Of a stretch of 64,000 nucleotides of DNA, positions 1 through 64,000 are shown in pieces. Each line of letters opens with the position of its first letter. Position 1 is the stretch's first letter. The DNA is taken from contig NZ_JACHIB010000002.1 in NCBI RefSeq assembly GCF_014203015.1, positions 1-64,000 of the forward strand, in the 5' to 3' direction. This DNA is from Castellaniella defragrans (GTDB taxonomy: Bacteria > Pseudomonadota > Gammaproteobacteria > Burkholderiales > Burkholderiaceae_B). Under the pieces are notes generated by a model. The model ran no database searches. It saw only the letters and a program-made list of their open reading frames with translations, and was not told the DNA's origin. The position numbers and the translations under genes are program-made.

Positions 1-44
1 ACTCGGCTTCTTGCATGGATGATCCCTCCTGATGTGATCATGAA

Positions 45-143
45 GGGGTCAGTTCTCCATGTCGCCAGGGGGTCAGTTTGTCATGTCGCCTGACAACGCA
101 TTCGGGCGCTTGTGCCACGCCATCGGGCGGCTGCGCCACGCTT
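45..143. repeat. Two pairs of short tandem direct repeats downstream of repC
   Basis: A 22-bp unit at 45-66 recurs at 69-90 with only two or three differences, a 24-bp period. It is followed by a 21-bp unit at 102-122 repeated at 123-143 with 16 of 21 bases the same. The repC stop codon overlaps the last unit by one base. They could be iterons of the replication module, since RSF1010-type initiators bind about 20-bp iterons, or the multiple terminal repeats of an IS21-type insertion sequence lying further left. The sequence alone does not decide. Confidence 0.5.
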
Positions 144-901
144 TAGGGGCTGCACACACCGTTTTTCTTGATGCGATCGCCGTCAAGCATAAGCCCAATT
201 TGCCGTAATTCTTCTGCCTCGTCCTTCAGCCTTCGCCGCGCATCGCGCATGGCTTGGCTTGATGCTTGCCCGGCTACTGCCACAATGACGGTATCGAGGA
301 ACCATCCTCCTGTCGGCTCTATTTTGTGGCTCAAGACGTGCCTTGCGACGGCCTGGCTGATTCCATGCTGCAAGCGAGCAATGGGGGCAGGGTCATAGTA
401 CAAGCTCAAGTCATGTTCGAGCAGCGTTACAAGCGCAACTCCAAGGCGTACCTTCCACAAATTCCGCTCCCCACCCGTCAGAGGATCAGGGCGTGTCATG
501 GGAGAAGGGATAACGTGGTCAATCAATCCGCCGATGATTAAGCGGTCGAACTGGGGCATCTCGATTGTGATCGTCGCGGCTCTTAGCTCAGTCAACAGCT
601 TTTCGATCTGAGTAAAGCTGTACCGGCTATCGGAAAGCGTTTTTCGCACGCGTGCCGGGTCTACCAGCAGCTCGACACCACCATCAGAAACATCGCGCCG
701 ACGTTCGGCGCAGTACAAAACCGCCTCGACAATATCGGCGTGCCGCTGACCTAACCTGCCGGTCACGCGACAGCGACCAAAGGAGGTTTCCATCCAGTCG
801 CCTTCGCGCAAGCGCGGTCGCTGGCTAGGTTGATAGAGCATTACTCGCGCCTGCGCGCTGGTACTGGTGGGTGTAACGGCATTACCACAGCTCATCGTCA
901 C
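143..901 (-). CDS. repC: RepC-like plasmid replication initiator
   Basis: A 252-residue protein of unknown detailed activity that resembles the RSF1010 RepC initiator family in size and in its C-terminal half. A helical segment (QAVARHVLSHKI) is followed by GWFLDTVIVAVAG and then a basic DARRRLKDEAEELRQIGL helix, matching the order of the second winged-helix domain of RepC. RepC binds iterons at oriV and opens the origin. The ATG at 901 has a GGGAG ribosome site five bases upstream, lying inside the end of repA; the two genes overlap by 20 bp, so translation is probably coupled as in RSF1010. Direct repeats that could be its target lie just downstream. The assignment rests on remembered similarity plus context. 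Confidence 0.65.
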   Translation of the reverse strand: MTMSCGNAVTPTSTSAQARVMLYQPSQRPRLREGDWMETSFGRCRVTGRLGQRHADIVEAVLYCAERRRDVSDGGVELLVDPARVRKTLSDSRYSFTQIEKLLTELRAATITIEMPQFDRLIIGGLIDHVIPSPMTRPDPLTGGERNLWKVRLGVALVTLLEHDLSLYYDPAPIARLQHGISQAVARHVLSHKIEPTGGWFLDTVIVAVAGQASSQAMRDARRRLKDEAEELRQIGLMLDGDRIKKNGVCSP

Positions 902-1760
902 TCCCGTTTACGACATGCAGGACGTTCTCCTTCTTCACCTCCACCAGTTGCACCGGAACAAGGACGCCGCCATCGTGGCGTTGGTACCATCGCTCGAGTG
1001 CGGTCGCGTCATAGTTCTGCTTGCTGACACCAAACCGGACGAAGAAACCGCGCCGGTCGTTGCCGATGGGGCGTCGGTCATAGTCGCGGTCGCTCAAACG
1101 CTTCGCCTCGTCTTCACTCATCTTGGCGACGAAACCACACCAGCGGGCATTGTCGATTAGAGCGGATGCGCCTCGCGCAGCCTGCTGCTGATCGGTTTGC
1201 CCTTCGCGGGCGCTGCCCTTGCTCACATGGTGTAAGTACAGAACCGATGCGCCGGTGCTGGCCGCGACGTGCTCAAGCGTGGCGACAAGCCTCGCCATGT
1301 CACCGTTGCTGTTCTCGTCCTTGTCGTGAATTCGGCTCAGGGTATCCAGTACGATCAGTCGAGCACCCGCGCAAAATTCAATGACACGGGCAAGGTGCCG
1401 TTCATCCATCACGTTCAAGCGCTTGCCCATGATCGGCTCAAGAGTGAGGTTCTCCGCGATAGCTTCGCGTGCCTGCTGATTCAGGTGCAGGCCTATCGCA
1501 TGAATTCGCCGTACCAACGCGACTTCCGGGTCTTCCCCCGCGAAATAGACCACGCGTCCAGCGCGCTCAGGGGCAATCCCTACCAGGTCCCCACCTGCGA
1601 CTGCGCACGCGATGGACATTGCAGCTTCCAATGCCCAGAAGCTCTTGCCCGTAGCTCCTGGGGCTACTAGCGCTCCCACGGTTCCCGCGAGAAAACCTGG
1701 CCATACAAAGTCCAGTAAAGGCGGCTCGTTGTCGAACGCGGCCCTTAAATCAATGGCCAC
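882..1760 (-). CDS. repA: RepA-like hexameric replicative helicase (RSF1010 type)
   Basis: A 292-residue RecA/DnaB-fold ATPase. Seen: a Walker A motif (APGATGKS, residues about 33-40), a Walker B strand ending LIVLDTLSRIH, the LHHVSKG segment, and the C-terminal block RFGVSKQNY...WYQRHDGGVL, which matches RSF1010/R1162 RepA closely. RepA is the 5'-3' helicase that unwinds the plasmid origin with RepC. The GTG at 1760 is taken as the start because it lies two bases after the alpA stop and gives the normal RepA N terminus; the frame stays open to an ATG at 1823, which would overlap alpA. The partner primase RepB is not in the window. Helicase plus initiator in an integrated island suggests that the excised circle can replicate. 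Confidence 0.88.
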   Translation of the reverse strand: MAIDLRAAFDNEPPLLDFVWPGFLAGTVGALVAPGATGKSFWALEAAMSIACAVAGGDLVGIAPERAGRVVYFAGEDPEVALVRRIHAIGLHLNQQAREAIAENLTLEPIMGKRLNVMDERHLARVIEFCAGARLIVLDTLSRIHDKDENSNGDMARLVATLEHVAASTGASVLYLHHVSKGSAREGQTDQQQAARGASALIDNARWCGFVAKMSEDEAKRLSDRDYDRRPIGNDRRGFFVRFGVSKQNYDATALERWYQRHDGGVLVPVQLVEVKKENVLHVVNGSDDELW

Positions 1761-1762
1761 GA

Positions 1763-1987
1763 TTAAGCCCCCAATCCAGGGCGGCGAGCTTGGATACCCG
1801 AACACTTGCGGGCCTCGATCCATTCCTCAACGTCAGCCAAGTCCCACACGACATTTCGGCTGGTTAGCGCAATGCGGCGCGGGAATTCTCCCCGCTGCTC
1901 CAAGTTGTAAATCGTGCGCTCGCACAGCGGGATCATGGCGAGTAGCTTTTTCTTATTGATGAGCGTTCTGTTTGTCGTTGCTTGCAT
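1763..1987 (-). CDS. alpA: AlpA-family DNA-binding regulator (possible excisionase)
   Basis: A 74-residue protein with one winged helix-turn-helix (KKKLLAMIPLCERTIYNLEQRGEFPRRI...VVWDLADVEEWIEAR) typical of AlpA/MerR-like prophage regulators. Such proteins activate excision or act directly as recombination directionality factors for P4-type integrases. The ATG at 1987 is chosen because GGAGGT lies six bases upstream; an ATG seven codons earlier would put that ribosome site inside the gene. It is the first gene of an alpA-repA-repC operon, with repA beginning two bases after its stop, so replication of the excised form may be expressed together with excision control. Confidence 0.85.
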   Translation of the reverse strand: MQATTNRTLINKKKLLAMIPLCERTIYNLEQRGEFPRRIALTSRNVVWDLADVEEWIEARKCSGIQARRPGLGA

Positions 1988-2072
1988 GCATTGACCTCCA
2001 TCAGGCACCTTCGAATATTTGCCTGATCATGCCTCGCAATGCGGGATTGCATCGACCTAATGATTGGCTAAA
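1988..2072. promoter_or_regulatory. Divergent promoter region between alpA and the unknown island gene
   Basis: An 85-bp spacer separates the leftward alpA-repA-repC operon from the rightward unknown gene. It contains the alpA ribosome site GGAGGT and a small inverted motif (GCAAT/ATTGC around 2036-2051). No convincing -35/-10 pair could be picked by eye. AlpA-type proteins often act at their own divergent region, so this is the natural place to look for an operator. Confidence 0.35.
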
Positions 2073-3074
2073 ATGGTTGACGTGAAAAATGAGTCGACCA
2101 TAACAATTTGGGACGGATGCGATCCCACTGTCTCGGAAGCGATCGGTCAGCTTCAGGATCGCTGGCACCCGTACTCCAAGTATTCGAAGCGCTATCCCAT
2201 CGTTCGGCTGATACAGGAGCTGATCGATCCCGCCGTGGCCGCGTACACCACGACGCTGCCACAACGCTACTTGAGTCACGTCCCTGGCGCAGGAACAGGG
2301 GTGAGCCTCAGCGGAATCATTCGGTTGGTGGGGCTTGACGCGATGGTTCGTGTGCAGCGGCAGTTGCTGCGCCAGTTCGTCAAAACTGCGGACAGACAAT
2401 CCGCTAGGGATCAGCGGTTTGTGGCGACGCTGGAAACGCTGATTGAGCTGGTGGAGGACTGCGCCTGCAAACGGCCAGCAAAGTCCCGAGTGCGCACCAC
2501 ACGTCTGAATGGCGAGCGTCGCCAGGGTTTTTGCCGGTTCTGCGGATCACTTACCGAACTTACTTTGTACGCTGACGGGAGCGACACCCCGAAGGCCAAC
2601 GATCTAGAGGAAGAGCTTCGGCTGAGCAGCCAATACTGCCTGGACCATCGACCCAGATTGCCGAGTGGCGCTTGGAACCCAGCCTACCGGCAAGCGAAGC
2701 GATCAGTCGCACAATTCGATCTCGAATTGGCCAGGCTTAACCGGCAATGCGCAAAGCGGTCCACGCCCCATGCCGCAGCATCCGGTGACCCGCTGGTTGA
2801 CGACTACTTTTTTCACTACATGCTAGGTCAGACCTTACAGCCTGCCGACATAGCTGAGCTGCGCAACCTGGCGCGGCTGATGGTGGACTCCAAGCTGTCA
2901 GACACCAAGAAGAGAATACTGATGCTCCATCGTTGGGGCCTCAATCAGTCGGAAATCGCAGAACAGCTTCTAGGCAAGGGCCAACGGCCACTGACGCGCC
3001 AAGCAGTGTCCAAGGCAATTGCTTCTATCCCCAATAGCTTTCACCTGAAACAGCCGAAGCGCTCTGGGCGGTGA
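2073..3074 (+). CDS. Unrecognised island protein with zinc-finger-like and C-terminal HTH segments
   Basis: About 333 residues; not recognised as a named family. In the middle is a C-x2-C ... C-x2-H arrangement (FCRFCG, then QYCLDH about 57 residues later) that could bind zinc. Near the C terminus a helix-turn-helix-like stretch reads MLHRWGLNQSEIAEQLL followed by TRQAVSKAIASIP, similar to the DNA-recognition helices of sigma-4 or LuxR-type domains. The protein is rich in Arg and Lys. The ATG at 2073 is used; a TTG at 2064 in the same frame is an alternative. Lying between alpA and the oriT region, it could be a regulator or an accessory DNA-binding protein for transfer, but no function can be assigned. 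Confidence 0.7.
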   Translation: MVDVKNESTITIWDGCDPTVSEAIGQLQDRWHPYSKYSKRYPIVRLIQELIDPAVAAYTTTLPQRYLSHVPGAGTGVSLSGIIRLVGLDAMVRVQRQLLRQFVKTADRQSARDQRFVATLETLIELVEDCACKRPAKSRVRTTRLNGERRQGFCRFCGSLTELTLYADGSDTPKANDLEEELRLSSQYCLDHRPRLPSGAWNPAYRQAKRSVAQFDLELARLNRQCAKRSTPHAAASGDPLVDDYFFHYMLGQTLQPADIAELRNLARLMVDSKLSDTKKRILMLHRWGLNQSEIAEQLLGKGQRPLTRQAVSKAIASIPNSFHLKQPKRSGR

Positions 3075-3245
3075 ACACCGCTCGGTAGCCCTTGGGTTCG
3101 CATTGGTGAAAGCGCAGGAAATCTCTGTATTTCTCATGGAAAATTCGAGGGAAATCCGGCGAAATCCAATGAAAACACAAGGATCGTCAATGCACGCCGT
3201 ACGCAGAGCCAATTGCAGAGCTTTACACAGGGATCGATGTGGATT

Positions 3246-3341
3246 TTCCTTGGTGTATCCAACGGCGTCAGCCGGGCAGGATAGGTGAAGTTAGCTAACC
3301 GGCGAGCCGGTTATCTCCCTTCACTATCCCTTATTCGCACC
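3246..3341 (-). other. oriT: oriT closely matching the IncP plasmid RP4/RK2 origin of transfer
   Basis: Read on the minus strand, this stretch contains the RP4 features in order: GCGAATAAGGGA; imperfect arms GGATAGTGAAG and CTTCACCTATCC flanking a central palindrome (TAACCGGCGAGCCGGTTA at 3294-3311); then the TraI nick region CTATCCTGCCCGGCTGACG; then CCGTTGGATACACCAAGG. The nick-side half matches RP4 base for base as far as I can recall, while the loop palindrome is different. By homology the nick falls between 3277 and 3276 on the minus strand. The match continues past 3341 into CACCTGGCGGTGCTCAACGG. The rest of the 398-bp gap (3075-3472) has no gene that can be supported. No relaxase gene is visible, so mobilisation would rely on an IncP-type helper. 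Confidence 0.85.
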
Positions 3342-3472
3342 TGGCGGTGCTCAACGGGAGTCCTGCTCTGCGAGGCGGGTGGAACTTGGCCGTCATGCCG
3401 AGGCTGTCCGCCGAAGGCCATGCCGTTTTTTAGCGGCTAAAATCGCATGAGGCAGGAAAGTGCTCCATGCTC

Positions 3473-4681
3473 TCATTCGTTCCGACCTGGCTTCCTGAGC
3501 GTCCATTCGTCAATCATGTCCGCCCAATCCTGTAGCATCGCCGTCCGCTGCTCGCGGTACTCGGCTTTGTTGTAGACGGCCCTGACGCCTCTCTGCTCGT
3601 GCGCCAGGCACTTCTCGATCCAATCCGTGTTGTAGCCGGCCTCATGCAGCAGCGTGCTGGCCGTACGACGCAAGTCATGCGGTCCAAACTTGGCTAGTGA
3701 TTTCCCCTCCTTCTGCGCCAGTCGGTAAGTCAACGTCAGCACCTGGTTGAGTGTGGCGCTGCTCATGGGTAGGTCCGAGTCATACCGCGACGGAAGCACA
3801 TAGTCCGATCCGCCGGCAAAAGTCTTGAGGGCGATGAAGATGTCCAGCGCCTGCCGGGATAGGAATACCAAGTGCGGATTGCGCCGCTTCATCCGCTCCT
3901 TGGGGATTGTCCAAAGCGCCTCACTGAAATTGATTTCGCTCCAGGTAGCGTTGGTCAACTCGCTTTTGCGCACCATCGTTAGAAGCAACAGCTTGGCGGC
4001 TGCCCGGATGGATGGTGTCGTGCCGATCCGCTCCATGTACTGGTACATCAAGCCGATTTCATCGGGTGTCAACGCACGGTCACGCGGCTCGAATTTGGCG
4101 ATGGTCGTCGGTCGCACCAGTTCTGCCGGGTTCTCCACCTTCTGACCACGCTCAATGGCCCAACGATAAACCTGCAACACGATCTCGCGGGAATGCACCG
4201 CAGTCGCTGGCGCACCTCGCTCGACAATGGCATCGGTTAGTGCCCTCAAATCTTCGTGGGTGATCTCGATCAGCTTCTGATTGCCGAATTTCGGCTTCAA
4301 CTCACGCTCGTACACCGAACGACGCATATCGCGGGTGGAGTCCGCCATCTGATAGCCCCGCAGCCACTTTTCCGCCCAGGCTCCGAACGTCTCAGCGCCC
4401 TTGACACGGGCTTTATCGCGCGCCTTCTCCTTGGCAGGTGACTTGCCGGCTGCGATCAGCTTCTTTGCCTCCCCCAGCCGCTCGCGCGCTTCTGCGAGAG
4501 AGATGCCGCCGAGACCGTAGCGTCCGAAGGTGATCGTCTCCTGCCTGCCGTGAATTGAGTAGTTGTAGCGGAACGAAATCGAACCCGCCGGAGTGACCGC
4601 CACGTAGAGGCCATCACGGTCATTCACCTTGTAGAGCTTGTCCTTTGGCTTGAGGTTGCGCAGCTTGGTATCAGTCAGCAT
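3473..4681 (-). CDS. int: P4-type tyrosine site-specific integrase
   Basis: A 402-residue tyrosine recombinase that inserts and excises the island. The N terminus (MLTDTKLRNLKPKDKLYKVND) is the arm-binding DUF4102 domain, followed by a core-binding domain and a C-terminal catalytic domain in which the Arg (LTMVRKSEL), the HDLRRT box, the His (CLAHEQ) and the Tyr (VYNKAEY) can be picked out. The ATG at 4681 is chosen because it begins the standard DUF4102 N terminus; the open frame reaches 4738 without a better signal. The gene reads away from guaA, whose 3' end lies 309 bp upstream, the usual layout for islands in this site. The upstream spacer holds repeated motifs likely to be arm sites. 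Confidence 0.93.
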   Translation of the reverse strand: MLTDTKLRNLKPKDKLYKVNDRDGLYVAVTPAGSISFRYNYSIHGRQETITFGRYGLGGISLAEARERLGEAKKLIAAGKSPAKEKARDKARVKGAETFGAWAEKWLRGYQMADSTRDMRRSVYERELKPKFGNQKLIEITHEDLRALTDAIVERGAPATAVHSREIVLQVYRWAIERGQKVENPAELVRPTTIAKFEPRDRALTPDEIGLMYQYMERIGTTPSIRAAAKLLLLTMVRKSELTNATWSEINFSEALWTIPKERMKRRNPHLVFLSRQALDIFIALKTFAGGSDYVLPSRYDSDLPMSSATLNQVLTLTYRLAQKEGKSLAKFGPHDLRRTASTLLHEAGYNTDWIEKCLAHEQRGVRAVYNKAEYREQRTAMLQDWADMIDEWTLRKPGRNE

Positions 4682-4706
4682 GGTTCGTGCAATTCTCCAT
4701 GTCAAA

Positions 4707-4856
4707 ATACCATGCTCAGAGACGCCCGCATTTCCCACAAAAAATCTTTATAGATCAATGCGTTATCTAAATTCAATACCATGACAACCCTGTCATAAAC
4801 AGCATGGTATCGAGCGCCAAACATGGCATCAGGTTCAGATAGTACCACCTACCATG
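4707..4856. repeat. Repeated ATACCATG motifs between integrase and guaA (candidate arm sites)
   Basis: The motif ATACCATG occurs directly at 4707-4714 and 4776-4783, inverted (CATGGTAT) at 4803-4810, and in shortened form at 4822-4829 (CATGGCAT) and 4850-4856 (TACCATG). The spacer is AT-rich compared with its surroundings. Arrays of short direct and inverted motifs beside an attachment site usually bind the integrase arm domain or the directionality factor; that role is inferred here. A possible operator role for integrase expression is the main alternative. Confidence 0.45.
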
Positions 4857-4917
4857 CCATACAAACGGGGTGCTTGGCGATGCGAAAATTTGCCAGACGG
4901 TGCCGGACTCAGAATAG

Positions 4918-4942
4918 AAAAAGCCCGCAGTTACGCGGGCTT
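4918..4942 (-). terminator. Rho-independent terminator downstream of guaA
   Basis: An 8-bp perfect stem, AAGCCCGC at 4921-4928 and GCGGGCTT at 4935-4942 with a 6-nt loop, is followed on the minus strand by a run of U (AAAAA at 4918-4922 on the plus strand). It lies 48 bp past the guaA stop, in the direction of guaA transcription and upstream of the island integrase. If the island boundary is at the guaA stop, the terminator is carried by the island and insulates int from guaA. Confidence 0.85.
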
Positions 4943-4989
4943 AGAGGTGGTTTCGTGCTCTTTGGTGCCGGTCTATGCCGGACGCGGGA

Positions 4990-6585
4990 TCATTCCCACT
5001 CAATCGTAGCCGGCGGCTTGCTCGACACATCGTACGTCACCCGATTGATCCCCCGCACCTCGTTGATGATGCGCGAGGACACCTTCTTCAGCAACGCATA
5101 AGGCAGTTCCGCCCAGTCCGCCGTCATGAAGTCGGTGGTCTGCACGGCGCGCAGGGCCACGACGTAGTCGTAGGTGCGGCCGTCGCCCATCACGCCCACG
5201 GACTTCACCGGCAGGAACACCGTGAAGGCCTGGGACGTCAGGTCGTACCAGGACTTGCCGGATTCGGGCTCGATGGTGTTGCGCAGTTCGGTGATGAAGA
5301 TGTCGTCGGCGCGGCGCAGCAGGTCGGCGTATTCGCGCTTGACCTCGCCCAGGATGCGCACGCCCAGGCCGGGGCCGGGGAACGGGTGGCGGAAGACCAT
5401 TTCGGGCGGCAGGCCCAGGGCCAGGCCCAGGTGGCGGACTTCGTCCTTGAACAGCTCGCGCAGGGGCTCCAGCAGCTTCAGGTTCAGGGTCTCGGGCAGG
5501 CCGCCGACGTTGTGGTGGGACTTGATGGCGACGGCCTTGCCGGTCTTGGAGGCGGCCGATTCGATGACGTCGGGGTAGATGGTGCCCTGGGCCAGCCAGC
5601 GGGCGGACTTGAGCTTGGCCGATTCGGCCTGGAAGACTTCGACGAATTCGCGGCCGATGATCTTGCGCTTGGCCTCGGGATCGGCGACGCCGGCCAGCTT
5701 GCCCATGAACTGTTCGCCGGCATCGACGTGGATGACGCGGATGCCCAGGTGCCGCGCCATGGTGTCCATGACCTGCCTGGCTTCGTTCAGGCGCAGCAGG
5801 CCGTGGTCGACGAAGACGCAGGTGAGCTGGTCGCCGATGGCCTTGTGGATCAGGGCGGCGGCGACGGAGGAATCGACGCCGCCGGACAGGCCCAGGATGA
5901 CTTCGTCGGAACCGACCTGCTCGCGGATGCGGGCGACGGCTTCGGCCACGTAGTCGGGCATGTTCCAGTCGCGCGAGCAGCCGCAGATCTCGGTGACGAA
6001 GCGCTCCAGGATGGCCTGGCCCTGGACGGTGTGGGTGACTTCGGGGTGAAACTGGACGGCGTAGAAACCGCGTTCCTCGTCGGCCATGCCGGCGATCTCG
6101 CACGAAGGCGTGGAAGCCATGCGCTTGAAGCCCGGCGGCAGGGCCGTGACGCGGTCGCCGTGGCTCATCCAGACTTTCAGCATGCCGTGGCCTTCGGCGG
6201 TCTCGAAGTCCTGCAGGCCGGTCAGCAGGCGGGTGTGGCCGTGGGCGCGGACTTCGGCGTAGCCGAATTCACGATGGTCGGAAAATTCGACCTGGCCGCC
6301 CAGCTGCAGCGCCATGGACTGCATGCCGTAGCAGATGCCGAGCACCGGTACGCCGGCCTGGAAGACGGCGGCGGGGACTTTCAGGGATTCCTCGGCGTAG
6401 GCGGAGGCGTGGCTGCCCGACAGGATGATGCCCTTCAGGCCCTGTTCCTGCTGTTCGCGGATGAAGTCGTCGCCCACGTCGCCCGGGTGGATTTCGCAAT
6501 AGACGCCGGTGTCGCGCACGCGGCGGGCGATGAGCTGGGTGACCTGTGAACCGTAGTCCAGGATGAGGATGCGCTGGTGGTGCAT
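4990..6585 (-). CDS. guaA: GMP synthase (glutamine-hydrolysing)
   Basis: A 531-residue enzyme converting XMP, ATP and glutamine to GMP. Seen: an N-terminal class I glutamine amidotransferase with the nucleophile in GICYGMQ (Cys about 85) and the His/Glu pair in FHPEVTH; the PP-loop GLSGGVDSS of the ATP pyrophosphatase domain; and the dimerisation domain ending in the family's conserved [16 protein letters not shown]. The ATG at 6585 gives the expected N terminus [14 protein letters not shown], although the same frame is open for another 1.6 kb upstream. The C terminus is intact despite the adjacent island, as expected when the attachment core regenerates the last codons. Here it is separated from guaB by two other genes. 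Confidence 0.98.
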
Positions 6586-6804
6586 GATGGATGGGCGATC
6601 GGGAGGGCTGTTCAAGGCGTTAATGTAACCCAGGCGCGCCCCGGGTGTCCTGGCGCGGCAAAGCGATCCGGGAAGCCGCATCGGCAGGGGGCCGGCCGTG
6701 CGCGAGCGGGCCCCGGCGGCATCCGGACGCCCGGCGGCGCCCGCACGCCTTGGTCCGATCGGCGCGGGCCGGTTACAGTACAAGCCTGAAGGAGACGACA
6801 CAAC

Positions 6805-8115
6805 ATGGCATCCCGCCCCTCTCGCATTCCCCTGCCCCTGGCCGGACTGCTGGCCCTGGCCGTGGCCATGGGCATCGGCCGTTTCGCATTCACGCCCGTG
6901 CTGCCGATGATGCAGGCCGACCTGGGACTGAGCCTGGCCCAGGGCAGCTGGCTGGCCAGCGCGAACTATCTGGGCTACCTGCTGGGCGCGCTGCTGGTCA
7001 CGCACCTGAGCTGGCCGCCCGCGACCCTGCTGCGGCTCGGCCTGTGGCTGGTGGTGCTGATGACGGCGGCAATGGGGCTGGACAGCCACTGGCTGGGCTG
7101 GCTGGCGTGGCGGCTGCTGGCCGGGGTGGCCAGCGCCTGGGTGCTGATCGGCACGTCCGCCCTGTGCATCGCGCGCCTGAACGCCACGGGACAGACGGAA
7201 CGCAGCGGCGTGGTGTTCGCGGGCGTGGGCTGCGGCATCGCGTTCGCCGGACTGGCCTGCATGGGCCTGACCCTGGCGGGGACGACGGCCTCGCAGGCCT
7301 GGCTCTGGCTGGCGGCGGCGGCGCTGGGCGGCCTGATGGGCGCGTCGATGCTGTGGCGGACGGTGGACGCCGCCGCGCCGCCCCCGCCCGCGACGACCGC
7401 GTCGGACCCAGCCGCGACGAGCGCGCCGGACCCAGCCGCGGCGCGCGCGGCGGCTTCCGGCGAGCCGCCTTCGGGCAGGCCGCTGGCCGCCCCGACGGCC
7501 GCCGCCCGGCAGGCCGGCGATGCTTCGGCCCACGCCGCCCCGCCCCTGCACTGGGGCCTGATCCTGTGCTACGGGGTCTACGGCTTCGGCTACATCCTGC
7601 CGGCCACGTTCCTGCCGGCCCAGGCACGGCTGCTGGTGCCGGACCCCTGGCTGTTCAGCCTGGCCTGGCCGGTTTTCGGCCTGGCGGGCGCGGTGTCCAC
7701 GGTGATGGCCAGCCGCCTGGCGCGCCGCTGCACCCGGCCGCAGATCTGGGCCGGCGCCCAGGTGGTGATGGCGGTGGGCGTGCTGCTGCCCGCGATATGG
7801 CATGCGCTGCCGGCGATCCTGCTGGCGGCCTGCTGCGTGGGCAGCACCTTCATGGTGATCACGATGGTGGGCCTGCAGGAGGCCCAGGCCGCGGTCGGCC
7901 AGGCCGGCGCCAAGCGCCAGATGGCGGCGATGACGGCCTCGTTCGCCCTGGGCCAGCTGATCGGTCCGATCTTCTTCAGCCTGACGCACGCCTGGTTCGG
8001 CGCATCGCTGGAATTCGCCCTGGTGCTGGGCACGCTGGGCCTGTTGGCGGGCGCCGTTCCGATCCTGCGGCTGCGACGCCCGGCTTCGGCCGGGCAGCCC
8101 CGGGAACAGCGGTAA
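6805..8115 (+). CDS. YbfB/YjiJ-family MFS transporter
   Basis: A 436-residue membrane protein with about twelve hydrophobic segments. The N terminus ([23 protein letters not shown] followed by [17 protein letters not shown]) is characteristic of the YbfB/YjiJ group of the major facilitator superfamily, whose substrates are unknown. A long low-complexity Ala/Pro-rich cytoplasmic loop (residues about 192-245) separates the two six-helix halves. It reads opposite to its neighbours, with a GGAG ribosome site upstream of the ATG, and its start is 219 bp from the guaA start, so the two are divergent. It is an insertion in what is usually a guaB-guaA neighbourhood. Export of a small metabolite is likely; the substrate cannot be told. 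Confidence 0.85.
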
Positions 8116-8164
8116 GCAGCTCCCCGATCCGGGCGGCGGCATGCCGCCCATGCGCTCCCGGCTT

Positions 8165-9373
8165 TCAGCCCGCCAGCCGCTGATACACCAGGGTGGCGAA
8201 GATCGCCGCGCCCTGCGCGAGCAGCGCGTCATCGAAGTCGAATTCGGGATGGTGGCAGGTCAGGCCGTCATGTCCCAGGAAGAAATACGCGCCCGGGCGA
8301 TGGTCCAGCAGGTAGGCGAAGTCCTCGGACGCCATGAGCGGCGTGACGGGATCGACGACTTGACCGGTCCCCAGCACGGCGGCCGCCGCGCGCTTGACGT
8401 GCTCCACCGGGCCGGCCTGGTTGACCGTGGGCGGGGAACTGAGCAGATGGCGGAATTCGACTTCGCAGCCATAGCCGCACGCCGTGCCTTCGCACAGGCC
8501 GCGCAGGCGCTCCAGCACACGGGCCTGGGCCTCGCGCGACAGGGTGCGCACGGTGCCGCGCAGCACGGCGTGGTCGGCGATGACGTTGATGGCGCTGCCG
8601 GCCTGGAACTGGCAGACGCTCAGCACGGCGGTGTCGAAGGGGCTGACGTTGCGGCTGACGACGGACTGCAGGGATTGCACCAGCGCCGCGCCGGCGACGA
8701 TGGGGTCGTTGGCCTGGTGCGGCATGGCGGCGTGGCCGCCCACCCCGCGGATGTGGATCTCGAACAGGTCGCAGGCCGACAGGATGGCGCCGGTGCGCAC
8801 GCCCGCCTGCCCCGGTCCGATGCAGTTGTTGTTGTGCAGGCCGTAGACCTCGTCGCAGGGGAAGTCGCGGAACAGGCCCGCGTCCACCAGCGCCCGGGCG
8901 CCCGTCAGGGGCTCTTCGGCCGGCTGGAAGATGAAGACGACGCGGCCGGCGAAATCGGGATTCGCCGCCAGGTGGCAGGCGGCGCCCAGCAGGATGGCGG
9001 TGTGGCCGTCATGGCCGCAGGCGTGCGCGACGCCGTCGTGGACCGAACGATGGTCGTGCGCGCCCGCGTCGGGCATGGGCAGGGCGTCCATGTCGGCGCG
9101 CAGGCCCAGAGTGGGCCCCGCGCCCAGGCGGCCGTCCAGCACGCCGATCACGCCGGTGGTGCCGCCATAGCCTTCGTGCACGGCGATGCCCCAGGAACGC
9201 AGCAGTTCGGTGACACGGGCCGCGGTGCGGTGTTCCTGGTGGCCCAGTTCGGGATACCGGTGGAAATCCCGGCGCCAGGCCCGCATGGCCTGCGCCAGTT
9301 CGTCGCCGATGCGCGCGGGTGCCCGCGCGGCAGGCTCGCCCAGGGCGCCGGGGATGGGATCGCTGGCCGCCAC
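8165..9373 (-). CDS. M20-family amidohydrolase (hippurate hydrolase/aminoacylase type)
   Basis: A 402-residue metallopeptidase-fold enzyme that hydrolyses N-acyl amino acids or similar amides in the cytoplasm. Metal-binding and catalytic motifs are present: [18 protein letters not shown], the Glu pair in PAEEPLTGA, and a late His in HHPEFDFDD; the lid/dimerisation domain lies between. The GTG at 9373 starts four bases after the guaB stop and gives the usual family length; the longer open frame would read through the end of guaB. Close spacing implies cotranscription with guaB. The exact substrate cannot be inferred; hippurate, N-acetyl amino acids and indole-3-acetyl conjugates are all cleaved within this family. 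Confidence 0.88.
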
Positions 9374-9377
9374 CGGA

Positions 9378-10867
<1,490 letters not shown>

Positions 10868-10950
10868 GCGTCCCAGCAAAGGGTTTTCCCGCCCCGCTCC
10901 GCCCCGAGCCCGGAACCGTGGCCGCGCAGTGAGACCGTGACCGCGCCGTG

Positions 10951-13900
10951 TCAGGCCAGCCAGGCCCGCGCGTTGCGGAACATGCGCATCCACGGTGTAT
11001 AGCCGCCGTGCGCGGCGTCGTCCCCGCCGCGGTCGGCCGCGCCCCAGCGTTCGGGGCGCCAGGACATCATGACGTTGCGCGTGACGCGTTCGGGGTGCGG
11101 CATCATGACGGTGTAGCGGCCGTCGGTCGTGGTGACCGCCGTCAGGCCGGCCGGGCTGCCGTTGGGGTTGGCCGGATAGGCTTGCGTACGCGCGCCCCGG
11201 TTGTCGATGAAGGCCATGGCCTCGACCACCCGGGCGGCATCGCCCTGGCGGCTGAAATCGGCATAGCCTTCGCCGTGCGCGACGGCGATGGGCACGCGCG
11301 CGCCGGCCATGCCGGCAAAGAAGATCGACGGCGAATCCAGGACCTCAACCAGCGACAGGCGCGCCTCGTATTTCTCGGACACGTTGCGCGTGAAACGCGG
11401 CCAGGCGTCCGCGCCCGGGATGAAGTCGGCCAGCGCCGCCATCATCTGGCAGCCGTTGCACACGCCCAGCGCGAAGCTGTCCGGGCGGGCGAAGAAGGCG
11501 CCGAACTGGTCGGCCAGCGCCGCGTTGAAGCGGATGGTGCGCGCCCAGCCCTCGCCCGCGCCCAGCACGTCGCCGTAGCTGAAGCCGCCCACCGCCACCA
11601 GGCCGCTCATGCCGTCCAGGCGGATGCGGCCTGCCAGCAGGTCGGTCATGTGCACGTCCACGGCCTCGAAGCCGGCGGTGTCGAAGGCCCAGGCCATCTC
11701 GACCTGGCTGTTGCAGCCCTGCTCGCGCAGGACGGCGATGCGCGGCCGCGCGCCGGTGGCGATGAAGGGCGCGGCCACGTCGTGCTGGGGATCGAAGTCC
11801 ACCCGCGGCGACAGGCCCGGATCCTCGACGTCGAGCCAGGCCTCGTATTCGGCCTGGGCGCAGTCGGGATGGTCGCGCCGCGCCATGATGCGCCGCGTGG
11901 TCTCGCTCCAGGCCTGGCCGAGTTCGGCCAGGGGGCGCTGGTAGATGATGGAACCGTCGCGGAAGACCTGCAGCTCCCGGCGCGCGTTGGGCATGCCCAC
12001 CACGTGGGTGCAGTGCGACAGGCCCGCCTGGCGCAGGTGGCGCAGGACCTCGTCGCGGTGCGCGCGCGGCACCTGCAGCAGCCAGCCGGCTTCCTCGTTG
12101 AACAGGGCCGCCAGATTGCGTTCGTGGTGCTGGACGGCCACCTGGTCGGCGCGGATCTTGTAGTCGCCGGCGTCGGCCGTGTGCGGATCGATGGTCAGCA
12201 TGTCCAGGTTCAGCGACACGCCCAGGCGCCCGGCGAAGGCCATTTCGGCCGCCGCCGCCAGCAGGCCGCCATCGGAGCGGTCGTGGCACGCCAGGATCCA
12301 GCCCTTGGCCGCCAGCTCGCGCAGCGCCAGGAAGGCCGCGCGCAGCAGGGCCGCGTCGTGCAGGTCCGGGGTGTCCGTGCCGATGGCGCCGTAGGCGTGG
12401 GCCAGCACCGAGCCGCCCAGGCGCTGGCGCCCTTCGCCCAGGTCGATCAGCAGCAGCACGGAGCCTTCGGCCGCATCGCGCAGCTGCGGCGTCAGGGTGG
12501 CGCGCACGTCGGCTACCGGCGCGAAGGCCGTGACCACCAGCGACACCGGCGACACGACCTGGTGGTCGCCCGCCTCGTCGCGCCAGGCGGTGCGCATGGA
12601 CAGGGAGTCCTTGCCCACCGGGATCGACAGGCCCAGGCTCTGGCACCAGTCGCTGACGGCGGACACGGTGTCGTACAGGGCCGCGTCCTGGCCGGGCGCG
12701 CCGCAGGCGGCCATCCAGTTGGCCGAGAGCTTGACGTCTTCCAGGCGGGCGACGCCGGCGGCGGCAAGGTTCGTCAGGGCCTCGGCCACGGCCATGCGGC
12801 CGGAGGCGGCCGGGTTCAGGACCGCGATCGGGCTGCGTTCGCCCAGGGCCATGGCCTCGCCCGCCACGCCTTCGTGGTCGCGCAGGGTGACGGCGCAGTC
12901 GGCCACCGGGACCTGCCAGGGGCCGACCATCTGGTCGCGGGCCGTCAGGCCGCCCACGGTGCGGTCGCCGATGGTGATCAGGAAGGACTTGTTCGCCACG
13001 GTGGGATGGCGCAGCACCCGCTCGACCGCCTCGGGCAGCTCGATGCCGCCGAGATCCAGCGGCTCGCCCGCCACGGCGGCGCGCGCGGCGCTGCGCTGCA
13101 TGCGCGGCGGCTTGCCCAGGATCACGTCCACCGGCACGTCCACGGGCCGCAGCCCGGCCGGGGCCGTTTCGCCCGCCGGACGGTCCAGGCCCGGCAGGCC
13201 CTCGTCCAGGGTGACGCGCAGGCGGCGTTCCTCGGTGGCGACGCCGACCACCGCGTAAGGGCAGCGCTCGCGCTCGGCGATGCGCGCGAAGCGGTCCAGG
13301 TCTTCCGGACGGAGGGCCAGGACGTAGCGTTCCTGGGATTCGTTGCTCCAGATCTCGGCGGGCGACAGGCCGGATTCTTCCAGCGGCACGCGCCGCAATT
13401 CAAATTCCGCGCCGCGCCCGGCGTCGTTGACCAGCTCCGGGAAGGCGTTGGACAGGCCGCCCGCGCCGACGTCGTGGATCGCCAGGATGGGGTTGGCTTC
13501 GCCCTGCTGCCAGCAGCGGTCGATGACTTCCTGGGCGCGGCGCTGCATTTCCGGGTTGCCGCGCTGCACGGAATCGAAGTCGAGTTCGGCCTGGTTGCTG
13601 CCCGCCCCCATGCTGGAGGCCGCGCCGCCGCCCATGCCGATGCGCATGCCCGGCCCGCCCAGCTGCACCAGCAGCGCGCCCGGCGGCAGCGGGTCCTTGT
13701 GCGCGAGCCGCGCGTCGATCTGCCCCAGGCCGCCGGCCAGCATGATGGGCTTGTGGTAGCCCCAGCGCGTGCCGCCGGCCGTCTGCTCGAAGCTGCGGAA
13801 ATAGCCGAGCAGGTTCGGCCGGCCGAATTCGTTGTTGAACGCTGCCCCGCCGATGGGGCCTTCGATCATGATGTCCAGCGGCGTGGCGATGCGCCCGGGC

Positions 13901-15021
13901 GCGCCGCCCGCGTCTTCCCAGGGCTCGGCGGCGCCGTCCACACGCAGGTTCGACACGGTGAAGCCGGTCAGGCCGGCCTTGGGCTTGGAGCCGCGCCCGG
14001 TCGCGCCCTCGTCGCGGATCTCGCCGCCCGCGCCGGTCGCCGCGCCCGGGAAGGGCGCGATGGCCGTGGGATGGTTGTGGGTCTCGACCTTCATCAGCGT
14101 GTGGGCCACGACGTCGTGGCGCCGGTAGACGGTGTCGCCGGCGCCGCCCGCGTGGAAGATCCGCGCCGGCCCGCCGGCCATGATGGCGGCGTTGTCCGAA
14201 TAGGCGACGATCGTGCCTTCGGGCTGGGCCGCGTGGGTGGCGCGGATCATGTCGAACAGCGTGTGCGGCTGGGCCTGGCCGTCCACCGTCCAGTGGGCGT
14301 TGAAGATCTTGTGGCGGCAGTGCTCGCTGTTGGCCTGGGCGAACATCATCAGCTCGACGTCGGTGGGATCGCGCCCCAGGTCGCGGTAGGCGCGCAGCAG
14401 GTAGTCGATCTCGTCGTCCGACAGGGCCAGGCCCAGGCGCGCGTTGCAGGCTTCCAGGGCGGCGCGGCCCTCGGCCATCACCGGCACGGCCTGGACGGGG
14501 CGGCCTTCCAGGGACGCGAACAGCGCCTGGCCGTCGAAGTCGTCCGCCACCACGGTCTCGGTCATGCGGTCGTGCACGCTGGCGGCCACGGCGGCCAGCT
14601 GGTCCGCATCCAGCGCGCGCGCGCCCAGCAGGCCGCGTTCGGGCACCACGGCATAGCGCACCCCGCGCTCGATGCGGCGCACCTGCGGCAGGCCGCAATG
14701 GCGGGCGATGTCGGTCGCCTTGCTGGCCCAGGGGGAAATCGTGCCCAGGCGCGGGATCACCAGGAAACGCGCCACGTGCCGCCCGTCCGGCAAGGCCTCG
14801 GACGCCCGGCCGTCGTCGAGCAGCGCCCGCAGGCGCGCCCGTCCCGCCTCGTCCGGTTCGCCGTCGAGGCCGACGAAATGGCAGGCCTGCGCGCGGACGT
14901 CGGCCACCGGCAGATCCCGGGCGGCCAGGGCGCGCAGCAGGCGTTCCCGGCGGAAGTCGGACAGGACGGATGAACCGGGGAAGATCAGTACGGTAGTCAC
15001 GGCGGGACGGCTCGGGGGCAT
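10951..15021 (-). CDS. purL: Phosphoribosylformylglycinamidine synthase (large single-chain type)
   Basis: A protein of about 1356 residues that converts FGAR and glutamine to FGAM in purine synthesis. It has the domain order of the proteobacterial single-chain enzyme: an N-terminal PurS-like domain, a linker, two AIRS-type ATPase halves (including [20 protein letters not shown]), and a C-terminal class I glutaminase with the nucleophile in GVCNGCQMM and the His/Glu region in MPHPERV. The start is uncertain: ATG 15021 has AGGCGG upstream, whereas a -10-like TAAAAT at 15034-15039 sits so close that GTG 15000 may be the true start. The gene is followed by guaB and preceded by greB on the same strand. 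Confidence 0.97.
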
Positions 15022-15059
15022 GGGAAACCGCCTATTTTAGCCGCGATCGACAGCCGCGA

Positions 15060-15614
15060 TCAGGGATCCGGATAGCGGATGTCCAGTATGTCGAGCTCCT
15101 CGATCCCCGAGGGCGTGCGCAGGGTCACGGTATCGCCTTCGCGCGCCTTGATCAGGGCGCGGGCCACGGGCGAGACCCAGCTGATCCGGCCGGCCAGGGG
15201 CTCGGCCTCGTCCACGCCGACGATGGTGACGGTGAATTCCTCGCCGCGGCTGTCGCAGTAATGCACGGTCGCGCCGAAGAAAACCTGGTCGCGGTTGGGC
15301 TGCTGGGCCGGGTCGACGACCTCGGCCGACTCCAGGCGGCGCGTCAGGTAGCGGATGCGCCGGTCGATCTCTCGCAGCCGTTTCTTGCCGTACAGGTAGT
15401 CGCCGTTCTCCGAGCGGTCGCCGTTGGACGCGGCCCACGACACGACGGACACCACCTCGGGGCGCTCGACGTTCATCAGGTGCATCAGCTCGTCGTTCAG
15501 CGCCCGGTAGCCGGCCACCGTCATGTAGTTCTTGGTCCCGGCGGGCAGCGCCCGGGATTCGGGCAGGTCGTCGTCCTCGTCGCCTTCGGACTCCTTGACG
15601 AAAGCCTTGTTCAT
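15060..15614 (-). CDS. greB: Transcription elongation factor GreB
   Basis: A 184-residue factor that binds the RNA polymerase secondary channel and stimulates cleavage of backtracked transcripts. Seen: an N-terminal coiled coil (GYRALNDELMHLMNVERPEVV ... RLREIDRRIRYLTRRLE) with the acidic tip region NGDRSENGDYLYGKKR, and a C-terminal FKBP-like domain (VFFGATVHYCDSRGEEFTV ... ISWVSPVARALIKAREGD). The GreB rather than GreA assignment follows from the ENGDYLYGKKRLREID pattern. It has a short acidic N-terminal extension. The start overlaps no other gene; the PHP phosphoesterase ends 12 bp upstream. Confidence 0.95.
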   Translation of the reverse strand: MNKAFVKESEGDEDDDLPESRALPAGTKNYMTVAGYRALNDELMHLMNVERPEVVSVVSWAASNGDRSENGDYLYGKKRLREIDRRIRYLTRRLESAEVVDPAQQPNRDQVFFGATVHYCDSRGEEFTVTIVGVDEAEPLAGRISWVSPVARALIKAREGDTVTLRTPSGIEELDILDIRYPDP

Positions 15615-15626
15615 CGCATCACTCCA

Positions 15627-16463
15627 CTAGATCCAGTCGCGCCACACCGGCGTCAGGTATTCCGGCAGCGGCGGCACGCGGCCCAGTTCCGCGCGGGGGA
15701 TGCCCGGCGCGTGGAAATCCGAGCCGCGCGACGCCTCGAAGCCGTAGGCCTGCGCCACGCGGGCGTAACGGTTGCACTGGGCGGGCGTGTGGCCGCTGGA
15801 GACGACCTCCAGGCCGACGCCGCCCAGCGACTTGAATGCCTCGAACAGCGCGTCGAACTGCTGCAGCGTATAGCGGTAGCGTCCGGGGTGGGCGATCACC
15901 GCCTTGCCGCCGGCCGCGCGGATCCAGGCCACCGCCGCTTCCAGGCTGGGCCAGCGCATCGGCACGAAGGCCCGCTTGCCGTCGCCCAGGTAGCGGTCGA
16001 AGGCCTGCTGCAGGGTCCTGCAATGCCCCTGCTCCAGCAGATGGCGGGCGAAATGCACGCGCCCGATCAGGTCCGGATTGTCCACCTGCCGCAGGGCGCC
16101 CTCGTAGGCGCCGGCGATGCCGCAGTCCTGCAGCCGCTCGGCGATTTCCCCGGCGCGCTCGAAGCGGCTGCGGCGGATGCCGGCCAGGCCCGCGCGCAGG
16201 TCGGGCTGCTCCGGATCGATGTTCAGGCCCAGGACGTGGACCGTGAGTCCGCAGAACGTCACGGAAATCTCCACGCCGGGGATGAAGCCCAGGCCCAGTT
16301 CGCGCGCCGCGGCGGCGGCCTCGGCCAGGCCGGAGGTCTCGTCGTGGTCGCTCAGCGACCACCAGTCCACCCCCTGCTCGCGGGCGCGCGCGGCCACCTG
16401 CGCGGGCGGCAGGACCCCGTCGGAGCAGGAGGAATGGCTGTGCAGATCGACGTTCAGCGGCAT
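15627..16463 (-). CDS. PHP-domain phosphoesterase (RNase AM / nucleoside 3',5'-bisphosphate phosphatase type)
   Basis: A 278-residue metal-dependent phosphoesterase of the YciV/TrpH group. Metal ligands are visible in DLHSHSSCSDG, LSDHDE, the Glu in GVEIS, AHPGRYR and GSDFHAPG, the complete PHP set. Characterised relatives remove the 3' phosphate from nucleoside 3',5'-bisphosphates and trim RNA 5' ends. The ATG at 16463 gives a start MPLNVDLHSHSS with the first metal motif at residues 6-10; the frame is open far upstream but those codons overlap the neighbouring hydrolase gene. It sits between an alpha/beta hydrolase and greB, all on one strand with short gaps, so cotranscription is likely. 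Confidence 0.9.
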   Translation of the reverse strand: MPLNVDLHSHSSCSDGVLPPAQVAARAREQGVDWWSLSDHDETSGLAEAAAAARELGLGFIPGVEISVTFCGLTVHVLGLNIDPEQPDLRAGLAGIRRSRFERAGEIAERLQDCGIAGAYEGALRQVDNPDLIGRVHFARHLLEQGHCRTLQQAFDRYLGDGKRAFVPMRWPSLEAAVAWIRAAGGKAVIAHPGRYRYTLQQFDALFEAFKSLGGVGLEVVSSGHTPAQCNRYARVAQAYGFEASRGSDFHAPGIPRAELGRVPPLPEYLTPVWRDWI

Positions 16464-16513
16464 GGTTCCGGTGCGCGGAGGCGCGGTGCGGGCGGCCGGC
16501 GGACCGCCCGGAT

Positions 16514-17485
16514 TCAGCACGAGGCAGCGAGCAGGAAATCGCGCACCGCGGCGATCTGCGCGTCGGCGCGCAGGGTGGGCGCATGCCCCACCCCGTCGAA
16601 TTCCACCAGGCGGGCGCGGGGATTGCGTTCCAGCATCCGCTGCGCGGTCTCCGGCGTCAGGATGTCGGACTGCGCGCCGCGCAGGATCAGGGCCGGCACG
16701 GGCAGGCGGTCCCAGGCCTGCCACAGCAGGGCCTCGGCGGCGGCCGTGGCCTCGGGGGTCTGCAGGGCGAAGGGCTGGGCCAGGCGCAGGTCGTAATGCT
16801 TGACCCACCGGCCGTCCCGCTCGGGGAACACGTACCGGGTGAGCGCATCCCAGCCGGCCTCGTCATGCGGTCCGAAGGCGGCGGACACCGTCCGGACGTA
16901 GTCCACCGCCTGCTCGTAGCGCGCGAAACTCAGGTCCTGGCCGACGTACGTGCCGATCCGCGCCAGGCCGTCGAAGTTCAGCGTGGGGCCGATGTCGTTG
17001 AAGACCATCCGGCCCAGCGGCACGTCGGGCGCCGTGCCCAGCCCCAGCGCGCCGCGGGCGGGACGCAGGGCGGGCGACACGGCCGCCATCCCCGCCAGGC
17101 CCAGCCCGATCAGCCCGCCCATCGACGTGCCGACCCAATCCAGGCGCGCCGGCCGCAGGCGGGCGACCAGCGTCGTCAGGTCGGCCACGTACTGGGGAAT
17201 CGCATAGCCGGCCGGATCGATCAGCCAGTCCGAGCGCCCCCGCCCCACCACGTCGGGGCAGGCCACGCGGTATTCGCGGCTCAGCGCGCGCGCCAGCGCA
17301 TCGAAGTCCCGCCCGGTGCGGGTCAGCCCGTGCACGCAGACCAGGACCCGGTCGTTGTCCGGATCGCCCCATTCCCAATACGCCATGCGATGCAGGCCCG
17401 CCGGACTGGCGCAGGCGACGAAATCCAGGCGGGGCTCGTCGGCCGTTGGGGTTCGGGAGTGCGGGGCTGGGGAAGCGGAAGACAT
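16514..17485 (-). CDS. Alpha/beta-fold hydrolase
   Basis: A 323-residue serine hydrolase of the alpha/beta fold. The oxyanion-hole motif VCVHGLTRTGRDFD, the nucleophile elbow VGTSMGGLIG, an Asp in the AQSDILTP region and a late His in GVGHAPTL complete the catalytic triad. There is no signal peptide, so it is probably cytoplasmic. The family includes esterases, haloperoxidase-like enzymes and C-C hydrolases; the substrate cannot be named. It is the first gene of a run with the PHP phosphoesterase and greB. The gap to the downstream gene is 50 bp. Confidence 0.88.
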   Translation of the reverse strand: MSSASPAPHSRTPTADEPRLDFVACASPAGLHRMAYWEWGDPDNDRVLVCVHGLTRTGRDFDALARALSREYRVACPDVVGRGRSDWLIDPAGYAIPQYVADLTTLVARLRPARLDWVGTSMGGLIGLGLAGMAAVSPALRPARGALGLGTAPDVPLGRMVFNDIGPTLNFDGLARIGTYVGQDLSFARYEQAVDYVRTVSAAFGPHDEAGWDALTRYVFPERDGRWVKHYDLRLAQPFALQTPEATAAAEALLWQAWDRLPVPALILRGAQSDILTPETAQRMLERNPRARLVEFDGVGHAPTLRADAQIAAVRDFLLAASC

Positions 17486-17573
17486 GGGGGCACCTCGTGT
17501 CGGACGGACGCCCTTATTTAAACATGGCGATGGACGGGGCGAGGAGAAGCCCCCGCCCCCGCCCGCGGCGCGC

Positions 17574-18983
17574 TCAGACGTGCAGCGCCTGCCCCAGCGC
17601 CCGCAGGGCCGCTTCCTGGATCGCCTCGCCCTGGGTCGGATGGGCGTGGATCGTGTGGCCCACGTCCTCCAGCCGGGCGCCCATCTCGATGGACTGGCCG
17701 AAGGCGGCGGCGAATTCCGACACGCCCCGCCCCACGGCCTGCCAGCCCAGGATCAGGTGGTTGTCGCGCCGCGCCACCACCCGCACGAAGCCGTCGGTCG
17801 ATTCCAGCGTCATCGCCCGGCCGTTGGCCGCCAGGGGGAAGGACGCGTCGATGGCGTCGATGCCGGCCTGGGCCGCCTGCTGCGGCGACAGGCCCGCCGT
17901 GACGACCTCCGGATCGGTGAAGCACACGGCCGGAATGGCCGCCGGCATGAAGCGCCGCGTGTGGCCGGCGATCTGCTCGGCCACGCATTCGCCCTGCGCC
18001 ATGGCGCGGTGCGCCAGCATGGGCTCGCCCGTCAGGTCGCCGATGGCCCAGACCCCGGTCATGGACGTGCGGCAGCGGTCGTCCACGCGCACCGCCTGGC
18101 CGTCCATGTCGAGCATCAGGGAACTGAGGCCGAAGCCCCGGCTGCGGGGCTTGCGTCCGACGGCCACCAGCACCTGCTGCGCGGGCAGCACGTCCTCGGT
18201 CTTGCCCGACTGGACCCGCAGGCCCTTGCCGTCCTCCGCCAGGCCCAGGACCTGGGTCTGCAGGTGCAGGCCCACGCCCAGGGATTTCAGCGCGGCGTGC
18301 ACCGGCTTGACCAGGTCGGCGTCGTAGACGGGCAGGATGCGGTCCTGCGCCTCGATCACGTCGACCTTCACGCCGAGCTTGCGGTAGACCGTGCCCAGCT
18401 CCAGGCCGATGTAGCCCGCGCCGACGATGGCCAGGGACTTCGGCAGTTTCCTGGGCGACAGCGCCTCGGTGGAGGAAATCACCGGGCCGCCGAAGGGCAT
18501 GAAGGGCAGCGCGGCGGGTTCGGACCCCGTGGCGAGCAGCAGGTGCTCGCAGCGGATGCGCTGCGGCGCGCCGGCCTTGCCGCGGACGACGGGATCGACG
18601 TCCACGGTCTTGCCATCGACGATGCGCGCCCAGCCCTGGACGACCGTGACCTTGTGCTTCTTCAGCAGCGCGCCCACGCCGGCGGTCAGCTTCTTGACGA
18701 TGCCGTCCTTCCAGGCGACGCTGCGCGCCAGGTCGAGTTCGGGCGACTGGGCGCGGATGCCCAGCGGCGAATCGCCGGCGTAGCCCTGCAGCGCGTGGAA
18801 CTGCTCGGCCACGTGGATCAGCGCCTTGGACGGGATGCAACCGATGTTCAGGCAGGTGCCGCCCAGGGCGGCGCCTTCGACCAGCACGGTGGGAATGCCC
18901 AGCTGGCCGGCGCGGATGGCCGCCACGTAGCCGCCGGGGCCGCCGCCGATGATGAGCAAGGTGGTATGGATGGGATTGGACAT
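17574..18983 (-). CDS. lpdV: Dihydrolipoyl dehydrogenase, E3 component of the branched-chain complex
   Basis: A 469-residue FAD flavoprotein that reoxidises the lipoyl groups of E2 using NAD. Seen: the FAD-binding [17 protein letters not shown] at the N terminus, the redox disulfide in [13 protein letters not shown], the NAD-binding [10 protein letters not shown], the second FAD motif [10 protein letters not shown] and the C-terminal HAHPTQGEA holding the catalytic His. The ATG at 18983 follows five bases after the E2 stop. It lacks an N-terminal lipoyl domain, unlike many E3 proteins of the pyruvate complex. As the last gene of the bkd operon it is probably dedicated to the branched-chain 2-oxoacid dehydrogenase. 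Confidence 0.95.
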
Positions 18984-18988
18984 GCTGC

Positions 18989-20386
18989 TTACTCCACGAA
19001 CAAGAGCGCCGGGCACTCCAGGTAACGCCGGATGCACTGGATGAACTCGGCGGCATGCATGCCGTCGACCACGCGATGATCGAAGGACGAGGACAGGTTC
19101 ATGAGCTTGCGCGCCACGACCCGGCCCTCCTGGAACACCGGCCGCTCGACCACGCGGTTGACGCCGACGATGGCGACTTCCGGATGGTTGATGACCGGCG
19201 TGGACACGATGCCCCCGAGCGCCCCCAGGCTGGTCAGGGTGATGGTCGAGCCGCTCAGCTCGTCGCGCGCCGCCTTGCCCTGGCGGGCGGCCTCGGCCAG
19301 GCGCGCGACTTCCGCCGCGCACGACCAGAGGTCCAGGGTCTCGGCGTGATGCAGCACCGGCACCATCAGGCCCGACGGCGTCTGCGCCGCCACGCCCAGG
19401 TGCACCGCCCCGTACTGCGTCACCACGCCCGCGTCGTCGTCGTAACGGGCGTTGATCTGCGGAAACTCGCGCAGGGCCAGCACCATGGCGCGCGCCAGGA
19501 ACGGCAGCAGGGTCAGCTTGCCGCGTTCGGCGCTGTGCAGGGCGTTCAGGCGCGCGCGCAGCGATTCCAGCTCGGTCACGTCGATTTCCTCGACGTAGGT
19601 GAAGTGCGGAATGCGGCGCTTGGATTCCTGCATCTTCTGGGCGATCTTGCGCCGCAGGCCGATGACGGGGATCTGGGTTTCCTCGTCCTGGGAGGCGTAG
19701 AGCGTGCCGGTGGTGCGGTTCGAGGTCGCGTTGCGGTCGCGCGCCAGCCAGGCGTCCAGGTCGCCGTGCGTGATCCGGCCGGCGGGGCCGGTGCCCGGCA
19801 CGTACTGCAGGGTGATGCCCAGGTCCCAGGCGCGGCGGCGCACGGCCGGCGAGGCCAGCGGGCGCTGGCCTTCGGGGCGCGACGGCGCGTGCGAGGCGGC
19901 ATGCGGCGCCTGTGCGCCGCGCGCGGCGGGAGCCGGCGCGGCGGCGGACGGCGCCGCGCCGGCCTTGGCGCGATCGCCGTTGCGGGGCGCGGCGGCCGCG
20001 ACGGGTGCTTCGGACTCGGGTCCGGGCCGGGGTTGTTCGGGCTGGGGCGCCGGTGCCGGCGCCGCGGGTGCAGATGCGGTCGCGGCCGCGGCGGGCGCCG
20101 CGGCCGCCCGCGACGTCGCCCCGACCATGTGCTCGTTGCCCTCGCCCTCGACCTCCAGGCGGATGAGCTCGGAGCCCACCGCCATGACGTCGCCGACCTG
20201 GCCGCCCAGCGACACGACGCGCCCGTGCACCGGGGACGGCACCTGGACGGTGGCCTTGTCGGTCATGACGTCGGCCAGGACCTGGTCTTCGACGACGGCG
20301 TCGCCCGCCTGGACGTGCCATTCGACGAGTTCGACTTCCGCGATGCCTTCGCCGATGTCCGGCATCTTGATGATGTGAATACCCAT
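18989..20386 (-). CDS. bkdB: Dihydrolipoamide acyltransferase, E2 of branched-chain 2-oxoacid dehydrogenase
   Basis: A 465-residue core protein of the complex. One N-terminal lipoyl domain carries the lipoylated Lys in VMTDKATV (about residue 44); then an Ala/Pro-rich flexible linker, a peripheral subunit-binding domain ([14 protein letters not shown] ... [15 protein letters not shown]), a second linker, and the acyltransferase domain ending in [17 protein letters not shown] with the catalytic His and Asp. It transfers isobutyryl, isovaleryl or 2-methylbutyryl groups to CoA. The ATG overlaps the upstream stop as TAATG, with GGGAGG just before it, so E1 beta and E2 are translationally coupled. 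Confidence 0.95.
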
Positions 20387-21423
20387 TATGCCTCCCGGAA
20401 CACGCGCTTGAACGCCTCCGCGACCCGCTTGGGGCCGGGGAAATAAGCCCATTCGTGCGAATGGGGATACGGCGTGTCCCACCCCGTGATGCGTTCGATC
20501 GGGGCCTCGAGATGATAGAAACAATGCTCCTGGACCAGGGCGCACAGCTCGGCGCCGAACCCGCTGGTGCGGGTGGCCTCGTGCAGCACCACGCAGCGGC
20601 CGGTCTTGCGCACCGAGGCCAGGATCGCGTCCAGGTCCAGCGGCCAGAGGCTGCGCAGGTCGAGGATGTCGGCGTCGATGCCGGCCTCGCGCGCGGCGAC
20701 CTCGGCCACGTACACCATGGTGCCGTAGGTCAGCACGGTCAGCTCGCGGCCTTCGCGGTAAAGCGAAGCCGAGTCCAGCGGCACGGTGTAGTAGCCTTCG
20801 GGCACGTTGCCCAGCGGATGCTTGGACCAGGGCACGACGGGCTGGTCGTGGTGGCCGTCGAAGGGGCCGTTGTACAGGCGCTTGGGCTCCAGGAAGATGA
20901 CCGGGTCGTCGTTCTCGATGGAGCTGATCAGCAGGCCCTTGGCGTCGTAGGGGTTGGAGGGCATGACGGTGCGCAGGCCGGCCACGTGCGTGAACAGGGC
21001 CTCGGGGCTCTGGCTGTGGGTCTGGCCGCCGAAGATCCCGCCGCCGCAGGGCATGCGGATGGTCAGCGGCGCGGTGTAGCCGCCCGCCGAGCGATAGCGC
21101 AGGCGCGCCGCCTCGGAGAAGATCTGGTCGGCCGCCGGGTAGAAGTAGTCGGCGAACTGGATCTCGACCACCGGGCGCAGGCCGTAGGCCCCCATGCCGA
21201 TGGCCGCCGCGACGATGCCGCTTTCGGAAATCGGCGCATCGAATACGCGCGAGGGGCCATACTTGGCCTGCAGGCCTTCGGTGCAGCGGAACACGCCGCC
21301 GAAATAGCCGACGTCCTCGCCAAAGACGACGATGTTCTCGTCCCGCTCCAGCATGACGTCCATGGCCGAGCGCAGGGCCTGGATCATCGTCATGGGACGG
21401 GTCTTGGTTTTTTCCTGTGCCAT
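20386..21423 (-). CDS. bkdA2: 2-oxoisovalerate dehydrogenase E1 beta subunit
   Basis: A 345-residue transketolase-like beta chain of the heterotetrameric E1. Seen: the family N terminus [52 protein letters not shown], the [20 protein letters not shown] segment, and the C-terminal domain with [16 protein letters not shown]. The beta chain shares the thiamine diphosphate site with the alpha chain. It starts two bases after the alpha-chain stop and its own stop overlaps the E2 start, consistent with fixed stoichiometry through one mRNA. Confidence 0.95.
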
Positions 21424-21425
21424 GC

Positions 21426-22880
<1,455 letters not shown>

Positions 22881-23149
22881 ACGACGGGACGACTCCAGGA
22901 CACTGTACAACGACAGGCCGGTGCCGCGCGACCAGGCATTTACCCCGGCTTGCAGATCGAAACGTCCCTCGTTCCGGGACCGAAGAACTGAACCGCAGCC
23001 TGACCGCCTGGCCGCGGCTCGTCGCGCAGCGCAGCGCCCATCCCGTGGAAGACTTCCCGCCCGTGCCAATGACGGCGGGACGACTCCAGGACGCTGGACA
23101 GCGTGAGCCCCTCGGCGCGCGACCGGGCATCGATCCCGCCTTGCAGATC
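22881..23149. repeat. Diverged duplication of the comEC 3'-terminal coding segment
   Basis: A 78-79-bp block at 23072-23149, coding for DLQGGIDARSR...TLSSVLESSRR near the comEC C terminus, recurs at 22881-22959, about 190 bp further downstream. In the second copy a different reading frame gives DLQAGVNAWSR...SLYSVLESSRR followed at once by a stop. Both share the CGGGACGACTCCAGGAC and TTGCAGATCG blocks. The outer copy partly overlaps the annotated comEC end, so it appears to be a remnant of a duplicated or alternative 3' end. Confidence 0.75.
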
Positions 23150-26083
23150 GGTGCGCCACAGGGTGGCACCCGCCCGGCGCCAGCGCTCCAGCACGCCGGT
23201 GTCCGGATGGCCGTGCCGGTTCCAGGCGCCGGCCTGGAAGATCACGTGGCGCGCGGCGGCGGCCCCGACGAAGGCGGCCGACGACGAGGTGCGCGAGCCG
23301 TGGTGCGCCGCTACGACCACGTCCGCCGGCGTCAGTCCGCGTTCGACCAGGGCCGTCTCGGCACGGATCTCGATGTCGCCCGTCAGCAGCAGGCTGTGAT
23401 GCGCGCCGCGCACCCGCAACACGCAGCTGCCGGCGTTGGCTTCCGCGCCCGGGCGGCGCGCGCGCACGTCCAGCGGCCAGAGGAATTCAAATTCGACGCC
23501 GTCCAGGCGCCAGCGATCGCCGAAGCGGCAGGGAGCCGCCGCCCGCGGCAAGGGCGTGTCGGCGGCGCCCAGCTTGCGGGTCTCGGCGCGCAGCCAGGCA
23601 TCCAGGTCGAAGGAAGCGAAAGCCTGCGCCACCGGCACCGCCGCCAGCACGCTGCGGACTCCGCCGGCATGATCCAGATCGGCATGGGACACGACCAGCG
23701 CGTCCAGGCGGCGCACGCCCAGGGCCTTCAAGGCGGGGACGATCGTGCGGACACCCTCGTCCGCATCCCGCGCGTGGCGCGCGCCGGCGTCGAACAGCAG
23801 CGTGTGCCGCGCCGTGCGGACCAGCAAGGCGCTGCCCTGCCCCACGTCCAGCGCACGCAGGTCCCACTCGCCATCGGCTGGACGGGCCGGCGGCCACAGC
23901 AGCATGGGCAGCAAGGCCAGCCAGGCCCAGGCGCGGCGGCGGCGCAATGGATCGGCCCAACCCCGGGCGCGGCGGCGCGATGGAGCGGTCCAATGCGCGG
24001 CCGCGCCGTAATGGGATGCAGCCATCGTCTCCCCATCCCCGCCCCGGCCCGGAACGGCGAAAGCCGTTCGTCCCGCCTCTGCCGGCTCGCCGAAAGGACC
24101 CGCCATGCGCTCTCCGGACGGCCGGCCGCCCGATCCACCCCCCGGCCAGAGCGCCACCGCCGCCCCGGCCAGCGCCAGCAGATACAGCCACGCCGGACCG
24201 GCCGGCACGGGCCAGGCCGGCAAGGCGGCCAGCCATTCGGTCGGCCGCATCATCAGGACCAGCGTGCCATGCGCGAGCCAGGCCAGGCCGGCGGCCACGG
24301 CGTCCAGCCCCGGCACCAGCGCCACGCCGGCCAGCAGCAACGACAGGGGCGTGACCAGCAGTTCGATGACGGGGATGGCGTAGGCGTTGGCCAGCGGGGA
24401 CACCAGCGAGACCTCGTGAAAGGTCCAGGCCAGCGGCGGCGCCAGGGCCCAGGTGATCGCCCACTGCAGGCGCGCCGCGAGCATCAGGCCGCGCAGCCAG
24501 CGGTCGCGCCGCCGCTCGGCCGGGCGGGCGCCAGGCGCCGAACGAGGCACGGCCGCCGCCCTATTCCCGGCCTGCCCGCCCCCAGCCTGTTCATCGCCAG
24601 CCTGTTCATCGCCAGCCTGCTCATCGCCAGCCTGCTCACCCCCAGCCCGCCCATTCCTGATCGGCTCGTTCCCAGATGATTCATTCCCCGCCGGCTCGTT
24701 CCCGACCGGCTCATTCCCGACCGGCTCGTTCCCCGTCCGGTCATCCCCGAGCAGCCGCTCCCCGGCCGCTCCGTCCTCGCCGGCATTCTCCGCCCGCGCA
24801 CTGACGGCCAGCAGCACGGCCACGGCCAGGAACGAGAGCCAGAATCCGCCCGCCAGCACCGCCCAGGGATCCGTCAGCACGACCGCCGCGGCCGCCAGGG
24901 CCAGCACCCGTGAACCGCTGACGCGCAGCTGCAGGGTCTGGGCGCCCGCCACCACGGCCAGCATCATGAAGGTGCGCCGCGCGGGCACGCCCCAGCCCGC
25001 CAGCAGGCAGTACAGCCAGGCGACCAGCAGCGCCGCGAGGGCGCCCGCCCGCCGGGCGGGCCAGCGCTCGGCCAGGCAGCGCCCGCGCCAGCGCAGACGG
25101 CGCCACAGGCCATACACCGCCAGCCCGCCCGCGCCGGCCAGCAGGGTGATGTGCGAACCGCTGATGGAGACCAGGTGGGTGATGCCGGTGCGGTTGAAGA
25201 CGGCCCAGTCGGCATCGTCCACTCCGTCCTGGTCGCCGATGGCCAGCGCCCGCAGCACCGGCCCGTAGCGCAGGCCCTGCAGATGTGGCGCCATGGCCTC
25301 GCGCACCGCATGGCGCGCGCGCCCGGCGATCACGGACAGGCCCGCCCAGTCCTCGTCGCGCAGCCATTCCGGTGTGCCTCGCACCGTGCCCTGCGCACGG
25401 ATGCCGGCGGCAAAGGCATGGGCCTCGGCATCGAAGGCATGCCGATTCTGCGCGGCGCGCACCGGCCGCAGCACCAGGGCCATGCGCCAGACCTGGCCGG
25501 GACGCACTTCGGGAAACGGAGGATCGGGCGGCCGCGCGGGCGCATAGGGGCCGCGCCAGCCGGCGGCCGGCCAGCGCACCCGCACGCGCTCCGGCACGCC
25601 GCCGGGATGCGCGTCCAGCACCACGGCCTCGAAAGCCACGAGGTCTGGCCGCAGCCGGGGCAGGCTGTCGACGCGCAGCGTCACCCGCGACACGCGGTCC
25701 ACGTTGCCGTCGGCCAGCGCCTGTGCCAGCCGCGCCTGGGCGCACAGCACGGTGAAGACGAAACCGGCCCAGGCGCTCAGCAGGCACAGGATCGACGCGC
25801 GCAGCAGGACGCCGCGCCCCGGACCCGAACCGCGCCTCCAGGCCGATTCCATCGGACCGGCGCGATGATCGGCCGCACCTGGCCGCTCCGCCCAGCACGC
25901 CCCCACGCGCCGCATCGCACCGCCGTTCCGGACGGTCCCACGACCGGCCCGCCACGCCGCCCATGCCGCCAGCCCCGCCATGCAGGAAACCAGCGCCAGC
26001 GCACCGCCCCCCGGCAGATCGGCCAGCCGATGGGCGCCGAGCACGCCGCCCAGTCCCGCCGCCGTCATCGCGCGCCCGAGCAT
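22940..26083 (-). CDS. comEC: DNA internalisation/competence protein ComEC/Rec2
   Basis: A 1047-residue inner-membrane protein proposed to form the channel for single-stranded DNA in natural transformation. Seen: hydrophobic N-terminal segments, an OB-like soluble region, the Competence domain with FNRTGITHLVSISGSHITLLAG and several membrane spans, and a C-terminal metallo-beta-lactamase-like domain (DVGQGSALLVRT, SHADLDHAGG, LLLTGDIE, AAHHGSRTSS). A low-complexity stretch of about 60 residues made of NEPVG/DEQAG-like pentapeptides interrupts the membrane region. The last 45 residues beyond HWHGRE look like an extension into duplicated DNA. The ATG at 26083 has GGGGGAAGG immediately upstream. 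Longer than the usual 750-850 residues. Confidence 0.92.
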   Translation of the reverse strand: MLGRAMTAAGLGGVLGAHRLADLPGGGALALVSCMAGLAAWAAWRAGRGTVRNGGAMRRVGACWAERPGAADHRAGPMESAWRRGSGPGRGVLLRASILCLLSAWAGFVFTVLCAQARLAQALADGNVDRVSRVTLRVDSLPRLRPDLVAFEAVVLDAHPGGVPERVRVRWPAAGWRGPYAPARPPDPPFPEVRPGQVWRMALVLRPVRAAQNRHAFDAEAHAFAAGIRAQGTVRGTPEWLRDEDWAGLSVIAGRARHAVREAMAPHLQGLRYGPVLRALAIGDQDGVDDADWAVFNRTGITHLVSISGSHITLLAGAGGLAVYGLWRRLRWRGRCLAERWPARRAGALAALLVAWLYCLLAGWGVPARRTFMMLAVVAGAQTLQLRVSGSRVLALAAAAVVLTDPWAVLAGGFWLSFLAVAVLLAVSARAENAGEDGAAGERLLGDDRTGNEPVGNEPVGNEPAGNESSGNEPIRNGRAGGEQAGDEQAGDEQAGDEQAGGGQAGNRAAAVPRSAPGARPAERRRDRWLRGLMLAARLQWAITWALAPPLAWTFHEVSLVSPLANAYAIPVIELLVTPLSLLLAGVALVPGLDAVAAGLAWLAHGTLVLMMRPTEWLAALPAWPVPAGPAWLYLLALAGAAVALWPGGGSGGRPSGERMAGPFGEPAEAGRTAFAVPGRGGDGETMAASHYGAAAHWTAPSRRRARGWADPLRRRRAWAWLALLPMLLWPPARPADGEWDLRALDVGQGSALLVRTARHTLLFDAGARHARDADEGVRTIVPALKALGVRRLDALVVSHADLDHAGGVRSVLAAVPVAQAFASFDLDAWLRAETRKLGAADTPLPRAAAPCRFGDRWRLDGVEFEFLWPLDVRARRPGAEANAGSCVLRVRGAHHSLLLTGDIEIRAETALVERGLTPADVVVAAHHGSRTSSSAAFVGAAAARHVIFQAGAWNRHGHPDTGVLERWRRAGATLWRTDLQGGIDARSRAEGLTLSSVLESSRRHWHGREVFHGMGAALRDEPRPGGQAAVQFFGPGTRDVSICKPG
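24571..24750. repeat. In-frame 15-bp minisatellite inside comEC (about 12 units)
   Basis: Twelve consecutive 15-bp units run without gaps. The block at 24586-24630 is nearly perfect (CCTGTTCATCGCCAG type), the rest (CCGGCTCGTTCCCGA type) more diverged. Each unit codes five residues of the (G/D)-(N/E)-(E/Q)-(P/A)-(V/G) kind, giving an acidic hydrophilic loop between membrane segments of ComEC. Because the unit is a multiple of three, copy-number change would alter loop length without breaking the frame. Confidence 0.9.
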
Positions 26084-26259
26084 GCCTTCCCCCGAAAACG
26101 AATCCTCTTTCAGCTTATGGGGTGAACGGGCCGCCGGAACGCCTCACGCGCATTCCGGTCCAGGGGGGAAACCACGTAGTGCCTGGCAAGACCCGCTTGT
26201 GGAAAAGCGTCCGGCTTCAATAAGCTGTCGGATTGGCAACCCGCACATCTGGAGATCCC

Positions 26260-26610
26260 ATGAAGGTCAAACGAATCGTCGCCAACATCCCGACACCCGA
26301 ACCCGCCGCGGTGGATGCGTTCTACCGGGACATTCTGGATCTCGAACTCGCCATGGACCACGGCTGGCTCCGCACATACACAGGCCCCGGCAAGATGACG
26401 GTCCAGGTCAGCTTCGCAAGCCAGGGCGGTTCCGACACGCCCGTACCGGACCTGTCCATCGAGGTGGATGACCTCGATGAGGCCTTGCAACGCGTGCGGA
26501 AAGGCGGGATCCGGGTGGAATACGGTCCCGCCAACGAGCCGTGGGGCGTCCGCCGGTTCTACGTCAGGGACCCGCTCGGTACGCTCGTCAATATTCTTCA
26601 GCACGAATAG
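26260..26610 (+). CDS. Small VOC-family (glyoxalase/bleomycin-resistance fold) protein
   Basis: A 116-residue protein with the paired beta-alpha-beta-beta-beta modules of the vicinal oxygen chelate fold: an N-terminal half MKVKRIVANIPTPEPAAVDAFYRDILDLEL and a C-terminal half ending in FYVRDPLGTLVNILQHE, the last Glu being a typical metal-ligand position. Glyoxalases, dioxygenases and antibiotic-binding proteins share the fold; the substrate is not evident. The ATG at 26260 is chosen over a TTG at 26233 because CTGGAG lies just upstream. It converges on tatD with no gap between stop codons and is divergent from comEC. Confidence 0.85.
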   Translation: MKVKRIVANIPTPEPAAVDAFYRDILDLELAMDHGWLRTYTGPGKMTVQVSFASQGGSDTPVPDLSIEVDDLDEALQRVRKGGIRVEYGPANEPWGVRRFYVRDPLGTLVNILQHE

Positions 26611-27450
26611 CTACGCGCCATCCGCCTCACCCAGGGCGCGCGCCAGCCGGGGCAGCACCCGGCGGGCATTGACGGCGCACTGCGCGATCAGCGCCTCGGC
26701 ATCAAGACCGCGCAGCCCGGCCAGGACGCGGGCGATGCCGGCCGTCTGCGCCGGCTCGTTGCGCGCGGGCCGCGGCCGGCCGTCGGCGCCGCGCCCCAGC
26801 CAGGCGGGGGGAATGTCGGGCGCGTCGGTCTCCAGCACCAGGGTCTCGGCCGGCAACTGCGCGGCCAGACGGCGGATCTGCCGGGCGCGCTCGAAGGTCA
26901 TGGCCCCGCCCAGCCCCAGGGCGAAGCCCTGCGCGATGAACTGCCCGGCCTGCTGGAAGCTGCCGTTGAAGGCATGGGCGATGCCGCCGATCGGCGGGCG
27001 GCGGCGCAGATGCTTGAGCAGCACGTCCTGCGACCGGCGCACGTGCAGCAGCACCGGCAGGCCGTGGCGCCGCGCCAGGTCCAGCTGGCGCGTGTAGAAC
27101 CGTTCCTGGCGCTCGCGCCGTTCCGGCGCCCTGGCTTCCTCGACGAAGAAATCCAGCCCGATCTCGCCGACCGCCACCAGCCTGGGATCGTCGCGCGCCG
27201 CCGCCAGGGCGGCATCCAGCGCGTCCAGGTCCGCCTCGGCCGAGCGCTCCACGTACAGCGGGTGGATGCCCAGGGCGTAGCAGGCGCCCGGAGTGGCATG
27301 CGCCAGGTCCCGGACGGCCGCAAAGTTGGCGCGCGCCACGGCCGGGATCACGATGCCCCGGACGCCCGCGCGCCGCGCGCGCTCGATCACGGCGGGCCGG
27401 TCCGCGTCGAATTCCGCGGCGTCCAGGTGGCAATGGGTGTCGATCAGCAT
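26611..27450 (-). CDS. tatD: TatD-family metal-dependent hydrolase/deoxyribonuclease
   Basis: A 279-residue TIM-barrel hydrolase of the TatD group (3'-5' exonuclease activity in characterised members). Metal ligands: DTHCHLDAAEF at residues 3-13, the Glu of GEIGLDFF, His of LLHVRRS, His of HAFNGS and Asp of LETDAPD. The ATG at 27450 gives the classic MLIDTHCHLD start; an open frame continues upstream through the lolD repeat region but has no support. Relatives in this order often sit near lol genes. Convergent with the VOC gene; 157 bp separate it from lolD, with no further gene seen there. Confidence 0.93.
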   Translation of the reverse strand: MLIDTHCHLDAAEFDADRPAVIERARRAGVRGIVIPAVARANFAAVRDLAHATPGACYALGIHPLYVERSAEADLDALDAALAAARDDPRLVAVGEIGLDFFVEEARAPERRERQERFYTRQLDLARRHGLPVLLHVRRSQDVLLKHLRRRPPIGGIAHAFNGSFQQAGQFIAQGFALGLGGAMTFERARQIRRLAAQLPAETLVLETDAPDIPPAWLGRGADGRPRPARNEPAQTAGIARVLAGLRGLDAEALIAQCAVNARRVLPRLARALGEADGA

Positions 27451-27607
27451 GGGCTCTCCGTTCGGGTAGCGGGCCTGCGGCCCGGCGCCGGTCAAACCGC
27501 CGGGCGACCGGGCATGGCCGGAAGCGGCCGCCCCGGGCCGCACCGCGGCAGCGCCGCGGGCGACCGGATGCAGCATGCGCCTGACCCGGCCCGTCCAGGC
27601 CCGCGGC

Positions 27608-28462
27608 CTACCCGGCCCTATCCACCTCGCCGCTTGCAAGCGGCTCGGATTCGTCAGGCATGGCGCAGTCCGCAGGGACTGCGCCATGTCCGGCCCTATC
27701 CACCTCGCCGCTTGCAAGCGGCTCGGATTCGTCAGGCATGGCGCAGTCCGCAGGGACTGCGCCATGTCCGGCCTCATCCAGCCGCCCCGCCTGCATGTGG
27801 AAGCGCCGGTGCGCCAGGGCCGCCAGCGCCGGATCGTGGGTGACGATGACGAAGGCCGTGCCCAGTTCCCGGTTGACGCGCGCCAGCAGCGCGAACATGG
27901 CGTCGGCCGTGTGCCGGTCCAGGTTGCCGGTGGGTTCGTCGGCCAGCACGCAGGCCGGCTGCGTCACCAATGCCCGCGCCAGGGCCACGCGCTGGCGCTC
28001 GCCGCCCGAGAGCTGGCCGGGGAAATGCATGGCCCGGTCCGCCAGGCCGACCTGGTCCAGGATCCCGGCGGCCTGCGCCCGGGCCTGCGCCCGCGAGCAG
28101 CGGCGCACGATCAGGGGCATGGCGACATTGTCCAGCGCGGTGAATTCCGGCAGCAGGTGATGGAACTGGTAGACGAAGCCCAGGGCCTGGTTGCGCAGGC
28201 GGCTGCGGCGCCGCTCGTCCAGCCCCGTGGCGGCCTGCCCGGCGATCCACAGCCGCCCCGCGTCGGGCTCGTCCAGCAGACCCAGCACGTGCAGCAGCGT
28301 GCTCTTGCCCGAGCCCGAGGCGCCGACGACGGCGACCATCTCGTGGGCGTGGACCGCCAGGCTGACATCGCGCAGGACCTCGACCCGCCCGGCGCCCTCG
28401 TCGTAGGTCTTGGCCAGGTGCTCGGCGCGCAGCACGGCGTCGGGGGCGGCGGAATCAGTCAT
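27608..28462 (-). CDS. lolD: Lipoprotein-releasing ABC transporter ATPase LolD with a repeated C-terminal tail
   Basis: A 284-residue ATPase that powers release of outer-membrane lipoproteins to LolA with LolC/E. Walker [11 protein letters not shown]-loop [16 protein letters not shown], the Lol-specific LSGGERQR signature and Walker [13 protein letters not shown] are all present. The family normally ends soon after MQAGRLDE (about residue 228 here); this protein carries about 55 further residues made of two copies of a 26-residue unit ([26 protein letters not shown]). The tail is encoded by a 78-bp DNA repeat rich in palindromes and probably adds no function. The start overlaps the lolC stop by eight bases. 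Confidence 0.94.
27613..27768. repeat. Two perfect tandem 78-bp units, each with two palindromes, at the 3' end of lolD
   Basis: The unit at 27613-27690 is repeated without a visible change at 27691-27768. Each copy contains the 14-bp perfect palindrome CCGCTTGCAAGCGG and a long hairpin whose 13-bp arms (CATGGCGCAGTCC / GGACTGCGCCATG) flank a short GCA-containing loop. The 78-bp length keeps the lolD frame. The architecture is like a REP/BIME-type palindromic element amplified in tandem. No poly-T tract follows the hairpins, so they are not ordinary terminators. Confidence 0.92.
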
Positions 28463-29726
28463 GGCGCAGCACTCGGGCGGGTTGCAGGCGGGAGGCCCGC
28501 CAGCTGGGATACAGCGTGGCCAGCAGCGACAGGACCAGGGAGGTTCCGCCGATCACGGCGATGTCGCCCACCTGGGGATTGGACGGCAGCTCGCTGATGA
28601 AATAGATCTGCTGGGGCAGGAACTGGATGCCCAGCGCATGCTCGATCCAGGGCACGATCACGCCGATGTTGTAGGCCACCAGCGTGCCCAGCGCCATGCC
28701 TACCAGCGTGCCCACCACGCCGATCAGGGCGCCCTGGATGAGGAAGATGCGCGCGATCTCGGCCGGGGTGGCGCCCAGGGTGCGCAGGATGGCGATGTCG
28801 GAGCGCTTGTCCTTGACCGCCATCACCAGCGAGGACAGCAGGTTGAAGGCCGCCACCGCCACGATCAGGGTCAGGATCAGGAACATCATGCGCTTCTCGG
28901 TCTGCACGGCGGCGAACCAGGTGCGGTTGTTCTGGGTCCAGTCCATGGCCCGCACGCCCGCCGGCATCCGCTCCAGCAGGGAATGGGCCACCTGGGGGGC
29001 GCGCTGCATGTCGGCGATGCGCAGACGCACGCCGCTCACGCCGCTGTCGCGGAACACCCGGGCGGCGTCCCGCACGTCGATGAACACCAGCGAGGCATCG
29101 TATTCGTAGTAGCCGGAGGAAAAGATTCCCGACACCGTGAACTGACGCATGCGCGGCGTGAAGCCGGCCGGCGAGATCGAACCCTGCGGCGCCAGCAGCA
29201 GCACCGTGTCGCCCACCATCAGCCCCAGGGACTGGGCGATCTGGCTGCCCACCACCATGTTGAAGGAGCCGGGCGCCAGGCTGTCGAGCTTGCCCGAAGC
29301 CATCTGGCCGGCCAGGTCGGAGACCTCGGGCTCGATGGCCGGATCGATGCCGCGCACCTGCACGCCGCTCAGGCCCTGGCCGCGCGCCAGCATGCCCTGG
29401 GCCGCGACGAACGGCGCCGCGCCCCGCACGGCCGGGTCCCGGCGGGCGGCGTCGGCCAGGTCCCGCCAATGCTCCAGCACCTGCGCGTGATCCGAGCCGG
29501 GCACGTAGAGTTCGATGTGCGGCAGCACCGACAGCATGCGGTCGCGCACCTGGGTCTGGAAGCCGTTCATCACCGACAGGACGATGATCAGGGCCGCCAC
29601 CCCCAGGCCGATGCCGGCCATGGAACTCGCCGCCACGAAGGACACGAAGCGGTCGCCGCGGCGTCCGCCCCGCCCCGCGCGGGCCAGGCCCGCGTAGCGC
29701 GCCCCTATCCACCATTCATACGCCAT
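28455..29726 (-). CDS. lolC: Lipoprotein-releasing ABC transporter permease LolC/E
   Basis: A 423-residue inner-membrane protein with one N-terminal transmembrane helix ([30 protein letters not shown]), a large periplasmic domain, and three C-terminal helices, the FtsX/MacB topology. The motif [13 protein letters not shown] and the coupling-helix region [36 protein letters not shown] are diagnostic of Lol permeases. With LolD it extracts lipoproteins from the inner membrane; only one permease gene is here, so it may form a homodimer (LolF-like). ATG 29726 is preferred to the ATG at 29738, which abuts its potential ribosome site. Divergent from the rpfE-like gene. Confidence 0.94.
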
Positions 29727-29769
29727 GCGTATCGCCATCCTCGTCCGATTGATACCCTACAATTCCGCC

Positions 29770-30681
29770 ATGCACATCGTGATCCCCGGGGCATTGCCCG
29801 AACCCGAAGTCGCCGCCGAACTGGCGCCCCACCTGGCGCAACGCGCCCCCACCCTGGCCCGCTGGCTGGGCCTGGGCACGCCGAAGACGGCGGCCTGTCC
29901 GGCCTCGGACGCCTGGTGCACGCCGCTGGAACACTGGCTGCTTCGCGCAAGCGGATTCACGCCGGCACAAGACGAGCATATTAGCGCAGGACTGGGGCCG
30001 CTGCGCCTGCCCGGGGCGGACGACGAGCCCGTCTGGCTGGCCGAGCTGATCCACATGGCGCCTTCGCGCGACGGCGCGGCCCTGCTGCCGGCCGACACGC
30101 TGGCGATCACGGCCGAGCAGTCCGCCGCCCTGATGGAAGCCGCCCGCGAACTGATCGCCGACAGCGGCATCGGGCTGACGCCCGACACTCCCGATACCTG
30201 GCGGGTCCACTGGCCAGAACCGGTCCGCCTGGCCTGCGCCAGCCCGGCGCTGGTCGCCGTCAGCGCCGTCAACGACTGGTGGCCGCAGGACCCGGCGGCG
30301 CGGCCCTGGCGCCGCCTGGTCAACGGCCTGCAGATGGCCTGGTACGAACATCCGGTCAACCAGCAGCGCCAGGCGCAAGGCCTGGCGCCGGTCAACAGCC
30401 TGTGGCTGTACGGCGGCGCGCGCCGCAGCCAGCTGAGCCGCCCGCTGCCGGATGATCTGCGCATCGAGACCGCGCTGCAGGCCCATGCCGCGGCCCAGGA
30501 CTGGGGCGGCTGGATCGAGGCGCTGGCGGACCTGGAGCGGCGCTGCTTCGCTCCCCTGGCCGGCGCCGCGCCCACGCTGGTGCTGACCGGGCGCGAACGC
30601 ACCGTGGAACTGGATGCGCGCGGCGGCTGGCTGCGGCGCCTGCGTCCGCACGACTGGAGGCGCTGGTGGTGCGCCCGCTGA
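29770..30681 (+). CDS. Conserved hypothetical protein upstream of recJ (RpfE/COG4255-like)
   Basis: A 303-residue protein of unknown function. The N terminus MHIVIPGALPEPEVAAELAPHL and the WLARAELIHMAPSRDGA-like segment resemble the uncharacterised RpfE-like family found beside recJ in xanthomonads and Burkholderiales, some members of which are labelled as phosphoglycerate-mutase-like. No signal peptide or membrane segment is seen. The first ATG giving this N terminus is at 29770; a frame open from 29725 overlaps lolC. Its end overlaps the recJ start by 16 bp, so the two are probably cotranslated, which hints at a link to RecJ or DNA repair, but nothing more can be said. Confidence 0.75.
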   Translation: MHIVIPGALPEPEVAAELAPHLAQRAPTLARWLGLGTPKTAACPASDAWCTPLEHWLLRASGFTPAQDEHISAGLGPLRLPGADDEPVWLAELIHMAPSRDGAALLPADTLAITAEQSAALMEAARELIADSGIGLTPDTPDTWRVHWPEPVRLACASPALVAVSAVNDWWPQDPAARPWRRLVNGLQMAWYEHPVNQQRQAQGLAPVNSLWLYGGARRSQLSRPLPDDLRIETALQAHAAAQDWGGWIEALADLERRCFAPLAGAAPTLVLTGRERTVELDARGGWLRRLRPHDWRRWWCAR

Positions 30682-32369
30682 TCCTCGCGCGCACCGCCGA
30701 CCCGGCCCGCACCCGGGCCCTGGCGGCGGCCGGCGCCCACCCTCTGCTGGCCCGCCTGTGGGCCGCCCGCGGCCTGGAACAGGCCGGCCCCACCGAATGG
30801 GCCGCCCTCATCCCCCCCGCCCGGCTCGGCTGCGTCGATCAGGCCGGCGAGCTGCTGGCCGACGCGATCCAGGCCGGACGGCGGCTGCTGATCGTGGCCG
30901 ACTACGACTGCGACGGCGCCACCGCCTGCGCCGTGGCCGTGCGCGCCCTGCGCGAGATGGGCGCGCGGGTCGATTTCCTGGTCCCCAACCGTTTCGAGAC
31001 CGGCTACGGCCTGTCCCCGGCGGTGGTCGAGCTGGCCTGCCGCCATCCGGCCGGCAAGCCGGACCTGCTGGTGACGGTGGACAACGGCATCGCCAGCATC
31101 GAAGGCGTCGCCGCCGCGCGCGACGCGGGAATCGAGGTCATCGTCACCGACCACCACCTGCCCGGCCCCGACCTGCCCGACGCCCTGGTCATCGTCAATC
31201 CGAACCAGGCCGGCTGCGGCTTTCCCTCCAAGCACCTGGCCGGCGTGGGCGTGATCTTCTACGTCATGCTGGCCCTGCGCGCCGCGCTGCGCGCGCGCGG
31301 CGTCCTGTCCCCCAAGGGCGGCCCGAAGCTCGAAGCCTACGCCGACCTGGTGGCCCTGGGCACGGTGGCCGACGTGGTGCGCCTGGACGCCAACAACCGG
31401 CTGCTGGTCGGCCAGGGGCTGCGGCGCATCCGCCAGGGGCGCATGCAGGCCGGGCTGGCGGCCCTGTTCGAGGTCGCCGGCCGCGATCCGGCGCGGGCCG
31501 GCACGGACGACCTGGGCTTCGCCCTGGGGCCGCGCATCAACGCCGCCGGCCGCATGGCCGACATGAGCCTGGGCATCCACTGCCTGCTGGAGGACGATCC
31601 CGGCCGCGCCCTGGAACTGGCCCGGGCGCTGGACGAGATCAACCGCGAACGCCGCGTCCGGGAAACCGTCATGCGCGACGAAGCCCTGGCGCAGCTGGAC
31701 GCGACCGCCCAGGCCCGCGCCGCCAGCGTCTGCGTCTGGCAGCCGGGCTGGCATCAGGGCGTGATCGGCCTGGTGGCCTCGCGCCTGAAGGAAACCTACT
31801 GGCGCCCCGCCCTGGCCTTCGCGCCGGACGACGGCGACACCCTGCGCGGCTCGGGCCGCTCGATTCCCGAAGTCCACCTGCGCGACGCGCTGGACCTCGT
31901 CAGCAAGCGGCTGCCGGGCGCGATCCTGCAGTTCGGCGGCCACGCCATGGCGGCCGGCCTGACGCTGCGCACGGCGGCCTTCGACGATTTTTCGCGGCAG
32001 TTCGACGCCGCCGTGCGCACCCTGGGCGGGCGCGAATCCTTCGAGCCGCGCCTGGACACCGACGGTTCGCTGGAACCGGACTACCTGACCGTGGAAACCG
32101 CCGGCCTGCTGGCCGACCAGATCTGGGGCGCCGGATTCCCGCCGCCCCTGTTCCAGGACCGCTTCCGCGTCCTGCACCAGCGCCTGCTGAAGGACAGGCA
32201 CCTGAAACTGTTCCTGGAGCGCGACGGCCTGCGCCTGGACGCCATCTGGTTCAATCACGCCGACCTCCTGCCCGACGCCATCGAGGCCGTCTACCGGCTG
32301 GACTGCAATACCTGGGGAGGGCGCAGCAGCGTGCAGCTGCTGATCGAGGACGCGCGGGACGCGGCCTGA
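30666..32369 (+). CDS. recJ: Single-stranded-DNA-specific exonuclease RecJ
   Basis: A 567-residue 5'-3' exonuclease of the DHH family, active in recombination and mismatch/base-excision repair. Seen: motif I VADYDCDGATA, motif III VTDHHLPGPDLP, the DHHA1 domain with SGRSIPEVHLRDAL and FGGHAMAAGLTL, and a C-terminal OB-fold-like region. It begins with GTG (two consecutive GTG codons at 30666-30671), overlapping the preceding gene by 16 bp. Length matches the family. The 103 bp to the convergent EamA gene are very GC-rich and hold no gene that can be supported. Confidence 0.96.
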   Translation: MVRPLILARTADPARTRALAAAGAHPLLARLWAARGLEQAGPTEWAALIPPARLGCVDQAGELLADAIQAGRRLLIVADYDCDGATACAVAVRALREMGARVDFLVPNRFETGYGLSPAVVELACRHPAGKPDLLVTVDNGIASIEGVAAARDAGIEVIVTDHHLPGPDLPDALVIVNPNQAGCGFPSKHLAGVGVIFYVMLALRAALRARGVLSPKGGPKLEAYADLVALGTVADVVRLDANNRLLVGQGLRRIRQGRMQAGLAALFEVAGRDPARAGTDDLGFALGPRINAAGRMADMSLGIHCLLEDDPGRALELARALDEINRERRVRETVMRDEALAQLDATAQARAASVCVWQPGWHQGVIGLVASRLKETYWRPALAFAPDDGDTLRGSGRSIPEVHLRDALDLVSKRLPGAILQFGGHAMAAGLTLRTAAFDDFSRQFDAAVRTLGGRESFEPRLDTDGSLEPDYLTVETAGLLADQIWGAGFPPPLFQDRFRVLHQRLLKDRHLKLFLERDGLRLDAIWFNHADLLPDAIEAVYRLDCNTWGGRSSVQLLIEDARDAA

Positions 32370-32472
32370 GGGCGGCCCGGGGATCGCCGCGCGCCGCGGC
32401 CGCCCCGCCGCAAGCCGCGCAGTCGAATAGCCGCGCAGCCGCGGCCGGCCCCCCGGACCGCGGCCGCGCCGT

Positions 32473-33417
32473 TCAGCCCGGCGCGGCGCCGGAGCGCGTC
32501 GGCCACGCGGCCAGCAGCAGGCCCGCCAGGGCCAGGCCGAAGGCCAGGGCCTGCGGCACGCCGAAGGGCTCGTCCAGCATCCAGACCCCGACGCAGGCCG
32601 ACCCGACCGGCAGCATCACGGTGAACACCCCCGCGCGCGAGGCCGGCACGCGGCGCAGGCCGGTCATCCACAGCCAGATGGTCCAGCTCGACGCCAGGCC
32701 GTAGAACAGCAGCAGCCCCCACACCGTCCAGGACACCGCGCCGAAGTCGAACCGCCAGGCGGCCCAGGCGCCCGCCGGCAGCATCAGCGCGAAACCCCAC
32801 AGGTTCATCAGGGCGCTGATGCGCCGCGACGACAGGACCGCCGTCAGGCGCTTGCCGATCACGGCATAGCAGGCCTCGCACAGCACCGCGCCGCCCAGCA
32901 GCGCGTAGCCCAGCCAGAGGTCCTCCCCGCTGCCGGCCGGACCGCCCGCCGCCTGCGCCGGCCCGGGCCGCGCCAGCGCCAGCAGGGCGATGCCGGAGAC
33001 GGCGCAGGCGATGGCCGCCAGCACGCGCGGACGGATCGCCTCGCGCAGCACGACGCGGCTGAGCAGCGCGATCGCGGCCGGGATGGCCGACATCACGACC
33101 CCGGCCGCCACGGCGCCGCTGAGGCTGACGCCCAGCACCATGAAGACCGTGAAGAGGAAGCTGCCGATGAAGGCTTCCAGGAACACCAGCAGGCGCACGC
33201 GCGCGGTGGGCGCGGGCTCCGCGGCCGGCCGGCGCAGCCAGTGCAGCATGCCGGCGCCGCCGATGCCGAAGCGCAGCCAGCCCAGCAGGAACACGGGAAA
33301 CACGGCCGCCAGCGGCTTGCTCAGGGCCACGCAGGCGCCGACCACGAACATGCTAGCCGCCAGGCTGCCGTAGGACAGCAGCGGCGGCGGCCCGTCTCCC
33401 CGCGCATCCAGGCTCAT
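32473..33417 (-). CDS. EamA/DMT-family transporter
   Basis: A 314-residue protein with ten predicted membrane helices arranged as two EamA repeats, the drug/metabolite exporter architecture. The N-terminal half includes MFVVGACVALSKPLAAVFPVFLLGWLRF, and the second half ends SACVGVWMLDEPFGVPQALAFGLALAGLLLA, the usual helix-9/10 signature. An Ala/Gly-rich loop joins the halves. Substrates of such proteins (amino acids, polyamines, nucleosides) cannot be predicted. It starts seven bases after the stop of the next EamA gene on the same strand; the two are not close copies, so they could act as a pair or be an old duplication. Confidence 0.87.
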   Translation of the reverse strand: MSLDARGDGPPPLLSYGSLAASMFVVGACVALSKPLAAVFPVFLLGWLRFGIGGAGMLHWLRRPAAEPAPTARVRLLVFLEAFIGSFLFTVFMVLGVSLSGAVAAGVVMSAIPAAIALLSRVVLREAIRPRVLAAIACAVSGIALLALARPGPAQAAGGPAGSGEDLWLGYALLGGAVLCEACYAVIGKRLTAVLSSRRISALMNLWGFALMLPAGAWAAWRFDFGAVSWTVWGLLLFYGLASSWTIWLWMTGLRRVPASRAGVFTVMLPVGSACVGVWMLDEPFGVPQALAFGLALAGLLLAAWPTRSGAAPG

Positions 33418-33424
33418 GGCGCGC

Positions 33425-34333
33425 TCACTCGCGCGGCTGCCGCGAGGACAGGACGATGCCGCCGATGATCAGGGCGAAGGCCAGCGCGTGGAAAATCCGC
33501 GGGTGCTCGCCCAGCAGCCCCAGCGACAGCAGGGCGGCGATCAGCGGCGTCAGGTTGTTGAAGAAGCCCGCCAGGGTGGGGCCGACGCGCTGCACGCCGG
33601 CGCCCCAGCAGCGGAAAGCGATCACCGCCGGGCCGACGGCGACGAAGGCCACGGTCAGCGCCAGCGGCCAGCCCCAGTCGATCCGCCAGTCCGTCAGCCC
33701 CCATTCGAGCGCCGCGAACAGGCCCGACCAGGCCACGCCGTAGACCACCTGCCCCAGCAGGAAGCCGGCCCAATGGGCCCGCACCGGCGCGTCGGCCGGC
33801 ACCCGCGTCAGCTGCCAGCTGTAGAAGGCCCAGACGATGGTGGCCAGCACCATCAGCAGGTCCCCGGCGACGAAGTGCAGCGTCAGCAGCTGTTCCCAGT
33901 TTCCCTGGGACAGCACCACGGCCACCCCCGCCAGCGACAGCACCGAGCCCGCCACCTGGGCCGGCCGGATCGCCACGCCGTGGAACACGCGGCCCACGAT
34001 CAGCATCCACACCGGCATGCTGGCCGCCACCAGCGTCACGTTCACCGGCGTCGAGGTATGCAGCGCAAGGTACTGCAACGAGTTGTAGAGCCCCACGCCC
34101 AGCAGGCCCAGCACGGCGTAGCGCCGCCATTCCCGCCAGACGGCGCTGCCCGCGCGCAGCACCCGATAGCCCACGGGCAGGAGCAGCAGCAGGGCCACCG
34201 CCCAGCGCAGGAAATTGAGGGTCAGGGGAGGCACCATCTGGGCCACCGCCCGGCCGACGACGGCGTTGCCCGCCCACAACAGGGGGGGAATCAGCAACAG
34301 GGCCGCTGTGCCGGGGCTCATTCGTTCATTCAT
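33425..34333 (-). CDS. EamA/DMT-family transporter
   Basis: A 302-residue ten-helix exporter: PLLWAGNAVVGRAVAQMVPPLTLNFLRWAVALLLLLP opens the first EamA repeat and GVQRVGPTLAGFFNNLTPLIAALLSLGLLGEHPRIFHALAF closes the second. This GP...F-NL-P motif is typical of the RhaT/YdcZ-like EamA proteins. The ATG at 34333 is used; an ATG four codons later is equally possible, and the frame is open to 34558 without a good start. It is the first of two tandem EamA genes. The upstream gap is shared with the infA promoter on the other strand. Confidence 0.87.
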   Translation of the reverse strand: MNERMSPGTAALLLIPPLLWAGNAVVGRAVAQMVPPLTLNFLRWAVALLLLLPVGYRVLRAGSAVWREWRRYAVLGLLGVGLYNSLQYLALHTSTPVNVTLVAASMPVWMLIVGRVFHGVAIRPAQVAGSVLSLAGVAVVLSQGNWEQLLTLHFVAGDLLMVLATIVWAFYSWQLTRVPADAPVRAHWAGFLLGQVVYGVAWSGLFAALEWGLTDWRIDWGWPLALTVAFVAVGPAVIAFRCWGAGVQRVGPTLAGFFNNLTPLIAALLSLGLLGEHPRIFHALAFALIIGGIVLSSRQPRE

Positions 34334-34474
34334 GCGGATCGGGAAACAGGAACTCAGCCGGAATTCTACCCGCACCGCTACCCGCACCGCCCGGCGCGCC
34401 GGCTCCGCGTCCCACCGCGCAGGCGAAACGCCGCGCCATGCACCCGAAATCCCCGTCATGGATTCTTGACGAAT

Positions 34475-34498
34475 CCCTGATGAATTCCCTGATGAATT
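34475..34498. repeat. Perfect 12-bp tandem duplication upstream of the infA promoter
   Basis: TCCCTGATGAAT occurs twice in a row just before the TTGACA box, in a locally AT-rich spacer that also carries a third related GATTCTTGACGAA segment. It could be a recent slippage product or a regulator-binding site acting from just upstream of the -35 box. Confidence 0.6.
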
Positions 34499-34499
34499 C

Positions 34500-34528
34500 T
34501 TGACATAAGATGCCTCAAGCACTATGAT
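34500..34528 (+). promoter_or_regulatory. Strong sigma-70 promoter for infA
   Basis: TTGACA at 34500-34505 and TATGAT at 34523-34528 are separated by exactly 17 bp, a near-consensus housekeeping promoter. Transcription would start near 34535, leaving an untranslated leader of about 190 nt before the infA ATG. The leader is poor in coding signals and has a short stem (GCGGTTTT...) region only. Confidence 0.85.
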
Positions 34529-34724
34529 TATAAGTACTTGATAATCAGCGGTTTTCAATTCTGGCAGCTTTTTTGCCGGTCTACGCGGGATTTTCCCGCC
34601 GTCCCTTCGGGGGTTTTACGCCCCTGCCCGGATTCCGATCGCCCCCGCGACCCCGTCCGCATGCCGCGCCCCCGGCGCACCGCGTGCCCGCTGATTTTTT
34701 GTCCCTACACCGGAGCGCACCACC

Positions 34725-34991
34725 ATGGCCAAAGAAGAACTGCTCGAAATGCACGGATCCGTGACGGAAGTCCTGCCGGATTCCCGTTTCCGCGTGACGC
34801 TGGACAACGGGCACCCGGTCATCGCCTACACCGGCGGCAAGATGCGCAAGCACCACATCCGCATCCTGGCGGGCGACCAGGTCACCCTGGAAATGTCGCC
34901 CTACGACCTCACCAAGGGCCGCATCACCTTCCGCCACCTGAACCGCGGTCCCGGCGCCAGCAGCGCGCCGGCTCCCCGCCGCCGCCACTGA
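34725..34991 (+). CDS. infA: Translation initiation factor IF-1, long paralogue
   Basis: An 88-residue S1/OB-fold protein: [70 protein letters not shown] is the complete IF-1 fold, followed by about 15 extra residues rich in Pro/Arg. IF-1 binds the ribosomal A site with IF-2 and IF-3. Standard IF-1 is 72 residues and lies in the ribosomal-protein cluster; betaproteobacteria often carry this second, longer copy elsewhere. A strong promoter and a long leader, as in cold-shock-type genes, suggest separate regulation, which is inference. Confidence 0.94.
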
Positions 34992-35087
34992 TCCCGCCCG
35001 CGCCCCTTCTCCGGCGCAACCGCCGGACCGGGTCCGCGTCCTCCGCGCCCGGCGATCCTCCGGCATCGCCCGCCGCCCGTCCCGGAC

Positions 35088-35963
35088 TCAGTGGCAGTCC
35101 GGCACCGTCTGATCCAGATACACCTCGAACGCTATGTCCCGGGCCTGCAGGCGCGCCAGCGCGCGCAGCCGCTCCGGCGACGTGGCCTGCCGCATGGCCG
35201 CCTCGCGCGGCGCCGCCAGACCATCGCGCGTCAGGCGGGTGAGCGTCAGCGTCCGATAGGGCGCCAGCTGCGCCGAGAATTTCTTCCACTCGGGAAACGC
35301 CAGCAGCGCCTTGAGGAAATCCTCGTCCTGCACGGCCGCGTCGCACTGGCCGATCCGCAGCGCCAGCAGCGCGTCGGCCGCGGAGGGGTAAAGCTGCTCG
35401 ATCGCGCCGAAACGCGCCGACAGTTCGCCGGAGGCGCGGCCGTCGGCGCTCAGGCACACGGTCCGGCCGCTCAGGTCGGACCATGCACGGATGTCGGTAT
35501 CGGTGCGCATGATGGCCATGGGGCTGGCCGACCAGGCCAGCGCCGCGGCGCGCACGCCCGCCGGCGGCACGGCATCGTCGCCGGACCACACCCCCACCCA
35601 GGCATCCAGCGCGCCCTCGGCGACCTGCCGCGCGGCCTGCCCGGCCGCCACGGCCCGCAGGGTGCCGCCGCCCTGCTCCGCCCGCCCCGCCAGGACCTCG
35701 ATGCGGGCCGGGGTGCGGACCTTGGCGCCCGGCGCCTGGGGCGCCGGCACCGCCGCCACGCCCAGGACCCAGCCCTCGCCCGCCGCCGCGGCGGCCGCCG
35801 GCGCATCCCCGGCGGATGCCGCCAGGCCGGCCCGCGGCAGCGCCAGCGCCCCGGCCACCAGGCTCGCCAGCAGCCCCGTCATCAGGCCCGCCAGCGGCCC
35901 CCTCGGCAGACCGGTCCGCGGGAATGGACCGGTCCGCGGGAATGGATTCGCAGCTTCCTTCAT
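35088..35963 (-). CDS. Periplasmic substrate-binding protein, family 3-like
   Basis: A 291-residue exported protein. After a positively charged N terminus comes a hydrophobic signal-like stretch (LAGLMTGLLASLVAGALALPRAGLA) with an Ala-rich cleavage region. The mature part resembles SBP_bac_3/transporter binding proteins: VRTPARIEVLAGRAEQGGG, SASPMAIMRTDTDIRAWSDLSGRTVCLSADGRASG, and ALLALRIGQCDAAVQDEDFLKALLAFPEWKKFS. The N-terminal beta sheet is degenerate, with an Ala-rich linker. It follows the permease gene after 31 bp on the same strand, giving this ABC operon a second, unrelated binding protein. The ligand is unknown; the LSG-R-V-C-L pattern is seen in amino-acid-type binders. Confidence 0.75.
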   Translation of the reverse strand: MKEAANPFPRTGPFPRTGLPRGPLAGLMTGLLASLVAGALALPRAGLAASAGDAPAAAAAAGEGWVLGVAAVPAPQAPGAKVRTPARIEVLAGRAEQGGGTLRAVAAGQAARQVAEGALDAWVGVWSGDDAVPPAGVRAAALAWSASPMAIMRTDTDIRAWSDLSGRTVCLSADGRASGELSARFGAIEQLYPSAADALLALRIGQCDAAVQDEDFLKALLAFPEWKKFSAQLAPYRTLTLTRLTRDGLAAPREAAMRQATSPERLRALARLQARDIAFEVYLDQTVPDCH

Positions 35964-35994
35964 GGCTTCGCCCCTCCCGGCCGCCGGCCGGGCC

Positions 35995-36768
35995 TCACAC
36001 GTATTGATAGCGCAGCACCTTGCGCTTGATGTTTTCCAGGAACACCTGGTCGATCAGCGTGGCCAGGATGGCGATGGTCAGGATGTTGGCCATCACGCCC
36101 ACCATGTCGGCCGTCTCGCCCGCATAGGCCAGCGAGCGGCCCAGCCCCTGGCCGAAGCCGATCAGCATCTCGGCCGAGATCAGCGCCCGCCAGGCGTTGC
36201 CGAAGGCCAGCTGGGCGCCGGTGATGAGCTCGGGCATGACGGCGGGCAGGTAGACGCGCCGCAGCATGTCCCAGGGATTGGCGCCCATGACCCGGGCCGC
36301 CGACACGTGGGTCTGCAGCACGCTTTCGGTCGCGTTCATGACCGACAGGGCCGCCGGGAAGAACGCGGCCAGCGCGATCACCACGATGATGGGCACATTG
36401 CCGAAGCCCATCAGGATCAGGAACAGCGGCACCCAGGCGATCGAGGGGATCGACTGCAGCACGATGATGGCGGACTTCAGGACTTCGCGGAAGAACACCA
36501 GCAGCCCCCCCGCGAGGCCGAAGCCGATGCCGAACAGCAGCGCGAAGCCGTAGCCGACGCCCAGCCGCCCCATGCTGCCGGCCAGGATGGCGCGGAATTC
36601 GGCGGTCTGGATGTCGTGCCACACGCGCTCCAGCACCTTGGGCACGCCGGGCATCAGGAAGTCCGGCAGGGTCCAGGCGGCCATCTGCCAGAACAGCAGG
36701 ATGGCGGCGATGGCGATCAGCATGGCCAGCTTGCGCGCGGCCGGGGAGAGGCGTCGTTTTTTGCTCAT
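35995..36768 (-). CDS. ABC importer permease (SsuC/TauC/NrtB type)
   Basis: A 257-residue inner-membrane permease with about six helices of the binding-protein-dependent transport family. The EAA loop region reads AARVMGANPWDMLRRVYLPAVMPELITGAQLAFGNAWRALISAEML, close to nitrate/sulfonate/taurine permeases. The ATG at 36768 (MSKKRRLSP) begins right before the first membrane helix; the frame stays open to 36960 and two earlier ATGs exist, but those codons read as low-complexity. The gap of 208 bp to the binding-protein gene upstream is unusual for such an operon and is otherwise empty. Confidence 0.9.
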   Translation of the reverse strand: MSKKRRLSPAARKLAMLIAIAAILLFWQMAAWTLPDFLMPGVPKVLERVWHDIQTAEFRAILAGSMGRLGVGYGFALLFGIGFGLAGGLLVFFREVLKSAIIVLQSIPSIAWVPLFLILMGFGNVPIIVVIALAAFFPAALSVMNATESVLQTHVSAARVMGANPWDMLRRVYLPAVMPELITGAQLAFGNAWRALISAEMLIGFGQGLGRSLAYAGETADMVGVMANILTIAILATLIDQVFLENIKRKVLRYQYV

Positions 36769-36976
36769 GGATTCCAGACACGGCATGGCCGGGATCGGGG
36801 AAGCGCTGGACGAATCCACGAGCCGCGGCATCCGCCCGCCGCTCGGCCCATCCAGCGTTTCCCTGCCCGGCCATCGAGAAGTTTCAGGCTCGTTCATGCG
36901 CGGCGGCGCACCGCCGCGCCGCGTGGAGGAGCCTACGGGCGGGGTGCCATTATCGCGCACCCCGCCGTCCGGCGCA

Positions 36977-37969
36977 TCAGAGCTTGCGGGTCTGCTGCCA
37001 GTCCAGGTCGACGATGGACTTCACCTCGTAGGGCTTGCCGTCCTGGGTCTTGAGCGCGCCCTGGGCCTGCATGATGTCGGCCACTTCCTGCATGCGCGCC
37101 AGATCCTGCGGCGTCAGCGCGGCATTGAAGGTCTGGGTCTGGATCGCCTTGCTGATGATCTGCTCGCGCGGCAGGTCGCCATGCTCCAGGGTCTTCAGGG
37201 TCGGCTCGGCGATGAAGTAGCCGGCGATCAGCTTGGCGGCCTCGTCGGGCTTGCTCTGCAGCAGATCGATGGCCTCGCGCTGGGCATCCAGCGACTTCCA
37301 GACCAGGTCCTTCCTGTTCCTCAGGGTCTCGCCCGAGGTGATCGTCACCATGCAGGGGAAGGGCCAGACTTCGCCGACCTCGTAGATCTGCTTGACCGGC
37401 GCGATCAACTGGGCGATGCTGGCCTGGGGCTCGAACAGGAAGGCGGCGTCCACGCGCTTGCCGACCAGGGACTGCACGGCCACCTGCGGGCTCACGCCCA
37501 TCACCGTCACGTCCTCGGGCGCCAGGCCGGCGTTCTTCAGCACCACGCCGCGCAGCACCGTATCGGCCGTGCTGCCTTCTTTCTGGGAAGCCAGGGTGTG
37601 GCCCTTCAGGCCGGCCACGTCCTTGATGCCCGTGTCCTCGCGCACCACCAGCGCGTGGAAGCCGCGCTGCGCGCCGGCCACCACTTTCAGGTCCGCGCCG
37701 CGCGAGGACCAGGAGGCCGCGTTGGTGAAGCCCAGCACGCCGGTGTCGAGCTGACCGCCGACGATGGCCTTGATCAGATCGGTGCCCGACTTGAACTCGA
37801 TCAGCTGCACGTCCAGGCCCTGCTTCTCGTAGAACTTGCCCTCGTAGGCGGCGATGGCCTGGGCGTCGTCCATGACGCGGATGTAGCCGACCTTGAAGGG
37901 TTCGGCGGCCTGCGCCTGGGACGCCAGCGTCAGCGCGGCGAGCAGGGGAATCAGGAAACGAATTTTCAT
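36977..37969 (-). CDS. ABC importer periplasmic binding protein (SsuA/TauA/NMT1 type)
   Basis: A 330-residue secreted protein with a clean signal peptide (MKIRFLIPLLAALTLASQAQA, cleavage after AQA). The mature chain has the NMT1/SsuA fold: VGYIRVMDDAQAIAAYEGKFYEKQGLDVQLIEFKSGTDLIKAIVGGQLDTGVLGF and LKGHTLASQKEGSTADTVLRGVVLKNAGL. Such proteins deliver sulfonates, taurine, nitrate, or pyrimidine precursors; the ligand here is not determined. Its ATG overlaps the ATPase stop (ATGA), so the two are translationally coupled. Confidence 0.9.
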   Translation of the reverse strand: MKIRFLIPLLAALTLASQAQAAEPFKVGYIRVMDDAQAIAAYEGKFYEKQGLDVQLIEFKSGTDLIKAIVGGQLDTGVLGFTNAASWSSRGADLKVVAGAQRGFHALVVREDTGIKDVAGLKGHTLASQKEGSTADTVLRGVVLKNAGLAPEDVTVMGVSPQVAVQSLVGKRVDAAFLFEPQASIAQLIAPVKQIYEVGEVWPFPCMVTITSGETLRNRKDLVWKSLDAQREAIDLLQSKPDEAAKLIAGYFIAEPTLKTLEHGDLPREQIISKAIQTQTFNAALTPQDLARMQEVADIMQAQGALKTQDGKPYEVKSIVDLDWQQTRKL

Positions 37970-38739
37970 GCTGCGAGTTCCTCGGAAATGGAAGATGCGT
38001 GTTCGGTGTCGTCGACGATGCCCAGCAGGCCCAGGATTTCCCGGCGCATGGCGGCGAAGTTCGACAGGTCGTGGGTCTTGTCGGTGTCCGACAGGTGGAA
38101 TTCCTTCAGCACGCGCGACGGCCGGGCGCTGAACACCAGGATGCGGTCGGCCAGGAACAGCGCCTCGTCCACGTCGTGGGTCACCAGCAGCACCGTGGGC
38201 CGTGTTTCGCGGATCAGGGTGCGCAGGGCGTCCTGCAGCGTCATGCGGGTGAGCGCGTCCAGCGCGCCGAAGGGCTCGTCGAGCAGCAGCACCTCGGGGT
38301 GCGTGATGAAGGCGCGCGCCAGGGCGCAGCGCTGGCGCATGCCGCCCGAGACCTGGTGCGGGAAATAGTCCTCGAAGCCCTTGAGGCGGACCTTCTCCAG
38401 CCACAGCCGCGCCTGGCGCTGCGCCTCGGCGCGGCCGACCTTCTGCAGCTCCAGAGCCATGGCCACGTTCTGCACCAGGGTCAGCCAGGGGTACAGCGCG
38501 TTTTCCTGGAACATCAGCATGCGGCTGGGATCGGGCTTGCGCACCGGCCGCCCGTCGGCCAGCACCTGGCCGGACGAAGGCTTTTCCAGGCCCGCAGCCA
38601 TGTGCAACAGGGTGGACTTGCCGCAGCCCGACGGCCCGACCAGCGCCACCAGCTCGCCCGGCGCGATGTCGCGCTCGAAGTGTTCGACCACCCGCAGGTC
38701 GCCGAAATGCTTTTCAACCTGTTGGAAAGAGAGATTCAT
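37966..38739 (-). CDS. ABC importer ATPase (SsuB/TauB type)
   Basis: A 257-residue ABC ATPase. Seen: Walker A VGPSGCGKST, Q-loop LMFQENALYPWLT, signature VSGGMRQRCALARAF, Walker B LLLDEPFGALD and the switch His in LLVTHDVDEAL, all as in nitrate/sulfonate importers. The ATG at 38739 (MNLSFQQVEKHFG) is chosen over a start 11 codons upstream because it gives the standard N terminus. It is the first gene of an ATPase, binding protein, permease and second-binding-protein operon, an unusual order in that the permease is third and separated by a gap. Confidence 0.94.
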   Translation of the reverse strand: MNLSFQQVEKHFGDLRVVEHFERDIAPGELVALVGPSGCGKSTLLHMAAGLEKPSSGQVLADGRPVRKPDPSRMLMFQENALYPWLTLVQNVAMALELQKVGRAEAQRQARLWLEKVRLKGFEDYFPHQVSGGMRQRCALARAFITHPEVLLLDEPFGALDALTRMTLQDALRTLIRETRPTVLLVTHDVDEALFLADRILVFSARPSRVLKEFHLSDTDKTHDLSNFAAMRREILGLLGIVDDTEHASSISEELAA

Positions 38740-38930
38740 ATGCGCGGCCGGCGGGAAAGAAATCGGTATCAAGGATGTTCGATACTTTAACGATCCAGCT
38801 TAATGAGCAACAACGATTCATTCACCATTTCTTTATTTCTTATGGGAATATAAAGAAGGGACCGCGGCTGGAACGGAAGCGGGCCGCGGCGCTACGATAG
38901 GGCATCCGCCACCCTGGAACCCCCTTCCCC
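38740..38930. promoter_or_regulatory. AT-rich divergent region upstream of the ABC operon
   Basis: This 191-bp spacer is far richer in A+T than its surroundings (for example TTTCTTTATTTCTTATGGGAATATAAAG around 38829-38854, in pieces). On the minus strand a weak TTGTTG...TAAAGT pair precedes the ATPase gene. The TATTCCC and TTATGGGAATATAA elements recall CysB/Cbl-type half sites that control sulfonate operons, but that is a guess. No small gene is evident. Confidence 0.35.
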
Positions 38931-39491
38931 ATGTCCAGTCCGTCCTCTCCGGATCCGCTCGCCCGGCTGCTGGCCGTCCATGCCGGGACCCGCCGGCGCC
39001 TCCAGGCGCTCGCCGGCGCGGAGGCGTCCGACCCGCGCGCCGCCATCGCCTGGATCGAAGGCCCCGCGCGCATCGCGCACGACATCCTGGAGCAGCGCCT
39101 GTTTCCCGCCCTGATCGAATCGATGGCGGGATCCGACGCCGTGTGCCTGAAGGGCATGACCGGCGGCCTGGCGCGGGGCCGCGCCGACCTGGACCGGCGC
39201 TGGCGCCAGGCCGTCCGCCCCGTCCTGGAAGGGCGTGCCGATGCGGCCGGCCGTGATGCCCGCGACGCCCTCGCCGCCCGTGAAGCCCTTGATGCCCGTG
39301 AAGCCCGTGATACCCGCGACGCCCATGAAGTCCGCGACGCCCATGAAGCCCTCGCCGCCTGGACCGGCGACTACCTGGCCTGGCTGACGCGCGCCGACGA
39401 GGAACTGCTGCCCATGGCGGCCCGCCTGCTGGACGACGCCGCCCTGGACGAGCTGACGGCCGACTGCGCCCGGCTCGACGGCACCGCCTGA
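38931..39491 (+). CDS. Hemerythrin-like (HHE) domain protein with an internal repeat
   Basis: A 186-residue mostly helical protein. The pattern LLAVHAGTRRRLQAL ... ARIAHDILEQRLFPALIESM ... YLAWLTRADEELLPMAARLLDD follows HHE cation-binding proteins in which His and Glu residues on four helices bind two iron ions. Some of the usual ligands are not obvious, so metal binding may be partial. A repeated charged insert (about residues 104-143, AREALDAREARDTRDAHEVRDAHEALA) sits between helices. Such proteins sense oxygen or nitric oxide or buffer iron. The function is not established here; it stands alone between the ABC operon and the TDT gene. Confidence 0.65.
   Translation: MSSPSSPDPLARLLAVHAGTRRRLQALAGAEASDPRAAIAWIEGPARIAHDILEQRLFPALIESMAGSDAVCLKGMTGGLARGRADLDRRWRQAVRPVLEGRADAAGRDARDALAAREALDAREARDTRDAHEVRDAHEALAAWTGDYLAWLTRADEELLPMAARLLDDAALDELTADCARLDGTA
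39240..39360. repeat. In-frame 9-bp-based tandem repeats inside the hemerythrin-like gene
   Basis: Units related to GATGCCCGT and GAAGCCCGT alternate for about 120 bp, coding alternating Asp-Ala-Arg/Glu-Ala-Arg/His triplets. On the opposite strand the same DNA reads as collagen-like Gly-x-y triplets, but that frame has no other support. The repeats lengthen a helix connection and are likely to vary between strains. Confidence 0.8.
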
Positions 39492-39546
39492 TCGGCACCG
39501 CCTGATCCGGCCCGCGGCCGGCCCCGGGACCGGAACGCGGCCGGCC

Positions 39547-40668
39547 TCAACCCGGGGCCGGCCGCCCCCGCGCCAGGCGCAGCAGGCGGCGGACCATCGC
39601 GGCGAAGGTCAGCAGCCAGCCCAGCCAGGCCGCGTACAGGAACGCGGGGGGCAGGAAGCCCAGGAAGTCGAAGCCCATCGCATGATTCATCTGCCAGGTG
39701 CAGGCGGCGTACATGCCCAGCGGGAAGATCGCGCCCCAGTACAGCGGATCGTAGCTGAACGGAAAGCGCTGGAAGACGTAGCGCCAGATCCCCAGCAGCA
39801 GCAGCATCGGGATCCACCAGGTCCCGGTGGCCCAGTAGAACACCGTGAAGCCCTTCAGGAAGGGCAGCAGCGACACCAGGTACGGCGCCTGGGGCGCGTT
39901 CAGGATCAGCAGCGAGCCGGCCAGGGTGGAGATCGCCATGGCGCCCATGTTGATCCAGTACGGCGGCGACAGGTCGCCCGGCGAGAAGGGAAAGAAGCTG
40001 TAGCGGTAGAAGATCAGCGACATCATCCAGATGTACAGCATCCCGCCCCACAGCCACATCGACAGCGCCATCAGGTTCAGCTCCAGGCGGAAGGGCTGTC
40101 CGCTGCGGGCCGCCAGCAGCGCGCTGGACACCGCCAGCGCCTGGGTCGCCACCACCGCCAGCAGCCAGGCGCCGCTGATGCTGCGGTCCAGCGGCGGCTT
40201 GTCCTTTTTCACCGTGAAGGCGGTGAAGATCGTGTAGGTCAGCCCCACCCACAGGACCACGGCCAGCACCCACAGGGCGAAGCCCGTGGCGAGGTCGTCG
40301 CGCAGCAGGACGAACTGGCTGGAGAGGATGCCGGTGGCCGCCACCATCGTGAAATAGCCCGGCCCCTTGGCGTGGTCGATCATGTCGCCGAAGAAGCGCC
40401 GGGGGAACCGCCACGCGCGCAGCAGGTAGGCCAGCCACAGCGCCACGTACTGGACCGCGTTCAGGGCGAACAGCGCCCGCGCCAGCCGCGGATGGCCCAT
40501 CATGTCCGAGGCCAGCGAAACGATGCCGGTGGCCATCACCAGGCCGAAATACGCCGGCGACAGCCCGCGCAGGGGTTCTTGCCACCACGGCGGCGCGGTG
40601 TCCGCGGGCTTGAGCCCGCGCGGGCCGGCGGGAGCGGGTACGCGGCGGTCCGGTTCCGGTGCTTGCAT
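39547..40668 (-). CDS. TDT-family permease (TehA/SLAC1-like, tellurite/C4-dicarboxylate transporter)
   Basis: A 373-residue membrane protein with about ten helices. The family signature near the N terminus reads [23 protein letters not shown], followed by regularly spaced hydrophobic segments and [27 protein letters not shown]. Members include TehA (tellurite), Mae1 (malate), SLAC1 anion channels and sulfite exporters (SSU1). Which anion is moved here cannot be told. It is divergent from prfB with 156 bp between starts. Confidence 0.88.
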
Positions 40669-40824
40669 GGCGGGGGCCTCCTTCTGGTTTGGCGCTGCGC
40701 CGCCCTCCGGCGCCCCTGCCCGGAGCGCGCTAAAATGGCGGATTGACCCGCATTTTAATGCGCGCGCCCGGCCCTGGAACCAGACACCGGACGCTCCTGC
40801 GCGCGCCCCACACAGGACACCTCC

Positions 40825-41929
40825 ATGGAAGCCGAACGCCAGAACCAGATCATCGCCCGCATCGACGACTACACCGAGCGCCAGGGTCTGCTGCGGAGGT
40901 ATCTTTGACTACGATGCCAAGGCCGAACGCCTGCTCGTCGTCAACGCCGAACTGGAAAACCCGGACGTCTGGAACGATCCGCAGCACGCCCAGGACCTGG
41001 GCCGCGAAAAGAAATCCCTGGAAACCGTCGTCCACACCCTGGCCGACCTGGAACGCGGCCTGAACGACGCGCGCGACCTGTTCGAGCTGGCCAGCGCCGA
41101 TGACGACGACGCCACCCTGCTCGCCATCGAGCAGGACTGCGCCGCCCTGGGCGAGCGCCTGGAAGAGCTCGAATTCCGCCGCATGTTCAACAACCCGGCC
41201 GATCCCCTGAACTGCTTCGTCGACATCCAGGCCGGCGCCGGCGGCACCGAGGCCCAGGACTGGGCCTCCATGCTGCTGCGCCAGTACCTGCACTACGGCG
41301 AGCGCAAGGACTTCAAGACCGAGATCCTGGAAGAATCCGAGGGCGAAGTCGCCGGCATCAAGTCGGCCACCATCAAGTTCGAGGGCGAATACGCCTACGG
41401 CCTGCTGCGCACCGAGACCGGCGTGCACCGCCTGGTGCGCAAGAGCCCCTTCGATTCGTCCAACGGCCGGCACACCTCCTTCGCCAGCGTCTTCGTCTAT
41501 CCGGAGATCGACGACTCCTTCGAGATCGACATCAACCCGGCGGACCTGCGCATCGACACCTACCGCGCCAGCGGCGCCGGCGGCCAGCACATCAACAAGA
41601 CCGACTCGGCCGTGCGCATCACGCACCAGCCCACCGGCATCGTCGTGCAGTGCCAGAACGACCGCTCCCAGCACCGCAACCGCGCCGAAGCCATGCAGAT
41701 GCTGAAGTCGCGCCTCTACGAACTCGAAATGCGCAAGCGCATGGCCGAGCAGCAGAAGCTGGAAGACGCCAAGAGCGACGTGGGCTGGGGCCACCAGATC
41801 CGCTCCTACGTCCTGGACCAGAGCCGCATCAAGGACCTGCGCACCGGCGTCGAGATCTCCAACACCCAGAAGGTCCTGGACGGCGACCTGGACCCCTTCA
41901 TCACGGCCAGCCTCAAGCAGGGCGTCTAG
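40825..41929 (+). CDS. prfB: Peptide chain release factor 2, expressed by programmed +1 frameshift
   Basis: RF2 (367 residues after frameshift) terminates translation at UGA and UAA. The first frame runs from ATG 40825 to an in-frame UGA at 40906-40908. Just before it lie the classic signals: an internal Shine-Dalgarno-like GGAGGT (40895-40900) and CUU UGA C at 40903-40909, so ribosomes slip +1 at CUU and continue with GAC. The rest has the RF2 recognition tripeptide SPF (KSPFDSSNG) and the GGQ loop ([11 protein letters not shown]). Low RF2 favours the shift, giving autoregulation. This is a normal gene, not a pseudogene. It is followed by lysS, a conserved pair. Confidence 0.97.
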
Positions 41930-42011
41930 CCCGCGGCGCGCACGGGACGCCTCCGGCCGCCGCGGCCGGGCCTTCCCGGCCGCCCTCGTCCTCTCCCACT
42001 CATTGCACGAC

Positions 42012-43535
42012 ATGACCTCGCAGAACGACACCCCAGTCCAAGCCCCCGACGAGAACCGCCTGATCGCCGAGCGCCGCGCCAAACTCGACGCGCTGCGCCA
42101 GGCCGGCCCCGCCTACCCCAACGACTTCCGTCCCGACGCCCGCGCCGCCGACCTGCACCGGGACTGCGGCGCGCTGGACGAGGACGCCCTGCAGGCCCTG
42201 GGGCGGCGCGCTCGTGTCGCCGGGCGCATGATGCTCAAGCGCATCATGGGCAAGGCCAGCTTCGCCACGCTGCAGGACGCCAGCGGGCGCCTGCAGCTGT
42301 ACCTGGACCGGGGCGTGCTGGGCGACGAGGCCTACGCCGCCTTCAAGGCCTGGGACATCGGCGACATCGTCGGCGCCGAAGGCGAGGTCTTCAAGACGCG
42401 CAAGGGCGAGCTGTCGCTGCGCGTGCAGTCGCTGCGCCTGCTGTCGAAATCCCTGCGGCCCCTGCCGGACAAGTTCCACGGCGTGGCCGACCAGGAACTG
42501 CGCTACCGCCAGCGCTACGTGGACCTGATCATGACCGAGGGCACGCGCGAGACCTTCCTGGCGCGCAGCCGCATCGTCACGGCGATCCGCCAGATCATGT
42601 CGGAGGCCGATTTCCTGGAAGTCGAGACCCCGATGCTGCACCCCATCCCCGGCGGCGCGGCGGCCAAGCCCTTCGTCACCCACCACAACGCGCTGGACAT
42701 GCAGATGTACCTGCGCATCGCGCCCGAGCTCTACCTGAAGCGCCTGATCGTGGGCGGCTTCGAGCGGGTGTTCGAGATCAACCGCAATTTCCGCAACGAG
42801 GGCGTCAGCCCGCGCCACAATCCGGAATTCACCATGATGGAATTCTATGCGGCGTACACCGACTACCGCTGGCTGATGGACTACACCGAGTCCCTGATCC
42901 GCGAGACCGCGCGGCGCGCCTGCGGCACCGCCAGCCTGAGCTACCAGGGCCAGCCCCTGGACCTGGAACGCGCCTTCGACCGCCTGACGATCACCGAGGC
43001 CATCCTGAAGCACGCGCCCGGCTACGCGCCCGCCCAGCTGCAGGACGAAGCCTGGCTGCGCGGCGAACTGCGCCGCCTGGGCGCGGACATGGACGGCCCG
43101 GCCCTGGCCCACGCGGGTCTGGGCGCGCTGCAGCTGGCGCTGTTCGAGGAAACCGCCGAAGCGAAGCTCTGGCATCCCACCTTCATCATCGACTATCCGG
43201 TGGAAGTCTCGCCGCTGGCGCGGGCCTCCGACACGCAGGCCGGCATCACGGAGCGCTTCGAGCTGTTCGCCTGCGGGCGCGAGATCGCCAACGGCTTCTC
43301 CGAGCTGAACGATCCCGAGGACCAGGCCGCGCGCTTCCACGCCCAGGTGGCCGCCAAGGACGCCGGCGACGAGGAAGCCATGTACTACGACGCGGACTAC
43401 GTGCGCGCCCTGGAATACGGCATGCCCCCCACCGGCGGCTGCGGCATCGGCATCGACCGGCTGGTGATGATGCTCACCGACAGCCCCAACATCCGCGACG
43501 TGATCCTGTTCCCGCACCTGCGGCCCGAGGACTGA
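42012..43535 (+). CDS. lysS: Lysyl-tRNA synthetase, class II
   Basis: A 507-residue enzyme. An N-terminal OB-fold anticodon-binding domain ([31 protein letters not shown]) is followed by the class II core with motif 2 [26 protein letters not shown] and motif 3 [13 protein letters not shown]. The ATG at 42012 is preferred to an upstream TTG at 42003. It lies 82 bp after prfB on the same strand and is followed by a strong terminator, so prfB-lysS form one unit. Confidence 0.97.
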
Positions 43536-43578
43536 TCGGCGTCCCGCGGGAACGGCGCATCCTGTGCGCACCACGACG

Positions 43579-43602
43579 AAAAGGCCGGAAATCCGGCCTT
43601 TT
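43579..43602. terminator. Bidirectional rho-independent terminator after lysS
   Basis: AAAAGGCCGG at 43579-43588 pairs perfectly with CCGGCCTTTT at 43593-43602 around a 4-nt loop. The A-run on one side and T-run on the other allow it to work for both lysS (plus strand) and the isc operon (minus strand), which converge here. Confidence 0.9.
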
Positions 43603-43685
43603 CGCTGTCCGATCCGCGGGCCGATCCCCTGTCCGGGTCCCGGCCCGCGCCTGCCGCGCAAGGCGGGCGCGGCCGGCCTGTGCGC

Positions 43686-44009
43686 TCAGACGGTGAACGA
43701 TTCCCCGCAGCCGCAGGCGGCCTTTTCGTTGGGGTTGTTGAAGCGGAAGCCCTCGTTCAGGCCCTCGCGGGCGTAGTCCAGCTCGGTGCCCTGCAGGTAG
43801 GGCAGGCTGTCGGGCGACACGTACACGCGCGCGCCGAACTGCTCGAAGACCTGGTCTTCGGCGGAGGGATCGTCCACGTATTCCAAGTGGTAGGACATGC
43901 CCGAGCAGCCCGAGGGCTTGACCCCCAGGCGCAGGCCCAGGCCCTTGCCGCGTTTGTCCAGATGGCGCTGGATGTGTTCAGCGGCCTGTTGCGTCAGCGT
44001 GATTCCCAT
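43686..44009 (-). CDS. iscA: A-type iron-sulfur carrier IscA
   Basis: A 107-residue Fe-S carrier that passes clusters to target proteins. The three conserved cysteines are present in [12 protein letters not shown] and the C-terminal CGCGESF. The N terminus [30 protein letters not shown] is typical. The start lies inside the extended 3' end of iscU (32-bp overlap), so translation is coupled. It is the last gene of the operon: the usual hscB, hscA, fdx and iscX do not follow, and a terminator and lysS on the other strand come next. Confidence 0.95.
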
Positions 44010-44427
44010 GATGTGCCTCAGGAACGGTGGTTGTCGATGGATTCGGGTGCTTGCGGGCGTAGTCGGCCACGGCCGCGCGGATGGCGTCCTGAGCCAGCAG
44101 CGCGCAATGCAGCTTGTCGGCGGCCAGACCCAGCGCCTGGACGAAGTCCTGGCTGCCGATGGCCAGCGCCTGGTCCAGGCTGCGCCCCGGCAGCCATTCG
44201 GTGGCCAGCGATCCGGCCGCGATGGCCTCGCCGCAGCCGAAGGCCCGGAAGCAGGCGGTCTCTATGGTAGCGCCATCCAGCCGGATCTGCAGCTTCAGGA
44301 TCTGGCCGAGCTCGGGCGAACCCACCAGCGCGGTGCCCACGCGGGGATCGGCCGCGTCGAAAGAGCCGACGTTGCGCGGATGCAGGTAGTGTTCCAGGAC
44401 CTGCGGCCCGTACGACGGACCCGCCAT
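43978..44427 (-). CDS. iscU: IscU-like scaffold lacking Cys37, Asp39 and the LPPVK motif
   Basis: A 149-residue IscU homologue (family length about 128). The overall fold is clear ([61 protein letters not shown]), and the second and third cluster ligands (Cys65; His107-Cys108) are kept. However, where other IscU proteins have APACGD, this one has SPELGQ (residues 38-42), removing the first Cys and the conserved Asp, and the LPPVK HscA-binding motif is LAADK (101-105). About 24 extra residues ([15 protein letters not shown]...) follow the normal end and overlap iscA. It starts with TGATG overlap at the iscS stop. It may be a divergent scaffold or carrier rather than a standard one. Confidence 0.88.
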
Positions 44428-45638
44428 CAGCAGTGCTCCGCCCAAGCGCCCAGCGTGCCCTGCCGGCGCATTTCCCACAGGGGGGAAAGCTCGCGCAGGC
44501 GCCCGATCTGGGTGCGCAGCAGCCGCACGGCGCGGTCCACTTCGTCCTGCGTGGTGGCGCGCCCCAGCGTCAGGCGCAGCGAACTGTGCGCCAGGGTGTC
44601 GCTGCGCCCGAGGGCGCGCAGCACGTGGGACGGCTCCAGGCTGGCCGAAGTGCAGGCCGAGCCCGAGGAGACGGCCAGCTCCGGCACGGACATCAGCAGG
44701 GCCTCGCCCTCGACGTGGGCCACGCTGATGTTCAGGGTGTGCGCCACGCCCCGCTCCAGGTCGCCGTTGACGTAGACGTCCGGCAGGTCGCGCAGGCCGT
44801 CCCAGAGGCGGTCGCGCAGCGCGCGGATGCGGGGGACTTCGGCGTCCATCAGCTCGCCCGCCAGGGCGAAGGCCTCGCCCATGCCCACGATCTGGTGGGT
44901 GGGCAGCGTGCCCGAGCGCAGGCCGCGTTCGTGGCCGCCGCCGTGGATCTGGGCCTCCAGGCGCACGCGCGGCTTGCGGCGCACGTACAGCGCGCCGACG
45001 CCCTTGGGGCCGTAGGTCTTGTGCGCCGACAGGGACATCAGGTCCACGCCCAGCGCCTGGACGTCGATCGGCAGCTTGCCGGTGGCCTGGGCGGCGTCGG
45101 TATGGAACAGGATGCCGCGTTCGCGGCACGGCGCGGCCAGCGCGGCGATGTCCTGAATGATCCCGATTTCGTTGTTCACCAGCATCACCGACACCAGGAT
45201 CGTGTCGGGGCGCAGCGCGGCGGCCAGGGCCTCGGGACTCACCAGGCCGCGGGCGTCCACCTCCAGCCAGGTGATCTCGAAACCCTGGCGCTGGAGTTCC
45301 AGGCAGGGATCCAGCACCGCCTTGTGCTCGGTGCGGACCGTGACGATGTGCCGGCCCCGGCCGGCATGGAAATGGGCCGCGCCCTTGATCGCCAGATTGT
45401 CGGATTCGGTGGCGCCGGAAGTCCAGACGATCTCGCGCGGATCGGCGTGGATCAGCCCCGCGACCTGGGCCCGGGCCCGCTCCACGGCCTCTTCCGCGTC
45501 CCAGCCCCAGGCATGGCTGCGCGAGGCCGGATTGCCGAAGCGTTCGGTCAGCCAGGGCAGCATGGCCTGGAGGACGCGGGCGTCGACGGGCGTGGTGGCG
45601 GAATGGTCCAGGTAGATCGGAAGCGGGTCCTGTGGCAT
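44427..45638 (-). CDS. iscS: Cysteine desulfurase IscS
   Basis: A 403-residue PLP enzyme that removes sulfur from cysteine for Fe-S cluster and thio-cofactor assembly. Seen: N terminus [22 protein letters not shown], the PLP lysine in [18 protein letters not shown], and the catalytic loop [17 protein letters not shown] with the persulfide Cys. The C terminus [10 protein letters not shown] is also conserved, although the IscU-docking tail beyond it differs from the E. coli one ([10 protein letters not shown]), which may matter because its partner IscU is altered. The stop codon overlaps the iscU start by one base. 15 bp follow iscR. Confidence 0.96.
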
Positions 45639-45653
45639 CGAAACTCCGGGAAA

Positions 45654-46175
45654 TCAGGCCGATACGGGCTCCTGGACCCGGGAGTCGGCCGCCACCGGCG
45701 TGATCGGGATCGTCGGGCGGCCGTTGCGCATGTGGCCGGATTCCTGCCATTCGCGCAGCCGCTGCTGGTCGACCAGGTCCTGCAGCGAGACCGAGTCCAG
45801 GTATTCCAGCATTTTACGACTCAAAGTCGCCCACAGGTCGTGGGTCATGCACTTGCCGCTGTGGCCGTTGCGGCCGATGTCGCAGTTTTCCTTGCCGCCG
45901 CAGCTGGTGGCGTCCAGCGGCTCGTCCACGGCGAAGATGATGTCCGCCACGGAGACGTCGCGCGCATGCCGGGCCAGCGTGTAGCCGCCCCCCGGGCCGC
46001 GCACGCTGTCGACCAGCTCGTGCCGGCGCAGCTTGCCGAACAGCTGCTCCAGGTAGGACAGGGAAATGTTCTGGCGCGCGCTGATGGCGGCCAGCGTGAC
46101 CGGGCCGCTGTGATGGCGCAGGGCCAGATCGATCATTGCCGTGACGGCGAAACGTCCCTTGGTCGTCAAACGCAT
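45654..46175 (-). CDS. iscR: Iron-sulfur cluster regulator IscR
   Basis: A 173-residue Rrf2-family repressor that holds a [2Fe-2S] cluster and represses its own operon when cluster supply is sufficient. The winged helix MRLTTKGRFAVTAMIDLAL ... NISLSYLEQLFGKLRRHELVDSVRGPGGGYTLAR is intact. Cluster ligands are Cys92, Cys98, Cys109 and His112: the spacing between the second and third Cys is ten residues (DIGRNGHSGK) instead of the five in E. coli, because of a Gly/His-rich insert. The cluster is therefore probably present but in a larger loop. Two candidate IscR sites lie just upstream. Confidence 0.94.
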   Translation of the reverse strand: MRLTTKGRFAVTAMIDLALRHHSGPVTLAAISARQNISLSYLEQLFGKLRRHELVDSVRGPGGGYTLARHARDVSVADIIFAVDEPLDATSCGGKENCDIGRNGHSGKCMTHDLWATLSRKMLEYLDSVSLQDLVDQQRLREWQESGHMRNGRPTIPITPVAADSRVQEPVSA

Positions 46176-46218
46176 GGTGAAGTCCTCTGTGGGTGCGGAA
46201 AATTTCCGGGCAACTCTA

Positions 46219-46274
46219 ATACCCGACTATTTGAGTCAAGTGTACCCTTTTACCCGACTAAAATACTCGGTTTT
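46219..46274. promoter_or_regulatory. Two type 1 IscR-binding sites upstream of iscR
   Basis: ATACCCGACTATTTGAGTCA at 46219-46238 and TTACCCGACTAAAATACTCGG at 46250-46270 (split for length: TTACCCGACTA / AAATACTCGG) match the type 1 IscR consensus ATA-CCGACT-A...AGTC-GGT-AT. Their CCGACT cores are 31 bp, three helical turns, apart. They lie 44-100 bp upstream of the iscR ATG, in the right place for autorepression. A TTGACA on the minus strand (46305-46310) could be an associated -35 box. Confidence 0.8.
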
Positions 46275-46546
46275 AGATCGGGAAAATCAGCGGAACTTGA
46301 TGGTTGTCAATTCCCACTGTCCGCAGTGGTCATCGGCCGAGGTCGCGCCCCGGACCTCCGCACCGCGAGCCTGCCCGCACACGGGCCCACCCCAAGCCTT
46401 CGCCTCCGGAAACGGTCACGCCCGCAGAGCCGCGCCGCCGGAAATTTGACGCCCGGAACCGCATGCCGGGAACCGCAGGCCCGCGGGCCCGCGCCCATGA
46501 ATGCGAAGGGCGCCCGCAGGCGCCCCGGCATGGAAGGGAAGGATCC

Positions 46547-47035
46547 TCAGGCGGCCTGGTATTGCAGCGCGCGCTTGCGCACCAGTTCGAGGACGCCCTG
46601 GCAGGAGTCTTCGATGTAGTCCAGGACCTTGTTGAAGCCTTCGGGACCACCGTAGTAGGGATCGGGCACCGTGGCTTCCTCGAATTCGTTCGAGAAGCGC
46701 ATCAGCAGCATGAGCTTGTGCTGGTAGACCTTGGGGCATTGCTGCTGCAGCGCGGACAGGTTTTCCCAGTCCATGGCCAGGATCAGGTCGGCGTCGCGGA
46801 AATCATCGGCGCGGACCTGCCGGGCCACCAGCCCCGACAGATCGTAGCCGCGCTTGCGCGCGGCCGTCTGGGCGCGCGCATCCGGCGCCTCGCCCACGTG
46901 GAAGTGGTGGGTCGCGGCGGAATCGACGGCGATCGCATCGGACAGCCCGGCCTCGTCGACGAGGTGCTGGAACACGCCCTGGGCGGTGGGGGAGCGGCAG
47001 ATATTGCCCGTACAGACAAAAAGTACCTTATGCAT
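46547..47035 (-). CDS. Low-molecular-weight protein-tyrosine-phosphatase
   Basis: A 162-residue cytoplasmic phosphatase. The P-loop VCTGNICRSPTA at residues 7-18 contains the nucleophile Cys and Arg, and the general acid Asp is in VPDPYYGGPEGF. Such enzymes dephosphorylate tyrosine kinases of capsule synthesis or other targets; here it is not next to polysaccharide genes but between iscR and uvrB. The ATG at 47035 gives the family N terminus MHKVLFVCTGNICRSP. The gap of 371 bp to iscR holds the IscR sites and otherwise no gene that can be supported. Confidence 0.93.
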   Translation of the reverse strand: MHKVLFVCTGNICRSPTAQGVFQHLVDEAGLSDAIAVDSAATHHFHVGEAPDARAQTAARKRGYDLSGLVARQVRADDFRDADLILAMDWENLSALQQQCPKVYQHKLMLLMRFSNEFEEATVPDPYYGGPEGFNKVLDYIEDSCQGVLELVRKRALQYQAA

Positions 47036-47254
47036 GATGAATGAAAGTGTGCGGGAAAACCCGGAAATAGGCAAGCATTTTCTGTGGAAAACCGCAAAAA
47101 AACCTGACACTTGAAGCACTTCCGAAGCGGCCCCGCAACAGGCCGGCCCGCAACAGGCCGGCCCGCGACGGGCGGACGGGAGACCCGGCGCCGTCCGCGC
47201 GAAACCGGGGACGAGGCCAGGCCCGGCGCCGCCGGCGCATTCGGGCGCCGGGCG

Positions 47255-49306
<2,052 letters not shown>

Positions 49307-49484
49307 GGTTCGCCTGGACACTATTCGGGTAAACCCCTTATTATCTCATCGTTGGCCTTCGCGACCAAGGAATCCTTTGCATCAGTCTCCCCACGTCCGA
49401 CGCGCTCCTTGCCGGGATGGCCGGCGGACGGGCGGACCGGTGCATGGCGTCTCCAGACCTTTCCCCTTGTCCCTACGGAATCCC

Positions 49485-50690
49485 ATGTCCTCCATCTTCG
49501 CATCCGTCGAACTCGCTCCGCGCGACCCCATCCTGGGCCTGAACGAACAATTCAAGGCCGACACCCGGCCCACCAAGGTCAATCTCGGCGTCGGCGTCTA
49601 CTACGACGACGCGGGCCGCATCCCGCTGCTGAAGGCCGTCCGCCAGGCCGAGGCCCGCCTGTTCGAGCAGGCCGAGCCGCGCAACTACCTGCCGATCGAC
49701 GGCATTCCCGGCTACAACAACGGCGCCCGCGCCCTGCTCCTGGGCGCCGGCTCGCCCCTGATCGCCGAGCACCGCTCGCTGACGGTCCAGACCCTGGGCG
49801 GCACCGGCGCGCTGAAGGTCGGCGCCGACTTCCTCAAGCAGATCCTGCCGAACGCCCAGGTCGCCATCAGCAACCCCAGCTGGGCCAACCACCAGGCCCT
49901 GTTCGCCGCCGCCGGCTTCCCGGTCGTCAGCTACGACTACTACGACGCCGCCACCCATGGGCTGAATTTCGACGGCATGCTGGCCTCGCTGCGCGCCCTG
50001 CCCGCCGGCACCATCGTGGTGCTGCACGCCTGCTGCCACAATCCCACGGGCGTCGATCCCACCCTGGAACAATGGCAGGACATCGCCCGCACGCTGCAGG
50101 CCGGCCAGCTGGTGCCCTTCCTGGACATCGCCTACCAGGGCTTCGGCGCCGGCATCGAGGAAGACGCCGCCGTGGTGCGCCTGTTCGCGGACCTGGGCAT
50201 GACCATGTTCATCAGCTCCTCGTTCTCCAAGTCCTTCTCGCTGTACGGCGAGCGCGTCGGCGCCCTGACGCTGGTCACCGGCGGCGACGAGGAAAGCACG
50301 CGCGTGCTCAGCCAGTTGAAGCGCGTCATCCGCACCAACTACTCCAATCCGCCCACCCACGGCGGCGCCCTGGTCTCGACCGTGCTGAACACGCCCGAGC
50401 TGTACGCGCTGTGGGCCGAGGAACTGGCCAGCATGCGCGACCGCATCCGCGCCATGCGCCACCAGCTGGTCGAAAAGATCCAGGCCCAGGGCGTGAGCCA
50501 GGACTTCAGCTTCGTCAAGGCGCAGCGCGGCATGTTCTCGTACTCCGGCCTCACCAAGGACCAGGTGGAGCGCCTGCGCGAGGAATTCGGCATCTACGCC
50601 GTGGGCAGCGGCCGCATCTGCGTGGCCGCCCTGAACAGCGGCAACATCGACTACGTGGCCGAGGCGATCGCCCGCGTGATCAAGGCATGA
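49485..50690 (+). CDS. tyrB: Aromatic/aspartate aminotransferase
   Basis: A class I PLP aminotransferase of 401 residues, of the enterobacterial AspC/TyrB subgroup. The N terminus FASVELAPRDPILGLNEQFKADTRPTKVNLGVGVYYDD, the substrate loop HACCHNPTGVDPT, and the PLP-binding SSSFSKSFSLYGERVGAL with its Lys are diagnostic; the carboxylate-binding Arg is in GSGRICVAALN. It swaps amino groups between aspartate, aromatic amino acids and 2-oxoglutarate. Choice between AspC and TyrB cannot be made from sequence. The ATG at 49485 fits family length; the open frame runs back to overlap uvrB. Confidence 0.94.
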   Translation: MSSIFASVELAPRDPILGLNEQFKADTRPTKVNLGVGVYYDDAGRIPLLKAVRQAEARLFEQAEPRNYLPIDGIPGYNNGARALLLGAGSPLIAEHRSLTVQTLGGTGALKVGADFLKQILPNAQVAISNPSWANHQALFAAAGFPVVSYDYYDAATHGLNFDGMLASLRALPAGTIVVLHACCHNPTGVDPTLEQWQDIARTLQAGQLVPFLDIAYQGFGAGIEEDAAVVRLFADLGMTMFISSSFSKSFSLYGERVGALTLVTGGDEESTRVLSQLKRVIRTNYSNPPTHGGALVSTVLNTPELYALWAEELASMRDRIRAMRHQLVEKIQAQGVSQDFSFVKAQRGMFSYSGLTKDQVERLREEFGIYAVGSGRICVAALNSGNIDYVAEAIARVIKA

Positions 50691-50744
50691 TCAAGGCGTG
50701 ATCGGGCACTGACCCGCCCGCCCGCGCCGCGATAGGGCGCACGA

Positions 50745-50766
50745 CGGGGCCTCTTGCGGGGCCCCG
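50745..50766 (+). terminator. Possible terminator after the aminotransferase gene
   Basis: CGGGGCC at 50745-50751 pairs with GGCCCCG at 50760-50766 around an 8-nt loop, followed by CCGCCGTTT. The stem is strong but the T-run is weak, so it may need Rho or be only a pause. Confidence 0.45.
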
Positions 50767-50829
50767 CCGCCGTTTCAGGACGGCCGTCCTGCCGCTTGCG
50801 CGGCGCGCGCCCTTCGGTCACAATACGGG

Positions 50830-50845
50830 CTGTGTTTCCATCCAG
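50830..50845 (+). promoter_or_regulatory. Candidate LexA (SOS) box upstream of lexA
   Basis: CTGTGTTTCCATCCAG has CTG and CAG exactly 10 bp apart and matches seven of eight arm bases of CTGT-N8-ACAG. It ends nine bases before the lexA ATG, a common place for autoregulation by LexA. Confidence 0.65.
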
Positions 50846-50854
50846 TAGCGCGTC

Positions 50855-51634
50855 ATGGCCCTGAAACTCACCGCCCGGCAGTCCCAGATCCTGGACCTCA
50901 TCCGGCAATCCATCCAGCAGGCCGGCCGCCCTCCCACCCGGGCCGAAATCGCCCGCCAGCTGGGGTTCCGCTCGGCCAACGCGGCCGAAGACCACCTGCG
51001 CGCGCTGGAGCGCAAGGGCTACATCCGCCTGTCGGCGGCCACCTCGCGCGGCATCCAGCTCACGGAGCAGGCCCGCAGCCCCGACGTCGATCCGGCGGGC
51101 GCGCCCGCCGCTATCCGCCCCGCGCCGGACGGCATCCCCGCCGGCGCCGGCCCGGCCCACGGGCTCCATGCCCCGTCCGGCGCGCCGCCTGGCGCATTGC
51201 CCGGCCCCCTGCCCGGCGCCCCGGTCTGGCTCGCGCCGTCCGACAGCCGCCTGGTGCCGCTGGTCGGCCGCGTCGCCGCCGGCAGCCCCATCCTGGCGGC
51301 CGAACACATCGAACGCGAAATCCCGCTGGCCCCCCACCTGTTCGAGTCCGCGCCCGACTACCTGCTGCGCGTGCGCGGCAGCAGCATGCGCGACGCCGGC
51401 ATCCTCGATGGCGACCTGCTGGCCGTGCGCAGCACGCCCCAGGCGCGCCATGGCCAGATCGTGGTGGCCCGCCTGGGCGACGACGTCACCGTCAAGCGGC
51501 TGGACCACCAGGGCCGCCGCATCCGGCTGCTGCCCGAAAACCCCGACTTCCAGCCCATCGACGTGGGTCCGGGCGACGACTTCGCCATCGAAGGCATCGC
51601 CGTCGGCCTGATCCGCACCACCGCGCTGCACTGA
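50855..51634 (+). CDS. lexA: SOS repressor LexA with an unusually long linker
   Basis: A 259-residue repressor-protease (E. coli LexA is 202). The N-terminal winged helix [53 protein letters not shown] is typical. A Pro/Ala/Gly-rich linker (about residues 74-128) is much longer than usual. The C-terminal protease keeps the Ala142-Gly143 cleavage site (VAAGSPIL), Ser177 ([10 protein letters not shown]) and Lys214 (VTVKRL). With RecA filaments it self-cleaves and derepresses DNA repair genes. A candidate LexA box is just upstream. The gene is monocistronic, with a terminator downstream. Confidence 0.95.
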
Positions 51635-51677
51635 AAAACGCCGGCGCTCCCCTGCGCTCATCCGGGCCAGAAGCGGC

Positions 51678-51702
51678 AAGGGCTCCCTTTCGGGGAGCCC
51701 TT
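51678..51702 (+). terminator. Terminator after lexA
   Basis: AAGGGCTCCC at 51678-51687 pairs with GGGAGCCCTT at 51693-51702 around a 5-nt TTTCG loop. The following GGTCGTTT is only a modest T-run. Because lon ends 119 bp away on the other strand, the hairpin lies between two converging genes. Confidence 0.75.
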
Positions 51703-51820
51703 GGTCGTTTCGCCGGCCCTTCTGCGGCCGCTGAACCGCGCCGCGCACGGAGGGGAAGCCGTTCCGATCCGCCGGGCTCGGGCCGGTCCGAACGGGGACC
51801 GGCCCGGGGCCAGGTTCGCC

Positions 51821-54280
<2,460 letters not shown>

Positions 54281-54311
54281 GGTTGATTCCTCAAACTATT
54301 GAATCTGAAAG

Positions 54312-54337
54312 AAAAAGGAAGCGCGGGCTTCCTTTTT
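54312..54337 (-). terminator. Terminator-like hairpin between clpX and lon, inside the putative lon leader
   Basis: AAAAAGGAAGC at 54312-54322 pairs with GCTTCCTTTTT at 54327-54337 around a 4-nt loop and, on the minus strand, ends in a run of U. It is a convincing intrinsic terminator for clpX transcripts. However, the heat-shock-like promoter at 54358-54385 lies upstream of it, so a transcript started there would have to pass the hairpin before reaching lon at 54280. Confidence 0.8.
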
Positions 54338-54357
54338 CGTATTGTGCCTGCTGATGA

Positions 54358-54385
54358 ATATGGTGCCGTACAGACGCTTTTCAAG
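54358..54385 (-). promoter_or_regulatory. Sigma-32-like heat-shock promoter upstream of lon
   Basis: On the minus strand CTTGAAA is followed by 13 bp and then CACCATAT, close to the sigma-32 consensus CTTGAAA-N13-CCCCATAT. lon is a classical heat-shock gene, which fits. The predicted start near 54350 would give a leader of about 70 nt that contains the terminator-like hairpin. Confidence 0.7.
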
Positions 54386-54515
54386 AGCTGGGGGCACACT
54401 GCCAGTATACGGGAACCGGCCGTCCGGCGGGCGCGAAACGCCCCCGCCCGGAAGATGGGCGCGGCGCCGGCCGCCCTTCCGGCGGGAAGAACGAAGGGCG
54501 GGGTCCGGGCCGCGC

Positions 54516-55808
<1,293 letters not shown>

Positions 55809-55818
55809 GGCTATCCAA

Positions 55819-56478
55819 TCACTTGGCTTCGTCGGTGCGCGAAACCAGTACCTTGTCGATCAGTCCGTATTCCCGCGCATCGTCGGCGGACATGAAGTTG
55901 TCGCGTTCGGTGTCCACGGCGATGCGCTCGATGTCCTGGCCGGTGCGCTCGGCCAGGATGCCGTTCAGGCGTTCGCGCAGGCTGAGGATTTCCTTGGCCT
56001 GGATCTGGATGTCCGAGGCCTGGCCCTGCGCGCCGCCCGAAGGCTGGTGGATCATGATGCGGGAATTGGGCAGCGCGTAGCGCTTGCCCTTGGCCCCGGC
56101 GGCCAGCAGGAACGCACCCATGCTCGCGGCCAGGCCGGTGCACAGGGTGGAGACCTCGGGCTTGACGAACTGCATGGTGTCGAAGATCGCCATGCCGGCG
56201 TAGACCGAGCCGCCCGGGGAATTGATGTAGAGCGAGATGTCCTTGTCGGGGTTCTCCGATTCCAGGAACAGCAGCTGCGCCACGACCAGGTTGGCCGACT
56301 GGTCGTTGACCGGGCCCACGAAGAAGATCACCCGCTCGCGCAACAGGCGCGAATAGATGTCGTAGGACCGTTCGCCGCGGCCGGACTGCTCGATCACGAT
56401 GGGCACGTAGCCCAGGCCGGTGGGGACGACCGAGTCCCCGCCGTACATCGACGCGTAGAAATCGGTGAACCGGTTCAT
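55819..56478 (-). CDS. clpP: ATP-dependent Clp protease proteolytic subunit ClpP
   Basis: A 219-residue serine protease that forms the 14-subunit chamber used by ClpX/ClpA. Catalytic triad: Ser in [12 protein letters not shown], His in [13 protein letters not shown], Asp in TERDNFM. The N terminus [46 protein letters not shown] is complete. The ATG at 56478 is one base beyond the tig stop; an in-frame GTG at 56490, four codons earlier, would overlap tig and is less likely. Confidence 0.96.
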
Positions 56479-56479
56479 G

Positions 56480-57790
56480 TCAGCGGGCACCCATCAGAGT
56501 ATCGAAATCGACGGCTTCGTCGGTGACCTGGGCGGACGCCAGGACGTGCTCGACAAGGTTGTCTTCCAGGACCAGCGATTCGATCTCGGCGCGGCGCTGG
56601 CGGTCGGACAGGTAGTAGGCGACGACCTGGGCGGGCTGCTCGTAGCTCTTGGCGAATTCCTCGATGCGGGCGCGGACCTGCTCGGGCCTGGCCTTGAGGT
56701 CGGCGGACTTGATGAGCTCGGCCACCAGCAGGCCCAGGCGCACGCGGCGCTCGGCTTCCGCGCGGAAGGTGTCTTCCGGGATGGGGATGCTGTCGGCGTT
56801 GGGCAGGCCGCGCTGCTTGAGTTCCTCACGCGCGGCGGCCGTGCGGTTGGCGATCTCGTTGTCCACCAGGGCCTTGGGCAGGTCGAAGTCGCAGGCGGCG
56901 GCCAGGGCGTCCATGACGCTGGCCTTGGTGCGGTTCTTGGCGCGGGCCTGGGCCTCGCGTTCCACGTTGGCGCGCACGTCGGCCAGCAGGGCGTCCACGT
57001 CGCCTTCGGCCTGGCCCAGGGCGCGGGCGAAGTCGGCGTCGAGTTCGGGCAGTTCGGGCTCGGCGACTTCCTTCACGGTGATGGTGAATTCAGCCTGCTT
57101 GCCGGCCACGGCGGGGCTGCCGTAGTCTTCCGGGAAGGCCAGCGGGAAGGTCTTGGTCTCGCCGGCCTTCAGGCCGGTGGCGGCGGCCTCGAACTCGGGC
57201 AGCATGCGGCCCTGGCCCAGCACGAAGGGGAAGTCCTGGGCGCTGCCGCCCTCGAAGGCCACGCCGTCGATGGTGCCGGTGAAGTCCAGGGTGACGCGGT
57301 CGCCGCTCTGGGCGGCGCGGTCGGCCGCCGGCTTGAAGACCGTGCGCTGGCGGCGCAGGATGTCGAGGGTCTTCTGCACTTCGGCTTCGCCCACCTCGAC
57401 GGTGTTGCGGGTGATCTTCAGGGAGGACAGGTCCGGCAGCTGGATGTCGGGATAGACCTCGAAGGTGGCGGAAAACGCCATCACGCCGTCCTCGGCGCCT
57501 TCGACCTTGGGTTCCAGGCTGGGGGTGCCGGCCACGCGCAGGTTCGCGTCCTGGATGACCTTGTCCAGCGACTTGCCGATCTGGGTGTTGATCACGTCGT
57601 AGCGGACCGACGGGCCGTGGCTGCGCTCGATCACCGACAGGGGCGCCTTGCCGGGGCGGAAGCCCTGCACCTTCGCCGTCCGGGCGACGCGCTTGAGCTG
57701 CGCCTGGACTTCCTTTTCGATGTCGGCGACCGAGACGGTCAGATCAACGCGGCGCTCCAGGCCGGACAATTTTTCAACCATGGGCTGCAT
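56480..57790 (-). CDS. tig: Trigger factor, ribosome-associated chaperone
   Basis: A 436-residue chaperone that meets nascent chains at the ribosome exit. The ribosome-binding signature [17 protein letters not shown] (family GFRxGKxP), a central FKBP-type prolyl isomerase domain ([52 protein letters not shown]) and a C-terminal helical arm domain follow in order. It is the first gene of tig-clpP-clpX. A TAAAAT-like -10 box lies about 40 bp upstream of the ATG on the minus strand. It is divergent from tRNA-Leu. Confidence 0.96.
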
Positions 57791-57882
57791 TCGGAACCTA
57801 TTGAAAGATGAATAGTAAACGGGGTATTTTAGCGGAAAGTGGAGCGCCTCGTAGAAACCCGGGAAGCCCCGTCAAACCACGC

Positions 57883-57888
57883 TATAAT
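57883..57888 (+). promoter_or_regulatory. -10 box of the tRNA-Leu promoter
   Basis: A perfect TATAAT sits 14 bp before the mature tRNA 5' end, giving a transcript that starts only a few bases upstream. No good -35 match was found at 16-18 bp. Confidence 0.6.
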
Positions 57889-57902
57889 GGCCGGCTTGCC
57901 TG

Positions 57903-57987
57903 GCGAACGTGGCGGAATTGGTAGACGCACCAGATTTAGGTTCTGGCGCCGCAAGGCATGAGAGTTCAAGTCTCTCCGTTCGCACCA
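57903..57987 (+). tRNA. tRNA-Leu (anticodon UAG)
   Basis: Eighty-five bases fold as a class II tRNA. The acceptor GCGAACG pairs with CGTTCGC; the anticodon stem CCAGA/TCTGG encloses TTTAGGT with anticodon TAG, which reads CUA (and by wobble other CUN) leucine codons; a long variable arm (GCGCCGCAAGGCAT region) and a TTCAAGT T-loop are present; CCA is encoded at the end. The 3' end overlaps the stop end of the topoisomerase gene on the opposite strand by 22 bases. Confidence 0.97.
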
Positions 57988-59078
57988 CCGGACCGGAGCC
58001 TTCGTCCGTGTGGACGCTGCGCATCAGCCCCCGAATCCCGCGCAAGAAACGCCAGCAGGCGGCGTTCCGCCGCGCTCAGCCCGCGCGGGCCGGGCGGTGC
58101 GGGCCCGCGCGCCGGGATCGCGCCGTCCAGGTACGCCGACACCACGGCCGGGTGCACATAGCATGCGAGGCAGACCGTCGCGGTGTTTCCCAGGCGGCGG
58201 GCCACGGATTTCATGGCCTCGTTCACCCGGCGTTCGCGTTCCCGCGGCCGGCCGCCATCCCCGTCCCCATCCTCCGCCCGGCTCAGCAGGTCCAGGGCCA
58301 TCACCGACCCGCCCCAGGTCCTGAAGTGCTTGGCGCTGACGTCGCGGCCCGCGATCTCGCGCAGGTAGGCGTTGACCGCCGCGGAATCGACCCGGTGGAA
58401 CGCGCCGCGCTCGCCATGATACTTGAACAGCCGCTGCCCGGGCAGGTCCAGGCAGCGGCGCACCAGCCGCGCCAGCCTGCGGTCGACCACCGTGACGTCC
58501 TGATCGACGCCGCTCTTGCCGCGGAACCGCAGGCGGATCTTCGCGCCCGAGACGGTGGCGTGGCGCCGGGTGAGCGTCGTCAGGCCGTAGCTGCCGTTGC
58601 CGCGCGCATAGCGCGCGCTGCCGATCCGGATGAGCGTGCCGTCCAGCAGCGCCACCGCCAGGGCGAGGATCCGCTCCCTGGGCAGGCCCGGCAGGCGCAG
58701 GTCGCGGCGGACCCGCCGCCGGATCCGCACCAGCGCGGCGCCGAAGCCGGCGAGCTGGTCGAATTTGTGCCGGCCGCGCCGCGCGGTCCAGTCGGGATGG
58801 TAGATGTACTGCTTCCGGCCCCGCGCATCCCGTCCGGTGGCCTGCAGATGGCCGTCGGCGCGCGCGCAGATCCAGACGTCCTCGTAAGCGGGCGGAATCG
58901 CCAGGGCCCGGATGCGCGCCAGGACGGCCGGGTGGCGCACCAGCCGCCCGTCGCGGTCCCGGTAGCGGAAACCGCCGTGCCGGTCGCGTTCCCGGCGGTA
59001 GCCGGGCTCGTGGTCCCCGGTGCAGGCGAGCGCGGCCCGGGGCGCCGCGGGCGCCCTCCGGGGTGTCCTGGGCGTCAT
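57966..59078 (-). CDS. Bacterial DNA topoisomerase IB
   Basis: A 370-residue eukaryotic/poxvirus-type topoisomerase that relaxes supercoils through a 3'-phosphotyrosine. Seen: PGYRRERDRHGGFRYRD and IPPAYEDVWICARADGHLQATGRDARGRKQYIYHPDW (N-terminal clamp), the catalytic domain with ALLDGTLIRIGSARYARGNGSYGLTTL, LRFRGKSG, KHFRTWGGSV, and the nucleophile Tyr in CLACYVHPAVV. The ATG overlaps the malQ stop (ATGA), so it is translationally coupled to the glycogen operon, an odd partner. Its last codons lie opposite the 3' end of tRNA-Leu. Confidence 0.93.
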   Translation of the reverse strand: MTPRTPRRAPAAPRAALACTGDHEPGYRRERDRHGGFRYRDRDGRLVRHPAVLARIRALAIPPAYEDVWICARADGHLQATGRDARGRKQYIYHPDWTARRGRHKFDQLAGFGAALVRIRRRVRRDLRLPGLPRERILALAVALLDGTLIRIGSARYARGNGSYGLTTLTRRHATVSGAKIRLRFRGKSGVDQDVTVVDRRLARLVRRCLDLPGQRLFKYHGERGAFHRVDSAAVNAYLREIAGRDVSAKHFRTWGGSVMALDLLSRAEDGDGDGGRPRERERRVNEAMKSVARRLGNTATVCLACYVHPAVVSAYLDGAIPARGPAPPGPRGLSAAERRLLAFLARDSGADAQRPHGRRLRSGGANGET

Positions 59079-61234
59079 GTCGGTGTCGGCGCGCGCCCCG
59101 GCCCGCGCGCGCGCCGGATGGCATCGAGCCGCTCGCGCCACGCCGGCGACATGCAGGCCCGCGCCGCGTCCTCCGGCAGACGGCGGCGCCAATTGGGGAA
59201 CTCGTCCACGGTGCCCGGCACGTTGGGCGCCTCCAGCACGCCCGCAAGGTCTTCGAGCGTCGTCAGCACGAGCGGACACGGCGCCGCGGCGACGAAGCCC
59301 AGCATCGCGGCGATGGGCGCGCGGCGCGGCGGCACGGCGGCGGCGCCCGACCCGGCCACGCACGTCCACAGCTGCGCGCGTTCCTGCGCGCGCCGCAGGC
59401 GCAGCGCCGAAGCGGTCTCGCCCGGCCCCAGCAGCCGCGCCTGCTCGCGCTGGTCGATATCGACCCCCTGCCACCATCCGGCGAGCGTGGGCAGATCGTG
59501 CGTGGTGGCCATCGCCGCCGCGGCGGGCGGCCAGTGCGACGCGGGCAGGAAGGGCGCCGGTGCCCGCCGCGGCGCCGGCTGCCGCATGAACCAGAGCACG
59601 TCCATGCCCAGGATTCCGTTCCGTTCAAGGGCCGCATCCAGGCCGGCCGGGACGGTGCCCAGGTTTTCGCCGACGACCAGGGCCTGGCGACGCCAGGCTT
59701 CCAGCGCCGTGAGCGCCAGGAGCTCCCGCGCCGGCATCCGCAGGTAGGCGCCCTCCGCGGCGCCGGCCCCTTCGGGGATGACCCATATCCGCTCGAACCC
59801 CGCGACGTGGTCGATGCGCAGGCCGCCGACGTGCGCGAGGCCGGCGCGCAGCACGGCCAGGAAGGGCTCCTGCGCCCCGGCCCGCAAGGCGTGCGGAGAG
59901 AAGGCCGTCAGATGCCAGTTCTGGCCCAGGGGACTGTAGAGATCCGGCGGCGCGCCGATCGACACGCCCTCCAGCAGGTGGCCGGCCTGGCTCCACGCCT
60001 GGCTCCCGGCCGGGCTGGTGCCCACCGCGAGGTCCGCCATCAGGCCGATGCGCATGCCGGCGCCGCGCGCCGCATGGTGAGCGCCGCGCAGGCTGGCCGC
60101 GGCCAGCCACTGGAGGAAACAGTGGAAATCGACCTCGCGGGCGTGCGCGCGGGCGTAGGCGCGCACCCCGGGCGCGCGCGCGTCGCGCCAGCACGCGCCC
60201 CACCGGGTCCAGGGCAGCGGACGCCCCCGCTCATCCGCGGCGATCGCGGGATCGGCCTGCAGGCACTCGAACACCGCGTGATCCTTCAGCGGCTGGCCCT
60301 CGCCGGCGACGAAACACCGGTAGTCGCGCCGGACGCCTTCGCCGAGCCGCGGCAGCGCCGCGTGCAGCCGGCGCAGCAGGCGCATCCGGACGGCGGCCGC
60401 CCGGGGCCAGTCGATCCGATCGGGCGCGTCCAGCGCGGCCCAGTCCACCGGACCCAGGGACCGCATCGCCGCGCGGACCGCGTCCTCGCCCAGCACGTCG
60501 GCGGGCGCGGCGTAGGCGGCGTTCAGGAACAGCCGGTTCGACGGGCCGTAAGGACTGCAGGCCGCCGGGTCGGCGCTGAACATCGCATGGGCCGGGCTGA
60601 GCATCAGGGCGTCCGCGCCTTCCCGGGCAAGCTGCTGCGCCAGCCGCCGGACCGCGCCGAAGTCGCCGTATCCCCAGGTGGACGCCAGGGGATCGCCCCC
60701 GGCGCTGCGCAGGCTGTAGATCTGGGCCATCGCGCCCCACAGCCGGTCGCCCCGCCCGATCATCCGGCCGGCGACGGTGTCGGCGCCGCGCGGCGCGATG
60801 GCCAGGCGCACGGGCTCGCCGCCGCGCGGCAGCAGGCGATAGTATCCCGGCTGCAGGGGCGCGCGCAGCCAGGCGCCGGACGGGCCGCCGGCCAGGCGCA
60901 CGGCGTGCGGCGGCGCGCCGCCGCCCTCCGCTTCCAGCAGGCAGTCTCCCGGCGGCAGGCCGGGCAGGAAGAGCCTGCCGCCGGCACGCCCGACCCGCAG
61001 CGCCGGCAGGCCCGGAATCGCCGGCGCCTCCACCGCCGCGCGGCTGTCGCGGATGTCCGCCGCGGTGGCGCAGGGCAGGCCCATCGAGCGCAGCAGCGCG
61101 CGCAAGGTATCCGGCGACACGCGCCGCGCCGCGCCGGCCGCATCGGTCCAGCACTCCTGCAGGCCGGCCCGCGCCGCCAGCGCGGACAGCCCGTCCCCCG
61201 CGGCGCCGCCGGGGCCGCCGGCGTGCCGGCTCAT
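59075..61234 (-). CDS. malQ: 4-alpha-glucanotransferase (amylomaltase)
   Basis: A 719-residue GH77 enzyme that transfers glucan chains between maltodextrins. After a beta-rich N-terminal extension the (beta/alpha)8 barrel has the GH77 residues: nucleophile Asp in GGLRIDHVAGFERIW, acid/base Glu in VVGENLGTVPAGL and the third Asp in ATTHDLPTLAGWW. The ATG at 61234 gives MSRHAGGPGG..., consistent with family length; the frame is open further up into glgX. It processes the short maltodextrins released by GlgX. It shares four bases with the topoisomerase start. Confidence 0.95.
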   Translation of the reverse strand: MSRHAGGPGGAAGDGLSALAARAGLQECWTDAAGAARRVSPDTLRALLRSMGLPCATAADIRDSRAAVEAPAIPGLPALRVGRAGGRLFLPGLPPGDCLLEAEGGGAPPHAVRLAGGPSGAWLRAPLQPGYYRLLPRGGEPVRLAIAPRGADTVAGRMIGRGDRLWGAMAQIYSLRSAGGDPLASTWGYGDFGAVRRLAQQLAREGADALMLSPAHAMFSADPAACSPYGPSNRLFLNAAYAAPADVLGEDAVRAAMRSLGPVDWAALDAPDRIDWPRAAAVRMRLLRRLHAALPRLGEGVRRDYRCFVAGEGQPLKDHAVFECLQADPAIAADERGRPLPWTRWGACWRDARAPGVRAYARAHAREVDFHCFLQWLAAASLRGAHHAARGAGMRIGLMADLAVGTSPAGSQAWSQAGHLLEGVSIGAPPDLYSPLGQNWHLTAFSPHALRAGAQEPFLAVLRAGLAHVGGLRIDHVAGFERIWVIPEGAGAAEGAYLRMPARELLALTALEAWRRQALVVGENLGTVPAGLDAALERNGILGMDVLWFMRQPAPRRAPAPFLPASHWPPAAAAMATTHDLPTLAGWWQGVDIDQREQARLLGPGETASALRLRRAQERAQLWTCVAGSGAAAVPPRRAPIAAMLGFVAAAPCPLVLTTLEDLAGVLEAPNVPGTVDEFPNWRRRLPEDAARACMSPAWRERLDAIRRARGPGRAPTPT

Positions 61235-61271
61235 GGCCGCCTTCCGGTGCCGCGTCCGCCGCGGGCCGCCT

Positions 61272-63470
61272 TCACGCCGGCGCCTCCTGGCGGCCCCGCG
61301 CCGACAGCAGCACGAGGGCGTGCGGCGCCACCTCGATGCCTTCCGACACCTCGATGCCTTCCGACACCTCGATGCCTTCCGACACTTCGATGCCTTCCGA
61401 CACCTCGATGCCTTCCGACCCCTCGGTGCCCTCCGCGGCGGCGGAGAGGTCCCCCCGGCTGGAATCCAGCTCGCACGTCCAGGCGAGGGCGGGCGCGGGC
61501 AGGACGAAGGACAGGGCCTCGTGGCAGGGATTGAGCAGCAGCAGCGTGACGTCCACCCTCCCCTCGCGAGCCGCAGCGCGCCGCAGCGCGAACGCGCGCC
61601 GCTCGCCGTCGTCCCACTGCCCGGGGGCGATCGCCTGCCCGTCCGGCTCGAAGCAGCTCGCGCGCGGAATGCCGGGCAGCAGTTCCTCCGCCAGGTCCAG
61701 ATAGCGGCTCGCATGCAGGCTGGGGTGGCGCCTGCGCAGCTCGGCGAGCCGTCCGACGAAGCGCGTCAGCGCCACGCCCGCGGGGCTGCCGGCGCGGCGC
61801 CAGTCCAGCCACGACAGCGGATTGTCCTGGCAGTAGGCGTTGTTGTTGCCCGACTGGGTGTGGCCGAACTCGTCGCCCGCCAGCAGCATCGGCGTGCCGT
61901 CGGCGAAGAACAGGCTGGCGAGCAGGGCGCGGCGGACGCCATCGCGCAGCGCGACGATCGCCTCGTCCTCGACGGGGCCTTCGGCGCCCCAGTTGGCGCT
62001 GAAATTCTCGGCGGTGCCGTCCTGGCCGCCCTCGCCGTTGGCCTCGTTGTGGCGTTCGGCGTAGCTCACCAGGTCGGCGAGCGTGAAGCCGTCGTGGGCG
62101 GTGATGAAATTGATGCTGCTCCAGGGCCGCCGGTGGCGGCGGTCGAACAGGCCGCGGGAACCGCAGAGCGCGGCGGCCATCCCCGGCCGCTGCTCCGCGT
62201 CGCCGCGCCAGTAGCGCCGCGTGCTGTCGCGGAACACGCCGTTCCACTCGGCGAAGCCCGGCGGGTGCTGGCCGAGCTGGTAGCCGCCCAGGCCCACGTC
62301 CCAGGGTTCGGCGATCAGCTTGAGGCGCGAGAGCACCGGATCCTGCAGGATGGCGTCGAAGAACCCCGCCCCCGGATCGAAGCCCGTGCCTTCGCGCCCG
62401 AGCGTCGCGCACAGGTCGAAGCGGAAGCCGTCCACGCGGTACGCGCCGGCCCATTCGCGCAGGGAATCGAGCACCATGCGCAGCACCGCCGGATGGGACA
62501 GGTTCACCGTATTGCCGCAGCCCGTCTCGTCGATGTAGCGGCGCTCCTCGCCCGGCACGAGCCGGTAGTAGCTGGCGTTGTCGATCCCCCGCCAGGACAG
62601 CGTGGGACCCCATTCGTTGCCCTCGCAGGTGTGGTTGTAGACGACGTCCAGCACGACCTGGATGCCCGCCGCGTGCAGGCGCCGGATGGCCCGGCGCAAT
62701 TCGTTGGCGCCGTTGGGCACGTAGCTCGGCTCGGGGGCGAAATACGCCAGGGTGTCGTAGCCCCAGTAGTTGCGCAGGCCCCGCTCCACCAGCAGCCGGC
62801 TTTGCAGGAACGCGTGCACGGGCAGCAGCTCGACCGCCGACACGCCCAGCCGCTGCAGATGCTCCACGAAACGGGGATCGCCCAGCGCCGCGGCCGTCCC
62901 GCGCAAGGCGGCGGGCAGGTCTTCGCGCATCATCGAGGCGCCCCGCAGGTGGACCTCGTAGATCAGGGTATCGTCCCAGGAGGTGTCCGGCGGCCGCGAA
63001 TCGCCCCAGGCATACGGCTGCTGCGGGGCGACCACGCATTTGGGCATCAGCGAGGCGCTGTCGCGCCGGTCCATGCTCAGGTCGCCGCGCGCGTGGCCGA
63101 CGCGGTAGCCGAACAGGGCGTCGCCCCAGTGCACCGCGCCGTGCAGCTGGCGGGCGTAGGGGTCGAGCAGCAGCTTGGAGGGATTGAAGCGGTGGCCGTG
63201 CTCGGGATCGTAGGGCCCGTGCACGCGGAAACCATACAGCAGCCCCGGCTCCGCGTCGGGCAGGTAGCCGTGCCAGACCTCGTCGGTGCATTCGGGCAGC
63301 GCGGCGCGCCGCAGTTCCTTGCGGCCGTGGGCGTCGAACAGGCAGAGATCGACCCGGGTGGCGTTGGCCGAGAACAGGGCGAAATTGACGCCCAGCCCGT
63401 CATGGCTGGCACCGAGCGGATAGGGCCGGCCGGCCGACAGCGGAGCGTGCAGGAAGGTTTCGTTCATCAT
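61272..63470 (-). CDS. glgX: Glycogen-debranching enzyme GlgX with a repeated C-terminal segment
   Basis: A 732-residue isoamylase-type GH13 enzyme that cuts alpha-1,6 branches of limit dextrins. The N-terminal carbohydrate-binding region PYPLGASHDGLGVNFALFSANATRVDLCLFD, nucleophile Asp in YRVDGFRFDLCATL, acid/base Glu in LKLIAEPWDVG and Asp in FITAHDGFTLADLV are present. Near the C terminus five copies of SEGIEV and a diverged sixth form a low-complexity stretch. It begins with two ATGs; the first (63470) overlaps the glgB stop (ATGA). No strong ribosome site, so coupling to glgB is likely. Confidence 0.95.
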   Translation of the reverse strand: MMNETFLHAPLSAGRPYPLGASHDGLGVNFALFSANATRVDLCLFDAHGRKELRRAALPECTDEVWHGYLPDAEPGLLYGFRVHGPYDPEHGHRFNPSKLLLDPYARQLHGAVHWGDALFGYRVGHARGDLSMDRRDSASLMPKCVVAPQQPYAWGDSRPPDTSWDDTLIYEVHLRGASMMREDLPAALRGTAAALGDPRFVEHLQRLGVSAVELLPVHAFLQSRLLVERGLRNYWGYDTLAYFAPEPSYVPNGANELRRAIRRLHAAGIQVVLDVVYNHTCEGNEWGPTLSWRGIDNASYYRLVPGEERRYIDETGCGNTVNLSHPAVLRMVLDSLREWAGAYRVDGFRFDLCATLGREGTGFDPGAGFFDAILQDPVLSRLKLIAEPWDVGLGGYQLGQHPPGFAEWNGVFRDSTRRYWRGDAEQRPGMAAALCGSRGLFDRRHRRPWSSINFITAHDGFTLADLVSYAERHNEANGEGGQDGTAENFSANWGAEGPVEDEAIVALRDGVRRALLASLFFADGTPMLLAGDEFGHTQSGNNNAYCQDNPLSWLDWRRAGSPAGVALTRFVGRLAELRRRHPSLHASRYLDLAEELLPGIPRASCFEPDGQAIAPGQWDDGERRAFALRRAAAREGRVDVTLLLLNPCHEALSFVLPAPALAWTCELDSSRGDLSAAAEGTEGSEGIEVSEGIEVSEGIEVSEGIEVSEGIEVAPHALVLLSARGRQEAPA
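61330..61437. repeat. In-frame 18-bp tandem repeats inside glgX
   Basis: ACCTCGATGCCTTCCGAC occurs at 61330, 61348, 61366, 61384 (one change) and 61402, followed by a diverged copy at 61420-61437. On the coding strand it gives repeated SEGIEV. Near-perfect identity of units points to recent expansion. Confidence 0.95.
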
Positions 63471-64000
63471 TGCGGTTCCAAGGGGGCGAGCACGAGCGTG
63501 CAGGCGCCCGGCAGGTCCAGCGTGAGGGTGCAGGGGCGCCCGTGCCGGGGTTCCGCCCGCGCCGCGACATCCCGCCGCGCATCGGCCGCCCCGTCGGGAT
63601 CGCTGGAGTCCAGCAGCAACCGCCAGGGCCCGCCGCGGCTCGCCCCCAGCTCGTAGCCGGGGCGCGGCACCGGCGTGAAATTGCAGACGGCGAGCAGCGG
63701 CGCATCCCCGGGGGCGGATCGCTCGAACGCGAACACGCTGTTGTCCACGTCGTCGCCGACGGTCCACGAGAAGCCCGACGCATCGGCGTCGCCCGCGTGC
63801 AGGGCGGGCCGGTCGCGGTACAGGCGATTGAGCCGGCCGACCCATTGCTGCACGGCCCGGTGCGCCGGGTCGTCGAGCAGATCCCAATGGACCGTGGCAT
63901 CGTGGTTCCATTCCTCCCACTGGCCGATCTCGGCGCCCATGAAGAGCAGCTTCTTGCCGGGATGGGCCCACATGAAGGCCAGGTAGGCGCGCAGCGCGTC
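63467..64000 (-). CDS. glgB: 1,4-alpha-glucan branching enzyme, C-terminal part (runs off the window)
   Basis: The last 177 residues of GlgB, which makes alpha-1,6 branches in glycogen. The visible segment begins DALRAYLAFMWAHPGKKLLFMGAEIGQWEEWNHD, the conserved start of the last barrel strands, and continues through the C-terminal beta domain (NSVFAFERSAPGDAPLLAVCNFTP) to the stop at 63467. The frame is open to the window edge, so the start and catalytic residues lie beyond position 64000. It heads the glgB-glgX-malQ-topoisomerase operon; genes for glgA or glgC may lie further upstream. Confidence 0.96.
   Translation of the reverse strand, partial: DALRAYLAFMWAHPGKKLLFMGAEIGQWEEWNHDATVHWDLLDDPAHRAVQQWVGRLNRLYRDRPALHAGDADASGFSWTVGDDVDNSVFAFERSAPGDAPLLAVCNFTPVPRPGYELGASRGGPWRLLLDSSDPDGAADARRDVAARAEPRHGRPCTLTLDLPGACTLVLAPLEPQ

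Follow-up and report, generated by a model that had tools for sequence, protein, structure and literature searches.

The stretch of DNA analysed here (the window; 64,000 nucleotides of contig C2 of the Castellaniella defragrans genome, G000) includes part of an integrative island at guaA, and beside the integrase gene of this island lies a segment that resembles the origin of transfer (oriT) of the IncP plasmid RP4. The locus raises the question of what such an oriT does on this island and which helper plasmids it is suited to. An earlier note, made from the sequence of the window alone, had taken the island for an imitator of RP4 that travels in trans with IncP helpers. Our analyses bear out an IncP-type oriT on an island without a relaxase; plain mimicry of RP4 is not supported, because the TraJ-site palindrome of this oriT is of the beta/delta class. 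A feature that lies beyond the view of the window comes from contig C13 (locus L005), which adds to the same island another oriT, inverted and of the RP4 class.

The integrase-side oriT and its island

A blastn search with window positions 3100–3500 identified matches in 387 of 72,556 plasmid records, and all 20 of the matches listed (of the 387), pBS228 and pRP4 among them, span query bases 127–280 with 87.7% identity. In the window the RP4-type match occupies 3226–3379 (87.7% over 154 bp, E 4e-45), and its core is the interval 3246–3350, in which the parts of an IncP oriT had been recognised in their right minus-strand order. Chance similarity is ruled out by this E-value and by a reversed control pattern, which gave 0 matches in every row of the pattern search. 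The oriT (3226–3380, minus strand) consists, in minus-strand order, of a distal TraJ arm, the loop palindrome TAACCGGC-GA-GCCGGTTA in the TraJ-site region (3296–3313), a proximal arm, the nick region and the conserved CCGTTGGATACACCAAGG (3248–3265, minus strand), which by alignment with RP4 lies on the leading side of the nick. The predicted nick, 5'-CTATCCTG/CCCGG-3', is identical to RP4 in the alignment and presumably falls between 3276 and 3277 (minus strand), where we place it by analogy with RP4; the TraJ arms are likewise placed on what we take to be their arrangement in that plasmid.

The different parts of this oriT have different relatives. The conserved flanks and nick region of the RP4 (IncP-1 alpha) oriT are present (left flank and nick 59/64, 92%; right flank 48/50, 96%) and both TraJ arms are retained, whereas the alpha-type TraJ-site palindrome is absent, the loop and TraJ region being identical to RP4 at 26/38 positions (68%) but to pUO1 at 35/38 (92%) and to pAKD4 at 36/39 (92%). 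We take pUO1 to be an IncP-1 beta plasmid and pAKD4 an IncP-1 delta plasmid. With the loop region alone as query, pAKD4 is the top match (94.4%), followed by pUO1-like plasmids (89.3%), and RP4-type plasmids stand lower (84.6%) among the best 60 of 275 records. A plasmid of Mycobacteroides abscessus subsp. bolletii F1725, which matches the loop at 89.3%, is probably the IncP-1 beta plasmid named in the title of PMC3614916. Since the loop region is beta/delta-like and the flanks are RP4-like, the palindrome has been swapped for one of another class and not eroded. The earlier statement of a replacement confined to the loop palindrome is thus upheld, and the identity of 92% in the nick region lies above the limit of about 70% that had been set for the comparison with RP4. 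We refer below to RP4-type palindromes as class A and to beta/delta-type palindromes, such as that of the window, as class B. These loops are true palindromes, as 391 of 497 opposed positions (79%) pair in 57 distinct loops; in 200 letter shuffles scored alike the share averaged 62% and did not exceed 65%.

As is characteristic of guaA islands of the GIsul2 type, a tyrosine integrase adjoins the 3' end of guaA and the att cores stand in direct repeat. The integrase (3473–4738, minus strand) is 92% identical to that of GIsul2 over residues 20–413. The attL core GAGTGGGAATGA (4990–5001, minus strand) lies at the 3' end of guaA, and its partner GAGTGGGAGTGA on C13 (11592–11603 of L005), which differs by one base, was spotted by eye, a search allowing up to 4 mismatches over 18 bases having missed it. 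On the other side of the oriT lie ORF336 (2064–3074, plus strand; 336 aa), an AlpA-type regulator (1763–2008, minus strand; PF05930), a RepA helicase family protein (882–1823, minus strand; AAA_25; 47% identical to GIsul2 RepA) and ORF252 (143–901, minus strand; 252 aa), which sits in the position of GIsul2 repC. ORF336 has no family match in Pfam, NCBIfam or PADLOC and recurs in 7 other fetched guaA islands (40–79% identical). ORF252 matches no family, and its blastp comparison with GIsul2 RepC gives nothing usable (best E 0.25); it is 68–88% identical to the ORFs at the same place in four loci (G058, ATCC 43896, G025 and G496) and is possibly a different replication protein. The replication genes had been described as RSF1010-type, and the RepA helicase is indeed recognisable as such; the gene in the place of repC is unrelated, which leaves RepA as the one basis of this description. 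For the same reason we file the island as a relative of GIsul2 and not as GIsul2 itself.

Palindrome class and the N-terminal strand of TraJ

In the 20 pairs of oriT and neighbouring traJ first compared (the pA81 oriT being read from the sequence), class A goes with a TraJ whose N-terminal strand reads IKVYC and class B with one that reads H(L/I)RVPV. This rule was fixed as a prediction and then tried on newly fetched pairs. Among TraJ loci from genome contigs (the best 80 of 302), all 68 scorable pairs agree, and the other 12 have a class A strand with no neighbouring oriT found; the plasmid TraJ loci (12 of 60 listed rows, from 428 records) contribute 11 agreements and one third type that was left unscored. 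In all 99 pairs scored, the class of the oriT therefore matches the strand of the neighbouring TraJ (KVYC or RVPV). These pairs represent 77 distinct TraJ proteins and are not independent, since several of the contig loci come from the same genomes as the first set. In Shewanella khirikhana plasmid pSTH1 (L192), a third strand, RITVYC, is accompanied by a third loop, ACATGTAC, and together they are a possible further specificity class.

A later test that started from the oriT found a TraJ in 19 of 32 stretches and none in 13. The 19 pairs comprise 11 of class B with a class B strand, one of class A with a class A strand, 5 of class A with the variant KVWC and 2 of class A with HLRAPV. The last two (L208 and L209, from G1116 and G1099), in which a class B-like TraJ stands beside a class A oriT, are 99.9% identical stretches and are counted as one, so that the tally is 12 strict agreements, 5 of the KVWC variant and one true exception.

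The segregation is concentrated in a few residues. Positions 14, 16, 18 and 19 (RP4 numbering) fully separate the 59 class A from the 18 class B proteins, position 13 does so almost and positions 11, 12 and 24 in part, and no other column of the 77 proteins comes close. TraJ is a NikA-like protein by its Pfam match, and the fully segregating residues fall within the N-terminal part of this NikA-like protein. NikA is a ribbon-helix-helix (RHH) protein whose N-terminal strand reads DNA. We infer from these results that the N-terminal strand of TraJ discriminates between the oriT classes.

This correspondence could also be due to linkage only, the palindrome and the TraJ N-terminus having been swapped jointly while either TraJ is able to use either oriT. 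The two adjoin (150 bp from oriT to traJ in the case measured), so that class switches could be single recombination events, and some of the correspondence is accounted for by the two being inherited together; the exception just described points in the same direction. In a tree of the 20 first TraJ proteins based on all columns, each class occupies one side of a branch, and the segregating residues could accordingly reflect shared ancestry. However, in 15 aligned oriTs the bases that separate the palindrome from traJ show no division by class (judged by eye), and the fully segregating residues lie in the N-terminal part of the protein. In a larger tree without the strand columns (77 rows and the 96 columns that follow the strand, with a bootstrap that was still unsettled), at least 12 changes of class occur, of which well-supported branches force 7, and 12 changes are still counted by a quick method after five long rows are dropped. 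The TraJ proteins of L111 and L182 are identical across the 96 columns and belong to opposite classes. The association of strand and class holds in 7 of 7 independent pairs (sign test, p 0.016), and we consider linkage as the whole explanation to be rather doubtful.

The C13 half of the island and its second oriT

The window begins within the end of an insertion sequence (1–95), presumably IS21-like, at which the contig breaks off, with a target duplication TGCGT that leads on to C13 position 96. The contigs of G000 have seven ends of each of the two end types of this insertion sequence, and seven copies of it break the assembly (contigs C1, C2, C5, C11–C14, C16, C19–C22, C28 and C34). Paired by eye, their 5-bp flanks join all 14 ends uniquely (7/7 copies), viz. 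C2 with C13 (TGCGT), C19 with C14 (CTCGA), C12 with C1 (CGAGC), C5 with C20 (CGGGG), C16 with C11 (ATATC), C28 with C34 (ACTGC) and C22 with C21 (AAGGC). The unique TGCGT duplication of C2 and C13 indicates that C13 holds the rest of the island, and by eye repeats of about 21 bases form a series that carries on across the flanks of the two contigs. That C2 and C13 belong to two distinct islands is ruled out because the target duplications pair C2 with C13 alone. The insertion sequence lies amid these iteron-like repeats behind ORF252 (by eye) and may have damaged the replication of this copy of the island.

C13 contains the second oriT (942–1006), which is inverted and has the RP4-type palindrome of class A (loop 37/38 to RP4). 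It lies upstream of a trbJ-trbK-trbL block whose TrbJ and TrbL have Pfam matches, the proteins being identical to those of GIsul2 at 62% (TrbJ), 58% (TrbK) and 69% (TrbL, over the N-terminal part). The rest of C13 supplies a ptaRNA1 toxin gene, a resolvase gene, ParD/ParE-type genes, oloA-oloB and the att core. The cargo at 7857–11419 of L005 encodes OloA and OloB (PADLOC, E 8e-106 and 4e-194), which we take to be proteins of the Olokun anti-phage system. Beyond the right att core lies an integrase fragment of a neighbouring element (L005 11915–12823), a second integrase of the guaA type that is 56% identical to that of the window (302 aa against 421) and is probably what remains of a tandem element.

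Along the island from guaA, and across the inferred junction, the two oriTs are thus opposed in orientation, with ORF336, alpA, repA and ORF252 between them. The same order (guaA, int, oriT, ORF336, alpA, repA, ORF252, oriT, trbJ) is found in G058, a genome of another genus of the same family, with the classes swapped: there the integrase-side oriT is of class A and the trbJ-side oriT of class B. The two oriTs of G058 are 95% and 96% identical to each other in their flanks and 62% in the loop. Its TrbJ is 83% identical to that of G000; a search of G058 gave no TrbK, and TrbL was matched in its last part only.

A pattern search identified the oriT in genomes of the family (25 of 268), the order (9 of 399), the class (5 of 369) and another family (21 of 398); these four sets overlap and amount to 55 distinct pattern-bearing genomes among 1,405 scanned, the pattern being strict and missing variants such as the pA81 oriT. 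Two matches occur in 3 of the 1,405 genomes only (G000, G058 and G694), and a pair of class A and class B is found in two islands only among the 55. Both oriTs of G694 are of class B, and this genome has its own traI and traJ; the two (L081 8020–8083 and L082 7867–7930) are oppositely oriented and lie 16.8 kb apart; a traK adjoins each of them, and traJ and traI adjoin one only. Such oriTs are common: among 5,426 complete E. coli genomes, 239 contain a match, in some cases partial, and of the places concerned 145 are chromosomal and 96 lie on plasmids. A 308 kb plasmid of Azotobacter chroococcum typed as non-mobilizable (L100) carries a class B oriT near a toxin-antitoxin pair, with no traJ or relaxase annotated within the 3 kb shown, and this is perhaps another oriT mimic.

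The island could also be an IncP mimic of a single specificity, in which the trbJ-side oriT alone works and the oriT of the window is a leftover duplicate or a relic of recombination. Of the fetched islands, 16 include guaA in their stretch, and 14 of these have a single match, on the trbJ side (by the strict pattern), and the palindrome of the window oriT is unlike that of RP4. Against this, the window oriT has kept its nick region and both TraJ arms, its right flank agrees with RP4 and its palindrome region with pAKD4 as closely as given above, and an integrase-side copy has also been retained in another genus (G058). We therefore regard a relic as unlikely, and two oriTs that both serve transfer remain the preferred reading.

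A lower probability still is given to another role of the inverted second oriT, such as recombination of the module or regulation by TraJ and TraK. With the inferred junction in place, G000 shares the inverted orientation with G058 and G694, and RP4 has a traJ-type promoter at its oriT; a promoter of this type in the C13 oriT, which lies upstream of trbJ, could drive that gene. The window oriT, however, lies between two convergent genes and so is not placed as their promoter, and the gene order between the oriTs is identical in G000 and G058, which gives no sign of inversion. Inversion of the module was for this reason not kept as a candidate.

The earlier note had seen no relaxase gene, and this is confirmed: a query with RP4 TraI finds no RP4-type TraI in the island, or anywhere in G000 or G058, and matches the control genomes G900, G060, G610 and G025 (in G025 a short fragment only). 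An RP4-type relaxase elsewhere in the genome of the window is thereby ruled out, and the part of the island on C13, in which a relaxase had also been sought, has no MOBP relaxase that matches the oriT. A beta-type TraJ query, run without a control genome, finds nothing in G000, and no IncP helper is seen in its assembly. As this guaA island has an IncP-type oriT and lacks a relaxase, mobilisation in trans is the natural reading. The elements of the C14 and C21 relaxases, which are the sole PF03432 matches in G000 and lie outside the island, are a most improbable natural helper in place of an IncP plasmid, as these relaxases are DUF3363-type proteins and the RP4 TraI query finds nothing in this genome. 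The two relaxases (L101 9031–11499 and L102 8525–10897) perhaps belong to two related ICEs.

Proposed role and comparison with known systems

On the evidence of the two oriTs and their classes, the C2–C13 junction, the missing relaxase, the correspondence of TraJ and oriT and the architecture of G058, all of it read from sequence, we consider it fairly probable that two oriT mimics of different TraJ class broaden the range of IncP helpers open to a relaxase-free guaA island. The window would then contain the integrase-side half of an integrative and mobilizable element that is related to GIsul2 and inserted in guaA; conjugative plasmids of the IncP family are expected to nick this element and export it. 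With the leading-strand direction at both oriTs presumably as in RP4, either of the two would send in first the module that they flank. The palindromes that distinguish them (beta/delta in the window, alpha as in RP4 on C13) stand next to the nick, where TraJ would bind, and as the N-terminal strand of TraJ tracks the class of oriT, the two most likely serve helpers with different TraJ. The direction of transfer, the mobilisation by helpers and a wider helper range as the reason for two oriTs are what we infer from this arrangement. A further step, to which we give even weight for and against, is a two-key system in which helpers of either class would launch the same module, the TraJ strand and the palindrome forming a short code that has been switched repeatedly; by analogy, and with no greater confidence, such a code may have switched in Proteobacteria, across plasmids as well as integrated elements, in a manner like that of staphylococcal plasmids.

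Two features appear to be new, viz. that a single integrated element combines two TraJ classes and that the oriT class corresponds with the TraJ strand. No description of a two-class oriT island or of a TraJ code was found in the titles and abstract openings searched, and the classical papers on IncP oriTs may report part of it. If our reading is correct, sequence alone would predict which plasmids of the IncP family mobilise which relaxase-free islands, and the specificity of the IncP relaxosome would resemble a small switchable code, akin to the staphylococcal case.

The element that carries the two oriTs, a guaA island with no relaxase, is related to GIsul2/Tn6591, a kind already described, which we located on plasmid pIP40a and in an E. 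coli chromosome. The mosaic of two broad-host-range plasmids that the earlier note had seen in it is consequently not new: the relevant part of PMC5704250 describes GIsul2 as relaxase-free, with TrbJ, TrbK, TrbL, RepA and RepC, and already proposes IncP plasmids as its helpers, and an oriT is given for it in a passage of PMC8239412. GIsul2 and this island share the guaA site, the integrase, AlpA, RepA, an IncP-type oriT, the lack of a relaxase, TrbJ, TrbK, TrbL and the ptaRNA1 toxin, at the identities given above. GIsul2 has one oriT, of class B, between repC and trbJ, whereas this island has class B beside int and class A beside trbJ; it also has ORF336 in addition, an unrelated gene in the place of repC, and OloA/OloB cargo instead of sul2 and ars. 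Other IncP-related islands are similar, viz. that of Brucella suis at guaA and, in its TrbJ and TrbL, that of Burkholderia glumae, as far as the section of PMC5704250 on them goes; the B. glumae island is there said to encode its own MobP relaxase, TraJ and TraK, which this island is without, and the MOBP relaxase TraI that is the hallmark of such self-equipped islands was not found in the present element.

Islands of the MGIVflInd1 type likewise have no relaxase and use that of a conjugative element (SXT) at a related oriT; they differ in depending on a MobH relaxase and an F-type mating pore, and no second oriT is reported for them in the section concerned. Two origins of transfer per element, as in this island, are described for ICEclc, R6K and pAD1. 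ICEclc differs in having its own relaxase TraI, and R6K also has its own relaxase; helper mimicry of two classes is not described for the three in the passages concerned. The closest parallel in principle comes from the staphylococcal oriT mimics of the pWBG749 type, for which the pertinent part of PMC8136818 reports that the RHH protein SmpO sets specificity, that the IR2 repeats differ between subtypes and that plasmids with 2–3 mimics mostly hold different subtypes. These carriers resemble this island in having no relaxase and several oriTs, mostly of different subtypes; they are unrelated, non-integrated plasmids and their specificity has been proven experimentally, whereas ours is deduced from comparison of sequences. 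Multiple oriTs have also been named, in a passage of a review (PMC11389934), as a way to widen the range of helpers, which is the role that we propose for the two oriTs of this island.
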